Part shown: in pieces, positions 1 through 64,000 of the stretch
Layout: the number at the start of each line of letters is the position of its first letter
How positions within the stretch are numbered: position 1 is the first letter of the stretch
Assembly (NCBI GenBank): GCA_019055375.1
Contig: JAHQIW010000287.1
Location: 1-64,000 of the forward strand
Reading direction: 5' to 3'
Length of the DNA stretch: 64,000 bases
Source of the DNA: Parelaphostrongylus tenuis
Lineage: Eukaryota; Nematoda; Chromadorea; Rhabditida; Metastrongylidae
Position numbers and translations under genes: made by a program
Notes under the pieces: generated by a model
The model's input: only the letters and a program-made list of their open reading frames with translations
What the model was told of the DNA's origin: nothing
The model's database searches: none

Positions 1-638
1 AATCCACATTGCCATCGGACGTGCCGCTCAATGTTCGATTTTAGCAAAAAAGGTCTGATTGCGATGTGGATTTTTGAAAAGGGGATTTTTGCATTTTGGA
101 CTTTTTCCGACAGCAAATCCATCAACGCCGTCTTTACTGGCGGAACAAGACTGGACGCGAGTCACGACAAAAGTTGGCCGGGAGAAGTTACCCATAACGT
201 TTTTTCGGTCGAAAGCGCGCTTTGTTTCAACAACTTACAACGCAAAACCGCCACCACACAGCCAAAAAGACCAAAGCAAAGTTGGAGGTAGTTGAAACCG
301 GAGTTTGGGATTTTACCGCACCCCCTTATTAGGTCCGGAACTGTGCTCCAGTCTGATTACGGCCTTTTCCGATCAGTGCAACACTTTTTTTTGGAAGGTC
401 CGCTCGATTTGAATCTTTCGATAAAGTTGGAGCAGCATGCCAGATTTTTTTGATTTCAAGCTGAAAGAAGTGGTACTATCGATCAAATCCCGAAATCTTG
501 CCGGATCCGAAATGACAAAAGGCGGTGGATTTATGGCCTGTAGAGTTTAAAGAAATAGTTAGTGTTGTTTGTTGTCTGAATACTTTAGTAAATTTGGAAT
601 TTTTTAATCAAACGATGGAACTTTTTTTCAACCTAGTA
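1..638 (+). mobile_element. mariner transposon, 3' part, decayed
   Basis: This is the C-terminal half of a mariner transposase followed by the element's right terminal inverted repeat. The fragment starts outside the window. Reading across frameshifts, the block around 95-290 matches residues of the better preserved copy in the eIF5A intron (SGKSINA, RKRALF, then a region that in active mariners holds the third catalytic aspartate). The right terminus at about 610-638 (AAACGATGGAAC, then CAACCTAG) repeats the end of that copy at 10462-10490 almost base for base, so both belong to one subfamily. Stops and frameshifts make it inactive. The stretch 640-1990 that follows has no recognisable gene or repeat. 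Confidence 0.85.
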
Positions 639-1995
639 CGTCATGAGGAAGAAGACGAAAACGAATCGAATGCTAGCCAGTATCAAGATCCGCCACATAT
701 ACAGTTGTGATGACGGGTGCGTTGCGAATAACAAAATAAACCAAATTTTCCAAATCTATACAATGTCTCTACGATCTCTTAAAGCTTGAGTCTTTCACTT
801 AACACGTTCACGAAAGTTGGGACCAGTTTGCAAGATGTCGAGTGAGAATTTAGCTATGACAATAAACGTTAAATTGTTTTTGACTGCTGACTGGTGTGTG
901 ACTACGCATACAGTGGTCGGCCTTCATTGAGCCATGGAGGGGGGGAATCCCGACATGAAATCCGGTTTGCGAACAAAAACTCTTGAAAAAAAATGGCAGC
1001 CCGGAAAGATCTCATGTTCTGACATCATTCGGACAAGCTGAGCATTATGCTTGCTCCGACGGAGACGAGCTCAAAGGGTCAGATGCTCTGAATAACAAAA
1101 TGCAAAGCCTACTACAATGATTAATTATATTGCTAGACCCAGACAAAATGCGGTGCTGTCTTCTGAAAGGGTAGACTGTCTCCTTACTGTACTTCATTCG
1201 ATGGCGTCTGCACAGTTTCTCTTCAGCTGTGCGGAATTCCACTACTTCTAGCAGTCTTTTCGTTTTTTGTCATTTTTCACTGAACGTGCGTCGACTACTA
1301 GTAGGACACGATGTCTTTGCAAATAGCCTGACTTTGGTGTTTCATAGGGCCTCCGTTAAGTTTCACACAATACCGAAATAGCCGTTCACAATCAGCTGAA
1401 CCGTAGCAAATTTCCCATTTGACTGTTATTGTTTCATCGTTGGTAGATTCTTGTTTCAAAGTTGGAGAACACCTTAGGAGTTCTTAAGTTTCTTTCACAC
1501 GAATTCATCAGTTCTTGAGAAACGGAAGAAGATTCAACCATCTCGGCTATTTCCCTACAAGATAACAACGATTTATGGTTTTGCTCCAACCTCACTGCTT
1601 CGAACTCCTATGAATGTATACCGTATTAAAGAAGGGGCCTGCTATTGTGCGCCACCTAGTTCGACACCTTAGGCGAAAACCGGTTATTAGAATTTTGAAG
1701 GAATATTGATTTAATATAATCAAAAAAATGTCAATTACCACAAAACCATTTTCGACGCTTCAGCTGACGTTACTCGGCTACTGTACATTCAGATCGGGAA
1801 CACGAATAGGATTAGCACTTGTGGTTCTCGGCGCCGTATGGTGCGGAAAAGGAACACATGTCAATCGTAGAAATGACGAGCTGAAGAAGTTAGTACAAAT
1901 CAAAGAAGGCCGACTCTCACCAAACCAAAGCGCGAAATCAAAAAATATCTGCCACGACTCATTATTTTTGTATGTGGTCGTCAGTAATAGTGATA
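639..1995. other. Stretch without identified gene
   Basis: I see no open frame with gene-like features, no RNA gene and no copy of the repeat families found elsewhere. Short open frames (for example 1045-1242 on the - strand and 1728-2033 on the + strand) have no recognisable domain, and the second overlaps the left end of a mariner. Confidence 0.5.
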
Positions 1996-1999
1996 ACAG

Positions 2000-2556
2000 G
2001 CTTGAGGAAAAAGTTCTGAGAAAATGCATGTAAAAACATTTACTTATGCACCTATTACACCCGAACAAAAGCAAAAATACTAATGGTCGAAGTACTTCCC
2101 TTCAAGCACTCCTGCCACTTCTTTTGCAAAGATCGATTCGCGAGCATGAAATTCCGATCTCTTGCTCTCCGTAGAAATGAATGACCGAGTTGTCATAGAG
2201 GGATTTGTCCTCAATCGCTTCAAGCACAGCTTGACGTTCAAGACTTCTTTTGGACGACCGTGAACGCGGCCCGACTTCTTCTAAACTTCTTCATCTTCGT
2301 CAAACTTTCTGTTGAGCCACCCCGTACACCGCACTTTGCTAACAGTGCCCTTCGTCCAAAGCCATTGATGCGTTCACATTCACACCATTACATTTGACAC
2401 CAAATACCATTCGTGCATCTTGAAATGTAACGTAGGTAAATTGGAATACCATATCAAACGTGCGGGGCGAAGACGGGTCAAGTGAGGCCCACAAAACACA
2501 CAAATAAATGGCCACACCCAAAAAAGATGCAGGCATTTCCTCAGAACTTTTCCCCT
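2000..2556 (-). mobile_element. Short non-autonomous mariner with transposase relic
   Basis: Imperfect inverted repeats bound the element: the left end around 2003-2035 (GAGGAAAAAGTTCTGAGAAA) matches the reverse complement of 2525-2553. Between them, on the - strand at about 2105-2340, a frameshifted reading resembles the N-terminal helix-turn-helix part of a mariner transposase: HGRPK, then after a frame change ERQAVLEAIED. Length of about 555 bp against about 1.3 kb for an intact mariner means a large internal deletion, with the DDD catalytic region gone. The family assignment rests on the HTH motif and the terminal repeats. Confidence 0.6.
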
Positions 2557-2699
2557 AATCCTATATGAGCCAATAGAAGACAAGAGTTTTGTTCTTTAAA
2601 AATACATTCACCATTTATTCAACTTGCAAGACTTTTTCATGACCTAAAGCCTTAGTGATGACTGCGAGAAACTCTTTTTCTATTGAACTCCTGTGTCTG

Positions 2700-4150
2700 C
2701 CTCATATAAGTAAACGCGTGTGTGTGAACTACGCAGCGTCCTTTAAGGATGTCTCTTGTCAGACACTCACAATCGGTGACACTGGCGTCGTCGTACTGGC
2801 GGTGCCTCTTTAACTCATGGATGCGTTTAGTCTCCTAATTATGTCCGAGGCGTATGTTCTCTCGATTTGATATATAGTATTTGGGGGGTTCGACTGGAGT
2901 CTTTATCGTGTGTGTGCCAGGAGGGTATACAGTTAGGAGGCGAAGGCATACCGTTATGAGGTTTTTAAGGGAGGGGGCAACGTTCGCGAGATATGGTTGT
3001 GACATACAATAGGAGCTTTGTAGAGGGATCCGAACATCGGATCGTAGCTGGCGGCAACAATTCAGTGTGAATGTGAGTCATAGAGATGAATAGATCGGAG
3101 ATGGAACTCCACGTGACGCGACTGGTGTTTAATGACTGTTTGATTAAAGGCCAGGATAAGCCGATCTACAGAATACATATGAGTTGATTGGCGTTTGAAT
3201 ACTGGCGAAGGATATGGATCGTTAGTCAGTCATAATCAACCAATCGACATCAAGAGAAGATCGGCGGAAGCTGAGCTGAGTGAAGACGTCGGTCCATGTG
3301 CCTCAGGGGGGGGGTCACTGTTCTTTCAGTGAATAAGGCAATATCTAATCGGTCATACGCGATTTACTGTACGAGGCCATCGGTAGAAACAGAACGTCCT
3401 GTTAATCCCTAATGTTCCAAATACGAGAACGCGCTAAATGGGATGAAAATGGTCGATTGGAGGAAAAAAACATATTCATGGAGAATGGCAAAACTGTATA
3501 ATTTTCGGCCTGCTGCGACGTGTGATGGTACTCTCAAGGGCATTCTGGGGGGAGGAAGGGAGAGAGTAGACCGCTGAGGAAAGGGTGTGTGTCTGTGCAT
3601 TAGCCCGGTGTCAAGGATCGAACCCTATCCCCGATCCCCAGTTTTGTTAATTGTACCTGTTAACTGAGACCGCACTACAAGCTTTAAGAATGTAGGCCAT
3701 TAAAAGAACAGAATGTTGGGGTAAATCGAGAGAGATCCGTGACGGGGTGTGGATCAGTATAGGGGGCTGTAATAGGGGATGCAGAGGGATGGCACAGTGA
3801 GGGAAATGGAGTCTGATAGGGTAGAGGAGGCGGGTCTGGTGGGGGGGACCGATCGAAAATCTATATGATTGGCGGAAAGTGCTCCTAGTGTGTGTGTGTC
3901 AGTTCGGCTGGCTGAGGCACGCGTGATGAGTGGATTAAACAATTGCTTCTGCCATCACACCAAAAAATCGCCAAGAATTTTTGTTTGCAAAATAGTTTAT
4001 GAGGGTAGGACGAGGGAGGGTGGAGAGACGGAAGAAATCACCGTTTCTTTGTGCGTCAGGCGACACGCGACGTGAGTGATCTGGTCTAGATAGGGGTGAA
4101 AGCCGCGTGTGGCTGATTCGAGGAGAGTCCTTAGGATTGCCTTAAAGATC
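2700..4150. other. G-rich tract of unknown origin
   Basis: No gene identified. The + strand is strongly enriched in G over C here (runs of 6 to 9 G near 2881, 3307, 3840; GGAGG-type words throughout), unlike the AT-rich DNA on both sides. The - strand carries three short open frames (3409-3600, 3754-3942, 3997-4254) rich in Ser, Pro and Thr, without recognisable domains. A GT-rich microsatellite lies near 3888-3900. It could be a decayed coding insertion on the - strand or transferred low-complexity DNA. Confidence 0.4.
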
Positions 4151-4339
4151 GATTGCGACTGAGCAGCATAAGTACAGGAAACGGTATCACTCAGATGGTT
4201 GATGGCCTCTTTGGAATATGTGAGGTCGTGCTGCGAAGTTTTTAGATTGTTCAAAATTATGTCAAGTCTTTACTCGCATCCAAAACTACACGTGTTTCTC
4301 ATGGCATTGGTTAGACTCCTGAAGCATTTCCTAAATGGG

Positions 4340-4730
4340 AAGTCGTTCATATAAAGGATAAAACGAAGCCTCATAACCCAGCTCGTTAAAACTTCGCAAT
4401 GTCCCCGGTGCGCCTTGTGGGCAGGCGTTATCAAGAAGACTGATGCTACTTTCTGTTGACCAATGCGGGTGTGCTGCGACTAAAGTTTCTGATGTACCAC
4501 ATCGATTTGCTGGATGAACTTCCGCTGTAATCGCTCAATTCAGATTCAAGATGCCTCGATGGATCAAACTGCCTTCAGATCACCAACGCTAATATGACCT
4601 TCTTTTGATACAATTTCAACCTTGGAGAGTGCGGCGTAGCTCGATCGCGTTTCAACCACTGAGCCTATAGTCGCCAATATGATGGACTATCCATTTCTCA
4701 CTACTTATGACAATACGGTCCAAAGGAAGG
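4340..4730 (-). pseudogene. mariner transposase relic
   Basis: On the - strand a frameshifted reading shows landmarks of the mariner catalytic core in the correct order: DRIVISSEKWIV (first catalytic region, normally DE), then PHWSTESSISLLDNACPQ (second region, normally DNARPH) and FNELGYEA just after it. Stops interrupt all frames, so this is a fossil. The wording LNELGYE and HPHWSTxSS is typical of one mariner subfamily and differs from the copies at 1-638 and 9748-10492. Confidence 0.6.
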
Positions 4731-4787
4731 TCGCTGGTGGTTACGCACATGAAGAGTCGATGATACCTTGAAGAAGTGGTTTCAAAA

Positions 4788-5066
4788 AAAAAAAAAAGGA
4801 ATGTCCGAAAGCCCTAAGCGAGGTTGTACGCCAGGGCTATACACGCATGTTTCGGTCTCGCCCCCTCGTCGGTAGCCCACGCCCCACATTAAGCCCTGCA
4901 TTGTAACAAGGAGGGAGGCCTATATGGTGATTACACAGTGTACAATGACACTGGTCCATCACCACTTCTCAGTCGATGGATCTCGAACTGGTAGAACAAA
5001 AATTGATCCAATGGTGTCAACTGTTTTTGAAACCTCGCAATAAACATTCAAAATAATTCCAAAAAA
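4788..5066 (-). repeat. Hammerhead-bearing repeat, family R1, copy 1
   Basis: About 280 bp clearly related to 56704-57098 and, more distantly, to 38316-38525. Shared blocks include the stretch from CGAGGTTGTACGCCAGGG through GCCCCACATTAAGCCCTGCA and GTCGATGGATC to AATAAACATTCAAAAT near the end. Both ends are A-rich and the first few bases recur after the last block, as if the copy were slightly more than one monomer of a head-to-tail array. It holds a hammerhead-like motif on the - strand (separate entry). No coding capacity is seen; it would need proteins from another element to move. Confidence 0.85.
4833..4879 (-). ncRNA. Hammerhead ribozyme-like motif, one core change
   Basis: Read on the - strand: stem I 5' strand GGGCTA, core CCGACGA (canonical would be CUGACGA, so U4 is C), a weak stem II, GAAA, palindrome-like stem III CATGCGTG, cleavage triplet GUA, stem I 3' strand TAGCCC. 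Stem I pairs perfectly over 6 bp although its sequence differs from the sister copy at 56797-56847 (GGGTCA with TGGCCC); the paired changes support real structure. The U4 change and short stem II suggest loss of activity. Confidence 0.7.
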
Positions 5067-5069
5067 AGA

Positions 5070-6650
5070 AGTGATTTCTCATTTTTCGTCGTCCAATTGA
5101 TGTTCCTCACTTTTTAAGACTTTTCGACCCTTCTGATGTACTCTGGATTCTTCATACGAAGTGCTTTTACACGAGTTTATCGGAAGAATAACGTATGTTG
5201 TGCATGTACTTGTCACTCTCGTGTTTTTACTTTTTACTGCTGCCTATTATTTTTTCATGGCAAAATTAGATATGAAATACAACCACATGGATGTTGAGAT
5301 ATAGGCAAAACTTGAAATTTGTTATATGCCTTCTATCGTTTTCCAGTGTTCTCAAAATGTAGCAAGAGATATCATCTACTCCAATCGAGCAAATCCTATG
5401 ATTTCAACTACAATCATGCTTTTATAAACGAAGCAGGGTCTCTCTGAAGATCTTCTGCAGATATTTCTTTGCATGTTGTGTCCCATATGATCTCGTCAAT
5501 CATCTAGTGACTCAAGTAGGCAACAAGTAGCCTTCACTTGTCTTTGGACTATGTTATAGCACTATTACCTCAAGAATTGCCAGAAGCCATTGCATAACCT
5601 CAAGAAATGCCAGAAGCATCGCATTCATGTGCAATCTTTCTGGCTGCACTATTTTCTACAGCACGCTTCACACGTGTAACCTTCCTCACGTGTAGTTTCC
5701 TAAACACTGATAGTAACACAGAAATGTTTATCGGACACGAATCTAAAACCGCAACCGGCGTACTTTCCCGTTACTTAATCACAAGCCTTTCAGCGAACTG
5801 ACCGAACCAGGAGATACATAAACGCGGAGTTTATTCGAAGAATCCAATGTGCGTCATTTACAGTCGCGTTGACAAAACTGAAGTAAACCTTTAGGAAGCC
5901 ATTCCTATGTTGAAATTCTCACAAGCCGAAGATAAAAGGAATAAAGACATGTAATTTTCCGAATCATGCTCTAGGCTCTGTTTTAACAAGAATAAAAAAC
6001 AAGAACTACTCGAATATAGGGTCTTCGTAAATATTATTTCCAACTTACAGGTAGAGATTCTCAAATCTTAACAGGATTATGACCCTATAACCACCACAAA
6101 ATCCTTCTTGAGGCGTTATCAGAATGATCCTTTTTTTTTCACACACACACACGACTCGCTATCACACTTTACTGAGCAGATACCAGAACTTTTAGCACTC
6201 GAATTGTTTGCTCGCATTGTTCGTTCCAAAGGTTCTCGAAAATTTCGTGCCTTGTTTCGGTGTAGCTGCCTGAAGATTTCGTTTTCGTGAATGCCGCCAC
6301 GCATTGGTCCGAGCCAAATCTTCTTGCTACTGCTAGAGCTGGAAGTCGGACCAGCTCTTCGCTTTGTGGTAACTTCCTGATAACTTGCATCCCTCATCAT
6401 TTGGTTACCTTCCTCCTACCAGGATCTTACTATGAGGAGATGCAGATGTTTCTTCATCAAAAGAAATGTCACCATTTTGAATCTGATTTCCTCCCAAAAC
6501 GAGCGATTTTCAGTACGACGGTGTTTTACCTGTAACCAACTAGAATTGCCTTTATAATAACCACTTTCAGTGGAGCTTTCACATATATGCTTATGTAATA
6601 TTGAATGGTGGCATGATGTTATGAGCATCTATATGTACATCTATATAATG
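5070..6650. other. Stretch without identified gene
   Basis: No recognisable gene. A short direct repeat lies at 5568-5620 (CCTCAAGAAxTGCCAGAAGC, twice), and a CA-rich run at 6141-6152. The overlapping open frames at 6108-6535 have no domain I recognise. An AT dinucleotide run (6657-6674) closes the stretch. Confidence 0.5.
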
Positions 6651-6679
6651 TATAGAATATATATATATATATATTATTA

Positions 6680-6990
6680 TGAGCGCATGTGGCGCAGTGG
6701 TTAGAGGTGCCCTGCCTCGCACACGAGGTCACTGGTTCGATCTCGTGCTCATGGCTCACCAAGCCATCCATCCCTCCGGGGTCGGTAAATTGGTACCAGA
6801 CAGGTCTCAGACTTGTCTAGGAGGATAAGCAGCACTGACTCGGTTCAGCGGTGAGGCCACCGCGAGTCATTGTAAAGGCCAGATGTGCGTTCAATCACCT
6901 CAAACGAAGTTAAAAATTGAAGTCGAATGCATGGCGCATCCCTCAAGCATTGATCAACGCCGAGAGCCTTATCCTTTATCCTTTATGTAT
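6680..6990 (+). mobile_element. tRNA-derived SINE, best copy
   Basis: The head resembles a tRNA gene: polymerase III A-box-like TGGCGCAGTGGTTAGAGG near 6690 and a B box GGTTCGATCTC near 6733, inside a 70-nt unit beginning GAGCGCATG. A roughly 230-bp body follows, with the conserved words CAAGCCATCCATCCCTCC, GTCGGTAAATTGGTACCAGA and AAAGGCCAGAT, and a tail of repeated TATCCTTT that runs into an AT microsatellite. At least eight further copies on both strands in this window share the whole layout, which shows a dispersed family and not a tRNA gene. It is non-autonomous; the partner LINE is unknown, though RTE LINE remnants are present nearby. Confidence 0.9.
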
Positions 6991-7140
6991 ATATATATAT
7001 ATATATATTATATGCATATATATATACATATACATACATGTATATATATACATACATATACATATCCATAGACGTATATATGTACACATATATGTATATA
7101 TTACACATATACGTATGTACAACATATATGCATATGCAAT
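6983..7140. repeat. AT/ATAC microsatellite
   Basis: Long run of alternating TA interrupted by TACA and TGCA units, directly after the SINE tail. Probably grew from the SINE 3' repeat. Confidence 0.9.
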
Positions 7141-7159
7141 ATTGAGTGATGAGCAAAAA

Positions 7160-7236
7160 CTTTGGGCGTCAGACGGGATTCGAACCTGCATTTTACCCTT
7201 TCCGGTAGTGGGTTCTGACCATTGCACGACTAGTGC
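7160..7236 (-). pseudogene. tRNA-like unit (pseudogene or SINE head)
   Basis: On the - strand the sequence has an A-box-like TCGTGCAATGGTCAGAAC and a good B box GGTTCGAATCC at tRNA spacing. The T stem pairs only partly (GCAGG against CCCGT) and no acceptor stem could be closed by eye, so it is unlikely to be a working tRNA. It does not match the main SINE family. Confidence 0.5.
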
Positions 7237-7689
7237 TCCTCTTCTGCCATCACTCTGTCCTTCAAAGTTTTAGCCTCTATTTCTTGTCTAATAATTTCCT
7301 CATGGAGAGCAACATCGTAAAAAGAACCATAAAAATTCTCAGATATGTACAAAACGCGGAACCTCAGATAAGGTTTTGAACAGAGGACATTTTACGTGGC
7401 TTATATGCTGCACACCCACACTGACTGGGACCCCTGCTTTACCTTATACTTTGTAACTACACCCTGCCATGAAAAAAAAGATAGACAAAGTTATAATATT
7501 ATGATGCGACCTGCAGTTACATCTGATGGATAAGAAGGAGTTGTTGCTAGTGCCCCGCTCAAGTCACTCGACGACCAACGGGGCGAAAAAAATTCTGAAC
7601 ATCTCTTAAATCGAAAAAGTCACCTGCACGGGAACTTCCGTGTTCAATTAATGCGATAGAGCAAGGTCTCCGCTCCAGAACCTAGGGGA

Positions 7690-7865
7690 TTGGAGCTCAG
7701 AGGAATGTTGAACGAAAACGGAAACGACCTGAACGCCGCGGGGACGAACGAACTTGGTGGGGAATCGACTCGAGCCATCGGCTCCGAGGAAGATGAGACG
7801 CAGTCGAATCGTTCATGGAAAAGGCCTGCTCCAACCAACTTCACTTGAATGACCCTAATCAATAA
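7690..7865 (+). repeat. Relic of fold-back arm (family of 23808-24465)
   Basis: The word order here, GGCTCCGAGGAAGATGAGAC followed by GAATCGTT, parallels the right arm at 24412-24445 (GGCTCTGGAGAGGACGAAAC then GAAACGTT), and the upstream stretch is also alike. Only one arm is present. The match is loose and was made by eye. Confidence 0.45.
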
Positions 7866-7899
7866 CGATCACCCCGAAAAAATCGATAAAGCGCCACCG

Positions 7900-8498
7900 A
7901 CTTTCGAAATATTCGCGGCTTCTCTCGAGCAGCGAGCGTACTTAAAGGACCGTGCACTACAGTATCGCACGGCAGCGACGCGAACGTACAACGCGTGAGT
8001 GCTTAGGGCTGCGCGTCGACGCATACAACGTGTCGATACGCAGCTTCACGCGCTTTGGCGCCCACCCTCAAGTGCAGCGATGCGTACGCGATTGCGTCGC
8101 GTTTGTGACGATGGTCAGGTTCTCGTCGCAGTGGTCGTCGTCGTCGGGGCAAATTGGCATGTTCCGCCGCGCTTGGCCATCAATTCCTGTTGTCCATCCG
8201 TTTTTCCCCACGCCCTGCCTTTTTTCCGAGTTTTGCTTACTGCTGTTGACGGCCTTTGTTGTTTACTTGTTTGTTTGTTTACTCGCTTGCTTACAAGTGT
8301 GCTTTCGGGCTTATCCGTCGATTTGAAGTGCGCCATTTCAGGGTTTCATCAGGTCATTCCTTCCCTCCCCTTCTCCAAATGCCTTTCCGCACCCTCTGTT
8401 CTACCGGTGTTATCGATCGTAATGAATCGTGTTCGTGTCGCTTCGCGGCTTCGGAGTATTTAGGCGTTTTTTTTTACTAATATAACTTATTTTTCTAG
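7900..8498 (+). promoter_or_regulatory. Probable eIF5A promoter and 5' leader
   Basis: The 600 bp before the start codon are unusual for the window: CpG-dense up to about 8190, free of known repeats, then pyrimidine-rich. A consensus splice donor (GTGAGT) occurs at 7995 after ACGC, and a strong acceptor TTTTTCTAG ends at 8498, six bases before the start codon, preceded by a branch-like ACTAAT. Two readings fit: a non-coding first exon spliced from 7994 to 8499, or spliced-leader trans-splicing at 8498, which is common in nematodes. The sequence alone does not decide. The open frames across this region on both strands overlap freely and look non-coding. Confidence 0.55.
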
Positions 8499-8504
8499 GG
8501 GAAA

Positions 8505-11500
8505 ATGGCTGAGGAGCAGCATGACGACGAGCACTTTGCATCGGCCGAATCAGGCGCAGCAGCCACGTTCCCGAAACAGTGCTCAGCTCTTCGCAAGAAC
8601 GAGCACGTCATGATCAAAGGCCGCCCCTGTAAGGTGAGCCCGCTTGTCTCCACTTAGAAGAGTAATTAGGTGATCTATATCTATGAGCAGTCAGATTGGT
8701 TCTGCCGAGCATATTTACGATATTTTTTCCTCGTGTAGTCATCGTCTTTGGTAGGAGTGGAGCATGCTATCAGGTCGATCCATAAGTCAAGGCTCTAATG
8801 CAGTAAACACGAGATTTATCAACTAGAAGTGATTGAAATCAAATGATTTTAGTATCGGTCAGTTGCGCATTTTCTTGCGAACATTTTGATATACAGCTTG
8901 TCTGTACTTGCTTTGAGATGGAGCTGTAGTGGGAGCAAATTTGCTTGCTACTCATGCACGAATGGCGCGTTGAGGAAAGTGTTAGTGAAGCAGTGTGTGA
9001 GATCAATGGAGCTTGACACGGTTATACGGTTGTAGGAAAGACGCCTAGGAAGTGGTTCGCGAGGTTCAAAACCGGAAAGAACAGTCTGAAGGATCAGTCG
9101 CGCTCGAGCCATTCCATGGAAAGATCCAGTAAAGTTGCGCGCCGCCTCACTAACATTTTCCCGTCACGGGCCATTTGTGCACTTGTAGGAAGCGAATTTG
9201 TTTCAAGGACAGCTCCGTTTCGAAGTAAGCATAGACAAGATGTATACCAGAATGTTCACAAACAAATACGCAGTTGAACGATACCAAAACCATCCGGTTC
9301 AATTACTTTGGGTGTCTAAGTTTGATGTTTATTGCTTTAGTGTCAGAACTTATAGAAGGCCCTAGTACTGGTAAAACGTCCCAAATGATTTATAGCTTCA
9401 CAGTGGCTGGGAGGTGTTCCTGGGTGTCGGATTACGAAGTACAGTGGGGCATCAACATACCAAGAGGGTCACTCAAGCTGAAATGGAGTGCAACTTTTCA
9501 CTCAGAAAGTCTAGCCAAGAGTAAAGCGTACCTTGAGTTACTACTGTTTTGGTAGCTGCTAGTCGCGAGGTGATCTTCCTCCGATCCACAAGGACCGGAG
9601 AATGTGGTGACGACCTGAGGAGCGGTTAATCTTACCTCGGGACTCTAGAAAACAAAACAGTCAGCCAGCACAATTTTTTTTGAGCTGGGGCCGGCACCGT
9701 TAGTGAACGCGGACCGTTCAAATACATCAGTATGGTATATGTTTTTATTAGGTTGGAAAGAAATTTCCATCGTTGGGATGGGTATGTTCTTTTTTCGCAT
9801 GGATCGTGTGTGATTTTCATATCATTCGAAAGGTCTACTTGTGCAACTGTTGATATATAATTCATGTATATCTGCTGCAGAATGGAATTGTCCAGGGAAC
9901 AAAAACGTTTGTTGATGATTTACGATTGAAAATTTTGTTCAAATGTTGCTAATGCTGCTCGCCGAATCAACAACGCTTGGGACGACCGTACGGAATTTGA
10001 AGGGATTTTGCATTTTGACCTCGCTCCGAGTGGCAAATCCATCAACGCCAATCTTTACTTCGAGCAGCTGGACAGTTTACGACAAGTGACCGAGAAGTAC
10101 TCAGAACTTGTTCGTCGAAAGCGCGCTTTGTTTCGGAAGACAATGCAAAACCACACACAGCTAAAAAGACCAAGGCATAGTTGGAGGAATTGGACGGAGT
10201 TGAGATTCTACTGCATCCAGCCTATAGTCCGGACGTTGATCCATGTGATTACTTTTTTGGGAGGCCGCCGATTTGAATCTTTCGATGAAGTTGAAGAAGC
10301 ATGTCAAGAGTTTTTTGATTCAAAGCTGAAGGAGCGGTACCTTGACCGGATCGGAAGCTTGGCGGATCGATGGAAGTGGTGGATAATGATGACCTGTATT
10401 CTGAGTAATAGCTGTTGTTGTTTGTTGTCTGAGTATATGCGTAAATTTTGAATGTTTTATCAAACGATGGAAACTTTCTTCCCAACCTAGTATTTTAATT
10501 GGGACTTTTCAGGGCTTTAGGATTCAGTTTGAGTCTATTTTGAGATTGCGCTTTATCAGGCCGTCACAACAGGCCTATTGAAAGGCTAAATATGCTGTCA
10601 ATGTGTTCTTTAAGATTGTTGAAATGAGCACCTCGAAGACTGGCAAACACGGACACGCCAAGGTACATCTGGTGGCTCTGGACATCTTCACCAACAAAAA
10701 ACTCGAGGATATATGTCCATCTACTCACAATATGGATGTACCTGTCGTGAAGCGTCGTGAATTTATTGTAAGTTGTAACTTAATACGATTACTGCTCGTA
10801 AACAGTTTTGATAGTGAGTTACGCTTTGTTTGAATGCTCTTTGTCTTAATTTTTCTAGTATATCTGTGGTAATCTTTGTCATAATCAGTAGAAAATGAAC
10901 GAAAGTAGATCGCTGAAGGACTCATTATGATAGATCATCTTACGTTAAAAATAACCTAGGTGTCTTTTCTTCAATGGTTTTTATTTCAGCTAATGTCAAT
11001 CGAGGATGGTTTCTGCAGTCTGATGGATCCTGAAACCTGTGATTTGAAGCACGACCTCAAGATGCCAGAAGGAGAGCTTGGAATCAGATCAAGGAAGCAC
11101 TCGATAAGGATGAAGGATCGGTTCTTGTGAGTGACATTACATAGTCAAAAACAATTGTTCGCGATGCAATGATGGTTGGATAAGTTTCGTCTGATCTTTG
11201 TGATTGGAAGTGTGAACTGAGCATTGTGGACATTAGCAGCAACTTTTTTCATATTATTTATTTCACGGTGTGCGGAGGGTATCAGATTTTGAGACCACTG
11301 ACCTCTTTCCGGACCGTCCATCCACCTCGTCTGCGTCTCTAACCCCCAGCATGAGAACGCATTGGCTGTATTATTGTATTATCTAAGTTTATTGTTTTTG
11401 TTATTTTCCTATGTTTTTTATATATAAGTACTTTATTCTGTTATAAGCAGAAAAATCGATTGAAATATTGCTATGATATATTCAATGCGATACCACGCTG

Positions 11501-13994
11501 AGGGTTAAAGATGTAGAGGAGCTCAAGTAAACCTTCATTCGACTGCTTCAATAGAACTCGCTCAGAAACAGTAATAATCTGGTATCCTTATAACATGTTT
11601 TGAGCCTTTCATGAAATCTGGTAATGGCACTTATACAGTATTTGACAAGGTTGTTCCGCCTTTTCAAGCTCGTCAGTAATACGGTGTCTTTCGGTTCAGC
11701 CGTTCTTTTACAGACCTGTCTAGTACTGTGTAAGTGCCGCACAAGACCTCATAAAAGACTCAAAATGTGTCATCATATTGCTAGATCATTATGGTTTTTG
11801 AGCGAGGTTCATAGAAGAAGTCGAATGAAGAGGTATGATTCATCAGTCACGAGCTCGACTGCTAGTCACTGCAGTGTCGGGGGATATTATTGCTTGTGGT
11901 GATTTGTTATTCGGTGTCGAGTACTTTATAGTTAGAGGTATATACCCTTTGCAAGGAATAGTTTGAACCGAAAGGCACTGTACTACTGATGAGCCTGGAG
12001 TGGCGAAACAGGCCTGTGTAGTACTGTGTAAGTGCCGTACAAGACCTCATACCTCATAAAGGAAAACATATGAAGCAGATCGTGCTGCGTTGCCACACTA
12101 GGGTTCAGAGATGCAGAGGCGAAAGGGTTAACTGAGCGGTTAGAATAGTCTTCGATAAACAAGCGATCTCCATTTTTCTAATCCGCAAACTTTTTGGGAA
12201 GCTGCTTTAAACGTGTTATAGCAATTGTGCTATTTAAGATTGTCATTGTGGATGTTTACTTGTGACCATATTACCTATTGTGAGATCTCTGTGTAAAAGC
12301 TAATGGATAGTGCTGTGGAATGTTGACTATCACCATTTGCGGCAAAGCGTGGTTGGTTTCAGAGGAATGCCATATTGGTCTTTGAATCTATTTAATGCGA
12401 CCCGTTGCCACATTTTTTGCTTGGATAACAGCATTCTTGCGTTCGATCCGTTTTTTTCCATCCTTTTTTCGCAAAGGTATTCGAGCATTTTGCGTTTTGT
12501 TCTGCTCACCGAGAGTTCCATCTTCTTAGCGGATGTTGTGGTGTTCGCTTAGACGATTTTTGCAATCTTGGAAGTAACCGAGCTAAGACGTTCCTACGGG
12601 GTCAGTTGATTGGTTGCAAAGAGTGCTGGAGGAGATCTAGCCAGGGTATCGCTTATTCTTTCTGCTTCCTGGCCACTGCATTTCTAGCCACTGCGCACCT
12701 CGTCCTTATAATTTGATTCGGCGATACTTTTGATACTAGTAGTTTGCATCCATTTATTGTTGCACTTCTGACAAATCTTAGTAGGGCTAAAGTGATTTTT
12801 TGAGATTTGTGAACTAATAAACCCCAATCTGTAGTATAGTAATTGTCAAAAGTTCGTCAAAGTCACTTAGTGACCTTTAAATATGTTACTGTTACTTCTG
12901 AAAATGATTTAGCTATATGCGATATCGATAGCCAATACGACGAGTTGTGGGAATGTGATAATCGCTATAACTCCTAACTGATAAATAATGAGAGGAATCG
13001 CCACTGCAGTCTATGTATTTTTTGTTTTTTGCTCTTCAACTTGTTTCATTAGTACGCTAGTCTTTTGAGTATGCGTGCTGAGCACTTGGCGTCATGAGAA
13101 GTTACTAGTGGGAATGTTCGAAAACGTTTTTAAACCTGTTAAAATGCGTTTTATTTCTGCAGTTGTATACAGTAACGATCAAAGTCCGATTTCCAATTTA
13201 TTACAGCTTCTGCATACAATCGAAGCCTAATTTTTCACTACGCGCGATGTGAATTGAGGCTGACTCTTGCCAAGCAATTTGTTCACACTTGCCTATTACT
13301 TACAGATTATTTCATCGGCATCACTTCTCGCTACTCTTACGGTGCAAAATTGAATACCTAAGGTTGTCAAGTGGTACGCATAGGCCTGTTGTTATCTGCC
13401 TTATGTACGAGAATTTCTTCATCAATAACTGTCTTTATCGAGCAAATCCCTTCGATGAGTTTGTTGCGCAGTGTTATGTATCGGTTAAACTGAGTCTAGA
13501 AGGTCGTTTGGAAATTCTTCTAAATAAATGTAAGAAAACGAGTTAGTATTAAATTGGTCAGTATTTGAGTGTACAAAACAGGCGTCGGTAGTGCAGCGGT
13601 TCGAGCACGCGCCCCCGGATAGGATGAAATGTGGGTTTTAGTCCTACCTGACGGAAAAGTTTGCACATCGCTCTACATTAATGGGTAGGTTATAATAACA
13701 TATCATCCCTAAAAGCGGATAAATGTGAAGAATTCTGTTCAAGTTAGTATCATTCTAAGGAGGCAGATCTTTCCAGGTTTGCAATAAAGTGCACGTCAGA
13801 CCCTTTTCGAGTTGTAAATTTAAATCGTTCAGCACTATCATGGAACATTTCCACTTACAGAATTGGAAACATTCTGGAGATCTCATTTCAGTACTTTGTG
13901 GACATCTATGGAGGTATATTTATTGTAGGTCTCGGTTGTGTCTGCTTGTGGGGAAGAGGCCATTCTTGGATACAAGATCTCCACCAAGGACTAA
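8505..13994 (+). CDS. eIF5A: Translation factor eIF5A, four exons, frameshift in exon 3
   Basis: eIF5A binds the ribosome near the E and P sites and aids peptide bond formation at difficult sequences and termination; it is the only protein carrying hypusine. Coding exons: 8505-8633, 10615-10767, 10990-11126, 13929-13994, all with GT-AG borders (donors GTGAGC, GTAAGT, GTGAGT; acceptors TTAAG, TTTCAG, TTGTAG). The product is 161 residues, the usual nematode length. It starts [17 protein letters not shown] and shows the hypusine loop [12 protein letters not shown] (modified Lys about residue 54), the PSTHNMDVP motif and the C-terminal GEEAILGYK. Exon 3 is 137 nt where 138 are needed: after GELG one base is missing, and the expected [14 protein letters not shown] appears only in the next frame. 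This is either an assembly or read error, or a disabled copy. Introns 1 and 3 carry transposons. Assignment to eIF5A is near certain; its functionality is open. Confidence 0.95.
8826..9312 (+). mobile_element. Non-autonomous mariner in eIF5A intron 1 (first)
   Basis: Terminal inverted repeats of about 45 bp: the left (8829-8872, with TTTTAGTATCGGTCAGTTGC) matches the reverse complement of 9268-9312. Inside, at about 9035-9160, a + strand reading [20 protein letters not shown] resembles the second helix-turn-helix and linker of mariner transposase. Total 490 bp, so most of the catalytic domain is deleted. A second copy in opposite orientation lies at 54960-55268. Confidence 0.75.
9748..10492 (+). 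mobile_element. Internally deleted mariner in eIF5A intron 1 (second)
   Basis: The ends are clear: GGTTGGAAAGAAATTTCCAT at 9751 pairs with the reverse complement of ATGGAAACTTTCTTCCCAAC ending at 10485, with TA at both junctions as expected for mariner target duplication. The transposase starts at 9882 ([15 protein letters not shown], then a stop), continues as [19 protein letters not shown], and jumps to the C-terminal part at 10008-10451 ([19 protein letters not shown] to [19 protein letters not shown]). The jump shows an internal deletion of the region with the first catalytic aspartate; the DNxxPH and YSPDxxPxDY regions are damaged by frameshifts. It sits in the sense direction inside the intron, 120 bp before exon 2. 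Confidence 0.9.
11588..12076 (+). mobile_element. Fold-back element, hammerhead family R2, in eIF5A intron 3
   Basis: Two nested units. The left arm 11588-11690 (CTTATACAGTAxTTGAC, then GCxTTTTCAAGCTCGTCAGT) is the reverse complement, with changes, of the arm at 11965-12076. A shorter right arm also lies at 11712-11786. The centre shares with 55455-55690 a block reading GGTATGATTCATxxxxx and GCAGTGTCGGGGGAT. Related elements: 14820-15110, 47280-47541, 52331-52576, 55455-55690, 61391-61656. No protein is encoded. The right arm holds a hammerhead motif on the + strand. Confidence 0.8.
11974..12036 (+). ncRNA. Hammerhead motif, perfect core but G at cleavage site
   Basis: Stem I 5' strand GGCAC...GTACTA, core CTGATGA (11986-11992), stem II GCC/GGC with a 6-nt loop, GAAA (12005-12008), stem III CAGGCCTG (self-complementary), then U and G, stem I 3' strand TAGTAC...GTGCC. 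All stems pair. The residue at the cleavage position (12018) is G, which hammerheads do not cut; the sister arm at 11715-11725 reads CTGTC at this place, the permitted GUC. One point change thus probably silenced this copy. It lies within the eIF5A pre-mRNA intron in the sense direction. Confidence 0.8.
13580..13700 (+). repeat. Possible tRNA-like SINE head
   Basis: TCGGTAGTGCAGCGGTTCGA resembles a polymerase III A box, and TGGGTTTTAGTCCTACC a weak B box 40 bp later. It lies in eIF5A intron 3 and differs from the main SINE family. Single copy here, so uncertain. Confidence 0.3.
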
Positions 13995-14081
13995 GGCAGA
14001 TCAAATGCGGGTGATTGTCTCTTGGGTGACTTGTTCCCGCTAAACAGCACTCCATTTCCTTGTTTGAAAGTTACTTGTTTG

Positions 14082-14087
14082 AATAAA
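14082..14087 (+). terminator. eIF5A polyadenylation signal
   Basis: AATAAA 88 bp after the stop codon at 13992-13994, followed by an A/T-rich stretch. This is the first canonical signal after the stop; cleavage would be expected near 14100. Confidence 0.75.
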
Positions 14088-14819
14088 TTATAAAAATTCT
14101 ATTATCGCTTTTGCCTTCCCCTGACTTTTTTTTTATTAGGGTTTTAATTGTGCTATGAAATATCCTGTCACCGTTGAATGTGATTACCGATCTTGACTCT
14201 ATGTATGTAACATTGAAAAATAAATTTGTTTCCAGATTTGGAAATGAGTGTAGCGTTTTTGGAGAGCGCTAAATTTGAGGACGTTTCTCGGCATTGTACC
14301 CAGGGGATGTCCTTATTTCATTGACAATCTCTTTCTATCAGTAAAGCGGTGGTAGGTCATTGTGGCACTCTCTAAAGCGCATTTTCTTTTACTATTTTTT
14401 TCGCCAATTTGATTGATCCTACTGAGTGTGACGTAAGTTTCAACTTCACTGTTGATCAAGTTGCATCTACTAATCTTTGCTATGCTATTTGAGCTCAGAT
14501 AGGATTCACGAGCGATGGAATCATAAGAGGGTGTACACCAGAAGTGGTTATACCACGGAATAGCATGCTTATGCTTCCATGGTTGACGTGAATGCGGATA
14601 TGATGTAGTGATGGCCATCGTTTTACCGACTTACGTTCACATGTTGACCTCTCTTGTGAATGTTGTTAGTTGCTGTTGCGTTTCGAATAAAGTTGTTGGG
14701 GAAAAGCGTTTAATGTTAAATGCAGTTCAAAGTTCGAGAAGAAAGAATAGCATTCATAACTACGATGAGGTCTAGAAAAAATAGTTTCTCATTCTCTACT
14801 GTTTATACCACTTTTGGAC

Positions 14820-15110
14820 CTTGCTCAAAACATTGATGACATAATAACATGTTTGAGATAATTTGATGACATAATAACATGTCTGAGCATGCTATGTATC
14901 GGAATTTCAGGGGATTTTGTCACCTGACTTACGGTGGTCTATTATTCGGCGTCGAAACCTTCATGTGTAGAGGTGTATCCCCAAGGGATCGCCTGAATTG
15001 AAGGGCACTGTGCTACTGAGGGGCCTGGAAGGGCGAAACAGTCACCTGTTACTGTATAAGTGCCGTAGCAGACCTTATAATAGGATGAAGCATGTTATCA
15101 TGTTATCAGG
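14820..15110 (+). mobile_element. Fold-back element, hammerhead family R2, damaged copy
   Basis: Right half preserved: GAAGGGCACTGTGCTACTGA through GGGCGAAACAG to GTATAAGTGCC (15000-15060), with the internal block GGGGATTTTGTCACxTGAC and ATTCGGCGTCGA. The hammerhead core reads CTGAGGG, so A9 and the position before it are lost. The left end carries a 34-bp direct duplication (14835-14852 against 14863-14880, TGATGACATAATAACATGT). Confidence 0.75.
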
Positions 15111-15930
15111 TTGTCTTGAAAATCGTATAGAAACAAAAAGTGGAGCAGGTAAAACTCATGTCCGTCTGGCAAACAGAAATTTATGAAAGTTCATGAGAAG
15201 GAAGACCACAGAGTGACGGTGCTGCATTTGCGCAACACGTTGGTGCTTAAACAGGATCTTGTTTTTCTATTTGGGATATAAAACAATCCATGCTTAGGTT
15301 TCTTGTCTCTCTCTCTCCTCTCTCTCCCTCTCCCCTCTTCTCTCATATCGGATTCCTTCGCGTCAGATGCACCGATCAATTTTCTTAGGTTTTTTGCTTC
15401 TGGTATTTGATAAGTAAGTGTAAATGTATTTACTTTCTATCAAATACACAAATGATAGGTAATTGGGATGCACAATAAGGCGGGTTTAGATTGGGCTCCA
15501 GTTCTTACCAAGAAGAATAGAGAATACCAAGTGTGAGAAATAGTTCTCCAAAAGTTACTATGGGACGGCGGTCCAAAAACCTAAGGTAATATATCCGGAA
15601 CCATTAGCCCATGCGAGATGGAGCCTTGTTCGCTTTTCCCCTAGAATTTCAAAAGTCATTCAGTGCTTGAAATTTCAATAATTTCAATTCTGTATGTGAA
15701 TTTGAAAATGCCTCATTGCGTTGTGGCAACAAAATAAGTTACGTTCCACGTTCAGGCGCGCACTGTTTACTAGCCTAGAGTTTGAACGGCTTTTCGACAG
15801 AGATCCAGTACTTGTTTGACAGCTGAAGAAACGGCAACTCAAGAGCAGAGTTTTTTTTTCCAAAAAGGTATTTATTGAGTGAGTATAGCCTTACGTTTTG
15901 TACTCAGATATAGAGGGTAGAGGATGAAGG
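15110..15930. other. Stretch without identified gene; CT microsatellite
   Basis: A pyrimidine run of TCTC units occupies 15305-15345. Nothing else recognised. Confidence 0.6.
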
Positions 15931-15939
15931 ACGAAGCTC

Positions 15940-16194
15940 GTGGCTTTGATCATTCCCTGAGAGATGCGCCACGCACTCGTCTTTAATTTTTAGCTTTATT
16001 TTGTGATTGATTGCATATCTGGCTCGCAGTGGTCTACCGATGTATGGGGTCAGTGCTGCTTAATCTCTCAGGCAAGTCTGCTACTAATTTTCCGACCCCG
16101 GAGAGATGGAAGACTTAGTGAGCCATGAGCGCTAGATCGAACCATCGACTTCAAGTACGGTAGAGGCACGTCTGTCCACTGGACCACATGCTCC
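15940..16194 (-). mobile_element. tRNA-derived SINE, full-length but diverged
   Basis: Reverse complement of the family at 6680: the head GGAGCATGTGGTCCAGTGGA is at the right end, with a B-box remnant GGTTCGATCTAG and the body word GGTCGGAAAATTAG. The tail points left. Confidence 0.8.
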
Positions 16195-16199
16195 TGATT

Positions 16200-17330
16200 G
16201 AATATGTATGCATATAAAGCATGTGATTGTGTAGAGGAAGTGTTTCGTGGTGTTTCAAACTATCAGGAAAGGCCTTGTTCTTCTCCATCGCAACTTGAGA
16301 GGCGCGCGATTTTTGTTTTCTATTTAAAAGTTTTTCCCCCTTTCGTAAAAGTTCATTAGTTTTCACCTTAGGATTGTAGAGTCAACTTCGTTCCATCGTT
16401 TTACAAGCATTGACTTTTATGTTCGTTTCATACTGTGGCTATGAAATGTTGTATGTAATATTCTTTCCACTCTTGCAGCGATCTGAGTGGACTTTTTTTG
16501 AATTTGAGATTTGAGCTATCAAATAGATTCTAGAAGTTTAGCGAAAAGTCACCTAAAGATTGTAGCCGGGTGTACAAAACATATTGGGAGTGTAACATAA
16601 TTTTATTTTCGCTGCCACAGCATACTGAAGAGGCATTTTTGAGAACGAAACGCAGTGTTGAAATCTATGCTCCTTGAGCTATCGACTGAGTACTAGAAGT
16701 TGGGTGAAAAAGCTTTGTTCAGCGAAAAAAGGTCTCTAAATATTCATGGTACGAAGACGTACCATGCCATCCCAAGCGGGTTAACTTGCAACCGAGGAAG
16801 ATCTATGAGGAAAACTAATTAGAAAAGAATCGTCAGGAAAAAGATCGTCTTCGCATTTTGCTTGGATTCTTTGATATCCACTTGTCTTTCGTCAACTGTT
16901 TTTTGTAGGACATATACTACACCTCAGCGTTCTTCACCTAAAGAACTAAGTGTTGGTTAAGCTGATGTTTTCGTGACATTTCAATTGAAATGAAAAGGTA
17001 GAATAGATTGAAGTCGTCCCGCATTGAACGGGTAAAGGTGTCAAATAACAAAACGCGAAAGTCAAATCTTCCACCAGGAGAAGTTATGATGTTATGATAT
17101 CATCAAGTAGCGGCTAATTGAATAACACTGTAATTACTTAAATATTTTAAATCATTATGATGGAGAAGTACTTCAAAAATTCAGCAGATATTGCTCTTCG
17201 AGACCATAAGGTCTACGACCGTAAGTTATAATTTAAAATGAAATAAATACTCCTTTGACGGACGTTGTTATGAGTATTGTTAGAAAATAGGGAGGATGCA
17301 GTGATAATTACGTAGATGGTTCAACTAATG
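16200..17330. other. Stretch without identified gene
   Basis: No domain, RNA gene or known repeat copy recognised. Short frames only. Confidence 0.5.
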
Positions 17331-17337
17331 TGCTGAG

Positions 17338-17635
17338 TGAACTGCAAACCGATACCTTGAACCTCTATCTCTCTGGAGTCCTAAAATCATTACCACAGTT
17401 GTACTGGACAATGTCACTCTCTACATTACTCATGGAGACGTTGTAGCACGGTTATCAAAGGTTGCAGAGAGAATGAACCTCTTCACCATTCAACGACATT
17501 TGACACGAAGACCGAAAGTCCACAGCTTTGGCCGAAGCCACATGCGAAAATTTGAACACCTTTGGGGATGGTGGATGCAGGATACTATGTTGAAAGCAAG
17601 AAATGTTTGGATTCGTAGAATTTCATACATGTAAT
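17338..17635 (+). CDS. Unassigned open frame, possible exon or transposon relic
   Basis: A stop-to-stop frame of about 97 codons without an early ATG, ending in ISYM and TAA. It contains TTVVLDNVTLYITHGDVVAR and a basic, aromatic C-terminal part (RHLTRRPKVHSFGRSH, HLWGWWMQD). Residue composition looks protein-like, but I do not recognise the family. It could be an internal exon, a transposase piece or chance. No splice sites were found that clearly bound it. Confidence 0.3.
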
Positions 17636-17639
17636 ATTA

Positions 17640-19340
17640 GGTGATGTGGTAACAATAATTTTCAAAACGCCAAAAAAAATAACTGCACGAAGTGCAAAAC
17701 CTACCACCGCCATCTGTTAATCAGAATGATAGATCTAAATTACGACAGCGGGATGGAAAAAAGTGGAAAACAGCTTTTGGTGATAAACCCATTGACTAAA
17801 ACGCGATTTCGAACAATATGTTGCGGTAAATAACTTGAGGATAAGGCACTCAGTTAAACAATTCCACAAGGAAGCGCCACGCATTCGACTTCATTAAACG
17901 TCGTTATAGGTAACTGGATGCATAGGCCTTTACATTGACTCAAACTGGTTCAGTAATGTTTTAGTTCAGAGCTAATATTCTCGTAAACATGTTTTGTACC
18001 AGTTTACCAACATTAAAAGGATGAAAACCTCATCGAGCTTGAAACGCGGGATTGACCGAGACCACGCGTGTGTTGCAGGGCGCCTATATTCGCTGAGCCA
18101 CATGCTGCCATCAGTTCGTAAAAGTTGGAATGCAGACATTAAAGTTGGTAATCAAAGCTTTACATCAATTTTAGAATGTAGTAATCATAAATAGGATACG
18201 ATTACGTGTTAAATACAAAATAGAACCAACTAAAGACACTGCGCTTTTGCTGATAGTCGAGTGTTTCGACTGGAGCTGACTCTAGTACAGACATCATATT
18301 CTTTCAAGGGACTTTTCCCCCTAAATTCTGCTATTTCAAGCAATTCTTTCGGTAAATTTTGAAATAATTCTGAGACCCCACGGATGTGATATCTTTGTTT
18401 TTTAGAATTCTATGACGAAAATGGGCCATATAGTGAGTGCATCGTCGTGACAAAATTTCAACCGTCGACTTAGAGAAGAATGTAAGTTACTTTATCTTAC
18501 TTTATCTTTTACGTGAAAAAGGATGCCAATAACGTACCCTTTTGGCTTCACTTTTGGTGGCATCTGCCGCTCACTAGTACATCATTCATATACAGCTTTT
18601 TGAGCCATAGGATAATTAAAAAAAGCCAAGGAAGTGTTCAAAGGGTTGTGAGTGCTGTTCCTTGTTTTTCTCACTAGGACCTGTATGTCCTTATAAGCTA
18701 ATTTTGTAAGTACTTCCCTGTCGCTCAATTTTATGTTCTCTTTTTCATCAATATTTGAAAATCTTTCGACTATTTGCTTCGAACAGAGTAAATGAGTTAT
18801 TAGGAACAGGTACGTTTCTCATCATTTTAATGAGGTTTAGTTGATAACCGACTGTTACTCAAACGAATTAGATATGACTAATTCTGTATGATTAGTGCTC
18901 TTTGTTATAAGAGCATTGCCATTATCAAAGAAGAAAGGTATAGTTGCTGGCCATGGATTTTCAGTCCAGTGTTATGCTATTCCAAGTTTCAACATGCCCC
19001 TAAGTGTATCTGAGAAATTCTGATGATGTGGATTCGCCTTATTCTAACTTTGCATGTCGAAAACGATATATCTGCAGTAGGTGAAGCTTTACTCATTTAG
19101 TCGTTTTCGAATTCGATGAGCCTTCAAATATTGATATGGGATAAAGGAATTCTGATTATTCAGAGCTGCAATCAAGCGTTTCGAATCATCACGATCATTT
19201 CGCTTCAAAAAAATCAAGCTCTAAATGGAATCAAAGTAACATATAACATTGCACCTTACAATCTGGCAGCTCACCGGGTACTAATAAGAAGATATGATGG
19301 CAATGATTTCTGTATGATATCATAAGATGTTGGCAACACT
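17640..19340. other. Stretch without identified gene
   Basis: AT-rich, no recognisable gene or repeat copy. Confidence 0.5.
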
Positions 19341-19344
19341 AAGA

Positions 19345-19620
19345 AGAACGTGTATCGCGCAGTGGTCAGAGTCTCTCTTGGATAAACGTAGCCGTTGGCT
19401 TCATGCCCTATGCTCTCGAGTCCTATATCTTTGAGATCGGAAAATCGCTGACAGACATGTCTTCAAAGATAGATAATACCGATTTAAAAGATTATTTAGG
19501 CTACCGGAAAGCATTGTTTGTGGCAAATATGCATTCAAGGACTTCTGGCAATTGAAGTCAAATGTATGCCAAGTCCGAAAGGGGCTAATGAACACCGACT
19601 GCTCTGTCTCGCTGTCATTT
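19345..19620 (+). mobile_element. tRNA-derived SINE, strongly diverged
   Basis: Head GAACGTGTATCGCGCAGTGG matches the SINE head; the body shows GATCGGAAAATCGCTGACAG and AAATATGCATTCAAGGACTT in the expected order. Confidence 0.6.
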
Positions 19621-19629
19621 CTTACCACA

Positions 19630-22085
19630 TGCTTTATTTGAACAGACTCACATACACAGAAACGTTCATAAAAGAGTTAAGTAAGAGTCACTGACACTCC
19701 GCCAAAATATGTTGCAAAAAGGCCTGTCCTTAAATGTCGAGCCACCTTATCCAAACATTTTGCCATGTTTCCCTTGGCCAAGTAGACATGATAACATTGC
19801 GGATCTAAATACGATTTTTATTATATGCAGCATCAGATAGGGTACAAGAAAAACAAGGGAAACTAAACCGTTAGCGTTACAGGGATATTCATGTGTTCTT
19901 GAGGAACGGGTACCAAACTGGTGGCTACGTTACAAGTTGCGTTGATGCATAAGCTTGTCACAATGTTGTTAATTATAAAACAGTTTCTTTCCTTTGTGCT
20001 ATCATCTGTAATAAAAGTATCAAATTGACAAAGTGCATTTCATCAACATAAATGCTCCAATTCAATTTGTTTTTTTTTTTTTGGAATGAAATACAAAATT
20101 TCATCGCCAATTACTACAAAGTACTTTCCGTATAAGACAGACTATTATTTGCTTCATCGAAGAGGTGTAAGTGAAACAAAATGAAGGTAGATGCACTTCG
20201 ACTACAAGATGATACTGAATTGAGTTAGTACTTCTTGCTTACAAACTCATTATACCATTATTACTTTGCTTACATCAGCCACAACGACTACTGCCCCCGT
20301 CTCCTACGATAACGGACCGAGAAACTAGTGAAGTCAAAAATGTTAACTCGCACCAAATACCGTCTATTCGCTATTTACTGGTTGAAATAAGGTTTACAAT
20401 AGGGTGATTATCATAATGTAACAAATCATTCAAACTCAATGAAATTTGAACATGTTATACTACTATACTCTGCTAAGACTGAACTGATTTTGAGGATCGC
20501 TCATCTTTGTATAGATTCTTATCCTATTGTTATTAATCTTCTTGTCAAGTATGCAAATCACCATATCTTTGATTGAAAAACTGTGGCTACTATCAGTGGT
20601 GACTAGGGCCGCATAGCACAGTTATTTCTGAGCAAAAATCCTAGCCAACTACAGTATAACTTCCAATGAAGAAACAGAGAGCAGATAATGATGCCTTGGC
20701 GTTTTTTTATTAGTGGAGACGAAGCAAAAGAAAAATTAGGTGCAATTCTTCGAATACTTTCATTCTAGGCACTATGAATAATATCATTGCCTACAATCAG
20801 TGCTGCTTCTTTCAGGATATCTGGCGTTTATAATTTTCAATTATCCAACGAAATCGTTGCAAGCCTTTCGACAAGAGTTTCTATGCTCAGCTTCCGTGAA
20901 GAAACTATTAGCCACATTATGTTACTGAAGGAAAAGAAAATTTGTTGGTAATTTGGTCTACATGTGGATGAAAGCGGAATTACACTGACGATGTTTTGAA
21001 AAGTAGATGAAAATGCCAAATTTGCTGTACGTCAAGACTACTTTAAATTCTTCCAAATTTTCCTGAGATTATTGTAGCTGAGGACGTGATCAAAAGGGTT
21101 TAGCCTCGGTTATGTACCTCAGTCGGTAAAGTGGGTGTAAGACCAACACGTGTTATTTGGAGGCACTGGGTTTGGTACAGTAAATACACTATTGCATCGA
21201 AGCGGTAGGTAATTAACATCAATTGAGATTTGCTGTAATACTGCGGCAGTGAGATCGTCTCCGAGACCTGCGTTGCGACCACGTTCTTCGAGTACTTGGT
21301 GGATCTGAAAACATCAGACTATTTTCAATATATACCATAAATCTTATAAAGGCATTTGGCGAATTTAGTTGCAAATTTTGTAGAGTAGGAGAAAAATTGG
21401 CTGGTAACGCAGTAGTTGCGATGATCTTTATCTCACCACAATTTCGTTTGATTCGTTCCCCTTCAACCAAGTTCAGAATCTTTTCAGCAAATTTTTATCA
21501 AACTTTTGGAGACAGTTCACCCTTTCAAATCGGCATGACGTGGCCTTGCCCCGGTGATCCCGGGACCGTGAAGCGATTGACTTGGCGAGCATCAAACATT
21601 CATAAAGAAGACGATAATCCTCGCGTAGCACCCGAGCCCACGCGAGAAAACTTTGAAGATCTCCGTGAATGATGAATGAGTGGGATCAAAGTGAATACGA
21701 GAAGTAGGATTTCGCAGCAAATATGATAGCGGGTCGTATAAAATGACAAAAAGTACAACTAAAAAGGTTTCTTATTATTGACACTTACTGAATGTACTAT
21801 TAGATTTCGTACAAGCTGTCTAGCTGTTTGATTACTTCTTGAAATTCCAGGAACTTGGATGGCAACGCCCAATTCATCAGTATAGGCCATAGCCGCTGAT
21901 AACGTAAAACCGGTAGCATTAAACTTTATGATTTTTTCTGTAAAATAACTCTTTGAATAATTGTCAGTCTCCAGATTTTTTGGCCTAAGTTACTGACTAT
22001 TTTACTCGTCATCGTTTTCTCGACGTTATAACCTTCCTTCCTTTCATTATTAATTGTTGTTGTAATGATTTAAGCAGGATTAACG
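19630..22085. other. Stretch without identified gene
   Basis: No gene assigned. A GC-richer block at 21530-21665 stands out (CCTTGCCCCGGTGATCCCGG) and lies in an open frame of 91 codons (21397-21672), but neither protein nor RNA family was recognised. Confidence 0.45.
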
Positions 22086-22090
22086 ATATA

Positions 22091-22310
22091 CATAGAGCTC
22101 GTGTAGCGCAGCAGTTGATTCGAGTTGGTAGCTTGTTCAATCCTGTATCGCGTCTTTCATCCTTTCCTGGTTTTGGCATGTCGTTATCAAATCTGTTTAG
22201 AAGGATAAAAATAATTACCCGATAGATTAGTGAGACTCAGCAAGTCTTTGTATGAGTCGGATATGCATTCAGTCACTTTCAACGATCATGCTAGATGGCG
22301 TCAAACGTAT
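22091..22310 (+). mobile_element. tRNA-derived SINE, diverged
   Basis: Head GAGCTCGTGTAGCGCAGCAG, B-box relic GTTCAATCCTG, and the body end GATATGCATTCAGTCACTTT all match the family. Confidence 0.7.
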
Positions 22311-22319
22311 GCTCGCTTT

Positions 22320-23800
22320 CCTCAGTGATTGATCAGTGTCGAATTCCGTATCACTTTATTAGCCTTTGATAACCGCAAACCTTCAGCTTTAGTGTTAGCA
22401 GGTTTGTCACGCAGCAAGTAAGGTCTCTTTCGTGTTCCATATTATTAAAGCTCTTCATACCTTGCCCTGGTGGAAGTGTACCACATCCGCTTGCTGTACT
22501 GAAAGTAGACATCCAAATAGAAGAGACTGTGCCATGATTGCGATTGAATATTTTGAATTTGCCATATTCATTTTGATTTATCCGTTCTGGAAAGCTTTGT
22601 AAATTCACAAGCATGTTGTCACAAAGGTGCACTATTTTCTCTTTGAAATACAGAGAGAAATTATCGAATGAACATCACAGGATTCACAAAACGATTTAGA
22701 AGCTCTACGTGCCTTTCTTGATTCAATTCAAGGTACTCTTGGAATTGAAATTTTCATTTAACTAATGAGAATCTCGAACTTGTTTCGTGCTGAGTTTCAG
22801 TTCCAGGAGCTTACACATCACCAGCTTAATGAAGGTGTTGAAATACAAAGCAAACTCCTTAATTGGAGAAAGGCATTATGTACGGTATTTTCATAGATTA
22901 ATCTGCGATTGGTTGATAATTTTTTGTTCTTTTTTTCTCGAAAGAAATCTTTTTCGCTTTTTATGCAACATCCTTTCACTGAGGGAGAAACGATCTGATT
23001 ATTTCGAGCCTCAGGATGTCTGATATAAATAATTGATTCTATTCGTTTTTAAGGGAAACAGAAATTTCTCCGCAACTTTCACATCCCATTTGCTTTCCAA
23101 AAATATTTTCTTATCTTTATTTTATCAGTGATATGCGTCAAATATAAAAGTTATAATCTCTAAAATAATTTCAAAAAGAATGCTTTTAGAACAGCTGAAA
23201 CAAATGACCAAAAAAGGGAAAAATTAGTGACTGTGTGTTTCAAATTAAAGTTTTCATCTATCGTATCGTTCAGCAGCAAATGTGCGGAGCAGATGTATGA
23301 TGATTTTTTTCCAGCTTCTTATTTCCTGTGAATGAAATAAAAGGCAATAAATTTCAATTGGCAACTTAGTCATAAATGAACTATCGTGACATTTTTGCGG
23401 ACTTGTCTGCGCAATTTCTATGCTACTGGGAGAAATCAATAATTTAATTACTTATGACATCACGGAATTCAAATTTTGCTCTACAATTGGCATTTATAGA
23501 GGACATCGAATAAGCTGCTAGCTGGGCTGAGCCTTCTTGCTCCATAATACAATTTGTCACGCATTGTTCCCTTACCACCATGCGCACGCACCACCGCCAC
23601 CGTAAGAGAGTTAGTGGCGGAAAAGTCCAAACTCTCATAACAAGTAGAAAATTCTATCCGAATTTGATAAGTGGGAGCTGTAAAAGTAAATTCTCGAGGT
23701 GAAAATAATATATTGTAAACCGACATTTCTCAAAACTGGGCATAACCAAACAATCATATTTTCTTTCTTGATTAAACCTACAGCACGATGTTGTTCGAGA
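22320..23800. other. Stretch without identified gene
   Basis: AT-rich; no recognised gene, RNA or repeat. Confidence 0.5.
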
Positions 23801-23807
23801 TTGTCTA

Positions 23808-24465
23808 TAGAAAGTTTTATTCGTCCAACGTTTCAACGCGTTCCATCTTCTTCGGAGTCGATGAATTGTGGCAATCGTCCATTGTCGCTCGTCCTTGTTG
23901 TGGATCTTCGCCGTCGTTTCGTTGGAGTCAAACCTTTGGTGGAGTTTCGCTCGAATGAAGAACCTCATCAGCGAGCTCCCTGTGTACATGACGAAGTGTA
24001 TGCTGATTAACTAGTTACCCGTTGGTAGTGGTTACACACTTGTTTTCAATGCAGTCTGTGAGAACGTTTAGTCCTTTTGAGATCTCATAGACTTCTCACA
24101 GACTATGTTTAACGTTTAAAGCGAAGTTCAAAAGCAATCGATGAGACCGACTTTTACACATGTTTTCTCCGAGTTGTGTAGGGTAGATCGCACAGGGAAA
24201 ACTACTGTTGTCACTATCAAAGGGTGATTGATTAATCAACAAAGCAAATAGGTAGTTAGCACACGCTTCATAGAGAGTATATTATAAAGAGCTGGCCGAG
24301 TGAAGTTCTTCATTCGACCGTCGCTTCACCAAAGAAGGTTCAGCTGGAAAGATTCGAAGGACGAAGATTCACAACAAGGCGAACGACAGTAGACGATCGA
24401 CCCGAATCATCGGCTCTGGAGAGGACGAAACACGTTGAAACGTTAGAAGATAAAATTTGTTATTA
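23808..24465. mobile_element. Fold-back element with about 160-bp inverted arms
   Basis: The left arm (23808-23965) is the reverse complement, at moderate identity, of the right arm (24302-24465): AAAGTTTTATTCGTCCAACG and TTTCAACGCG on the left, CGTTGAAACGTTAGAAGATAAAA on the right, with a matching stretch CACAACAAGGxGAxCGACA in both. The outer motif (CTCxGxAGA ... GAAACGTT) recalls the hammerhead-like ends of the Penelope element at 39634-40607, but stem II is not clear. The centre (23970-24300) is unassigned and non-coding by eye. Confidence 0.7.
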
Positions 24466-24479
24466 ACCACCTCGTGATA

Positions 24480-25630
24480 CAGTCTTAACAGCAAAAAATA
24501 CGATTAATTGGTAAAAATAATGTCAGACATGGTATTAAGTGGTCTCCAAATTGTTTTCACTAGCACACGGTATGATTCCGCTCTAACAATGATCAAAATA
24601 TTTGGTCCCCGGATTAGCCGGTATGGAACTCCTTCTGAATGATATGACAGTGCGTCATGCACCGCTTAGCGTCCTCAAAGCAGCCATCGAACAAAATTCT
24701 ATCTTATGCGTTAGGACGTTTCAGAATGTCCTATATACTCTGAAGAATATGCCTGCACCTAAAAATATCGAGAAATGGGAAGAATAGAGAAGCGCCATGT
24801 TGACGTTTCATTTTTCTTGATAATGCTATTCAAAAGTCAAACTAGGTCTTGTTGCTGCTGATTCATGAAATTTTTTTTTGCAGAATGCATTGTGAACTAC
24901 GCAATAATAATAATAACGTTGAAAGTGAAGTTCGACGATTTGCAAGCAAACGGAAATCCTCGTTAAATACTGGCAGACTTTTTCTTGCGTATGGGTTAAT
25001 CTCTGCAAATGTTCAAATCTATGTACAGATTTTTAATCTGGCAATGTTTCCATTATTATTGTCCGTTAGAGTAGACTAGTAAATAATTAGGGATGACGAA
25101 GAAAAAAGCCTTTCACTAACATCAAAACGCCATATGAGCTCTGACAATGGTGCACTTTTCTGCCTACTCAATTTCATGAACATGAATAAAAAACCAACCG
25201 TATCATACTCCAGTGAACGCTAATCAATTTTTACACTAATAAACAGAATAAAACAAGTGGATTTTTTACTGAAGCATCAACGTATTTTATTTCTCAACAG
25301 TCAACAGAGATGAATATTAGCTACTATTTTGAAGCTAGTACTATAACTGATGAATGGAACACTTGTACGAATCTCATCTTCAAGACAACAAAACGAAAAA
25401 AGTTCTGCATCTTCAACACGAGCTAAGATAATGCGCTGAATTATCGAAGTCATAGGGCGCTCTTGCACCACTAGTCCACATAGGTGCTTCCCTATTTCTT
25501 TAGGTTTCGAATGAAAAGACGTGCCACATCGAACATTCCTTGAGCGGCACTTCATCCGTTTGAATCCATTCATTGCATCATAGTGGTAAACAAAATCGAT
25601 CTTGGCTTTAATAATGGCTTGTTAACGGTG
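24480..25630. other. Stretch without identified gene
   Basis: Short frames at 24602-24787 and 25301-25573 (-) have no recognised domain. Confidence 0.45.
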
Positions 25631-25639
25631 TTTTCCGGC

Positions 25640-25755
25640 CTATTATGTGAACGCTCTTATCCTTCCAAACTAGTCAGGTAACAATTTGTCAATCTTGGAA
25701 AGGTGAAGGACTTGATTTATTTGGTCAGTGAGCGAGATCGAACCAAAGAGGAAAT
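25640..25755 (-). mobile_element. SINE head relic
   Basis: GGTCAGTGAGCGAGATCGAACC resembles the reverse complement of the SINE B-box region (GGTTCGATCTCGTGCTCATGG). Truncated and weak. Confidence 0.4.
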
Positions 25756-25759
25756 GTGC

Positions 25760-28700
25760 TTTGCATGATACTCGCTAGTCACTGTCAGAACCGTTTGTTC
25801 ACAACCTATGCAGTGAACGAGTTGTTGATTGGAGCCGTATGGTTTTTTTTTTTCACTTACGTAATTCCCAAGCTCGAATCATTTTTGATCAGACGACTCT
25901 CTCGCCCTCTCTTACTAACTTTCCTTTCCATCCATCTCTCTCCCCCCCTCTGCTGGGACTACGTGTCGCGCTCTTTGTTCATTATTATTTCTTTCTGTCC
26001 AAGCAAGGTAATAGCAGTCATATGAGTATCTTCAACATTGCCGAAATCGTGTTTAACTTGATGGTAAATACATACAATGATTCAAGAATTATTCAGAACA
26101 TCACCTTATCATGTCAGTTTTCTTGCCTGTGATGTTATCGAGATTATACTAATTACATAAGGCAAAGTGGATCTCTTTTGTTAGCCGGCGACAAATGAAC
26201 ATTCGTTCCCTTTTTCTGGGCAAGAACTTTTCATAAGGGTGTTGGTAATCAGTAGAAAACTTAAGTCTCTGACTAGCGCAGTACGTGGCCGTTTACCGTA
26301 CAAACCCTTCTATAACGCTGTCAGATTCAAAACAAAGTTATGTTTGAGATCGGCCGCACAATTCAACATTACTATGCTGGAAGCACGAAAAGCACATGAA
26401 CGTGTAGAAAAAAATCTTTTAGTATCAGAGTCAGGCGTTTAATCTGGAGTGTCGTTCAAAGTAGAGAAGCAATTCCTAAATGAATGACAAAAATGGCACA
26501 TCTATGTGACCCGCCGATGGGCCAATCGATCGATGGCCATGATGAAACCGCGGCTTCGACCCTGACTTCCGCCTCCCTCCATTTCTTGGATTAGCCAAAA
26601 AAAACATGCTCGCATATGTGAATCTTATTTTCTCTGCTGAACTGCAGAGAAACGGTCTTTCCAGAAAATAATTATAGCATTGAAACCTTTAAAATTTACG
26701 CTATCGAATGACTACTGATAGTTTAAAAAAAGACTCTGTCATACGAGAAAGGCGCGTGTGTGTAACACAAATGTCTTCTTTTCGCTGAAGCGTTATGATA
26801 GGATCATTTTGAAAAGCCACCACGCACCGCGCTAGCCAGGATGGAGTAATGAATGATTATTAACTCTTATGAAAGTCGAATATTCATTCGTCATCATCTA
26901 ACGGAAAAGTGCAGTCAAAATGATATCAGCTTTTTTGAAATTCTTTTCACACCGTGAAGCCATACGGTGAAATGGCAGAGTCACTCTACCGGTTATGACT
27001 CAGTTGATTGAAGTATGGCGGAATGGCATTTTGCACTTTTACGACTCTTTGACTAAGAGTGTATGGCAAAAAAACAGACATTAATAAGATATTATCTTCA
27101 GTAAAATTCTCGTTTTGAAAATTCTCGTTGACGGATTTATTACATTGAATAGACTACATATTGATATGCTACTGTTCAAGCTTTCAACGAAATGGAATTC
27201 AAATCAAATCATCGAGAATTCATTCTTTAGATCAACGCCGAAGCTAATTGCAGACTAATCTATACCATAGAGTTGCTACTCAGTAATAGGTTTGTACTGT
27301 GCCAGTGTGGTCAAACTTCTTAAAACTCTCGAAATGCAACTTACCGGGCCTTGACTTTCCCTTGCGATTCACTCTTTGCTCTGTTAATTTTGTTAAGGAT
27401 GATTTGAACACGAAGTTCGACGATAAAAGCTAGCAGTCAGATAATGTTCCCGTTATCGATATCGTTTATCCTATCTTTCTCTTACAATAAACACAGTTCT
27501 CAAAATATCCCGCCGACGTTTTGCTTTAAATCTAATTGAGTCATATAGGAAATGCCAAACAAGTATGTTGATGAGAACTAGTTTCTTCAAAAGTCTGTCT
27601 TTAGCCTATACGAGTGCTAGACTGTTTGGATGATTCGATCACCAATAATTTTCGCGATTAGCGATATCAGCTAGGCTAGATCTTATATTTGCAATTAATT
27701 TTTTAAATTCCTGTAAATTCCTCTGTTGTGATGTCTTCCATTTCTCTACTACTTTGATACTCCAACAATGCATTACATTGGCTATTTCAATATGTGGAAT
27801 AAGATGTGTTTGTTTTTGGGAGTACTCTGAGCTGCATTAACGCTGTATTAGGCTGTATTGTCTATGTCTATTAATTATGTCTTCCTAATTGTGTCTAATT
27901 TGTCTGTCTATCTTATCTGTCTTGCTAGTCTGATTGTCTATTAAGCTGTATTGTCTATGTAGAAGATTTGAACTCTCTTTCAAAGCTTACACAGGATGCT
28001 TCGGTTGTGATTGCTAATTCCTTCTATTCATAACATATTATGAATCATCAGATGCTGACTGTAGCGGAAATTCATTTCTTATCGACTATGACACCAAACC
28101 GATCCTCTCCTGTATTGTTATTTTTCTCTTAGCACTTCTTTTCTTTTATCACAAATTTCCTTGGAGCTGCCTTAACGTCTCCGCCAATGCGTTAACGTTA
28201 TATTTAATCTCCTTAGTTCAATCAGTTAGTTGCTCAATGAGCTTTTCAATATTATGCTTGTGTACTAAGCACAAATCATCATTAAAATCATTTCAACTTT
28301 CGTCAGTAAATAATGACTCTGAGGTTTTAGCAATTCCCCGTTCTATCGGCTGAAGTGGAGTCTTGAATAGCTATGAGTCGCTTTTCAAAGTTGATGAGGT
28401 GATAATACATTGGAAGAGATTCCAATTATTTTATACTTATTTTTCAGCCATGGGATTATGGACTTCAAGCGGAAATGGCTCAGAATCAAATATTATTTTC
28501 ATGACATAAACTGTAAAGGATTCTGTCCTTTTTGAGAAGCAAAAGTATGGTAAAAAAAAACGCAATAATAATGTGAAGGATTGAATGTAATTTTCTCCAT
28601 TATAAAATTTGCCCATCTTGTGGAGCAAAAATATTACAAAGAAACGCAATAACTAATATGGAGCTATTGACAAATGAGAGATCTTTATCATGCAAACGTT

Positions 28701-29690
28701 TAACGTTTTCTATAAAGATGTCTAAAACGCTGAGATTTCATTCCTTGAATGGAAAATCAAACTGTAGTTCTTACGAAACACAAAAGACAGTGTTAGCGTA
28801 AATATTTATGTGTTTAAAAAACTGTCGGTCAAAAGAAGGGTTTGAGTATCAGTGAAGGGAAAGGTGGAACAAGTGCTTTGTTAGCGGAGTAGGTTATCGA
28901 AGGCTCGAAGCCAGATCACCTTCTGAGTTCTGCTCGGACTTTGCCATTCTCGTGGACAAATTTCACGTCATACCCTTCCATATGAAACAACACTAAGAAA
29001 GTTAAACGTTCGAAGTAATTGTTTGAGTCGACTTCCATTTGTATGTCGCTCATACATTCAACAAAAGCTTTATTTTTCTATCTTGTATGCGTTAGTGAAT
29101 ACCATATGAATGCCCAGAAAAGCTAAATTAACTAAACAGAAGTAAATAAAATGTAATAGAAGAAAAAGTGCCGTTAATGTCTCTTGACCAAAAAAGACGT
29201 CACCACCCTGCGCTCACGTCCTCCTCTTTGCGCAATCCTCTCCAAAGTGTTGTTGAGCTGAGCGATATGAGAACGAGACTTCATGAGAGTTTGATTACTT
29301 CAGTTGAATTACCTCAGCTTCCTCAAACTTACGAACATCTCAGTCACTTAATTTCTGATATTATATAAACTGACGTGCGTGATTCAATTCGATATTCATG
29401 GAGGGTAATATTCATGCGCATGAATAAGTCCTGTACATCACGAAACGTAGGTGTGAGTTCAGAGTACTAGTCTAAGGAAAAACATCGTATGAATAATGTT
29501 TTCCTTGAAGTCGACTTTCCATGTCTACTAATCTAACTCTAATCGAATACCTTTTCATTAGCTCGCAGAGTGAATGACTGTATTTTAATTAAGTTAAGCA
29601 AAACTCATAAATTTGTGATGAAGCAACAATACACGATATTCATAATTACGGGGTGGAAAACTTGAGGACTACTTTACACACTTGTAGAAT
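25760..29690. other. Long stretch without identified gene
   Basis: Nearly 4 kb with no supported gene. A low-complexity patch of GTCTAT/GTCTGT units lies at 27838-27960. The frame 26239-26442 (67 codons) has no recognised family. Confidence 0.5.
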
Positions 29691-29697
29691 ATATCTT

Positions 29698-30086
29698 TAT
29701 TCAACAGCTGATGCTTCGGCAATTCGCCTTCTTCAGAGCCTCAAAAGGTCAAGTTATACGCAATCCAATCAGTCAAACACCTCGATTACTCCTTCAGAAA
29801 AAATTCATCAGACCTAAATTTCAATCGCATCAAGCACAAGAAGTTAACTCTCAACATATTCGCCTTTTCTTATATGTGTTCCATATTGAATATATATGTG
29901 GAACACATATTAAAAAAGCGGTGAGTATGCTGAGAGCTGATTTCTTGTGCTTGATGCGATTGAAATCTAGGTCTGATGATTTTTTTCTGAAGAAGTAATC
30001 GAGGTGTTTGACTGATTGGATTGTAGACAACTTGACCTTTTCAGGCTCTAAAGAAGGCGAATTGCCGAACATCAGCTGTTGAATAA
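29698..30086. repeat. 390-bp near-perfect palindrome (fold-back element)
   Basis: Left arm 29698-29889 and right arm 29897-30086 are reverse complements with few differences; the turn is at about 29892, between TATGTGTTCCA and TGGAACACATA. The arm ends (TTATTCAACAGCTGATG) and the motif GAGGCTCTxAAGAAGGCGAA ally it to the elements at 39634-40607 and 45744-45989. Its hammerhead-like site is broken (CTAAAGA and GAAC). The high arm identity points to recent origin or ongoing arm conversion. Confidence 0.9.
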
Positions 30087-30179
30087 TGACTATCATAACA
30101 CCTCGTGTTTGGCTTGAGAAGAAAAATTAGGAATTATTGAAGCATCTTGAGGATAATGGATAGTTGGCTTTGAAAACTT

Positions 30180-33100
30180 GTGAAAAAATTTCCTGTTCTG
30201 TTGAAACTAGATAGAACCTTGGTAATATATTTGTTTTTTTCGATTTCTACAGATTTAGAATAAAAATTCATATGAAATGAAAACGCTGCTCAGAATTTTA
30301 AAATTTCGGACACGAATGTGGAAAATGCAGACGTCAACGACGCAATAGAAACACTATCGTATTGTATAGGGCAATCAAGAAAATTAGGTTTCGAAAGCTA
30401 AAAAGTCATAATTGTGTCTTCTTTGAATCGGAGAACGTGCACCTTGCTGAAGAATATATACAGATTCGGGTAGTCTTTATTTTATTTACCAAAGTTTACA
30501 ACGAGCGATTTAAAATTAAGAAAAGCATTCTTTTCTCATCGTTTTAGTCCATAGGCGACCACTTTGTTGCGAATGTGTAAGGATTTCATTATCTACATCA
30601 TTTTTCATTCATTCAAATGTATATACCCGAATGTTCCAATTCGTTCGCAATCTCAAATGAGATTGTTAATTATCTTTTTTGCAGCTAACGCTTAAACGCC
30701 ATCCTCTGTACTGCCTTGACCAAACTGCTCGCAGTCGTTCATTCTGAGGTAGTTGGATCATGTGGAATATTAGAGTGAAAAACTGCTCAAAAATGACATG
30801 AGGATATTTTTAAATAGAGACAAAACATGGCTGAGAAAAGGTCAAGCATGGGCCTCATTTGGTGTAGTAAATAGCACCTCAGCCCCCTGTAATGAAAGGC
30901 TAATCGAGGGTTTTCAGCTCACCTAAGGTTCAGAGTTCTGCTAATACGCCAGTACCTTTGTGGATAATGACAGGGTAGTTATTTGGATTGTTATGTAATA
31001 CGTCATCAACAATGGTATGCATCCGAGCAACCCAATTATGTCTATCAACGCTTTTCTGGCTGACAAGTTGTTGTTGGGTAAGGGTGTTGAGATGGCCTGT
31101 TAGGTCATCAATACAGGTGCTGTTGATGATGAACGTTGTTGTATAAGTGGCCATTCCATCGAAATTATTCCAGAACAGCTGCGATTTTTGACGCTGTTTC
31201 ACTAGAAGCTATTCAACCGAAAGAAAACGTGAATTTATTATTAGCTTTGATAGTTCTGCTTGGGAGTGAATCAAAACAGACAATTAGGTGTATAGAGCAC
31301 CAATTTCTCACACTGTAAGGCTAGTCTAATGGGGTTCTATTTTTAGTATTCCGTTAAACCAGGTTTCTGACTATTCACTTCATCATTGTGTGATTACTCG
31401 ATTTCATTTATTTAATTGGATTTGCACTCGATTACATGTTGATGCCAAAATAACAACGTATGTAGCTTCTCATATTTCTGTTATGTCACATCACTAACCC
31501 GCTTCATTGCTGCCACTTCATGTTCTCCATATAAATACACTGTTTCAAAACAAATACTACTGATTTTCTTATTTGTTGCTTTTAATGATTTTTCTTTCAT
31601 TTCCATCATTATAAATAATCAAGACTGAATAACGGAGTCGTTCACTATCTTTATCAGTGACAAACACCAGCTTGTTGCAACAATATTCATGCAATACAAC
31701 ACTGGTTGACGTCTGTGTGGTTTCGCCTTCTCCAGAGTTGAAAAGAATCAAATCATCACTAAATTTTCCAAATCAAACCTTTTTATAACCCAGGTAGTAG
31801 AAGTACATTAATTCCATTCGCTCAGTGAACAGCTCTTTATACACATTCACCGTTTCGTTTTTACGGGTTCCAGCTAATAGTCAAAACTGTTCGTACAGAG
31901 TCGTGGCATGAGCGGAGAAATTGCCTGGTTGAATCATAAAAAGTTTGGAGAATGACATTAGGTCACAAGTTATTACAAGACTTATCCATGCGGTTCATTT
32001 TTAGGTTCTTAAAATCTATCTGAAACGCTTTAAAGCTTTTACGGTAGGATATTTTGGACTCCTGTGTGAGGATAGACTAGCGAGAAAGTCGGTCTTGAGA
32101 ATAGCTACGTAATTGTTTTCGTTTATCTTCAAAATGACTAAATACTGTCATACCAAAGCACAACATGAAGAGGTGATTTTCATTTCTGACACATATAGGA
32201 AATTACACATATAGGGCATTCTGTGAATCAGATATATAAAAAGCACATGCGGTTATATTTTCATAGAAGTGATGAGTTTATAGCTAGAACAAGGAGCCGC
32301 TTTACTCGATATTGAAAGAGATGGGAACTACGTCTGTTATATGCGATTTGGAATTCTAGTAAATAATGAGTGAAATCTGTGAAGTAGCTGTCTTCATCAA
32401 TTTTCCCTCGGGAAAGTAGTTTACGCACTGAAGCAAGTGAATTTGTTTCTAAGCCCGAGACTCTTGAGAAAGACAACATGATGTGTCGTGAGAAAGACGA
32501 GAAATCAAACAACAGGGGAAAAACACTGACTCGATGCTGTTGTTGGTCACTGGTCGACGTTTTGTAGAAAGTTTATCTTTTTTAAGATTCTAAATAAATT
32601 CGTAATGTTATCTGTTAGAAAATATAAAAAAATGGTTGACGAATGAATAACGGCTGGAACTCTGCTCGACTACGCTCACAAAAAGAATCCACCCACTAGA
32701 AATCAGTTTATTGCCGAGCGACTGATTTGCCTCATTGAAATTCGCGTATCGCCACGACAGCGAGTTCCGGCGCCGTCTCAACGGACGGAGGCGAACGAAC
32801 CAGCGGCCACACCGAATTGCCGGATTACCAGATGTGCACTTTCAAAGTTTTTTTTTTTCTGCTTATCCTAGGTAGCTGTAAGTGTATTATCTCGATGTAG
32901 GTCTCTCGAAAATTTTTTAGTTCTCCATATGTACTGAAACTTTTTCATTGAATAATATTGAAATTGGACTCATATCTCTCATCGTATGCAATAGTTTCCA
33001 CATTTATTGAAGTTCTAAAAATGTGAAACACTTCAGTCTTAAGAAAACCTATTTGTCATTTTATTTGAAATTTAAAGTTCGCTTTCCTTATCTAAGAGTA

Positions 33101-33300
33101 TCTCGGAAGATGATACGTGCATACGTCAGTTTCAACGAATTTGCTCTGTGAAAATGTTAAAGATTGAAGTTCGATGCTGCGTAATCTCTAATCAAATCGG
33201 CATGCATTGCATTTATGCTATTGTAGAGATAACTAAATGAAGAAATGGCACATGCTATCATAACCGTTAATCAACTGATGTATTGATTTAGTATTATTTC
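30180..33300. other. Stretch without identified gene
   Basis: No supported gene. A GC-richer block at 32740-32825 (CGAGTTCCGGCGCCGTCTCA) stands out from AT-rich flanks but was not identified. Confidence 0.5.
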
Positions 33301-33309
33301 CCTCACAGA

Positions 33310-33400
33310 AGTCCTGTACCAATCTAACGATCTCGGAGAGACGAAAGGCTTGGTTTGTAATGAGCACGCGATCGAGCCAACGACCCATATATATTTTTGA
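33310..33400 (-). mobile_element. SINE fragment
   Basis: The order CGGAGAGACGAAAGGCTTGG, then ATGAGCACGCGATCGAGCC, parallels the - strand SINE at 15940-16194. Confidence 0.45.
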
Positions 33401-33409
33401 TGGTATATC

Positions 33410-36330
33410 TAGTTACAGCTCTATACGCGCCCGATATTGCATTAGTCAGCCGTTAAAATCTAATGCAGTAATATTTTTGTTTCGATAGCATTAGTTTTAG
33501 ATTAATCCATTCAGACTATTCTTACTACTGAAAACATCCACAGAGAATCATCTAATTTTCTTGCTCTTCATACTTCCAAGACGAGGGTCATCTTCATGAA
33601 GTGTAATATTCTTTCCAAAATTTCAAGCTTGCTTGAAGTTGCGTTTGCCTTGGCTGATGCCATTGATCCACTTGCTGGATTTCACTTCAGGTCTTTTGAG
33701 GACCGAAAATTATGAGGGCGTAACTCTAACATGGGTGGTGTACTTGCTTGGAGATGTCGGCAGTTGAACCCAATGTTTCCTTAAGTTTATATAGATGCTA
33801 AAACTGCTAGGGGAACTTGTAGTTTTCCCAATCTGCCACGGAACAGATCAGCCTCGAGTCTTTTGATTATGGCTGGTTGTTTCTCTATCTAAGTGTTGTA
33901 CTGCTCATTGCTTTCGTTATTTTTAGTCTGATTCCTAAATAAGTTGCCAAATGTGAGTTATATGATTGACATGAGAATTAGTGGTCACAACATCTTCCGT
34001 TTGTCGACTTTTTGTTCGTCCATTAACCCTCAAAAAATAACATGACTTCCATAAAAGTTATTTGATGTGAAAATAATGACCACTTCAAACTTTGATTGAC
34101 AAATATCAGTTTTCAGTGAATTTTATCATTTGTAATAAATTTATTCGAATATAATTGCAATTTGTGTCTTGTTTTATTGCAATGAAATTCTAATTTTCTT
34201 GAGCATACAATATATAATTCTTCTCTGTACTGCGTCAAGGCTCACATTTCGAGCATGAATGCAAATAAACATGCGGAGTTTCGTCCAGCATGACATTATG
34301 TTATTCCCCAAAGTGTCCTTTAGGTTTACTGCTGCTGTTTTGTCGTTGTAAATACTGCAAATTTGAATTTCGTCACCAATCTTTTAGAGTTCTAAATCTA
34401 ACTAATTTTATATTCGAAAGAATACTTTATAGCTCTTGGGACGGCACTTAATTTTTAGCTTTTTAGACAAACTGGTTTTTGGTATTAAGATTTTTTGATA
34501 AATAGATGATATGTTAGCTTATGAACATGAAGAATAATAGAGGAGATTATGCTCTAATGTTGCATGGTTATGATTGATCTTTATGCTATTAATCATTTAT
34601 TGTTTAATGTGCATTACTGTGATCCGTCATATGAACACTTTGCTATCACTATTTGGAAGTTTCTTGTAATCATACTGAGTCTAATTTCGGTAATTTATGT
34701 ACTGAAAAATTTCATCCGATGACTATGATTCAGTGTATTGATTCAGTGTATTAATTACAAGTGAAATAAGAGATAGGTGTTGATCAAATCACAGGGTCAC
34801 TGGCTTTACCTGAAAAGAATTTCTTAATGCACAAAACGGTTTCTAAGATTGGACTTCTTCTTGCTTACGTAAGCAACCAAATGAACATGAAAGGTATGAT
34901 AAAACGCTCTGCGCGTGGTAAAAATTATCTAAAAGTAAACAACCCTTGTGGAGACCATAGTAGTCACTTATGACGTCACACCTGCGCTTATACGTCCGTA
35001 AAGTCCGTTACGAGTTGATAGTTTTAGGAACTGGAACATTTATAAGTTGAGACTATGAGTTACGGTAATTTCTTCATGGTCTCTTCTCTCATCGAACCTC
35101 TGCGATTTCGCTAGATTTCATACCTTTGATCGACAAAAACATGTCTTTTCCACAGTTTTTAACTAATCAGTAATCGATTTCGCGTTGAGTATAGAAACTT
35201 TGTAGTTTTCTGCTCCTATTTATGAAGGAAGAAGAGCCAAAACATGCAAAAGTCGCTGCTTTGATCTATCTTCCATATGTTAAATAGCATATATTTATTT
35301 TCAAAGAACGTAAAAGGCAGTCGCACTTCAGCGTTGCGACTATTGACGAATTACAGAAGACCAAAGTGAAGTAATGTCAAGGTTAAAATGACAAACTGCC
35401 ATTCCATTACTAGGCAACTGAATATTTTCATGTATCTCAAAATGGAACCGACTTTTTTTCTAGCATTGAGAAATTATAAAGAATTTGTTTCTCAAAATTG
35501 CTCACGATGAGTCCACAGGAAGACGTTGGGAGATTTTTCCGTCTTCAAATTTTTCTCCTCTTTGACTCTCGTGATGATCGTGCCAAAAATTTGATGATAA
35601 GGACTTTCTTAGAAGATGAAGGACGATTCTGAAGAAGTCGAAATTGTCAAAGTGTTGTCGATCGAAAAAGTAAATGAGCGTGTTAACAATACCGTGGGTC
35701 AGATCATCAAGCATTATGGAGAGTCTCAAACCCGATCGAAATTATCCGTAATGATTCTAGTAGCTGAAGTGAAAATTAGAGGGTGCCGGTCCAATTACGG
35801 TGTCGCATTAAAAGCAATTTTGACTTAGCAATCAATAATGGGTCTCGACGCGGTGAACCTCTTTCTTAAATAATCGTTTCATTGTTCAATTCGCAATGTG
35901 GAAAAAAGAGCTCAAAAGAAAGTTAAGGGGCTTAGAAATCGCCTTGAAGGACCGTCATTATCGTGCCTAAGCACACATTGGTGTACATCCCGCACTTCAT
36001 TGGTTGAATTTTTGACCCAAATCTTGTATGTTGGGTACATTTTCCGAAGGTGAAGAGTGATTTCTCCTTTATGTCTGCAACAATCAGTGCTCAACATGTT
36101 CATATCTTAACCGATTGGAAGACGGATATAGGTATCTTACATACATCAGGACAATAACAGCTTGAAATAATAGCAGTCACGTCTCAATTACTGTGTAATG
36201 GAGGCCCTTCTCAACGAGTTTACAGAAATTCTACCGGCAATTATGAAGGTTATAATTTGTGAATTCGAAGCTGAACTGACACAGAGGACGATTTCAAAAG
36301 TTTTAGTTCGTGCGAGAAGAAAATTTGTAC
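33410..36330. other. Stretch without identified gene
   Basis: Frames at 35502-35828 (both strands) and 35912-36103 (-) were examined; no family recognised. Confidence 0.5.
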
Positions 36331-36339
36331 GAATTAGAT

Positions 36340-36770
36340 ATATTAGGTCTTCTCACAAGATATGGCACCTTTGGTACCAGAGCAATAAACACCAAGTTTA
36401 TTGACCAGAAGTAATCAGAATTGCCTAACAGCGTTACTTAAAGTATGCGCCATCAGCCTGAAAACATTTCTGCAATCTTTCAGGCAACAAATCAGTACCG
36501 CACTTATACAACTCGTCAACCTTTGATTCACAAACACTTCTCAATTCTCGATGAAAATGATTGATGTCTGAGAAGTTCTTATGCCTCAACGGCACTTCAA
36601 CGACCGGAAGAGGTGATAGTCAGACGACGATAAGTCAGGACTGTACGGCGGATGATCCAGCAACTCCCATCCTACGTAGGTCAACTTCCTCTCTGTTAGT
36701 TTAGTCACATGCAGTCTTGCATTGTCTCGAAGCAGAATAAAATTGCGGGCGATGTCGACGTGACAAGATC
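36340..36770 (-). mobile_element. mariner 3' part, minus strand
   Basis: On the - strand the transposase C-terminal half is clear: LLRDNARLHV (second catalytic region), WELLDHPPYSPDLSSSDYHL (third catalytic region DxxxxDY, here with D kept), FRSLK, a stop and frameshift, and the terminal residues ADGAYFK before the stop at 36434-36436. The 3' flank (36340-36430) matches in inverted orientation the flank of the copy at 36805-36960. Confidence 0.85.
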
Positions 36771-36779
36771 AAAAGAAAG

Positions 36780-36960
36780 CTCAGAAAATTCTGCAGAAAA
36801 CGGTTTTGATTTGTCGCCTAAAAGAGGACAGAAATGTGCTTAGGCTAATGGTGCATACTTTGAACAGTGCTGATGAACAATTTAATTACCTCTGGTAAAT
36901 AAATTTGGTGTTCATTGCATTAAAACAACAATTTCTGAGAAGATTTAATATAATGAAACA
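36780..36960 (+). mobile_element. mariner 3' end, plus strand, inverted to its neighbour
   Basis: The + strand reading DLSPKRGQKCA, stop, ANGAYFE corresponds to the end of the neighbouring - strand copy. The downstream block AATTACCTCTGGTAAATAAA and TGGTGTTCATTGC repeats the same flank. The two 3' ends thus point away from each other across about 40 bp. Confidence 0.75.
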
Positions 36961-37249
36961 ATATCACTGTACATGTACAAATAAGATTCCCTACTTAGGT
37001 AATTCTTCTTGTGAGAAACACTTGTATCATAACACTCTAAGAGAAGTGACTGTTTTGCAATCAATTTTACCCCTTTGTACAAGCACACTTTAGCACTTTA
37101 TTTGATCCGTCATCACAGCTTTTTTCCTCTGTGTATCCGAGTACTTCTAGCATTCAATTCGTTTTTCGTCTTCTTCTTCAACGGCGTAGAATACTGATTG
37201 AGCGACTCCTTGCAATCTTGAGGATAATCTTGCCGTGGCGTTTTATAGG

Positions 37250-37345
37250 ACGTTGTTGTTGACTGCCGGAGAGAAGTGGGGGGTGGAGCTCGGCTCCGCG
37301 CGCGCTGTGACCAACACCACAACCACTCGGCCACAGCGTCCCCTT
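37250..37345 (-). repeat. tRNA-like GC-rich repeat (second copy near 39440)
   Basis: The - strand reads GACGCTGTGGCCGAGTGGTT, as in the A-box region of Leu/Ser tRNA genes, followed by CACAGCGCGCGCGGAGCCGA and TCTCCGGCAGTCAA. The last word recurs at 39506-39519 after a similar GCGCGGTTGTGGTG block on the + strand (39445-39520). No B box at the right distance, so not a working tRNA. Possibly a second SINE family. Confidence 0.45.
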
Positions 37346-37399
37346 TGTACGAGACGTCTGTGATAATCTAGAATACCCCCTTGTGCTTATGCTCGCGTA

Positions 37400-38310
37400 T
37401 TCGAACCGAGCCTGCGTGTCATTCAAGTTTCTATATTTGAAACTGGCACATTGGTACCATATCCATTTCTTAGATGAAAAGAAAACCATTAACCTGATAC
37501 AATGGTGCCCTCCTTCCTTCCTCTTCTGAGTTATTCTAGGAATTTCTTTATCATTACGATAATGGAGTGGAATGTGTGAACCATTCCCAGAGAGGATCAA
37601 AGCGAAACGCTTTATCCTTCATCTTCTATTCACCGCAACCTTTCATGTCACCATTGTCTTTCCTCCCAGTACCACTACTCTTATTTTAGTCAATCACTAC
37701 AGCTGACGTCCATGGTTGCGAAGTTCTTCAGAAAAGCGGAAAAAGAACTTCAGAAGGAGCGAGCGACCTGATAAGTGGAAGCCGATAAGACTAAAAAACT
37801 GGAAGAGTACACCCGTCGTACGTCTTCCATAGCATGACAGCATTTCATAGCATGCTTGATGACTGACTGAACATAAATCATGCTTGCCAACTTGTTTACT
37901 TGTATGCTCATTGAACTAACTTTCTCCATCTGGTCTTCATCTCTTTGTTTTTGAAGAAGAATCCAATCTGATAATTACAGCTGAATTTGAAATATGCCTG
38001 TTTGGATTGTACAACTATCACGAGATTATTATTTAAACTATATTCGGTCAAAGCTTCGACGTCTTTGCTTTCTTCAAAGCCAATTGATCCAATTTGATAG
38101 TCCACAGTCACTCGCCCTCGTGTTGTGAGTTTTCGTAGTTGTAACGAGTCGAATATTCTTGAGGTAAACACCGTTTTAATAAGTTTTATAATATTTGAAA
38201 TAAGGTTTGAAGTAAAAACTTATTCTTTGTACATAGGCGTAGAACAAATGTGGCACACATCTCATCCACCGTTTTTATACCTAGCTTTGAATGAGAATGT
38301 TCAGAGCCTT
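37400..38310. other. Stretch without identified gene
   Basis: The long - strand frame at 37178-37600 overlaps the tRNA-like repeat and has no domain. Nothing else recognised. Confidence 0.45.
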
Positions 38311-38315
38311 TTCAA

Positions 38316-38525
38316 GATCCTCACGTCAGAGCCATACGTACGTCTCAATGGTGTCGCCGCTTCATTAGTGGTCCACGCCTTACATTGAACCCTACTCTAC
38401 AGCAGGGATGGGGAGAGGTTATTTATGGTTATAGCACTTGATATTGTGCTATCACCATTTTTTCCAGTCGATGGATCATGGGTGGTAGTGAATTTGTACA
38501 AATCCATCTGATCGACTCTTTATAG
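38316..38525 (-). repeat. Hammerhead repeat family R1, diverged copy
   Basis: Shares with 4788-5066 the order CCACGCCTTACATTGAACCC, GGGATGGGGAGAGG, TATCACCA and CAGTCGATGGATC. The ribozyme region on the - strand (38319-38370) keeps the stem III palindrome CGTACG, GUA and short stem I pairing (CCA/TGG), but the core reads CTAATGA and GAGA, so it should be inactive. Confidence 0.65.
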
Positions 38526-38529
38526 ACCT

Positions 38530-39050
38530 CTATTCAGACATTCTCTCAACCGTGAAAAGGCACTAAACATTCTCACAGGCTATTTTGAATGTTTGAAACG
38601 AGGTTAAAAAGCAGTCGACGAGATGGATTTCTACATATTCACTGTCAGCCGTAATTCATCAATTACAAAAAGTAGTGGTAACACAATATCATGCGCTACT
38701 ACTATAGAGAACGTCTCGCCACCCATATTAAGTTGCGTTCAGCGTGAGCGGGAGCCAGTGATGAAACGGGCGAAACCGCCGAAGCGTACGTATGGCACTG
38801 ACGTGGCAACCTCGAAAATGCTCTGAACATTATCACAGACAGATGTGACTTTTATAGTACTGTCATACTTTTACCTAATACTCACAGTGTAGGAAACGAT
38901 TAAATCCTTAGGAAATTGAAATACCTCAGGCAATTTATTTTGAATAATCGTTCCAATTCTTCAGCAGCTATATCAGTTTTTGAATTACCTATCCATCTAT
39001 ATAAATTTATATACATATAAAGTATGTATGTATAGTGTATAATGTATTAT
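38530..39050. other. Stretch without identified gene
   Basis: No gene recognised; AT-rich run at 38995-39045. Confidence 0.5.
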
Positions 39051-39058
39051 AAGCCAGA

Positions 39059-39300
39059 TTATGAGCTTGTGCCACAGTGGGTAGAGGTGCTCCGCGACAC
39101 AGAATCGTAGCTCCATACTGCTCTCAAGTCTCACCAAGCCTTCCATACCTCCAAGGCCGGCGAAGTGGCACCAAACATTTCTGGGTAATAACAGCACTGA
39201 CGTAATACAAAAGTCACTGCCCGGCAGATATGTGTTCAATCATTCCAGACTAAGCTAAAAATAAAGACAAATTGATGGCGCTCACTTTGAGATAGATGAA
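39059..39300 (+). mobile_element. tRNA-derived SINE, diverged
   Basis: Head ATGAGCTTGTGCCACAGTGG, body CAAGCCTTCCATACCTCCAA, GGCGAAGTGGCACCAAAC, and the end block AAAATAAAGACAAAT follow the family order. Confidence 0.8.
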
Positions 39301-39633
39301 CTCTGAGAACTGTATCTTCTCATGTCTAAATTGAATGTATCATTTTTTTTATCTACTGCACATTATGTGCGTATAATTACACTATGAAATTGTTACTTGT
39401 TATTTATGTTTATGTGCATATCATTCGATGTTGGGAAGGGGCCCATGACCGCGCGGTTGTGGTGCTCATGACGGCGCGGCGCGGGGCTGATTGATAGCTT
39501 CAACACTCTCCGGCAGTCAATAACGAACGCCATATGGAACATCACAGCCAGGCTATTCTCGAGATTGCATGAAGGCATACTCAATAAGTGTTCTACGACG
39601 CTCACGAAAAAAAAGAAAAACAAATTGAATGTT

Positions 39634-40607
39634 GAGTAATTTCTTCTGTTTGGCCGTTTCGAGGTGTTATTGATAATATTTATTGAATACTAGCGAAACA
39701 TACAACAATACAATCAGTAATGCAGTTTGTATATACAATATTCGTGGTGGTTAACGTTTCGGCGGGTCGCCTTCTTTAGAGCCTGGAAAGATCGTACTAA
39801 TCCACAATCCACTAAACCAAAACCTCTATAATTCTAGCAGAAAACGTTAGAAACGATTTTTGGATCGCATAGTAGAAGCTTCTCATTGAAATACTCACCG
39901 TTTTGATGTATTGGGTATGTCAGTTATTCATTGAAGACCAGCCGCTTAGGGTCAGTGCGTCAGTGGGCTGTGCCTAACTCAGGTCGGAAAGATCAGCCTA
40001 AGGTATGGTTCGAGATCACGCGTGATTACGAGGCACTCCTCTTCTCGGTTCATTATTGGGCCTTTGCTATGTATCCAAAAGGTTTCTAAGATTTTACGTG
40101 CAGATGTTTTTGATTCTTGTGCGAGGATCGTAAATTTGACGCCGTACATTACTCCTGCATGTTTTTGGGGATCAGAGTTGCGTAACCCAACTAGGTGCTT
40201 TTTTACACGGAGGAACAGTGATCTACCCGTTTCGCCAAAGTACTCATCGCCGCATGCCTCGCAAGAGATTAGGTTAATTGTACCCGATCTCAAGCAGTCG
40301 CCGTCTCTGCCGTATGGGCAAACTTTGCACTCATTTTTCTCGCAGAGGCGGTCGGTCATACGGTCGGTTGCGGACTAATTGGCGCTTTAGTGTCTTCCGA
40401 GGCATTTCAATTATTGCTCAATGCCTTAGTGGATTGGGGATCAATATGATCTTTCCAGGCTCTGAAGAAGGCGACCCGCCAAAACGTTACCCACCTCGAA
40501 TATTGTACATTCAAGCTGCATTACTAAGTGTATTGCTGTATGCTTCGCTAGTATTCAATAAATAACATCAATAACACCTCGGAACGGCTAAAAAGAAGAA
40601 AATACTC
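39634..40607 (-). mobile_element. Short Penelope-like element with inverted terminal repeats
   Basis: Inverted repeats of about 180 bp (39634-39812 and 40427-40607) flank one - strand gene for a GIY-YIG endonuclease. The arms share TTCTT(C/T)TxxxxGCCGTT, CGAGGTGTTATTGAT, AATATTCG and GGTCGCCTTCTT. Penelope-like retroelements are known to carry terminal repeats in inverted or direct orientation and a GIY-YIG domain after the reverse transcriptase; here only the endonuclease end remains, so the unit is 5' truncated. Each arm contains a hammerhead-like motif pointing outward (right arm, + strand: CTGAAGA ... AAAACGTT; left arm, - strand: CTAAAGA ... GAAACGTT), each with one core change. Confidence 0.85.
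39979..40359 (-). CDS. GIY-YIG endonuclease domain of Penelope-like element
   Basis: An uninterrupted 126-residue frame. The N-terminus holds the Cys-rich linker typical of these elements (CEKNECKVCPYGRDGDCLRS), then the nuclease signature: NLISCEACGDEYFGETG is the GIY-YIG strand pair (with Y-F in the second half), and GRSLFLRVKKHL is the helix with the conserved Arg and His. Later ARKILETFWIHSKGPIMNRE supplies the expected Glu and the MNREE ending. In such elements the domain nicks target DNA to prime reverse transcription. No reverse transcriptase is present in the unit, so the protein would lack its partner domain. The frame has remained open, suggesting recent insertion. The true upstream start is unknown; the Met used is the first in frame. 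Confidence 0.85.
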   Translation of the reverse strand: MTDRLCEKNECKVCPYGRDGDCLRSGTINLISCEACGDEYFGETGRSLFLRVKKHLVGLRNSDPQKHAGVMYGVKFTILAQESKTSARKILETFWIHSKGPIMNREEECLVITRDLEPYLRLIFPT

Positions 40608-40609
40608 AT

Positions 40610-42630
40610 TTATTCAAACTATACCGAGGGTAATAGTCGGTCTTGGGATTTATTACAAGTTGAATGTTATAAACTGGGAACCGCACAACGAAAAGAAAAA
40701 TCCTTTTATTATTTTTTTTTGATTTTTTTTTTCCAAGAAAAATTTTGAAATAGGTGAAATAAAGTGCCAAAGCGTAATATCCGCTACTATATTATCTGCT
40801 ATCATATAAGCTGCTTCTTTTTGATACATTGAAGTAAAGCTCGCAAAGTGGCTCTACAACTGACAGTAATTTTTTCGATCATTAGAGAATTTGGAGAATG
40901 AATACCTCCACAGTTTTCCAAGAACACTTTTTCTATTAATCCAAAATTACATATGAATTTTGTTTGTTATTTTTCAATAACGAAAAACTTTTGAACTAAG
41001 CTTATCAAGATGTTGAACGAGAGACTGAAACGTAAGAGATGCTCTGCGAAACACCATTGTCAGGTTGAGCAAAATTTTAGAGATTTATTTGCTTTCGTGC
41101 TCAAAAATCTAATCCGTAGTTTTCAAAAATAAAATGAGTGAGCTGGATGCAGAAAGTCAGAATTGCATTCAAGTGGAATAAGAACTTTATATCTCGTTAG
41201 CAAAGATTTTTAGATTCCATTGGCTCTCAATTTAGTTAGCGAAGGTCTCTGAGCCGAGATACCTTAATCAGGTCTTCGAAATAACCATTGCTTTCACCCT
41301 AGATGCAATATAATCAATGCATTTTGAGTTTCAAGTGTTAGTATTATACTAAATTTGCGTAAAAAACGTCTGTGGATTACATATTGATTATTTTTGCTAC
41401 TTCATAGATAGTTGTTTTATTCTTGCTATGTTTTCACCCATGATCTCATTAAAGTCACTGTTTTGTATTATCTTTTCAAGGATATCATAATATTTTTGCC
41501 TCTTTGAGTGCATTTCCAATTAAAAGTAAATCGTTCAAGAAAATGAGCGCGTGTTTTCTTTCAAGTGTAACGACATTTTCAGAAAACAAGCATATTTTTG
41601 TTTCGTATAGTGCTTTTTGTGAATTGTAAGTAGATTTCTGAAAAGATTGACAGGTAATTTTTAACAGTGTAAAGAAACGTATCAAATCAAGTACATTTTC
41701 ATTTTGCGGAGCGGAATTCATACTGAAGGATGTTTTGAAATGAAATCTTATTTTCATTCGAAACAAATAATGATCTGTCATTCAAATCCCGCAATTTTCA
41801 TTGATGACTTAATCATTACTTCGATACCTGCATTTATTCACTTTGTCCTGGAATTAAACATGTAGAGAACGAATTCTTCAATGTTGGAAGCATTGCCTGA
41901 GAATGTGGATTAGAAAAACCTTTCTTCTTTTTTAGTGAAGGCCGGTTAGTTTACATTCTTTATTGAACTATGTCTCGATCTTAAGGCGCTAGAATTCTAG
42001 CTGTGTGACGCAAAGGCTTGAAACAAAGTAAGCCGGATAATTTGGTGATGTATAGGAAGCCGTACGGTTGTTTTGCAGAATATCTGCATCAATATATTTC
42101 ATTCACAATGATGTGTCGAAAAAAGTAGTGTTTAGAACCACAGAAGTCGGAGTGGTGGAAGCATATGTCTACTAAGTCATACCATAAGACACTACCAGTC
42201 ATTGCTCACACAGGAGAGATAAAAAGCCAGTGCTTATCGTATTTTCCGTCATACGGCATTGAAACGATAAATCAAAATGGAACAATACCTTAGAACGCTT
42301 CTATCCGTGACCGGCATATGCTAATGTGATCTACCCCAGAAGAACAATGAATAACGCCCCTTCCAACGTTTTTGGTAAGAGTAGCGGTATGGCTAAATAG
42401 TCGGACACTGCCGATGAATCCCTCCTGCCGTTCTTCGCAGTTTCACATGTATTGATGAAAGGGGCAATTAAACGTTTAGATCGATATCGTCATAGTACAT
42501 CTGCCTTTCTTTTCCTTTATTTATATTTAAATCGTTGAATTTTTATCAATCACACAAAAATTCTGCGCACCGACTACATATAAACAGAGTCACAATTATT
42601 GAAAGTCTATAATGAGTATCATGTAACCCT
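40610..42630. other. Stretch without identified gene
   Basis: No supported gene in 2 kb. The frame 41485-41781 (-) is not recognised. Confidence 0.5.
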
Positions 42631-42639
42631 TGTCCTGAC

Positions 42640-43805
42640 CTTTACCAACTATTGGAAGGGGTTTGACAGTTTGAAACGAATGCTGCCATATTAATGCTGG
42701 TCGACCAAGGTATACAGCCGTCTCATTTATAAGCATTAGTTTACAGCTAATGAAACTGTAGCACGAAAATACAGCTACTCTACTGAGCCTTCACGACTCG
42801 CATAGAATAAGGTTTTCGACAAGGCAATACTGTATCATCGAAGCTGTTTATTTCCGCACTTCATTGATTAATGGAGTTGCTCGATTAGGATGAGAAGGGT
42901 AAACGTATTGAGAACTTTTATCAAACCTTCATATCGCAGTTTAAATCGTTATCTTTTCACAAAGTGTTGGTGAAACAAAAAATATGCTCAACCTACGATC
43001 AAGCGGGAAAAAAGATTGGACTACGCCTAAACAGGACGAAGACCGTATTCATGAACACTTCGTGGTGCTAATGTGAACAAATTGAACTGGATGGTTTTCT
43101 GAATATTGAGACCACCTAATACGTGTATCTTGAACGTTCACTGTACATTGAGAGCAACATTAGAAGGAACTAGGCAGTAGAAGGAGAGCGGCCTGGGCCG
43201 CATTCGGGTCTCCCAAGGAAGTCACCGACAAAATAGCGGGCACCACACACTGTGTCCACCTGTTTGATCCAGAAATCCTCCCGGCGCTCTGTTATGTAGA
43301 AGAGACGTGGGTTAACACTACAACCACGTTAATAATGTGATGGTCACTTACAGAGTTCTTAAGCTAACTTCTATAATTTAATCGACAATTACAGCATCTA
43401 TCTCGTCTTTCGCAGTTCCCATTTCTGCTATTTCCCTAATTGGAGATCTGCAATAGAAATTTCGTCAGCAAAACACGAATGGGATGGTCATGTGATAGCA
43501 AGAACAGATGGCACATGAACAAGAAAAGCAGTGAAGTGGATTTGAAAAAAAAACGCATTCTTAGCCGAAGACTCAAACGATGGGTGATCGTGTTTATTTC
43601 TGGCGTCAGCTACCTGTTTTCGTCATGGAAGCGATTTCAAAACGAGGAATGGGCCTCGCGGGCGTCAAAATGTCTGAAAGAAGCCGTCACCATAGACGAC
43701 AATTGCACGGGAGACAAACGGGAATCATTCTTGAGCCCGCACTACCAGTGCAAACGGATCGTCCAACTATTCGTGTTAGTAGGCTTTTAAGGAGGCACTA
43801 TTATT
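42640..43805 (+). mobile_element. RTE-type LINE, reverse transcriptase to 3' end, decayed
   Basis: Reading across several stops and frameshifts on the + strand: GFRQGNTVSSKLFISAL (reverse transcriptase motif before the catalytic Asp pair), LMELLD, DEKGKRIENF, then AGKKIGLRLNRTKTVFMNTS (the thumb-side block of RTE elements), YVYLERSLYIESN (normally YVYLGRE), HLFDPEILPALCYVEETW (normally VLPALTYASETW, frameshifted), and finally SAKHEWDGHVIARTDG (normally WAGHVMRRxDD). The FADD box itself is not clear. The element is dead. Confidence 0.8.
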
Positions 43806-43809
43806 GAAA

Positions 43810-45005
43810 GCATCAACGAGTAAGACTTTTGACTTGTTTTCTTTTAGCGAACAATGCTTGTAGATCGATAGCACCAATTGCCTCGCGAGCGACCAGCGCA
43901 GCGTCGTGTTCTATCCACGGCTGTCTCCAAGGGTTACATGTAAAAATGTACTAAGTGTAATTGCGTGTAATGATGCTCGACAGTGATCAATGCTTAATAA
44001 TTTAGGTGGACTTTTCTTGCTTTAATTTCGTAATGCCTCTTCGAACAGCTCCTTCCTGCAGTGCAATTGAGAATCGTTCTTTAACATCCTCACGAAAGCT
44101 TTTCTTTTATCGACGATTCTTGTAATAATCTTTACGAAAATTTTCGATGTCTCAACAAGTTTTTTTAAGATATGCTATCACTGGGTGTTCCGACCACTAA
44201 GAGAAATTCCAGATCGCTCAGTCCGTCACCGGTACGCAATACCTATCTGATGAGGACCAGTTCTGAAAGAGGTTTGATATTATAATATTTCGCTATCCTA
44301 AGTATAACCTTGTATAATTTTCACAATTGTTTCGGAGTGGTCTCCAAAGTTTGTGTTTCAGTGTGTTGGATAGTTTTTTTTACTGTGTATATTTTATCTC
44401 CTTTAACTTCACCTGTTTAAAGCATATTAATCAAAAATCAAACCATATGTGGCTCACTTTCTCTTGTTTTCTCCCTCAGTGTAGTCTCTATCGCTAGAAA
44501 TACTAATTGATTCAGTTCCATGGAACAGTGCTTACATTCTGTCCAAAGTATAGAGTGAGTTTAGCAATGAAGGATGAGGTTTTTTGATAGGTAGAAGCCA
44601 GCTTCAACCTTGAAGCATTTTACCTCTTCACGAGATGTAGGCAACTTCGTTCAAGAGGTTTTGATTGAGATGTAGGACAGTCGCTCTAAACATCTGATTC
44701 ACAGTCGAGCTAAGCTTTTAGAGGCCAATGAAAGCCAGACTTAACGATCGCCGCACCGCAGATCGCACACGTTGCAATGGGAATATGGCAAATCTAATCA
44801 GAAGACCGATTTCTATGAACTTTGACATTAGTAATCAATACATGTAAACCTTATCGATCTCAAGTCACTCCTTATCAAGTGGAAACTCCATATCGAGTCG
44901 GTCACTGCTTCTACCTAACATCTTCACCACTTGTATAAAAGCCCTATCAACAAAAGATAAACGATGAATCTTTCAAACAAGGGTGATGAATTACAAATCT
45001 GAGTA
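43810..45005. other. Stretch without identified gene
   Basis: No gene or known repeat found. Confidence 0.5.
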
Positions 45006-45012
45006 AAGTCTT

Positions 45013-45300
45013 GAGTTCATGTGGCGCAATAGTTAGAGGTGCTCTGCGTCGCACACACGGTCGAATGTTTCAATCTCGCGTTCATGGCTCATCAAGCCTT
45101 CCATTTCTCCTCGGTCGCTAAATTTATCAGATTTGTCTGGGAGGATAGCAGCGGTGACTTGATACATCGGTCGCCCACCGCGAGTCATTATAAAAGCCAG
45201 ATATGAATTTAGTTACCTCAAACGAAGTTAGAGAGTGAAGACAATATATGGCACCTTCCTTAGAGATTTATCAACGCCTAGGATTTTATTATTTTCTATG
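45013..45300 (+). mobile_element. tRNA-derived SINE
   Basis: Head GAGTTCATGTGGCGCAATAG with TTAGAGGTGCTCTGCGTCGC, B-box relic GTTTCAATCTCGCG, body CATCAAGCCTTCCATTTCTCC and CACCGCGAGTCATTATAAAA. Full length. Confidence 0.9.
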
Positions 45301-45743
45301 TAAATCTTAAAGACTTATCTTAATCAGCAGCCGCAAGATTAGTAGTAGTAGCAGTGAGGGTAGTAATTCAATGGGTGACGTTTCTTCTTCTTCGTCATCT
45401 TCAGAACTGGACGTAGATGTGATTGGATACTTGAATATTCGCATCTGCTAATCAATGCGAGCCTTTAAGATCTAAATTTGAAAGCTTATTTGGTGAATTG
45501 AGACTGTGAGGGAAAATCAATATCGTGAAATGGTGATATATCATCCAAAAGACCTTAATAAGGGTGATCTTAGTAAGAAGAAGGCCTATGTGCCAAAAAA
45601 ATCTGTTTCCACGAGTAAAGTATATTGTTTTGAAAGGAAGCAAATTTTATGTAATAGGGCAGTCTCTTCTTGATTTCTCTATGTTATTGTATTTATTCGA
45701 TAGCCTAAGAGATGGTAATTTCACTACTAATCTAAGTCTCTTG

Positions 45744-45989
45744 AAAGATTCTTGATTTTCTTCTTTGAGCAGAACACGAGGTGTTACATTAAACTTTATT
45801 CGTTAGCTGACGTTTCGGCAGTTCGCCATTACGAGCCTATGTGTCTCTCTTGCCGGTGATCTCCACTTGGATCATCCAGTGGAACACATATAAAAAGCGG
45901 CTCTGAAGAAGGCGAACTGCCGAAACGTCAGCTATCGAATAAAGTTTAATGTAACACCTCGTGTTCTGCTCAAAGAAGAAAATCAAGAA
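45744..45989. mobile_element. Hairpin element with Penelope-type ends
   Basis: About 80-bp inverted arms, almost identical: GATTCTTGATTTTCTTCTTTG through CGTTAGCTGACGTTTCGGCA at left (45748-45824), and its reverse complement at right (45909-45989). The centre is 85 bp. The tail after the right arm (46000-46030, CCGAGGTTAATAGACAGTCG) is shared with the elements at 30090-30170 and 40607-40650. The element looks like the two terminal repeats of a Penelope-like element with the coding part deleted. Confidence 0.85.
45897..45936 (+). ncRNA. Hammerhead-like motif of Penelope-type end
   Basis: Core CTGAAGA (45903-45909), stem II GGC/GCC with loop GAACT, GAAA (45922-45925), CGUC (cleavage triplet GUC ending at 45929), stem I GGCT with AGCT (one G-U). 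Stem III is only 2 bp with no loop, so a single copy cannot fold; two RNAs, or two sites, would have to pair. One extra A precedes stem II. All core residues fit CUGANGA and GAAA. Confidence 0.6.
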
Positions 45990-46019
45990 TCATACTGAAG
46001 CATGCCGAGGTTAATAGAC

Positions 46020-47270
46020 AGTCGGTCTTGGGAGTTCTCTTGAAAGACTTCTACATTATGTTCGATTAACGAAAGAAAGATTATGTTTTGCTTTCGGAGT
46101 TTGTTGACTCGATTTCAGAGTGATTTTTTTGCTGTTATTTGATGAAATTAAAATTCTAAACAGACTATGTCGACATAAAAAGGTATATGACTATTAAAGA
46201 CAGTCATATAAATGCATTTTTTGTGAGAAGAATACCCAGCTTCCCTACAAATTTTCACTTTTCATTTCGAATTCTGTAGAGTTGCACTGTGTGGAATGTG
46301 CTTTCGTTTCTTTGGCCTTTTTCCGAAAAGAAGCTTTTCCAGTAGATTACTAGCAGTCATTCTATAGCTGGAAAATGCTGATTTTAAACTGAGCTTGGTT
46401 TGTTCAAAGGCTTCAATACTTTGTTCTAGCAACGGGAAGAATTTTACGTTCCGTGATTGAAGGACTTAGCCATTTGTTTCATCCTCACAAGAATTTTTAG
46501 GTATCATAATGTAAAACACCAATTATAAGCAATATTTGTCGCTACGGAAAATTGTATATTGTTGGAAAACTTTTATAAGCGATTATTTAGTGAGGAGAAT
46601 GAATTTTAACCTTCTTGCTAACATCTGGTTTTCTCTTCAGAAATGCAACGTGCATTGACGTTGTTTCCAACTAGCTGCGATAAATGGTGTTCATGTCTGT
46701 GTATATGTTGATATACAAAAGTTGTCACCCATAAGAAAACAAAACAAAACCTCTTCTACAGCTCTATAGTAGTGTCAACGCCTAAGATCCAATAATAGCC
46801 AAGAGTTGCTTCGAATTAGACTGAAGCGAAGAATACTTTTCGCACCCCAAGTAGGTAGCTCGCCAGTCGAACTCTTTATGGGACTTGTTGGTACTTACAA
46901 GCAGAGTTTATTTGTTAAAGGATTTTTATACTTGCAGAGAGATGGAATTTACAGAGGAAATTTCGATAAAGATACTTTTATGCTGAAGAGTGGGCCATGT
47001 GTTTCAAGAAGATCTTTTCTATGAAAAAATCATGTTCTTGCAAAAAGGGACTCATTTCCAGCTGTTATTGAATTTCTTACAAATCACATCTGTGTTGCAG
47101 TCATTAGATAGCTTTATTTAATACTAAACTTGTTTTCTAGGAAGACTTATCTAGTATGTTCTAATAACAAAAAGAAGATGACAATTTTCTTTCGATGTTA
47201 GTAGGCCGTTTTTTGAACTTTGCATAGGGTTTTGTTAGCCGTTAAATAGTAAACTTTGTTTTCAATAAAA
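46020..47270. other. Stretch without identified gene
   Basis: No recognised gene; the frame 46806-47024 is not assigned. Confidence 0.5.
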
Positions 47271-47279
47271 CTTTACTGT

Positions 47280-47541
47280 GACAGTGTATTTTTGAGCCTT
47301 TAATGAGGTTTCTTGTAGGCACTTTTACAGTGCAACACATGTGTTTCGGCCTTTCAGCCTCGTCTTATGCGCAGTCTAACATGTTCGTCAACGATTCGTT
47401 CCTGTAAGGAGTTCTCCCCCGAAAGGGATTGCCTAGAAGGAAAGGCACCATGCAACTGACGTAAGGCCGAAACACATGCATTGCATTGTTTGAGTGCCTT
47501 AAACTTCATAAAAAGCTCAAAAAATTATCAGATTACTTTGT
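47280..47541. mobile_element. Fold-back element, hammerhead family R2
   Basis: Inverted arms of about 90 bp (GAGCCTTTAATGAGGTTTCT at left, AACTTCATAAAAAGCTC at right). Left arm, - strand: GGCTGAAAGGCC, GAAA, stem III CACATGTG (palindrome), UU, stem I TGCACTG; core damaged to AAGACGA. Right arm, + strand: CTGACG followed by a 7-nt deletion across stem II. Neither copy should be active, but together they outline an intact ancestor. Confidence 0.75.
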
Positions 47542-47544
47542 TTT

Positions 47545-48130
47545 ATACGAGTCTGAGAAAACAGTCGAATATGATAACTTTATTGCTCAAAAAATGGACT
47601 GTCGATGAAAGGGCTTTTACAAGCGTACCTCTAGTAGAATGAACGCCCAGTTGTTCTGAAAATCCCGACGTTACAATAGAAGAGATAGGTCATTGGTATG
47701 ACAATGCATGCCACTCTTTTCTTCTCATTACTTTTGACGTATTGTAAGTGTGATTGGAAAATGCAATTTCTACAAAATATGAATTTTGGAAGCTTCCTAC
47801 ATGAAAGGGTTTTAGTATGTTGTATATAAGGTTTGATAGAGGTCAAATTCACCACTTAGTGGAGTACTTCTTTGGAAAGAGTGCATTTCCTTCACCCAAA
47901 TTTTTCTGAAAGTTTTCACTGATATTGCAGACTATCCATGAAGAATATTCAACAATAAATAACTTATGCGAATAACATTTGCCAACACCAAATTACGTTT
48001 GCCCATACATTAACACCGGTCATCACTTTACCTTGCATGCGCTAAACTTGTATTTCTGACAGTCAACAATTAGTAATTTCTGCTCTTCCACTAAAATTAC
48101 TAAATCGGCACCTTGAGAAATTCAGGTTGT
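47545..48130. other. Stretch without identified gene
   Basis: Nothing recognised. Confidence 0.5.
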
Positions 48131-48139
48131 AAGTTTCCG

Positions 48140-49080
48140 CTTGGCTTTTGGAACAGCCGTTATAGTGCTCTGTAGAGGCCAGCAACATTCGCCTCGCTCT
48201 TGGGGAACTTAGTCCGTTGTTTGTACTTCACCACCAGTTTTGTTGACAATTACATAGCAAAATTTGTATGGTCGCAACACTTCATCGTCACGAATAAGTA
48301 TCATATTGCCGAAGAGAATTCTATGGATGTTTATATAAGAAAAACGTCCATGTGCTCCAACGATTTGTACTTTTTGATAGGAAATCAGCATTCTTTGGAA
48401 ATGAACATAATTCTCAACTTCCAGAGGACATTCTAACCGCCTATTTTGTGAGGGTGAGACCGTGTTTTCCCGCTCAGTAGTTGCCCGATGGTCATAGATA
48501 TTTGCCTGTTCTACGATCAACTCGTATACATCGGGCATGTTGAGTTTGTGGAGTTCAATTAGCTTATGAACCCTAGCGTTAGGTCACTTTCAGCGCTATC
48601 CGTCGTCATCAAAAACACCGTATTATTCTGGGCGACAAGATCTTTGACCACTCACCAATTATGTCTTCCTCAGTGTTTTGCACGTGAGACTGAGCACAAT
48701 ACAATGCAATTCATAGTACAATATTGCCTAATGTTTGCGGAGGTTTCTTTTCTTTGGACCCTGAGAATGTTAGGTTGACTGGCAATCTTCTTAGTAGGCT
48801 ACTTGTGAACGCGGACCTCCGAAGATGGTGAGTGCTGAGTGGCAACAATGAGCAAACGAGCAAAATGTCTGTGACTTTTCGCACGGAGATCTTTCGTAAA
48901 GCAGAAGTTCTTGACTCCTCTTTGCATATGTGGACTACAAATGATTCGTAGTAATCAACAAAGTTTATGTATACAAGGAGTAAAAGTGGACGAGGTTGCT
49001 CATGGAACGCAGTTGGGCGGACCATGTCTGTGGTCACTGAACGGTTACAGCCATGTACATGTAGTCACATTAAAGGTAAT
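48140..49080 (-). pseudogene. Possible LTR-retrotransposon (BEL/Pao-like) pol 3' relic
   Basis: The - strand holds two long frames (48711-49037 and 48209-48538). The second contains FGNMILIRDDEVLRPYKF, which resembles the GDxVLIKDDxxPRxxWK motif found after the integrase in BEL/Pao elements, followed by TGGEVQT where such proteins read DGxVRT. No LTRs, primer site or integrase DDE residues were found, so the assignment is tentative. A host exon is the main alternative. Confidence 0.35.
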
Positions 49081-49177
49081 TTTGAGAGGATGACTCTTGT
49101 AATAGGTGCTGGGAATCACCTTTAGGGCAAATAAACTAGAAAATACTTAGAATGCGAAAAATCAGAGGGCATATACA

Positions 49178-49490
49178 GAGGAGCGCGTGTGTCGCAGTGG
49201 TTAGAGGTGCTCTGTGTCGCACACGAGGTCGATGGTTCAATCTCAAGCTCACGACTTACTATGCCATCCATCCCTTCGAGGTCTGTAAATTGGTACCGAA
49301 CTGGTCTCAGACTTTTCCGAGAGGATAAGCATCACTCACTCGATACGGCGGAAGGCCACCGGGCGTCAGTGTAAAGGCCAGAGATGCATTCAGTCACTTC
49401 AAACGAAAATAAAAATCAAAGAGAAATGCATGGAGCATCTCTCAGGGATTGATCAACGCGTGGAGCTTTATTTTTTATCCTTTTTATGTC
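49178..49490 (+). mobile_element. tRNA-derived SINE
   Basis: Head GGAGCGCGTGTGTCGCAGTG, B box GGTTCAATCTCAAG, body GCCATCCATCCCTTCGAGG and GTAAATTGGTACCGAACTGG, tail TTTATTTTTTATCC. Full length and close to the copies at 6680 and 53888. Confidence 0.9.
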
Positions 49491-49499
49491 CAGTGGCAA

Positions 49500-50850
49500 A
49501 GCTTGCAATGACGAATGATGTTCTTAGTGAACTATAAGTTAATATATAAAAAACAATGCCGAAAGAAAGATAGAAGGAAATCTCTTCTAAAAACCTATAT
49601 AAGTATCAGCTTCTGAAGTGAGCTCATAATCCAAGAATTTTTTTTGAGTTTTCGATGAAATGGTATCGCATGTAATATGGAGCACCTTGCTTAACCCAAC
49701 TATTCGATTTTTGTGATTTTCAATATTGTGACAACTCTTAGTACTATATATAGAAAAAATACAAAAGCTTGAAGATTTATACTGTAGTATTCTTTGTACA
49801 GATTACTACAACTGAGTGAATGTAAAAACGCTATGACTGCGTAGTGATCTAGCGTTTTTTTTTTTAACACATAAAGGCAAAAGCATACGTGTAGAGTTAA
49901 ATTGTGGTGAATCAAAATAGAACAATAATGCAAAAGTTCCCCCAAACGAAAAAATTTTTTCATCAAATTAAGGAAATCGTGCAACATTTTGCAATTCGCG
50001 CTGAGCGCAGCGATTTGTATTGCCATCCACGGGTTAATGACACAGCGAGCAATAAATAATTATGAACAGACTCTAATTTATCCTCACCGTGAATTCAAAA
50101 TGTTTTCCTAGATTTTTAACTTCCTCAGACCACCGTATGAGGGCAATCGGCGCTATGCATCTGGTTTGAAGTTGACGAAGGACGAAGATTGAAAACAGCT
50201 CAACAAACATTATTGTCAATCTCGTGTAAGCTCAAAATTTAAGAAAACATGTTGAGATGTTGCTTTCGTAATAATAATTTGTAAGTTCATGTAACGATGT
50301 CAATGTTGAAAAAATTATTCCAATTAGGATTAATTTCGTCAAAATTCTGGAGCGCCGACTGATAGCAATATTGCTTGACAAAGAACTGGAACAAGAATTT
50401 AAGCAATTATGCTGAGATTCTCTCCTCCAAAACTCTTATGTAGGATCATTTCCCAGAGAACGAGGTTTATACATTCAAAGCTTCGTAAGTTGCATTATTA
50501 GAAATGAGCAAAACATTTTGGTTAATTCTGATCATCCGTCTTTTTGCGCAAATTACCAACAAAAACAATGTGAACTATTCTGTGAAGTATAGACCACTAT
50601 TGTAAGCTCATGCGGATCCTGTAGAGGCTCCTTGTGAGCAAAGTCAAAATGCTGCAACTTGTTGACAACGGTCCGTTGCCAAACACTAAGTTCTTCAGCC
50701 AAATCAGGAGCTCAATCAAGGCTTAGCATCAAAACCGCTCATAAGTCACTTTAATGCAAAACAGATGGCCGGCCTCAACGAATCATGTCCTCGAAATCAA
50801 AATGCCTTCTTTCGTTTCGAGTGTTTTCTTAGGACCACAGCTCAAATTTC
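49500..50850. other. Stretch without identified gene
   Basis: The - strand frame 49700-50026 (108 codons, Leu/Phe/Cys-rich) sits in AT-rich DNA and has no recognised domain. Confidence 0.45.
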
Positions 50851-50855
50851 AATAT

Positions 50856-51284
50856 GCCTGGAAATCATTTTTGAGCCACGCATGTCAGTGGTATGTCAAA
50901 GAGGGCTGACCTATTGCATCGATACACGTGTTTTGATCTTGCGATCTCGTCAGTCGGGCAGTTACCCTTTCTCGTCTTTGAGCTGTGGGCTTAAGAAAAC
51001 ACTCGAGACGAAAGTTATGATACATTGAATATACTAGCCACAAGCAATCGAGTGTACAACAATCTGTGTTCGGTGATGATTTCACTGGACATAGAGTGTA
51101 AAACGTTCGTCGTCGCTAACTCTTAGTGTGGGGACTTGAGCACCCACACAGGATTGGCAAAAGACGAGAAAGGGTAACTGCCCGACTGACGAGATCGCAA
51201 GATCAAAACACGTGTATCGCGGTCTGTAGGTCGGCCCTCTTTGACATACCACTGACATGCGTGGCTCAAAAATGATTGCCAGGC
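50856..51284. mobile_element. Fold-back element, hammerhead family R3
   Basis: Arms 50856-50980 and 51159-51284 are reverse complements at high identity (GCCACGCATGTCAGTGGTAT, GTCAAAGAGGGC, CACGTGTTTTGATCTTGCGA, GTTACCCTTTCTCGTCTTTG). The 178-bp centre is unassigned. Each arm carries the same hammerhead-like motif pointing outward: on the - strand at 50919-50956 and on the + strand at 51184-51219. Confidence 0.85.
51184..51219 (+). ncRNA. Hammerhead-like motif with AAAA in place of GAAA
   Basis: Core CTGACGA (51186-51192), stem II GATC/GATC closed by a GCAA tetraloop, then AAAA, stem III CACGTG (palindrome), cleavage triplet GUA, stem I CGA/TCG. The only deviation from a canonical hammerhead is A at position 12, normally an essential G. 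The left arm (50919-50956, - strand) has the identical change, so it predates the arm duplication or was spread by conversion. Confidence 0.55.
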
Positions 51285-51289
51285 AAAAG

Positions 51290-51560
51290 CCTTCTTTGAT
51301 TTGCATAGATCATCTCCGACAGTCGATTTCGACGGCGTACCAGAACCTCCACACTCATTATTCTCATCGAAGCCTTTGAGAAACTTCATAATCGAATTTT
51401 TTTTTGAGAAGCTTATGATTTAGTACACCCTCACAACAATAAATCTTAAGTGAGGTCTTTGGAAAACAATTGAATACAAAGGTATTGTTTAATGTTACAT
51501 CCAGGAGCAATCGACTATCATTTGCTACAATGTTAGGTTGTCTTATAATTTGACATACAG
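51290..51560. other. No gene seen
   Basis: Nothing recognised. Confidence 0.5.
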
Positions 51561-51569
51561 TGGTCTGTA

Positions 51570-51775
51570 ATCACTGAAATGCAGGGCGATTTTTTCGCTC
51601 TACAGGCAGTGTAAGCAATTCAACGACGACTCCTTAATATGTAGAGGGTATACTCCTCTACGAGGAATTGGCTGAATAGAAAGCCAACGCGTTGCTGATT
51701 AGGCCAAACGGTCAAAATGTACGTCTAGCACTTGCCATAACAGGACCTCACAAAAGGCTTGAAATATAATGTTAG
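51570..51775. mobile_element. Fold-back relic, hammerhead family R2
   Basis: The right part matches the element at 61391-61656: TGTACGTCTAGCACTTGCC then GACCTCACAAAAGGCTTG. The core reads CTGATTA and the GAAA box AAAC, so the ribozyme is broken. Confidence 0.6.
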
Positions 51776-52204
51776 GCTTCGAGAATCGTTAAACCCTTTC
51801 TCCAATAACGGCGGATCAACACCGCAAATCATACTGTTCAAAATGCATTTTGAAGCTGATAATGAAATTACTACTGACTAATTAATTATGACTAATTAAT
51901 GAAATGGACAAGTATGTGCAACGCTATCAATAAAAATGCAAAAATGTCAAAAAATGAAACTTTGAATAATTTTCAAAATTTTTTGCTCGGCTTAATAACT
52001 GACGATTGTAGTGAACAAAGGTGCAGAGAAAAATGCGAAAAAAACTTGGGCAAAGACCCACTGTTAACAACTTGGACTCAAAGTTCTGTGAATTGGACTT
52101 TTGGACGCTACTCCTGTTGACGACAAATGCTTGCACCTCCATACATTAATTTAGCTTTAAATACCGTATCGTTCGCTTTCAGTGTTTTCTCAAGACTAAG
52201 CTTA

Positions 52205-52330
52205 TTGATAAAAGGACAAAGGATAAAGCTATCGACGTTGATTAATCCCTGAGTCCATGCATTCGGCTGCAAATTTCAACTTCGCTTGAGGTGATTTGAT
52301 GCATATCTGGCCTTTACAGTGAGTCAAGGT
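52205..52330 (-). mobile_element. SINE 3' half, truncated at a fold-back element
   Basis: Reverse complement of the SINE body and tail (AAAGGATAAAGCTATCGACG, CTTCGCTTGAGGTGATTTGA, CTGGCCTTTACAGTGAGTCA). It stops where the fold-back element at 52331 begins; the SINE head is not found on the other side. Confidence 0.8.
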
Positions 52331-52576
52331 CGCAATATGCTTGATAATTATCTCTGAGCCATGCAAGTGGTCTGTTATGGGCACTTATACAGTGCGATGC
52401 ACTGTTTCGGCCTTGCAGCCTCGTCGGTTGCACGGTGCCTTTCGTCTTAGGCCAATCCCTGTGGTGGAAAACCTCTTACATAGAGGCTGCAAGGCCAAAA
52501 CACGTGTGTTGCATTGTAAAAGAGCCCATAACAGATGACATCATGGTTCAAAAATAACCATCAAGCATATTCTGTA
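52331..52576. mobile_element. Fold-back element, hammerhead family R2, long terminal repeats
   Basis: Inverted arms of about 100 bp reach the element tips (AATATGCTTGATAATTAT at left; ATAACCATCAAGCATATTCTG at right). Left arm, - strand: core CCGACGA (U4 is C), stem II GGC/GCC, GAAA, stem I GTGC/GCAC plus GGCAC/GTGC(C). Right arm, + strand: stem II kept, GAAA changed to AAAA, stem III CACGTG(TG). A shared ancestor would have had a full hammerhead in both arms. Confidence 0.8.
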
Positions 52577-52579
52577 AAT

Positions 52580-53880
52580 GTCACGCATACTTTCTTCTCA
52601 TGTGAAGGAGATTAAAATACCTAATAAATAATGATACTAACTTTTTTTGAAGTTGGTATCAAGAGCATGGCCGACGAAACAATTACGTGGTTGATTTACT
52701 CTTCGGTGACGGTGTATTGCTTATAAACGGCACACCAATTTTTTCAGACACAGTTTTCACTGTTTTAGTAGTCACTCAACACCCTGAAAATTAGGGAATT
52801 CTATACTCACTTTGAAATCTAAGAAGAATTATTTCTCAGCAATGGAAAAGATCACGTTCTACTTTCAGCGTTTATTGTGTGATCGGCTCTCATGTTCGCT
52901 TTGCTTTGCGGTAGAAGTTCAGAGCATTCGATAGCTCGAGAAACGGCGATTCTGATAATGTGCTTCATTTTTCTAATATCTGGCGATTCTAATAATGCGT
53001 TTTTGGAGAGGTGCTCTTAGTGGGTTGAAGCAACAAAGAGAATATTACGTATCGTACTCGGAGTAGTTAGCCTAACCCTTGTTCCAATATCACAGCTGAT
53101 TTGTTGGTATTCATGTAACAAGCTTCGAATTATGGGAGCCCATTTGTTAATATGGAAAAATGAAATTTTGTTAAAAAGACTTCTACAAACATATTTTTAG
53201 TAAGAAGAACCCCTCACTTCTTCAAAAGCGCATCCAATGCGACAACCATGTTATTGCGGGAAGCACATGATTTCAACGTTTATTGTACATTTCTATTGCT
53301 TGCCTCGCGAGGATATAACAAGAAATCACATATTCTACAATGTAGAAATCATCAAAAAGAAAAGTTTTGTAATATTCTAGTATGTTGTTAAAATAACGGT
53401 TTGAAGAACCAGCATTCACTGTGGTGAAAACTATTTGAAAAAAAAAGCATATCTCTGGTCCATATTTTACATCTTACGCTTTTCGTATATTTTTTACTTT
53501 GAATATTTATTCATCAATTAGCAGCTTACGCAATGAACATCGATCAGCAACACTTTGCTTAGAAAAAAATCAGTATCGGTTTAGAATATACCTTTCTTAC
53601 ATAGAATTATTCTTCCTGCAAATAATAATTAGCACATTCTGGAAGGATCAATTCAAAATAATCGATTTCTGCAGCGTCGTTGCCTCCAATAATATACAGT
53701 ATGATGTTTCGACCTTTAGTATACAATGTCTATGGCTAATGTCTGGAATGTTTACGACCACATTTCTTACGAACTGAATTGGAACATGTTAAACAAACAT
53801 GCATCTAGTTATGGCTGCACCTCAAACTTACTATTAGGTGTACAGATATTGATCAATCTTTTTTTTGCTGTAATATTAGT
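52580..53880. other. Stretch without identified gene
   Basis: AT-rich, no supported gene. The frame 53499-53777 is not recognised. Confidence 0.5.
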
Positions 53881-53887
53881 AAAAAAT

Positions 53888-54195
53888 AGGAGCGCATGTG
53901 GGGCAGTGGTTGAAGGTGCAATGCATTTCACACATGATCGACGGTTCGATCTTGCGCTCATAGCTTACCAAGCCATCAATCCCACCAGGGTCGGTAAATT
54001 GGTCCCAGACTGATCGTAGACTTATCTGGAAGGATAAGCAGCACTGACTCGATATAGCGGGAGGCCACCGCAAGTCATTGTAAAGGCCAGATTTGCATTC
54101 AACTACTTCAAACGAAGTTGAAAATCAAAGAGAAATGTATGGGGCATCTCTCAGGGATTGATCGCGTGGAGCTTTATTTTATATCCTTTTATGAG
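53888..54195 (+). mobile_element. tRNA-derived SINE
   Basis: Head AGGAGCGCATGTGGGGCAGT, B box GGTTCGATCTTGCG, body CAAGCCATCAATCCCACCAG, GGTCGGTAAATTGGTCCCAG, tail TTTATTTTATATCC. Full length. Confidence 0.9.
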
Positions 54196-54364
54196 CAAAA
54201 ATGAAGATATGCAAATTCCTTTTTTTATTTAGAGAGCGTTTGTTTGGTTTATGTTTTTCATAGAAAAAATATTTTATATGGTGGTTTCATTGGACTTAGA
54301 AGATGACGAGTTTTCTACCCAAAAACGGTTGTTTAGATTTGCTAATTTGTAATTTAAATCAGGA

Positions 54365-54790
54365 AATTTGAATTGGTTTGGAAGGCGCAGTCGAAAGGGC
54401 GATGCAAGGGGCATCCCGTATCTCGCGAATGAGAGAAAGGATCTGAAGTTCCAACCTACATCAACGATCGAAAATCAGAGACGCCGTTCTACACGCCAGG
54501 ATATCGAAAATAAGGTGGGCCGGACACGTGATGCACTTCAACGACAGCCGATGGACGAAAGCCGTTACCAACTGGATTCCTCGGGACGTCAAGCGCTCTA
54601 AAGGAAGACCACCGACCCGTTGGTCCGGTTTTTTCACGAAAATAGAAGAAAGTCATGATGCTCAGCGAATCCCTAGAGCGAGGAGGACCCACTGGGCTAC
54701 TCTTGCACGCTATAGAGGAAAATGAAAGTGGCTGGTACCCGCTCGAGTCACTCGACGATCAACGGGACGACAGGTGATACACGCGAATTT
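54365..54790 (+). mobile_element. RTE-type LINE 3' terminus
   Basis: The C-terminal domain of an RTE reverse transcriptase across two frames: YLANERKDLKFQPTSTI, then VGRTRDALQRQP, NDSRWTKAVTNWIPRDVKRS, KGRPPTRWSGFFTKIEES and THWATLARYRGK, ending at GTTGD. Close to the copy at 58845-59530 and better preserved. A 5' truncation is typical of target-primed integration. Confidence 0.85.
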
Positions 54791-54959
54791 GAAGTGGTAA
54801 TCTGACGATGAAATGTTGGAAGAGTAAGGCAGATAAAGTCAAGCTTCCTAAAACCTCCCATCTCAGCTCTTTTACGACGTTTTCCATCGGGTTTGCAATA
54901 CTAAGTCGAGCGTTGCCATACAGCAAAACTGCAAAGTTCGCATCGTTTTGGCTTTTTTA

Positions 54960-55268
54960 ATATGATCTTTGCAATAAATTTGCATAATTTTGGTATAATT
55001 TAACTGCTAATTATCTTGCGAATTTCCTGGTATGCATTTGGCCTGTACTTGCTTTTCGATTGAGCTTGCTCCAAGCTCCATTAATCTTGTGCGTCTCTTC
55101 ACTAGTCACTTTTCTCTGCCCGTCATTCGTGCATGATTAGCAAGCAAACTTATTCCCACCACAGCTCCATCTTAGAGGAAGTGTAGGCGATTTAGCAACA
55201 GTTTGCAAAAGAATGCCCAACTGACCGATACCAAAGTCAAACAATTTCAATTACTTTTGGCTAATAAA
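54960..55268 (-). mobile_element. Non-autonomous mariner, family of 8826-9312
   Basis: Reverse complement shows TTGACTTTGGTATCGGTCAG, then AGATGGAGCTGTGGTGGGAA and GCTAATCATGCACGAATG, matching 8840-8960 in order. The left terminal repeat (TTTTGGTATAATTTAACTGC near 54990) pairs with the right. No coding part remains. Confidence 0.75.
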
Positions 55269-55454
55269 TCTGCACAGTAATATTCCCGCAAATGGCGTTT
55301 TTCGAATGCATAAGTTGTCATTTTCAAAGTCCTATAAAAATCGTCATACAGAATATTTTACAACTGAGAACATATAAATAAACAGCGTTTTTAATACACT
55401 TTAAAAACGAGGAAGAGCCTGCAAAATTTTGATTTGTGATAGCATGGTAATAAG

Positions 55455-55690
55455 TCTGAGCCTTTATGAGGCCTGGTAAGGCACTCATACAGTACTAGAC
55501 AGAAGCTGTTTCGCCTTTCCAGGCTCACTAGTAACACGGTGCCTTTCGGTTTAGTCGATCCCTTTCAAGGGAATATACCACTGTTCATAGGGAAAAGTAA
55601 GGGTATGATTCATTCTACTAAGCATAAGTGCTTGACTGTGGTCACTGTAATGTCGGGGGATTTCACTCGACATGCGGCGATTTAGATAGC
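55455..55690. mobile_element. Fold-back element, hammerhead family R2, left half
   Basis: Left arm GAGCCTTTATGAGGCCTGGT, ATACAGTACTAGACAG, GTTTCGCCTTTCCAGGCTC; then the centre GGGTATGATTCATTCTACTA and ATGTCGGGGGAT shared with 11840-11890. No right arm. On the - strand the ribozyme core is scrambled to CTAGTGA, while GCC/GGC, GAAA, GUC and stem I are intact. Confidence 0.75.
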
Positions 55691-55699
55691 TTGGCATCG

Positions 55700-56690
55700 A
55701 GTCTTTTCAATCTCTGACAACTTTATATATAATTCGAGTGGACGTGTAAATTTCTCGAAATACAAAAGTACATTTGGGAACTCGGCTGAAGGTTGATTGA
55801 GGACTTTTATCTTCTGATAGGTGACTGGCATGCGCCTCTCTCCTGGATTTATTGATGTGTACATCCATTTGAAGTCTATAAAAGTCGGATAAGTAATCCA
55901 CTGGAGCTTTAGACGTGAAAATTAAGTGATGCTTATTTGAAAGTACAGAGCGACTGATTTTCTCATTTTGTCGATTGTTCAAGTAGCAGTTCAGCGGTGA
56001 TTGTTGTAGTTTCTGAGAACATGATCTGCCAAGCGAAGCTTTGAGTGGTGCTCCAAGTCGGGCAATTAGACCTTCTTATACATAACAACATCATCACAAC
56101 AGCGACAAATTACGATAGTGGGAAACGGTAACAGCAAATAATGTTTATGTAACACAATGAATATATGTTACGAGTGCTTTATCGTAGCAAGCGAGCTACC
56201 GTAGAGAGTAGATTACGGCAGAGAGTGAGTTACCGAAGAGAGTGAGGAGATCGATCATAATTACAAATTGGACTGAGGTTTTTGGGGGTTCCTTGGATAT
56301 ATCCCAGGGCACTTGACAATGACGTTTATTGTGACCCTGTTGACGCCGGCGGGCCGCATCCCACATGGCGTTGGAGGGCGAATGCTAAATCAACGTCGAT
56401 ATGACGAATGCTCCGCTACTGGAGAAGGCGAGTTACATGCTGTTAAGTCGGAACGGATTTCCCTTACGGGCAAGATTCCAGGGAGGTCTTCTTTTCGATT
56501 GCCATTGGCAGTATCGCGCTAATAAGATGGTAGTAGGTTGATTAACTTGCTACTTCACGAATCGTCGTATCCCAAGGACATGGCCTTACTTTCGCTCCTG
56601 GCAACATCCTTGTACGACAACTCGTATAGTCATCTAGAAATCATACAGATTATGGAATGTTTGTAGAGATTATTGTGCTTTCTATGGAAG
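55700..56690. other. Stretch without identified gene; minisatellite
   Basis: Three imperfect units of about 19 bp lie at 56190-56245 (GCTACCGTAGAGAGTA, ATTACGGCAGAGAGTG, GTTACCGAAGAGAGTG). The frame 56313-56522 is GC-richer but not recognised. Confidence 0.6.
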
Positions 56691-56703
56691 AAAGGCAGAA
56701 TTT

Positions 56704-57098
56704 ATTAAGTCGACTGTTTCTAAAACCTCGTAATAAACATTCAAAATCAAATCCAAAAAAAAGAATGTTTTTAGCCTAACACGAGGTTGGTACGCCAGGG
56801 CCATACACCGGTGTTTCGGAGGCTCGTCCTCCTCGTCAGTGACCCCCGCCCCACAATAAGCCCTGCATTGTAGCAAGGAGGGAGGCGTATGTGGTATGTG
56901 GTGATGGCATAGTGTACAATACACTGGTCCATCACCATCAGTCGATGGTTTTGGCTGGTAGACCAAAACTAATCCATTAAGTCGACTGTTTCTAAAACCT
57001 AGTAATAAACATTCAAAATCAAATCCAAAAAAAGAATGTTTTTAGCCTAACACGAGGTTGGTACGCCAGGGCCATACACCGGTGTTTCCGAGGCTCGT
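56704..57098 (-). mobile_element. Hammerhead repeat family R1, head-to-tail partial dimer
   Basis: A 123-bp block (56704-56827) recurs almost unchanged at 56976-57098, giving a period of about 271 bp and 1.45 copies. The second copy ends in a TAA microsatellite inside the ribozyme stem II loop. The first copy is complete and holds a canonical hammerhead on the - strand. Related copies: 4788-5066 and 38316-38525. Tandem copies of a short, non-coding, ribozyme-bearing monomer are what small circular-RNA retroelements (retrozymes) leave in genomes; that role is inferred here. Confidence 0.9.
56797..56847 (-). ncRNA. Hammerhead ribozyme, type I, complete
   Basis: Read on the - strand: stem I 5' strand GGGTCA (56845-56840), core CTGACGA (56839-56833), stem II GGAGG/CCTCC with loop ACGAG, GAAA (56817-56814), stem III CACCGGTG (self-complementary, 56813-56806), U then A (cleavage after 56804, triplet GUA), stem I 3' strand TGGCCC (56803-56798). 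Every conserved residue is present and all stems pair. Stem III has no loop, so two RNAs pairing through it (a double hammerhead) is the likely active form. Confidence 0.9.
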
Positions 57099-57109
57099 AA
57101 TAATAATAA

Positions 57110-58840
57110 GACAGTAATAGTCTTTCTTCTCCCAGGCTTCCTGTGCCCCATAGAATTTCCCTGTTATACAATGAACTATCGAACGATGGTCATGAATGAC
57201 ACCTAAAAGTTGATTGGCTCCTTTTACGCAAGCATTATGTTGTCATGAACGCCGGCCAATCACTAGAAAAGTAGAGCGTTGGGTAACAAAACTCGTTATG
57301 ATTTCTTGCCGATTATGACTTACTCTTCCAAATCATATTGTGTCATTATCTAAGTCTATTCACAGCCAGCTTCAGGGCGCGAGTGGATTGTGTTTCGATG
57401 GCATTATTGCCATCAGCGATCTTCTGATCGTCACTGTCTGGTAGCAAACGGTCAAACACTATACTCCAGTTCCCTGCAGACATGACAAAACATCTTACCT
57501 GAGATATTTATCTGGTCATACTTTCCTTACATTTCTGCGATTACCAGCGCTACAATAGTCTGCAGATATTTGTCTCGTTTTGTATGAGATCTCTTGGCAT
57601 AAAGAGAAAAGAATGTCCAACGGGACCAGATGCGGATCAGGAACAATTTGACTTTCTAATCGACTTCTAAAAGCACCTGCTTTTAGTGACACTGAAGTTA
57701 TTTGGATAGGTTAGAATTGGGAAACATCGCGTTGATATTAACTGGAAAGAAGAACGTAGAGTACACAAACGTGGTGCACATGTCCAAACGTCGCCATAAT
57801 AACTTATGTTCATAGTGCAGAATATTTGAAAAGTCAACATTTATGGTACAATAGATTTGTTTTCTACATCTCTAGAGAATCTTCATGTCCTAAAGTTTGC
57901 TCATCAAAGAAAAACTGTTGAGCTTTATCGATGAATTGGCATCGCTGTGTAACATGTTTTCTAACAAGCAAATCATCATCTTCAACTTTCCATAACTAGA
58001 ACAACTTCTGGATAGTGTGCAAAAATAGAGGACCATCAGAACTGGAAGAATTGTGCTATGATATTTTTTGTTTAACTTATTATAGATTGAATGACATCAA
58101 CGGCATTAGCACTAGTGAAAGAGCACTTTTTTCTCAACATTTGAGAGTTATATGCACCAAATGCATGAGAGGGTATATGGAAAAACACAGATCATCAAAG
58201 CAATAAAAAAATGAAATCTTCTCTAAGCGGTGAAAATCCTAATCAAACAACGAAAATCGCGTGCCGTTTGCTACTCGTGCTCCTTTCGGTAATTTCAACG
58301 CCCAACCTCAAAGGGCTGGTCAAGGAGTACAAAAGCTTGCAATGACATCAACTTTTTCTGAACAGTTGGTCTACCAATCTTATTAGAAAAATCGTTGAAA
58401 GGGCTATAGAGCGATGATAGTGCTGCACTTCATCATAAGCACCTTTCTGGTTCGACCTCCTCGAAGCGGACCGGCTACCTATCTACCTCGATCAATTAAA
58501 AAGTGCCTTGGAAAAGGTCTGAGTTTAGGTTTCTCCAAGGTTTCAAGGGCACTTGCACGAATGGAATTTTATCTCATCCATGAGAAAGCGAGACACACGA
58601 AATGGTCGAAGCCTTTCGTTGATAATGCGAGCAAATGAATCGAGTGCTACAAAGTGCTGCGATCCACATAGTAATGTGTGATGACGGTCCTTGTATATAT
58701 ACATAAATTCGTCCAGTACTGCATAGAGATGGTCTTTGACAATAGCACCTTACGTTTGAGACCTGAAGGCTCTCATTCCATTTTCAATGCTTGACAATTC
58801 CTAATTTGGACATTCAACCTACGGCAATATTCTACGTAGA
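57110..58840. other. Stretch without identified gene
   Basis: No supported gene. The frames at 58015-58206 and 58414-58638 have no recognised domain. Confidence 0.45.
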
Positions 58841-58844
58841 TATG

Positions 58845-59530
58845 CGTTACCTGTCACTTGTCGTCTCGTTGATGGTCGAGTGCCTCGAGCGGGCACCAGC
58901 ACCGCTTCCATTTTTCCCTATCGCCTGCAAGATTAGCCCAATGGGTCCTCCGATCTAGGAATTCGCTAAGCATCATATCTTTCTTCTCATTTTTTTCGTG
59001 AAGAAATCGGACCATCGGGTCGGTGGTCCCCCTGTAAAGCGCTTGATATCCCGAGGAATCCAGTCGGTAACGGCTCTCGCCCATAGGTTGTCGTTAAAGC
59101 GTATCACGCGTCCAGCCTACCTTATTTTCGATATCCTGTCGTGTAGAATGCGCCGTTGATCTTCTATCGCTGACGTGGGTCGGAACCTCGGATCCTTTCT
59201 CTCATTTGCGAGATACAGGATACTCCTAGCATTGACCTTTCGAAAGCGCGTTCGACACGCCAAGTGATCTTTTGTCCTGTTTACGTAGCGACCAGGTTTC
59301 TGCTGCATACGTTAAGGCAGGGAAATCGCAGAGTCGAAAAGGTGGGCACGGAGTCGGATGTTCTTCGCCCTCTTCATTAAATCCTTGATGCTCTTGGATG
59401 TTCCCCAAGCCGCTCGTTTCCTCCTGAACTCTGAAGCTAGGTCGTTCATCATGTTGATTTCACGACCTAGCTACGTAACTGGAGCATTCGGAAATGTTCG
59501 CTTCGTTTAGCGTAAATGGAGCCTTCGAAA
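58845..59530 (-). mobile_element. RTE-type LINE, C-terminal part and 3' end
   Basis: The - strand, with frame changes, reads LGREINMMNDLASEFRRKRA, WGTSKSIKDLMKRAKNIRL, RAHLFDSA, FPALTYAAETWSLRKQDKRS, YLANERKDPRFRPTSAIEDQ, DNLWARAVTDWIPRDIKR, GGPPTRWSDFFT, ending at about 58850. These are the landmark blocks after the catalytic part of RTE reverse transcriptase, in the correct order. Several stops make it inactive. The 3' ends of this copy and 54365-54790 are alike. Confidence 0.9.
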
Positions 59531-59534
59531 CCAA

Positions 59535-60700
59535 GATATGCGCATACAATGAAAACGATAGAGTGAGATTTCCTCAATTAGTCAACTTTCTCCACACAAT
59601 AATGATGAAGAAAATACGATAATATGATGAAGAAATAGCTCCAACAATGTTTTTCAACGAATAGCATTGCTTAGGAAGGCGTTTTTAGGTCTCTTACTGT
59701 TGACTCCAATTCTAGAACGGATTATCTATCAATTAAGTAACTACGCTATTCTTAATGACCAAGTGCGAGATTGCTAACAGTAAAATTCTCTTCAGAGCTC
59801 GGAAAACTTAATTTGATGTGCAATTTACCCAAATATATACTTTAAAATCCTCAACAGGAAAGTATGATGAATAAAATATGGTTCCAGTAAACATATGCTC
59901 AAAACAACGTTTTATTGCTGTTAAGATGTTTATTCAGTCAAACATAAGGAAATAAGCTCATAAAGTTTTTCAAAAAGTACGACAGCGCTGGACCACGTCA
60001 GAAAAAATCGGTTAAGGTTATTTTCTCAAACGATATGTCTAAATAGCTCGAGATCTCGTTCAGTTCAAAATCTCGTTCATCTGATTTTCTGTTTCTAACG
60101 AAATTAGCACAGCTACAAAACACCGCTCAAGAAGGAAAGGTAGATAAGGCGTTGTAGCGGAGGAAATACCGCAAACACTTTAAGCTGGTAGAATCGGATT
60201 AAATTTGATCAACACTTCTTGCATAATTCGCCCTATCGGTAAAGACGGCGGTAGAGTTTGGGCATGATATATCTAGTCTCTTGTATGGCTTGTCACTACG
60301 AATACATTGCTTGACAGACCATTCTGCGTCAGTATAAAAGGAAACAAAGACATAACGGAGAAGATTTCGATGAAAAATTGCTGCCCTCGTGAAGGAATCT
60401 GAAATGATGCGCCCAGAATCTTAGACAAATTTTGCACAAGTTCCGGAAATGAAAAAATGAACCGAAAGGAGGGATGTCTTGTAATCATGAGTCTTCAAAC
60501 AATTCGTCATATAACTATTTATGATCCGAGCCATATACACTCCTGATTAATGTAAGACTCTAGGCGGCTTGCCTTCAATGAAAAATTGGGAAGTTAGGAA
60601 CATCAAAACGGTGAATATGCAAAGGGAAGTGCTTATTTTGCTAATGAAAATTTATGCAGTAAGTTTTTCTGCTGAAGTTATAAAAGTACATCATTGAGCA
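59535..60700. other. Stretch without identified gene
   Basis: Nothing recognised. Confidence 0.5.
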
Positions 60701-60714
60701 TTGCACATCAGTTT

Positions 60715-60840
60715 AACGTTTCGAGGCTCTGAAGAAGACGACACCACCGAAACGTTATCCACGTTACTGTGCTATAATGAATTAACTAAATTCTTTTGTT
60801 AACAACCTCGTATCTGCTCGACAAGAAAACACAAAACTGT
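60715..60840 (+). repeat. Penelope-type terminal repeat fragment
   Basis: GAGGCTCTGAAGAAGACGAC, CACCGAAACGTTATCCACG, then AACAACCTCGTATCTGCTCG parallel the right arms of 39634-40607 and 45744-45989. The core CTGAAGA and GAAACGTT are kept but stem II is poor. One arm only. Confidence 0.65.
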
Positions 60841-61390
60841 TGACTTTAGTTTTTTTGAATCATATCAAACAAGAATGTCGTTTACGGCTCATCTCCATAA
60901 ACGTCCTAGAATTCAGGTGTAGGATCGGATCAATTTAGAGATTAATGGAGTTTTCTCTTTGTGTACTGTACGGGTTCCAGACCGAGTATGGATCTTTGAA
61001 ACTGAAAAAAAATGCGTTAAGAGGTTCCCAAGATGCCACACATGTAGCTGCCAGTTTTTATGGATCGGAGAAAAGTTTCATGCATTGTCCCAAAGTTTTC
61101 CTAGGATAGCAGCGGTTCCTTTGCTATACTACATCCTATAACACTGATTATATAACAAACTTCCATTAGCATAATTACGGATCTGAAATGCTGAGTATGA
61201 AGCTGTGAGTTAAGGAGGCAGCTGCATCCATAGGAAGATCGCTCATGAGGAAAACTAACTCTACATTTCTTCCTATAAGCTCAAAAAGATTAAATGTTAT
61301 GTGTTGCAGAAAACACCAACGAGCTATTTGTCTCTGACTTCCTGCAAGAAATAGCAAAAGTAGGGTGCTTCATTCTGTATATAGTTTATG

Positions 61391-61656
61391 TAGCATGTTT
61401 TTAGTATTTTAGAGGTCTGGTATGGCACTTTGGTGCTAGACGTACGTTTCGGCTTTCATGTCAAGCCTCTTCAGTAGCACATGCTTTTCGCTTCAAACCT
61501 AGCCCCTACATGTTAGGGTATCGGCGCCTAACATTTTACACTGCATCGAACAACGAATGGCATATGCTTCTGATGAGGCGTTACATGAAGGCCAAAACGT
61601 GGGTCTAGCACTCGAAGTGCCATGTCACACCTCTAAACGGCTCAAAATGTGCTATC
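61391..61656. mobile_element. Fold-back element, hammerhead family R2, with intact ribozyme
   Basis: About 90-bp inverted arms: left GTAGCATGTTTTTAGTATTT, AGAGGTCTGGTATGGCACTT; right GTGCCATGTCACACCTCTAA, ACGGCTCAAAATGTGCTAT. The left arm has a complete hammerhead on the - strand (separate entry). The right arm, on the + strand at 61570-61625, keeps CTGATGA, GUC and stem I but has AAAA in place of GAAA. Confidence 0.85.
61432..61481 (-). ncRNA. Hammerhead ribozyme, type I, complete
   Basis: On the - strand: stem I 5' strand GTGCTA (61480-61475), core CTGAAGA (61474-61468), stem II GGCTT with AAGCC closing a loop of 7 nt, GAAA (61450-61447), stem III CGTACG (self-complementary), U and C (GUC, cleavage after 61439), stem I 3' strand TAGCAC (61438-61433). 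All invariant residues are present; stem I pairs over 6 bp and an outer GGCAC-like segment may extend it. The palindromic stem III without loop again favours a dimeric form. Confidence 0.9.
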
Positions 61657-61659
61657 AAA

Positions 61660-62545
61660 TCATTTTGAATTTTAAACGAGGTCGCAAAAAGCAGTTGAAT
61701 AGAAATGAGTATAGTTCGTTAAATTTTTAAGCAATATTTGCCCACAGAATAACGCTAGCGCTTGACACAGTCAAGTAATCGTCTAACTCTTGAATTCGAT
61801 TGCTCATTGATCAGCTGAGTTACAGGTCATATCAAAAAATTTATGCCCAAAGTACAGTTTCGTTCCATTTTCCTATAATCATCTCTCAAAAATGTCTGAC
61901 AGCTGTGATTTACATGGAACTACTGATTTTTAGTAGTGGGGCATTAGATACAAAAAAGCTTCACCTCAAATGTTTACAGCCAAATAATTTTCAAAGGACA
62001 TTTATATATTACTGGACCCTTCACCGCTGTTTTGAAGGCATATTCGTCATTTGTATTCGTCACAATCTTCCTTCACCCAGTGAATTTATTTTTTGGTGGA
62101 AAAAATTGAAATATCTATCTGTACTTTTGCATATTGAGGTTTTCAGCCCAAATCAATTTTGAAACGTTATATCGAGATTGATTTAGGAATAAAAAATCAT
62201 CAGCTGAAATGAAGCGGCAATTCGTGTCCTAAGCTTGATCCTTGTTTTTGTTGTTGTACACGAATTCTACGAACAACTTCAACAGCAAATGTGCACTTGC
62301 ATTTTACTTCATTGGACAGAAAATTACAAAATTATTATAGGAGATTGAAGTGTATCTGATACCTTAGATGGATTACGGTGATGTAAAAATAACACGTAGT
62401 AATTAAGTTCTACACTCTATCACATTCTGAATTTCAGAATTTGAAAATTATGGACACAACCTTGTTTGGAGTAATGCTTCACCAAACAGCCTTTACTTTT
62501 TGTTCTGTGACTGTCTTTTTTCTGTCAATTCGGCATAGATATTCA
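61660..62545. other. Stretch without identified gene
   Basis: The + strand frame 61800-62162 (120 codons) is Phe/Tyr/Ile-rich with a possible hydrophobic segment, but AT-rich DNA makes such frames likely by chance; no family recognised. Confidence 0.4.
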
Positions 62546-62549
62546 ATCG

Positions 62550-62725
62550 GTAAAAGATCAAAGGATAAAGCGTATTGAGATGACCGGTACTTGAAGGATG
62601 CTCTATGCACTGAGTCAATTCATGACATCGTAGAGGTGGTTGAATACCCACTCATCTGGCCTTTGCAATCACTTGCAATGGCTTGTCGATTTACCAACTT
62701 TTGTAGAGTGGACAGCTTTACATGA
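62550..62725 (-). mobile_element. SINE, diverged 3' half
   Basis: AAAAGATCAAAGGATAAAGC, then ATGCTCTATGCA, ATCTGGCCTTTGCAATCACT in the order of the SINE reverse complement. Confidence 0.6.
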
Positions 62726-62759
62726 ACGAGAGTAGAAGCAACGTCTAGGTCTGTGTTAC

Positions 62760-63500
62760 AAAGCACTTCTAACCGCTACGTAACACTCACATAATTGCCT
62801 GTTATAAGTACAAATACTACTAGAAAGTTCGGATTTAGAACATATCTAAAATCTTCAAAAGGGTATCTGCACTAGAAGTGAATAAAAATAGTTCCACAGT
62901 CCTGTTTCCGTTCTTTTCTAATCAATTTTAGAACTCGCTTTCATTTAATATCACAGCTAAATAGCGATTTGTTTGTGAATGAAAAAGGCGTCTCATATGT
63001 ATAGGAGACTAGTTTTGAATGGTGAGTTCTTCCAGTAAAGGCAATTGCAGACGAGCACTATATTAATCATGAGGCTTATTTACTTATGGGATGGAAACAA
63101 TGAGAAGACAATTTTTCCTTGTCGGAAATATTTATGCTTTCGTTATCCAGTAAGTATTCAGTTCAGTCTTTAAATAGTATTGCAAAAACATCTGCTCTGG
63201 GTAGAGCAGTGCTTTTTTGCTTCAATAGTTAGAATTTTTTAAATTTGGTGCTGTTTCAAGTGAATTGTCTTGATTTAAATAAATAGCGCATCATTTTCAA
63301 TTACACATGCGCTTATGACTTTTATAATAATCAGTAATAGCTTCTGCACAATGATTATCCACAATTATTGTATTCAATAAGGAAAAGCGATTCGCGTTCC
63401 AGAAGTTTCGAAATGTTAAAATAATGAAATATCACTCAAAATGCCACGAAACATGTTGTTATATTCATTTTCTGTTTATGGAAACTTAGTAATACTGCAA
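62760..63500. other. Stretch without identified gene
   Basis: Nothing recognised. Confidence 0.5.
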
Positions 63501-63507
63501 TCACGAA

Positions 63508-63992
63508 TTAAATACGTATGAGGTCGCAAACTGAGGTGATTCGATAAAAGTACCCATTAAATGCTCTTCGACGTTGATACAGACACGTAGTCAGTGAGGT
63601 CGTGTTTTGATAGCTAAGTGGGTTGGTGGTCCTCCGGTAAGTGAAGGTAGCATTGATGGTGGACATCGGCTTACTCATTGGAGAGCTTCGTCTGGATGTC
63701 TTAGTTTCTTGCTGTAGAAACTGTCTTCCCACGGCCCTAAGATGCGACATAAATTGTTTCTGCTCAAAGAAATAATGGCCGACATATAATGCTGTTAGTG
63801 GAATTATTCGACTGAACATATATAGGAGCATTGGCTTTGAATGACCATTTCTTACACACCCACTCACATCACCAACGAACTCTCTATCTACAGATTGTTC
63901 CATGTGATGAGAAAGCAATCCATTTTGGCCTTTTGCCTGTAGCATTATGGGTGTAGAACTACTTGGTTGAGGAAGAAGTTCCTTTACACCCG
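63508..63992 (-). CDS. Candidate exon of an unidentified gene, at window edge
   Basis: On the - strand an acceptor-like ATTTTCAG ends at 63993, and the frame from there is open for about 161 codons to a TAA near 63508. It begins GVKELLPQPSSSTPIM, then AKGQNGLLSHHMEQSVDREF. A consensus donor GTGAGT falls after VDREFVGD (about 63869), so the real exon may be only the first 40 or so codons, the rest being intron; otherwise this is a terminal exon with one hydrophobic segment (PMLLYMFSRIIPLTALYVG). The family is not recognised. Upstream exons would lie beyond the window. Confidence 0.4.
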
Positions 63993-64000
63993 CTGAAAAT

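Follow-up and report, generated by a model that had tools for sequence, protein, structure and literature searches.

A probable hammerhead retrozyme family in the nematode Parelaphostrongylus tenuis with insertion ends resembling those of resident Penelope-like elements

The first 64,000 nt of contig JAHQIW010000287.1 of Parelaphostrongylus tenuis (assembly GCA_019055375.1), hereafter called the window, carry a tandem repeat in which a hammerhead ribozyme had been predicted, together with the suggestion that the repeat moves by a small autonomous RNA cycle. The locus raises the question of whether this repeat is a mobile element and, if so, which enzyme moves it. The mover of animal retrozymes is an open matter; in the portions of the literature used here, Penelope-like elements (PLEs) are named as likely candidates on the basis of their coexistence with retrozymes (PMC7229834, PMC7761336). 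The window repeat is very probably a non-coding, non-autonomous, non-LTR retrozyme with a type I hammerhead, mobilised by Penelope-like machinery.

The repeat and its ribozyme

The window copy and its ribozymes were delimited as follows.

56704..57098, minus strand: probable retrozyme insertion, family RZ1; 395 nt, or 1.46 units of 271 nt
56798..56845, minus strand: complete type I hammerhead core, by direct reading; predicted cut between 56804 and 56803
57069..57098, minus strand: upstream ribozyme copy, truncated; runs from the stem II loop to past the cut site at 57075/57074

The copies within 56704–57098 were spaced 271 nt apart, in agreement with the original prediction of a 271-nt tandem repeat in about 1.45 copies. 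The predicted absence of protein also held, with no open reading frame (ORF) of at least 100 amino acids overlapping 56704–57098; the repeat is non-coding. The GC content of the unit was 0.465, below 50%, and no LTR–internal–LTR layout was seen in the family loci.

Direct reading of the minus strand confirmed the predicted canonical type I core with its three stems and GUA triplet. Stem I (GGGUCA/UGGCCC, positions 56845–56840 with 56803–56798) consists of six pairs, one of them U-G, and is followed by CUGACGA at 56839–56833; stem II (GGAGG/CCUCC, 56832–56828 with 56822–56818) encloses the loop ACGAG; GAAA lies at 56817–56814; and stem III is palindromic (ACACCGGUGU, 56814–56805), with the triplet GUA. 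The pattern CTGANGA-N8-20-GAAAC-N4-8-GTH occurred four times in the window against 0.11 expected, a number reached in none of 100 shuffles. Of 103 fuzzy ribozyme matches in the 39 family loci, which include one duplicate, 87 retained every core letter checked. An arm with at least two intact cores was present in 23 of 38 loci; the window copy has one. In two loci of diverged copies, GCA replaces GTA at the cut site (two of three copies in L011:2672-3947 and both copies in L044:2957-3343).

A covariance-model search had been proposed as a check on the prediction, with the lack of a hit to be held against the ribozyme. Rfam gave no match at the gathering score in the window or in eight related loci, and no hammerhead at E ≤ 10 in 801 or 83 bases around the ribozyme, in searches that had no positive control for the short-stem-III form; by that standard, the outcome counts against the ribozyme. 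Folded alone, the ribozyme formed stem II in its top-ranked single structure, the whole hammerhead being absent. The isolated ribozyme folded no better than shuffles (z between −0.02 and −1.03), and minimum-free-energy folds including segments of L067 and L062 gave z values between −1.03 and 0.76. The circular fold of the window unit reached −82.9 kcal/mol (z −3.58 against 200 shuffles, 63% paired) and does not itself display the hammerhead. In the ribozyme alignment, in which one row lacked the 3′ half and stem III of L062 was misplaced, 87.1% of cells paired as against 23.6–47.2% for slid partners. Covariation in it fell short of significance, with a single two-sided change over 14 pairs and as much covariation in 253 of 500 shuffles, and the same was found for the box 1/box 2 helix described below; both results are put down to conserved letters that leave little room to vary. 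What supports the putative ribozyme is the conservation of its core letters; Rfam, folding and covariation contribute nothing to the case. With a palindromic stem III this short, two ribozymes may work together as a dimer, as hammerheads with a weak stem III in the axolotl are reported to do, according to the part of PMC7229834 used here.

Insertion ends, arms and template

A DNA search of the genome (481.5 Mb in 5105 contigs) gave at least 95 matches to the family, with 39 of 2421 candidates scored. The 39 best-scoring loci were taken, and 38 remained once L040, which has the same flanks as L039 and duplicates it, had been removed; the far arms of L011 and L044 were excluded. Full units measured 266–278 nt (53 units in 37 loci).

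Two arms were joined head-to-head, with their 3′ ends outward, in 25 of the 38 loci, a frequency that is not unbiased because the loci were the best-scoring ones. The outer 3′ ends fell mainly into two zones, counted in nt after the cut: site A at 95–126 (observed 98–124) and site B at 33–75 (observed 35–71). These classes were drawn after seeing the retrozyme data, and the comparison with Penelope elements was made without them. Among 63 outer 3′ ends, 32 were in A, 26 in B and 5 elsewhere. By locus, the combinations were A+B in 21, 5′/A in 9, 5′/B in 2, 5′/other in 2, A/other in 2, B/other in 1, B+B in 1 and A+A in none; that is, 21 of the 22 loci with both ends classed were A+B (p = 5e−6 against independent equal choice). 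Only the extension of L026 was retained in the refinement of ends. Exact target-site duplications of at least 9 nt were found at 20 of 38 loci, compared with 5 of 1406 mismatched flank pairs; they were 9–14 nt long and 75% A+T. No duplication of this length was found at the other 18 loci, which include the window copy and also L035, whose 12-nt repeat lies beyond the search window and was counted as no duplication.

Taken together, the dispersal and the 3′ ends of these insertions, their inverted arms and their duplications are a signature of retrotransposition. The tandem arrangement of the units would also be expected of a satellite that unequal crossing-over or rolling-circle amplification of DNA had spread, in which the hammerhead would be incidental, and newt satellites with hammerheads were the earliest examples from animals, as given in the part of PMC7229834 used here. 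The dispersed short insertions, the two preferred 3′ ends, the head-to-head arms and the 9–14-nt duplications largely refute a satellite origin, which is barely credible for this family.

The arms were up to 3.93 units long and ran through the cut site. Their 5′ ends were variable; an apparent fixed 5′ end had arisen from the end of the query itself. The cut was not enriched for 5′ ends (2 of 63, with 2.3 expected), whereas 26 of 63 lay within the ribozyme, against 11.9 expected (p = 3e−5, for a region chosen after looking), a pattern that might be produced by stalling of the enzyme on the folded ribozyme.

Since the arms cross the cut and 5′ ends show no excess there, the template was not mainly cut linear RNA and would have been a circle or an uncut multimer. 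Pooled mismatches amounted to 198 in 6800 positions within arms (2.91%) and 137 in 4672 between the arms of a locus (2.93%), as if all units and both arms derive from one template sequence; a derivation of the two arms from two different RNA molecules was not borne out by these values. Arms were most closely related to their own partner in only 4 of 24 loci, and partner arms were on average closer to each other than to other loci (95.6 vs 93.2%). A circle and an uncleaved multimer are indistinguishable from sequence. We consider it rather unlikely, though clearly worth weighing, that the template was an uncleaved multimeric read-through transcript and that the ribozyme is dispensable for movement. 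Such a transcript would account for arms that freely cross the cut site, and between-arm mismatch exceeded within-arm mismatch in only 8 of 24 loci; a slight excess of mismatch within arms would fit a multimer. In the portion of PMC11167929 used here, moreover, ribozyme-dead RNA of an Anolis PLE was still used in vitro, and the ribozyme of that element cut only when protein was present. Against it stand the near identity of units within an arm (97.7% over 17 pairs, vs 94.7% over 1358 pairs between loci), their similar length (p = 0.02), the equal pooled mismatch within and between arms, as expected of one repeatedly read unit, and the intact core residues in most copies. A circular template is the reading carried forward here.

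The window insertion itself has its 3′ end at site A, its 5′ end falls within the loop of ribozyme stem II, and it is one of the nine 5′/A loci. Neither a second (B) arm nor a clear target-site duplication was found for it, and its truncated ribozyme has neither CUGANGA nor the 5′ strand of stem I or of stem II. With a single complete ribozyme, unit-length RNA cannot be cut out of this copy in cis; the copy is most likely an incomplete product comprising one arm and one complete ribozyme.

Another family copy lies at 4798–5070 of the window (minus strand), extending for about one unit from site-B zone to site-B zone; its core is not intact (CCGACGA), and it is flanked by a CACTTCTT repeat. At L018:1476-2871, a three-part array was seen in which the 5′ end of a B-started arm joins a segment beginning at site A, which might reflect a jump of the enzyme to the start site on a different RNA.

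A start region common to the repeat and Penelope-like elements

The segment after the cut contains the following features in the window copy.

56782..56788, minus strand: box 1, AACCTCG; 5′ side of the proposed initiation hairpin, common to the PLEs of the genome
56735..56770, minus strand: inner hairpin, AAACATTC/GAATGTTT; coincides with the site B start zone (35–71 nt after the cut)
56724..56730, minus strand: box 2, CGAGGTT; complementary to box 1
56704..56715, minus strand: AGTCG motif, with the 3′ terminus of the window copy; start zone of site A (98–124 nt after the cut in the family)

PLE genes are abundant in the same genome, with at least 150 matches to the GIY-YIG domain (PF01541), all over the cut-off (150 of 1723 candidates scored), many of them in neighbouring outward-pointing pairs. 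Both RVT_1 and GIY-YIG domains were found in L067, with a frame of 891 amino acids, and in L071. For one Penelope protein, the closest named relatives among 77 proteins were in Necator, Ancylostoma and Haemonchus, the top hit being unnamed; by this protein the host is a strongylid nematode. These reverse transcriptase/GIY-YIG proteins sit in elements separate from the repeat, which itself lacks the ORF with a telomerase-like reverse transcriptase and (canonically) GIY-YIG that defines a PLE.

The ends of the Penelope elements resembled those of the retrozyme. The two-arm copies L067–L071 had exact 12-nt direct repeats in five of five cases, while pairs from different loci gave 7–9 nt (n = 20), and in all five, the near site was the end of one arm and the far site the end of its partner. 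Four of them ended at +58..62 and +101..110; L070, which has a longer leader, ended at +114 and +176. Among further Penelope pairs, repeats of at least 11 nt occurred in 11 of 16, against 4 among 240 mismatched pairs; each of the 11 had one end at +52..66 and the other at +101..116 (A+B). Over both sets, 21 Penelope pairs were examined, and the 16 whose duplications reached 11 nt were all A+B. Of the remaining pairs, C2832, C4780 and C360 had no duplication of at least 11 nt and arms ending, by eye, near B and near A; C626 had a 10-nt duplication with ends at +63 and +122; and the ends of C411 were not resolved. None of these five pairs was counted as A+B with duplication. A further locus, L072, yielded nothing. 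Starts lay at +52..66 and +101..116 in the main Penelope family and at +35..71 and +98..124 in the retrozyme. Except for L071, these loci were picked as outward-pointing pairs, and the head-to-head share among them is that of a selected set.

The post-cut order was the same in the retrozymes and the PLEs: box 1 ((A)ACCTCG), site B, box 2 (CGAGGTT...AGTCG) and site A, the last lying directly after AGTCG. In L067, box 2 is located at the start of the ORF (ATGCCGAGGTTAATAGACAGTCGG), and the layout of L064 is alike. When the retrozyme segment 56803–56705 was compared with L064 and L070, the score was 59, a value reached by none of 5000 dinucleotide shuffles; the similarity to L067, of the main Penelope family, was weaker (score 31; 10 of 5000 shuffles as high), as was the motif similarity for the other unit copy of the window (p = 0.001 and 0.014). 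In an unselected tile scan over seven Penelope loci, the top tile was the start element in L060, L067, L069 and L070 (in both arms of L070) and lay elsewhere in three of the seven: it was a separate retrozyme piece in L064 and L071, and it covered the start region on the opposite strand in L068. The outer helix of box 1 and box 2 was paired in 97.3% of cells, and the whole structure in 92.4%, compared with 31.3–46.7% for slid partners; covariation in the hairpin did not exceed shuffles (one two-sided change).

The hammerhead, boxes 1 and 2 and the ends, all as in PLEs, would likewise be expected if the repeat were an internally deleted PLE (a solo pLTR derivative) and did not form a separate retrozyme lineage. 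This origin is improbable. The unit without its ribozyme (u131-247) was no more similar to two post-cut Penelope segments than shuffles were, and a BLAST search of the doubled unit against 20 GIY-YIG loci (L047–L066) gave clear matches only in L062 and L064, which may be read as ribozyme repeats beside the gene. The palindromic stem III of the repeat is also longer than that in PLEs. In the account that we favor, the repeat and the PLEs are distinct elements with a common start element.

Twin priming by LINEs yields inverted 5′ parts, and ordinary twin priming would produce inverted arms if a LINE mobilised the retrozyme. LINEs are named along with PLEs as possible movers in the part of PMC7229834 used here. 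The start sites of the retrozyme, however, are internal to the unit, clustered and paired as A+B, and the same ends, duplications and boxes occur in the PLEs of this genome; a LINE is a very unlikely mover, and Penelope-like machinery remains the preferred one.

The retrozyme-like nature originally proposed for the repeat is supported, as the family fits published animal non-LTR retrozymes. The proposed small autonomous RNA cycle is not supported: the family insertions have target-site duplications and paired ends like those of the resident Penelope-like reverse transcriptases, and the window copy, with its one complete ribozyme, would release no unit in cis. From the duplications and the Penelope-like paired ends, the element most likely needs a Penelope protein in trans.

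Proposed mechanism and relation to known elements

We infer self-cleavage and RNA circles by analogy with the published family. Multi-unit array transcripts would cut themselves into 271-nt units, and these would be closed into circles. A Penelope-like reverse transcriptase/GIY-YIG endonuclease would then recognise the post-cut box 1/box 2 hairpin, which is common to its own RNA, and would cut the two strands of an A/T-rich target at positions about 12 bp apart. One cDNA would be made for each target strand, one begun at site A and the other at site B, each covering from part of a unit up to several rounds of the template, and the two would be joined head-to-head; this structure is seen in the products, and the order of the steps is conjectural. 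We see an evenly balanced case for the full scheme, in which retrozymes parasitise PLEs through the same bipartite hairpin, each insertion requires both an A-cDNA and a B-cDNA, made on opposite target strands from one small circular RNA, and the ribozyme leads to the circle and the circle to multi-unit arms.

Metazoan non-LTR retrozymes, in the sections of Cervera and de la Pena 2020 (PMC7229834) used here, have type I hammerheads, units of ~170–400 nt in dimers to multimers, a GC content below 50% and duplications, when present, of more than 4 bp; they coexist with PLEs, which are called a strong candidate for mobilising them. The class is further marked by tandem units of 150–450 bp, by the lack of an LTR, a primer-binding site and a polypurine tract, by a predicted stable, self-paired circular RNA and by unit-length RNA, linear and circular, in the animal. 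The repeat is like them in its type I hammerhead, tandem units, GC content below 50%, duplications of more than 4 bp and coexisting PLEs. It differs in its nematode host (the string 'nematod' occurs 0 times in the main text of that paper) and in its inverted head-to-head arms, its two paired start sites and the hairpin shared with PLEs ('inverted' occurs 0 times in the main text). Plant LTR retrozymes, in the portions of PMC4918200, PMC7229834 and PMC7761336 used here, are likewise non-autonomous and have a hammerhead and a circular RNA, as would the repeat, for which circles are inferred, but they differ in their type III hammerhead, LTRs, 4-bp duplications and likely Gypsy partner.

The repeat also has counterparts among PLEs. 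Cervera and de la Pena are said to have described the hammerheads of PLEs in 2014. In the part of PMC11167929 used here, the Anolis PLE has two adjacent internal start sites, for which no strand difference was seen. It cuts and extends both DNA strands and prefers A/T-rich targets, and its minimal RNA extends over the first 172 nt of the ORF. The retrozyme resembles such PLEs with minimal hammerheads in its two adjacent internal post-cut starts, its use of both strands and its A/T-rich targets, which are here read from insertions; unlike them, it is non-coding and has another ribozyme (a ACACCGGUGU stem III and a six-pair stem I). The pairing of start sites within one insertion is not mentioned in that part of the paper. 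The Penelope elements of Adineta vaga, in the part of PMC3846280 used here, have head-to-head inverted pLTRs, one with an extra 31-bp 'tail' and an inverted copy 37 bp shorter. They resemble the retrozyme in these head-to-head arms and in target-site duplications, which are 8–10 bp there, but are coding, with captured host genes, and their inversions are ascribed to self-priming on an antisense template, not to two start sites.

In the open-access literature searched, no retrozyme was found described with start sites in pairs, with arms joined head-to-head or with a start element of the Penelope kind, and no report of a nematode retrozyme was found. The repeat belongs to the animal non-LTR retrozymes, and what is new is the paired ends, the head-to-head arms, the duplications and the Penelope start element. 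With retrozymes and PLEs in one genome sharing paired starts, head-to-head products, duplication length and an initiation motif, the question of retrozyme mobility becomes directly testable by biochemistry. The paired A/B ends are a sequence signature to seek in other animals, and the pairing of the two sites constrains models of both-strand insertion by Penelope enzymes.

An older, diverged subfamily of the repeat, 74–84% identical to its copy in L062, gave at least 51 matches (40 of 1486 candidates scored). With 20 further places taken in, 24 segments were inspected: CTGANGA and GAAAC were kept in 11, the GTH triplet as well in 9; AACCTCG was exact in 15 and had at most one change in 23; and CGAGGTT was exact in 8. 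To judge from these letters, the subfamily is more decayed than RZ1. An old head-to-head insertion of it, with decayed ribozymes, occupies 38292–38521 (minus strand) and 38557–38847 (plus strand) of the window.

Several other sequences were seen in the window. A third hammerhead-like repeat family, with inverted arms (CTGACGAGATCGCAAGATCAAAACACGTGTA), is present at 50868–50948 and 51191–51272, where its core is not intact; similar motifs occur near the Penelope loci L058, L066 and L071 and in L101. Hammerhead-like motifs at 61439–61474 (minus strand) and 11986–12020 (plus strand) belong to one other family, with stems I of GTGCTA/TAGCAC and GTACTA/TAGTAC, respectively; the former has a complete core and a GTC triplet. 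The fourth match to the ribozyme pattern lies at 16625–16659 (plus strand; CTGAAGA...GAAACGCAGTGTT), and 10008–10451 (plus strand) gave a weak match to PF01359, a partial DDE transposase, at 20.3 bits against a cut-off of 24.
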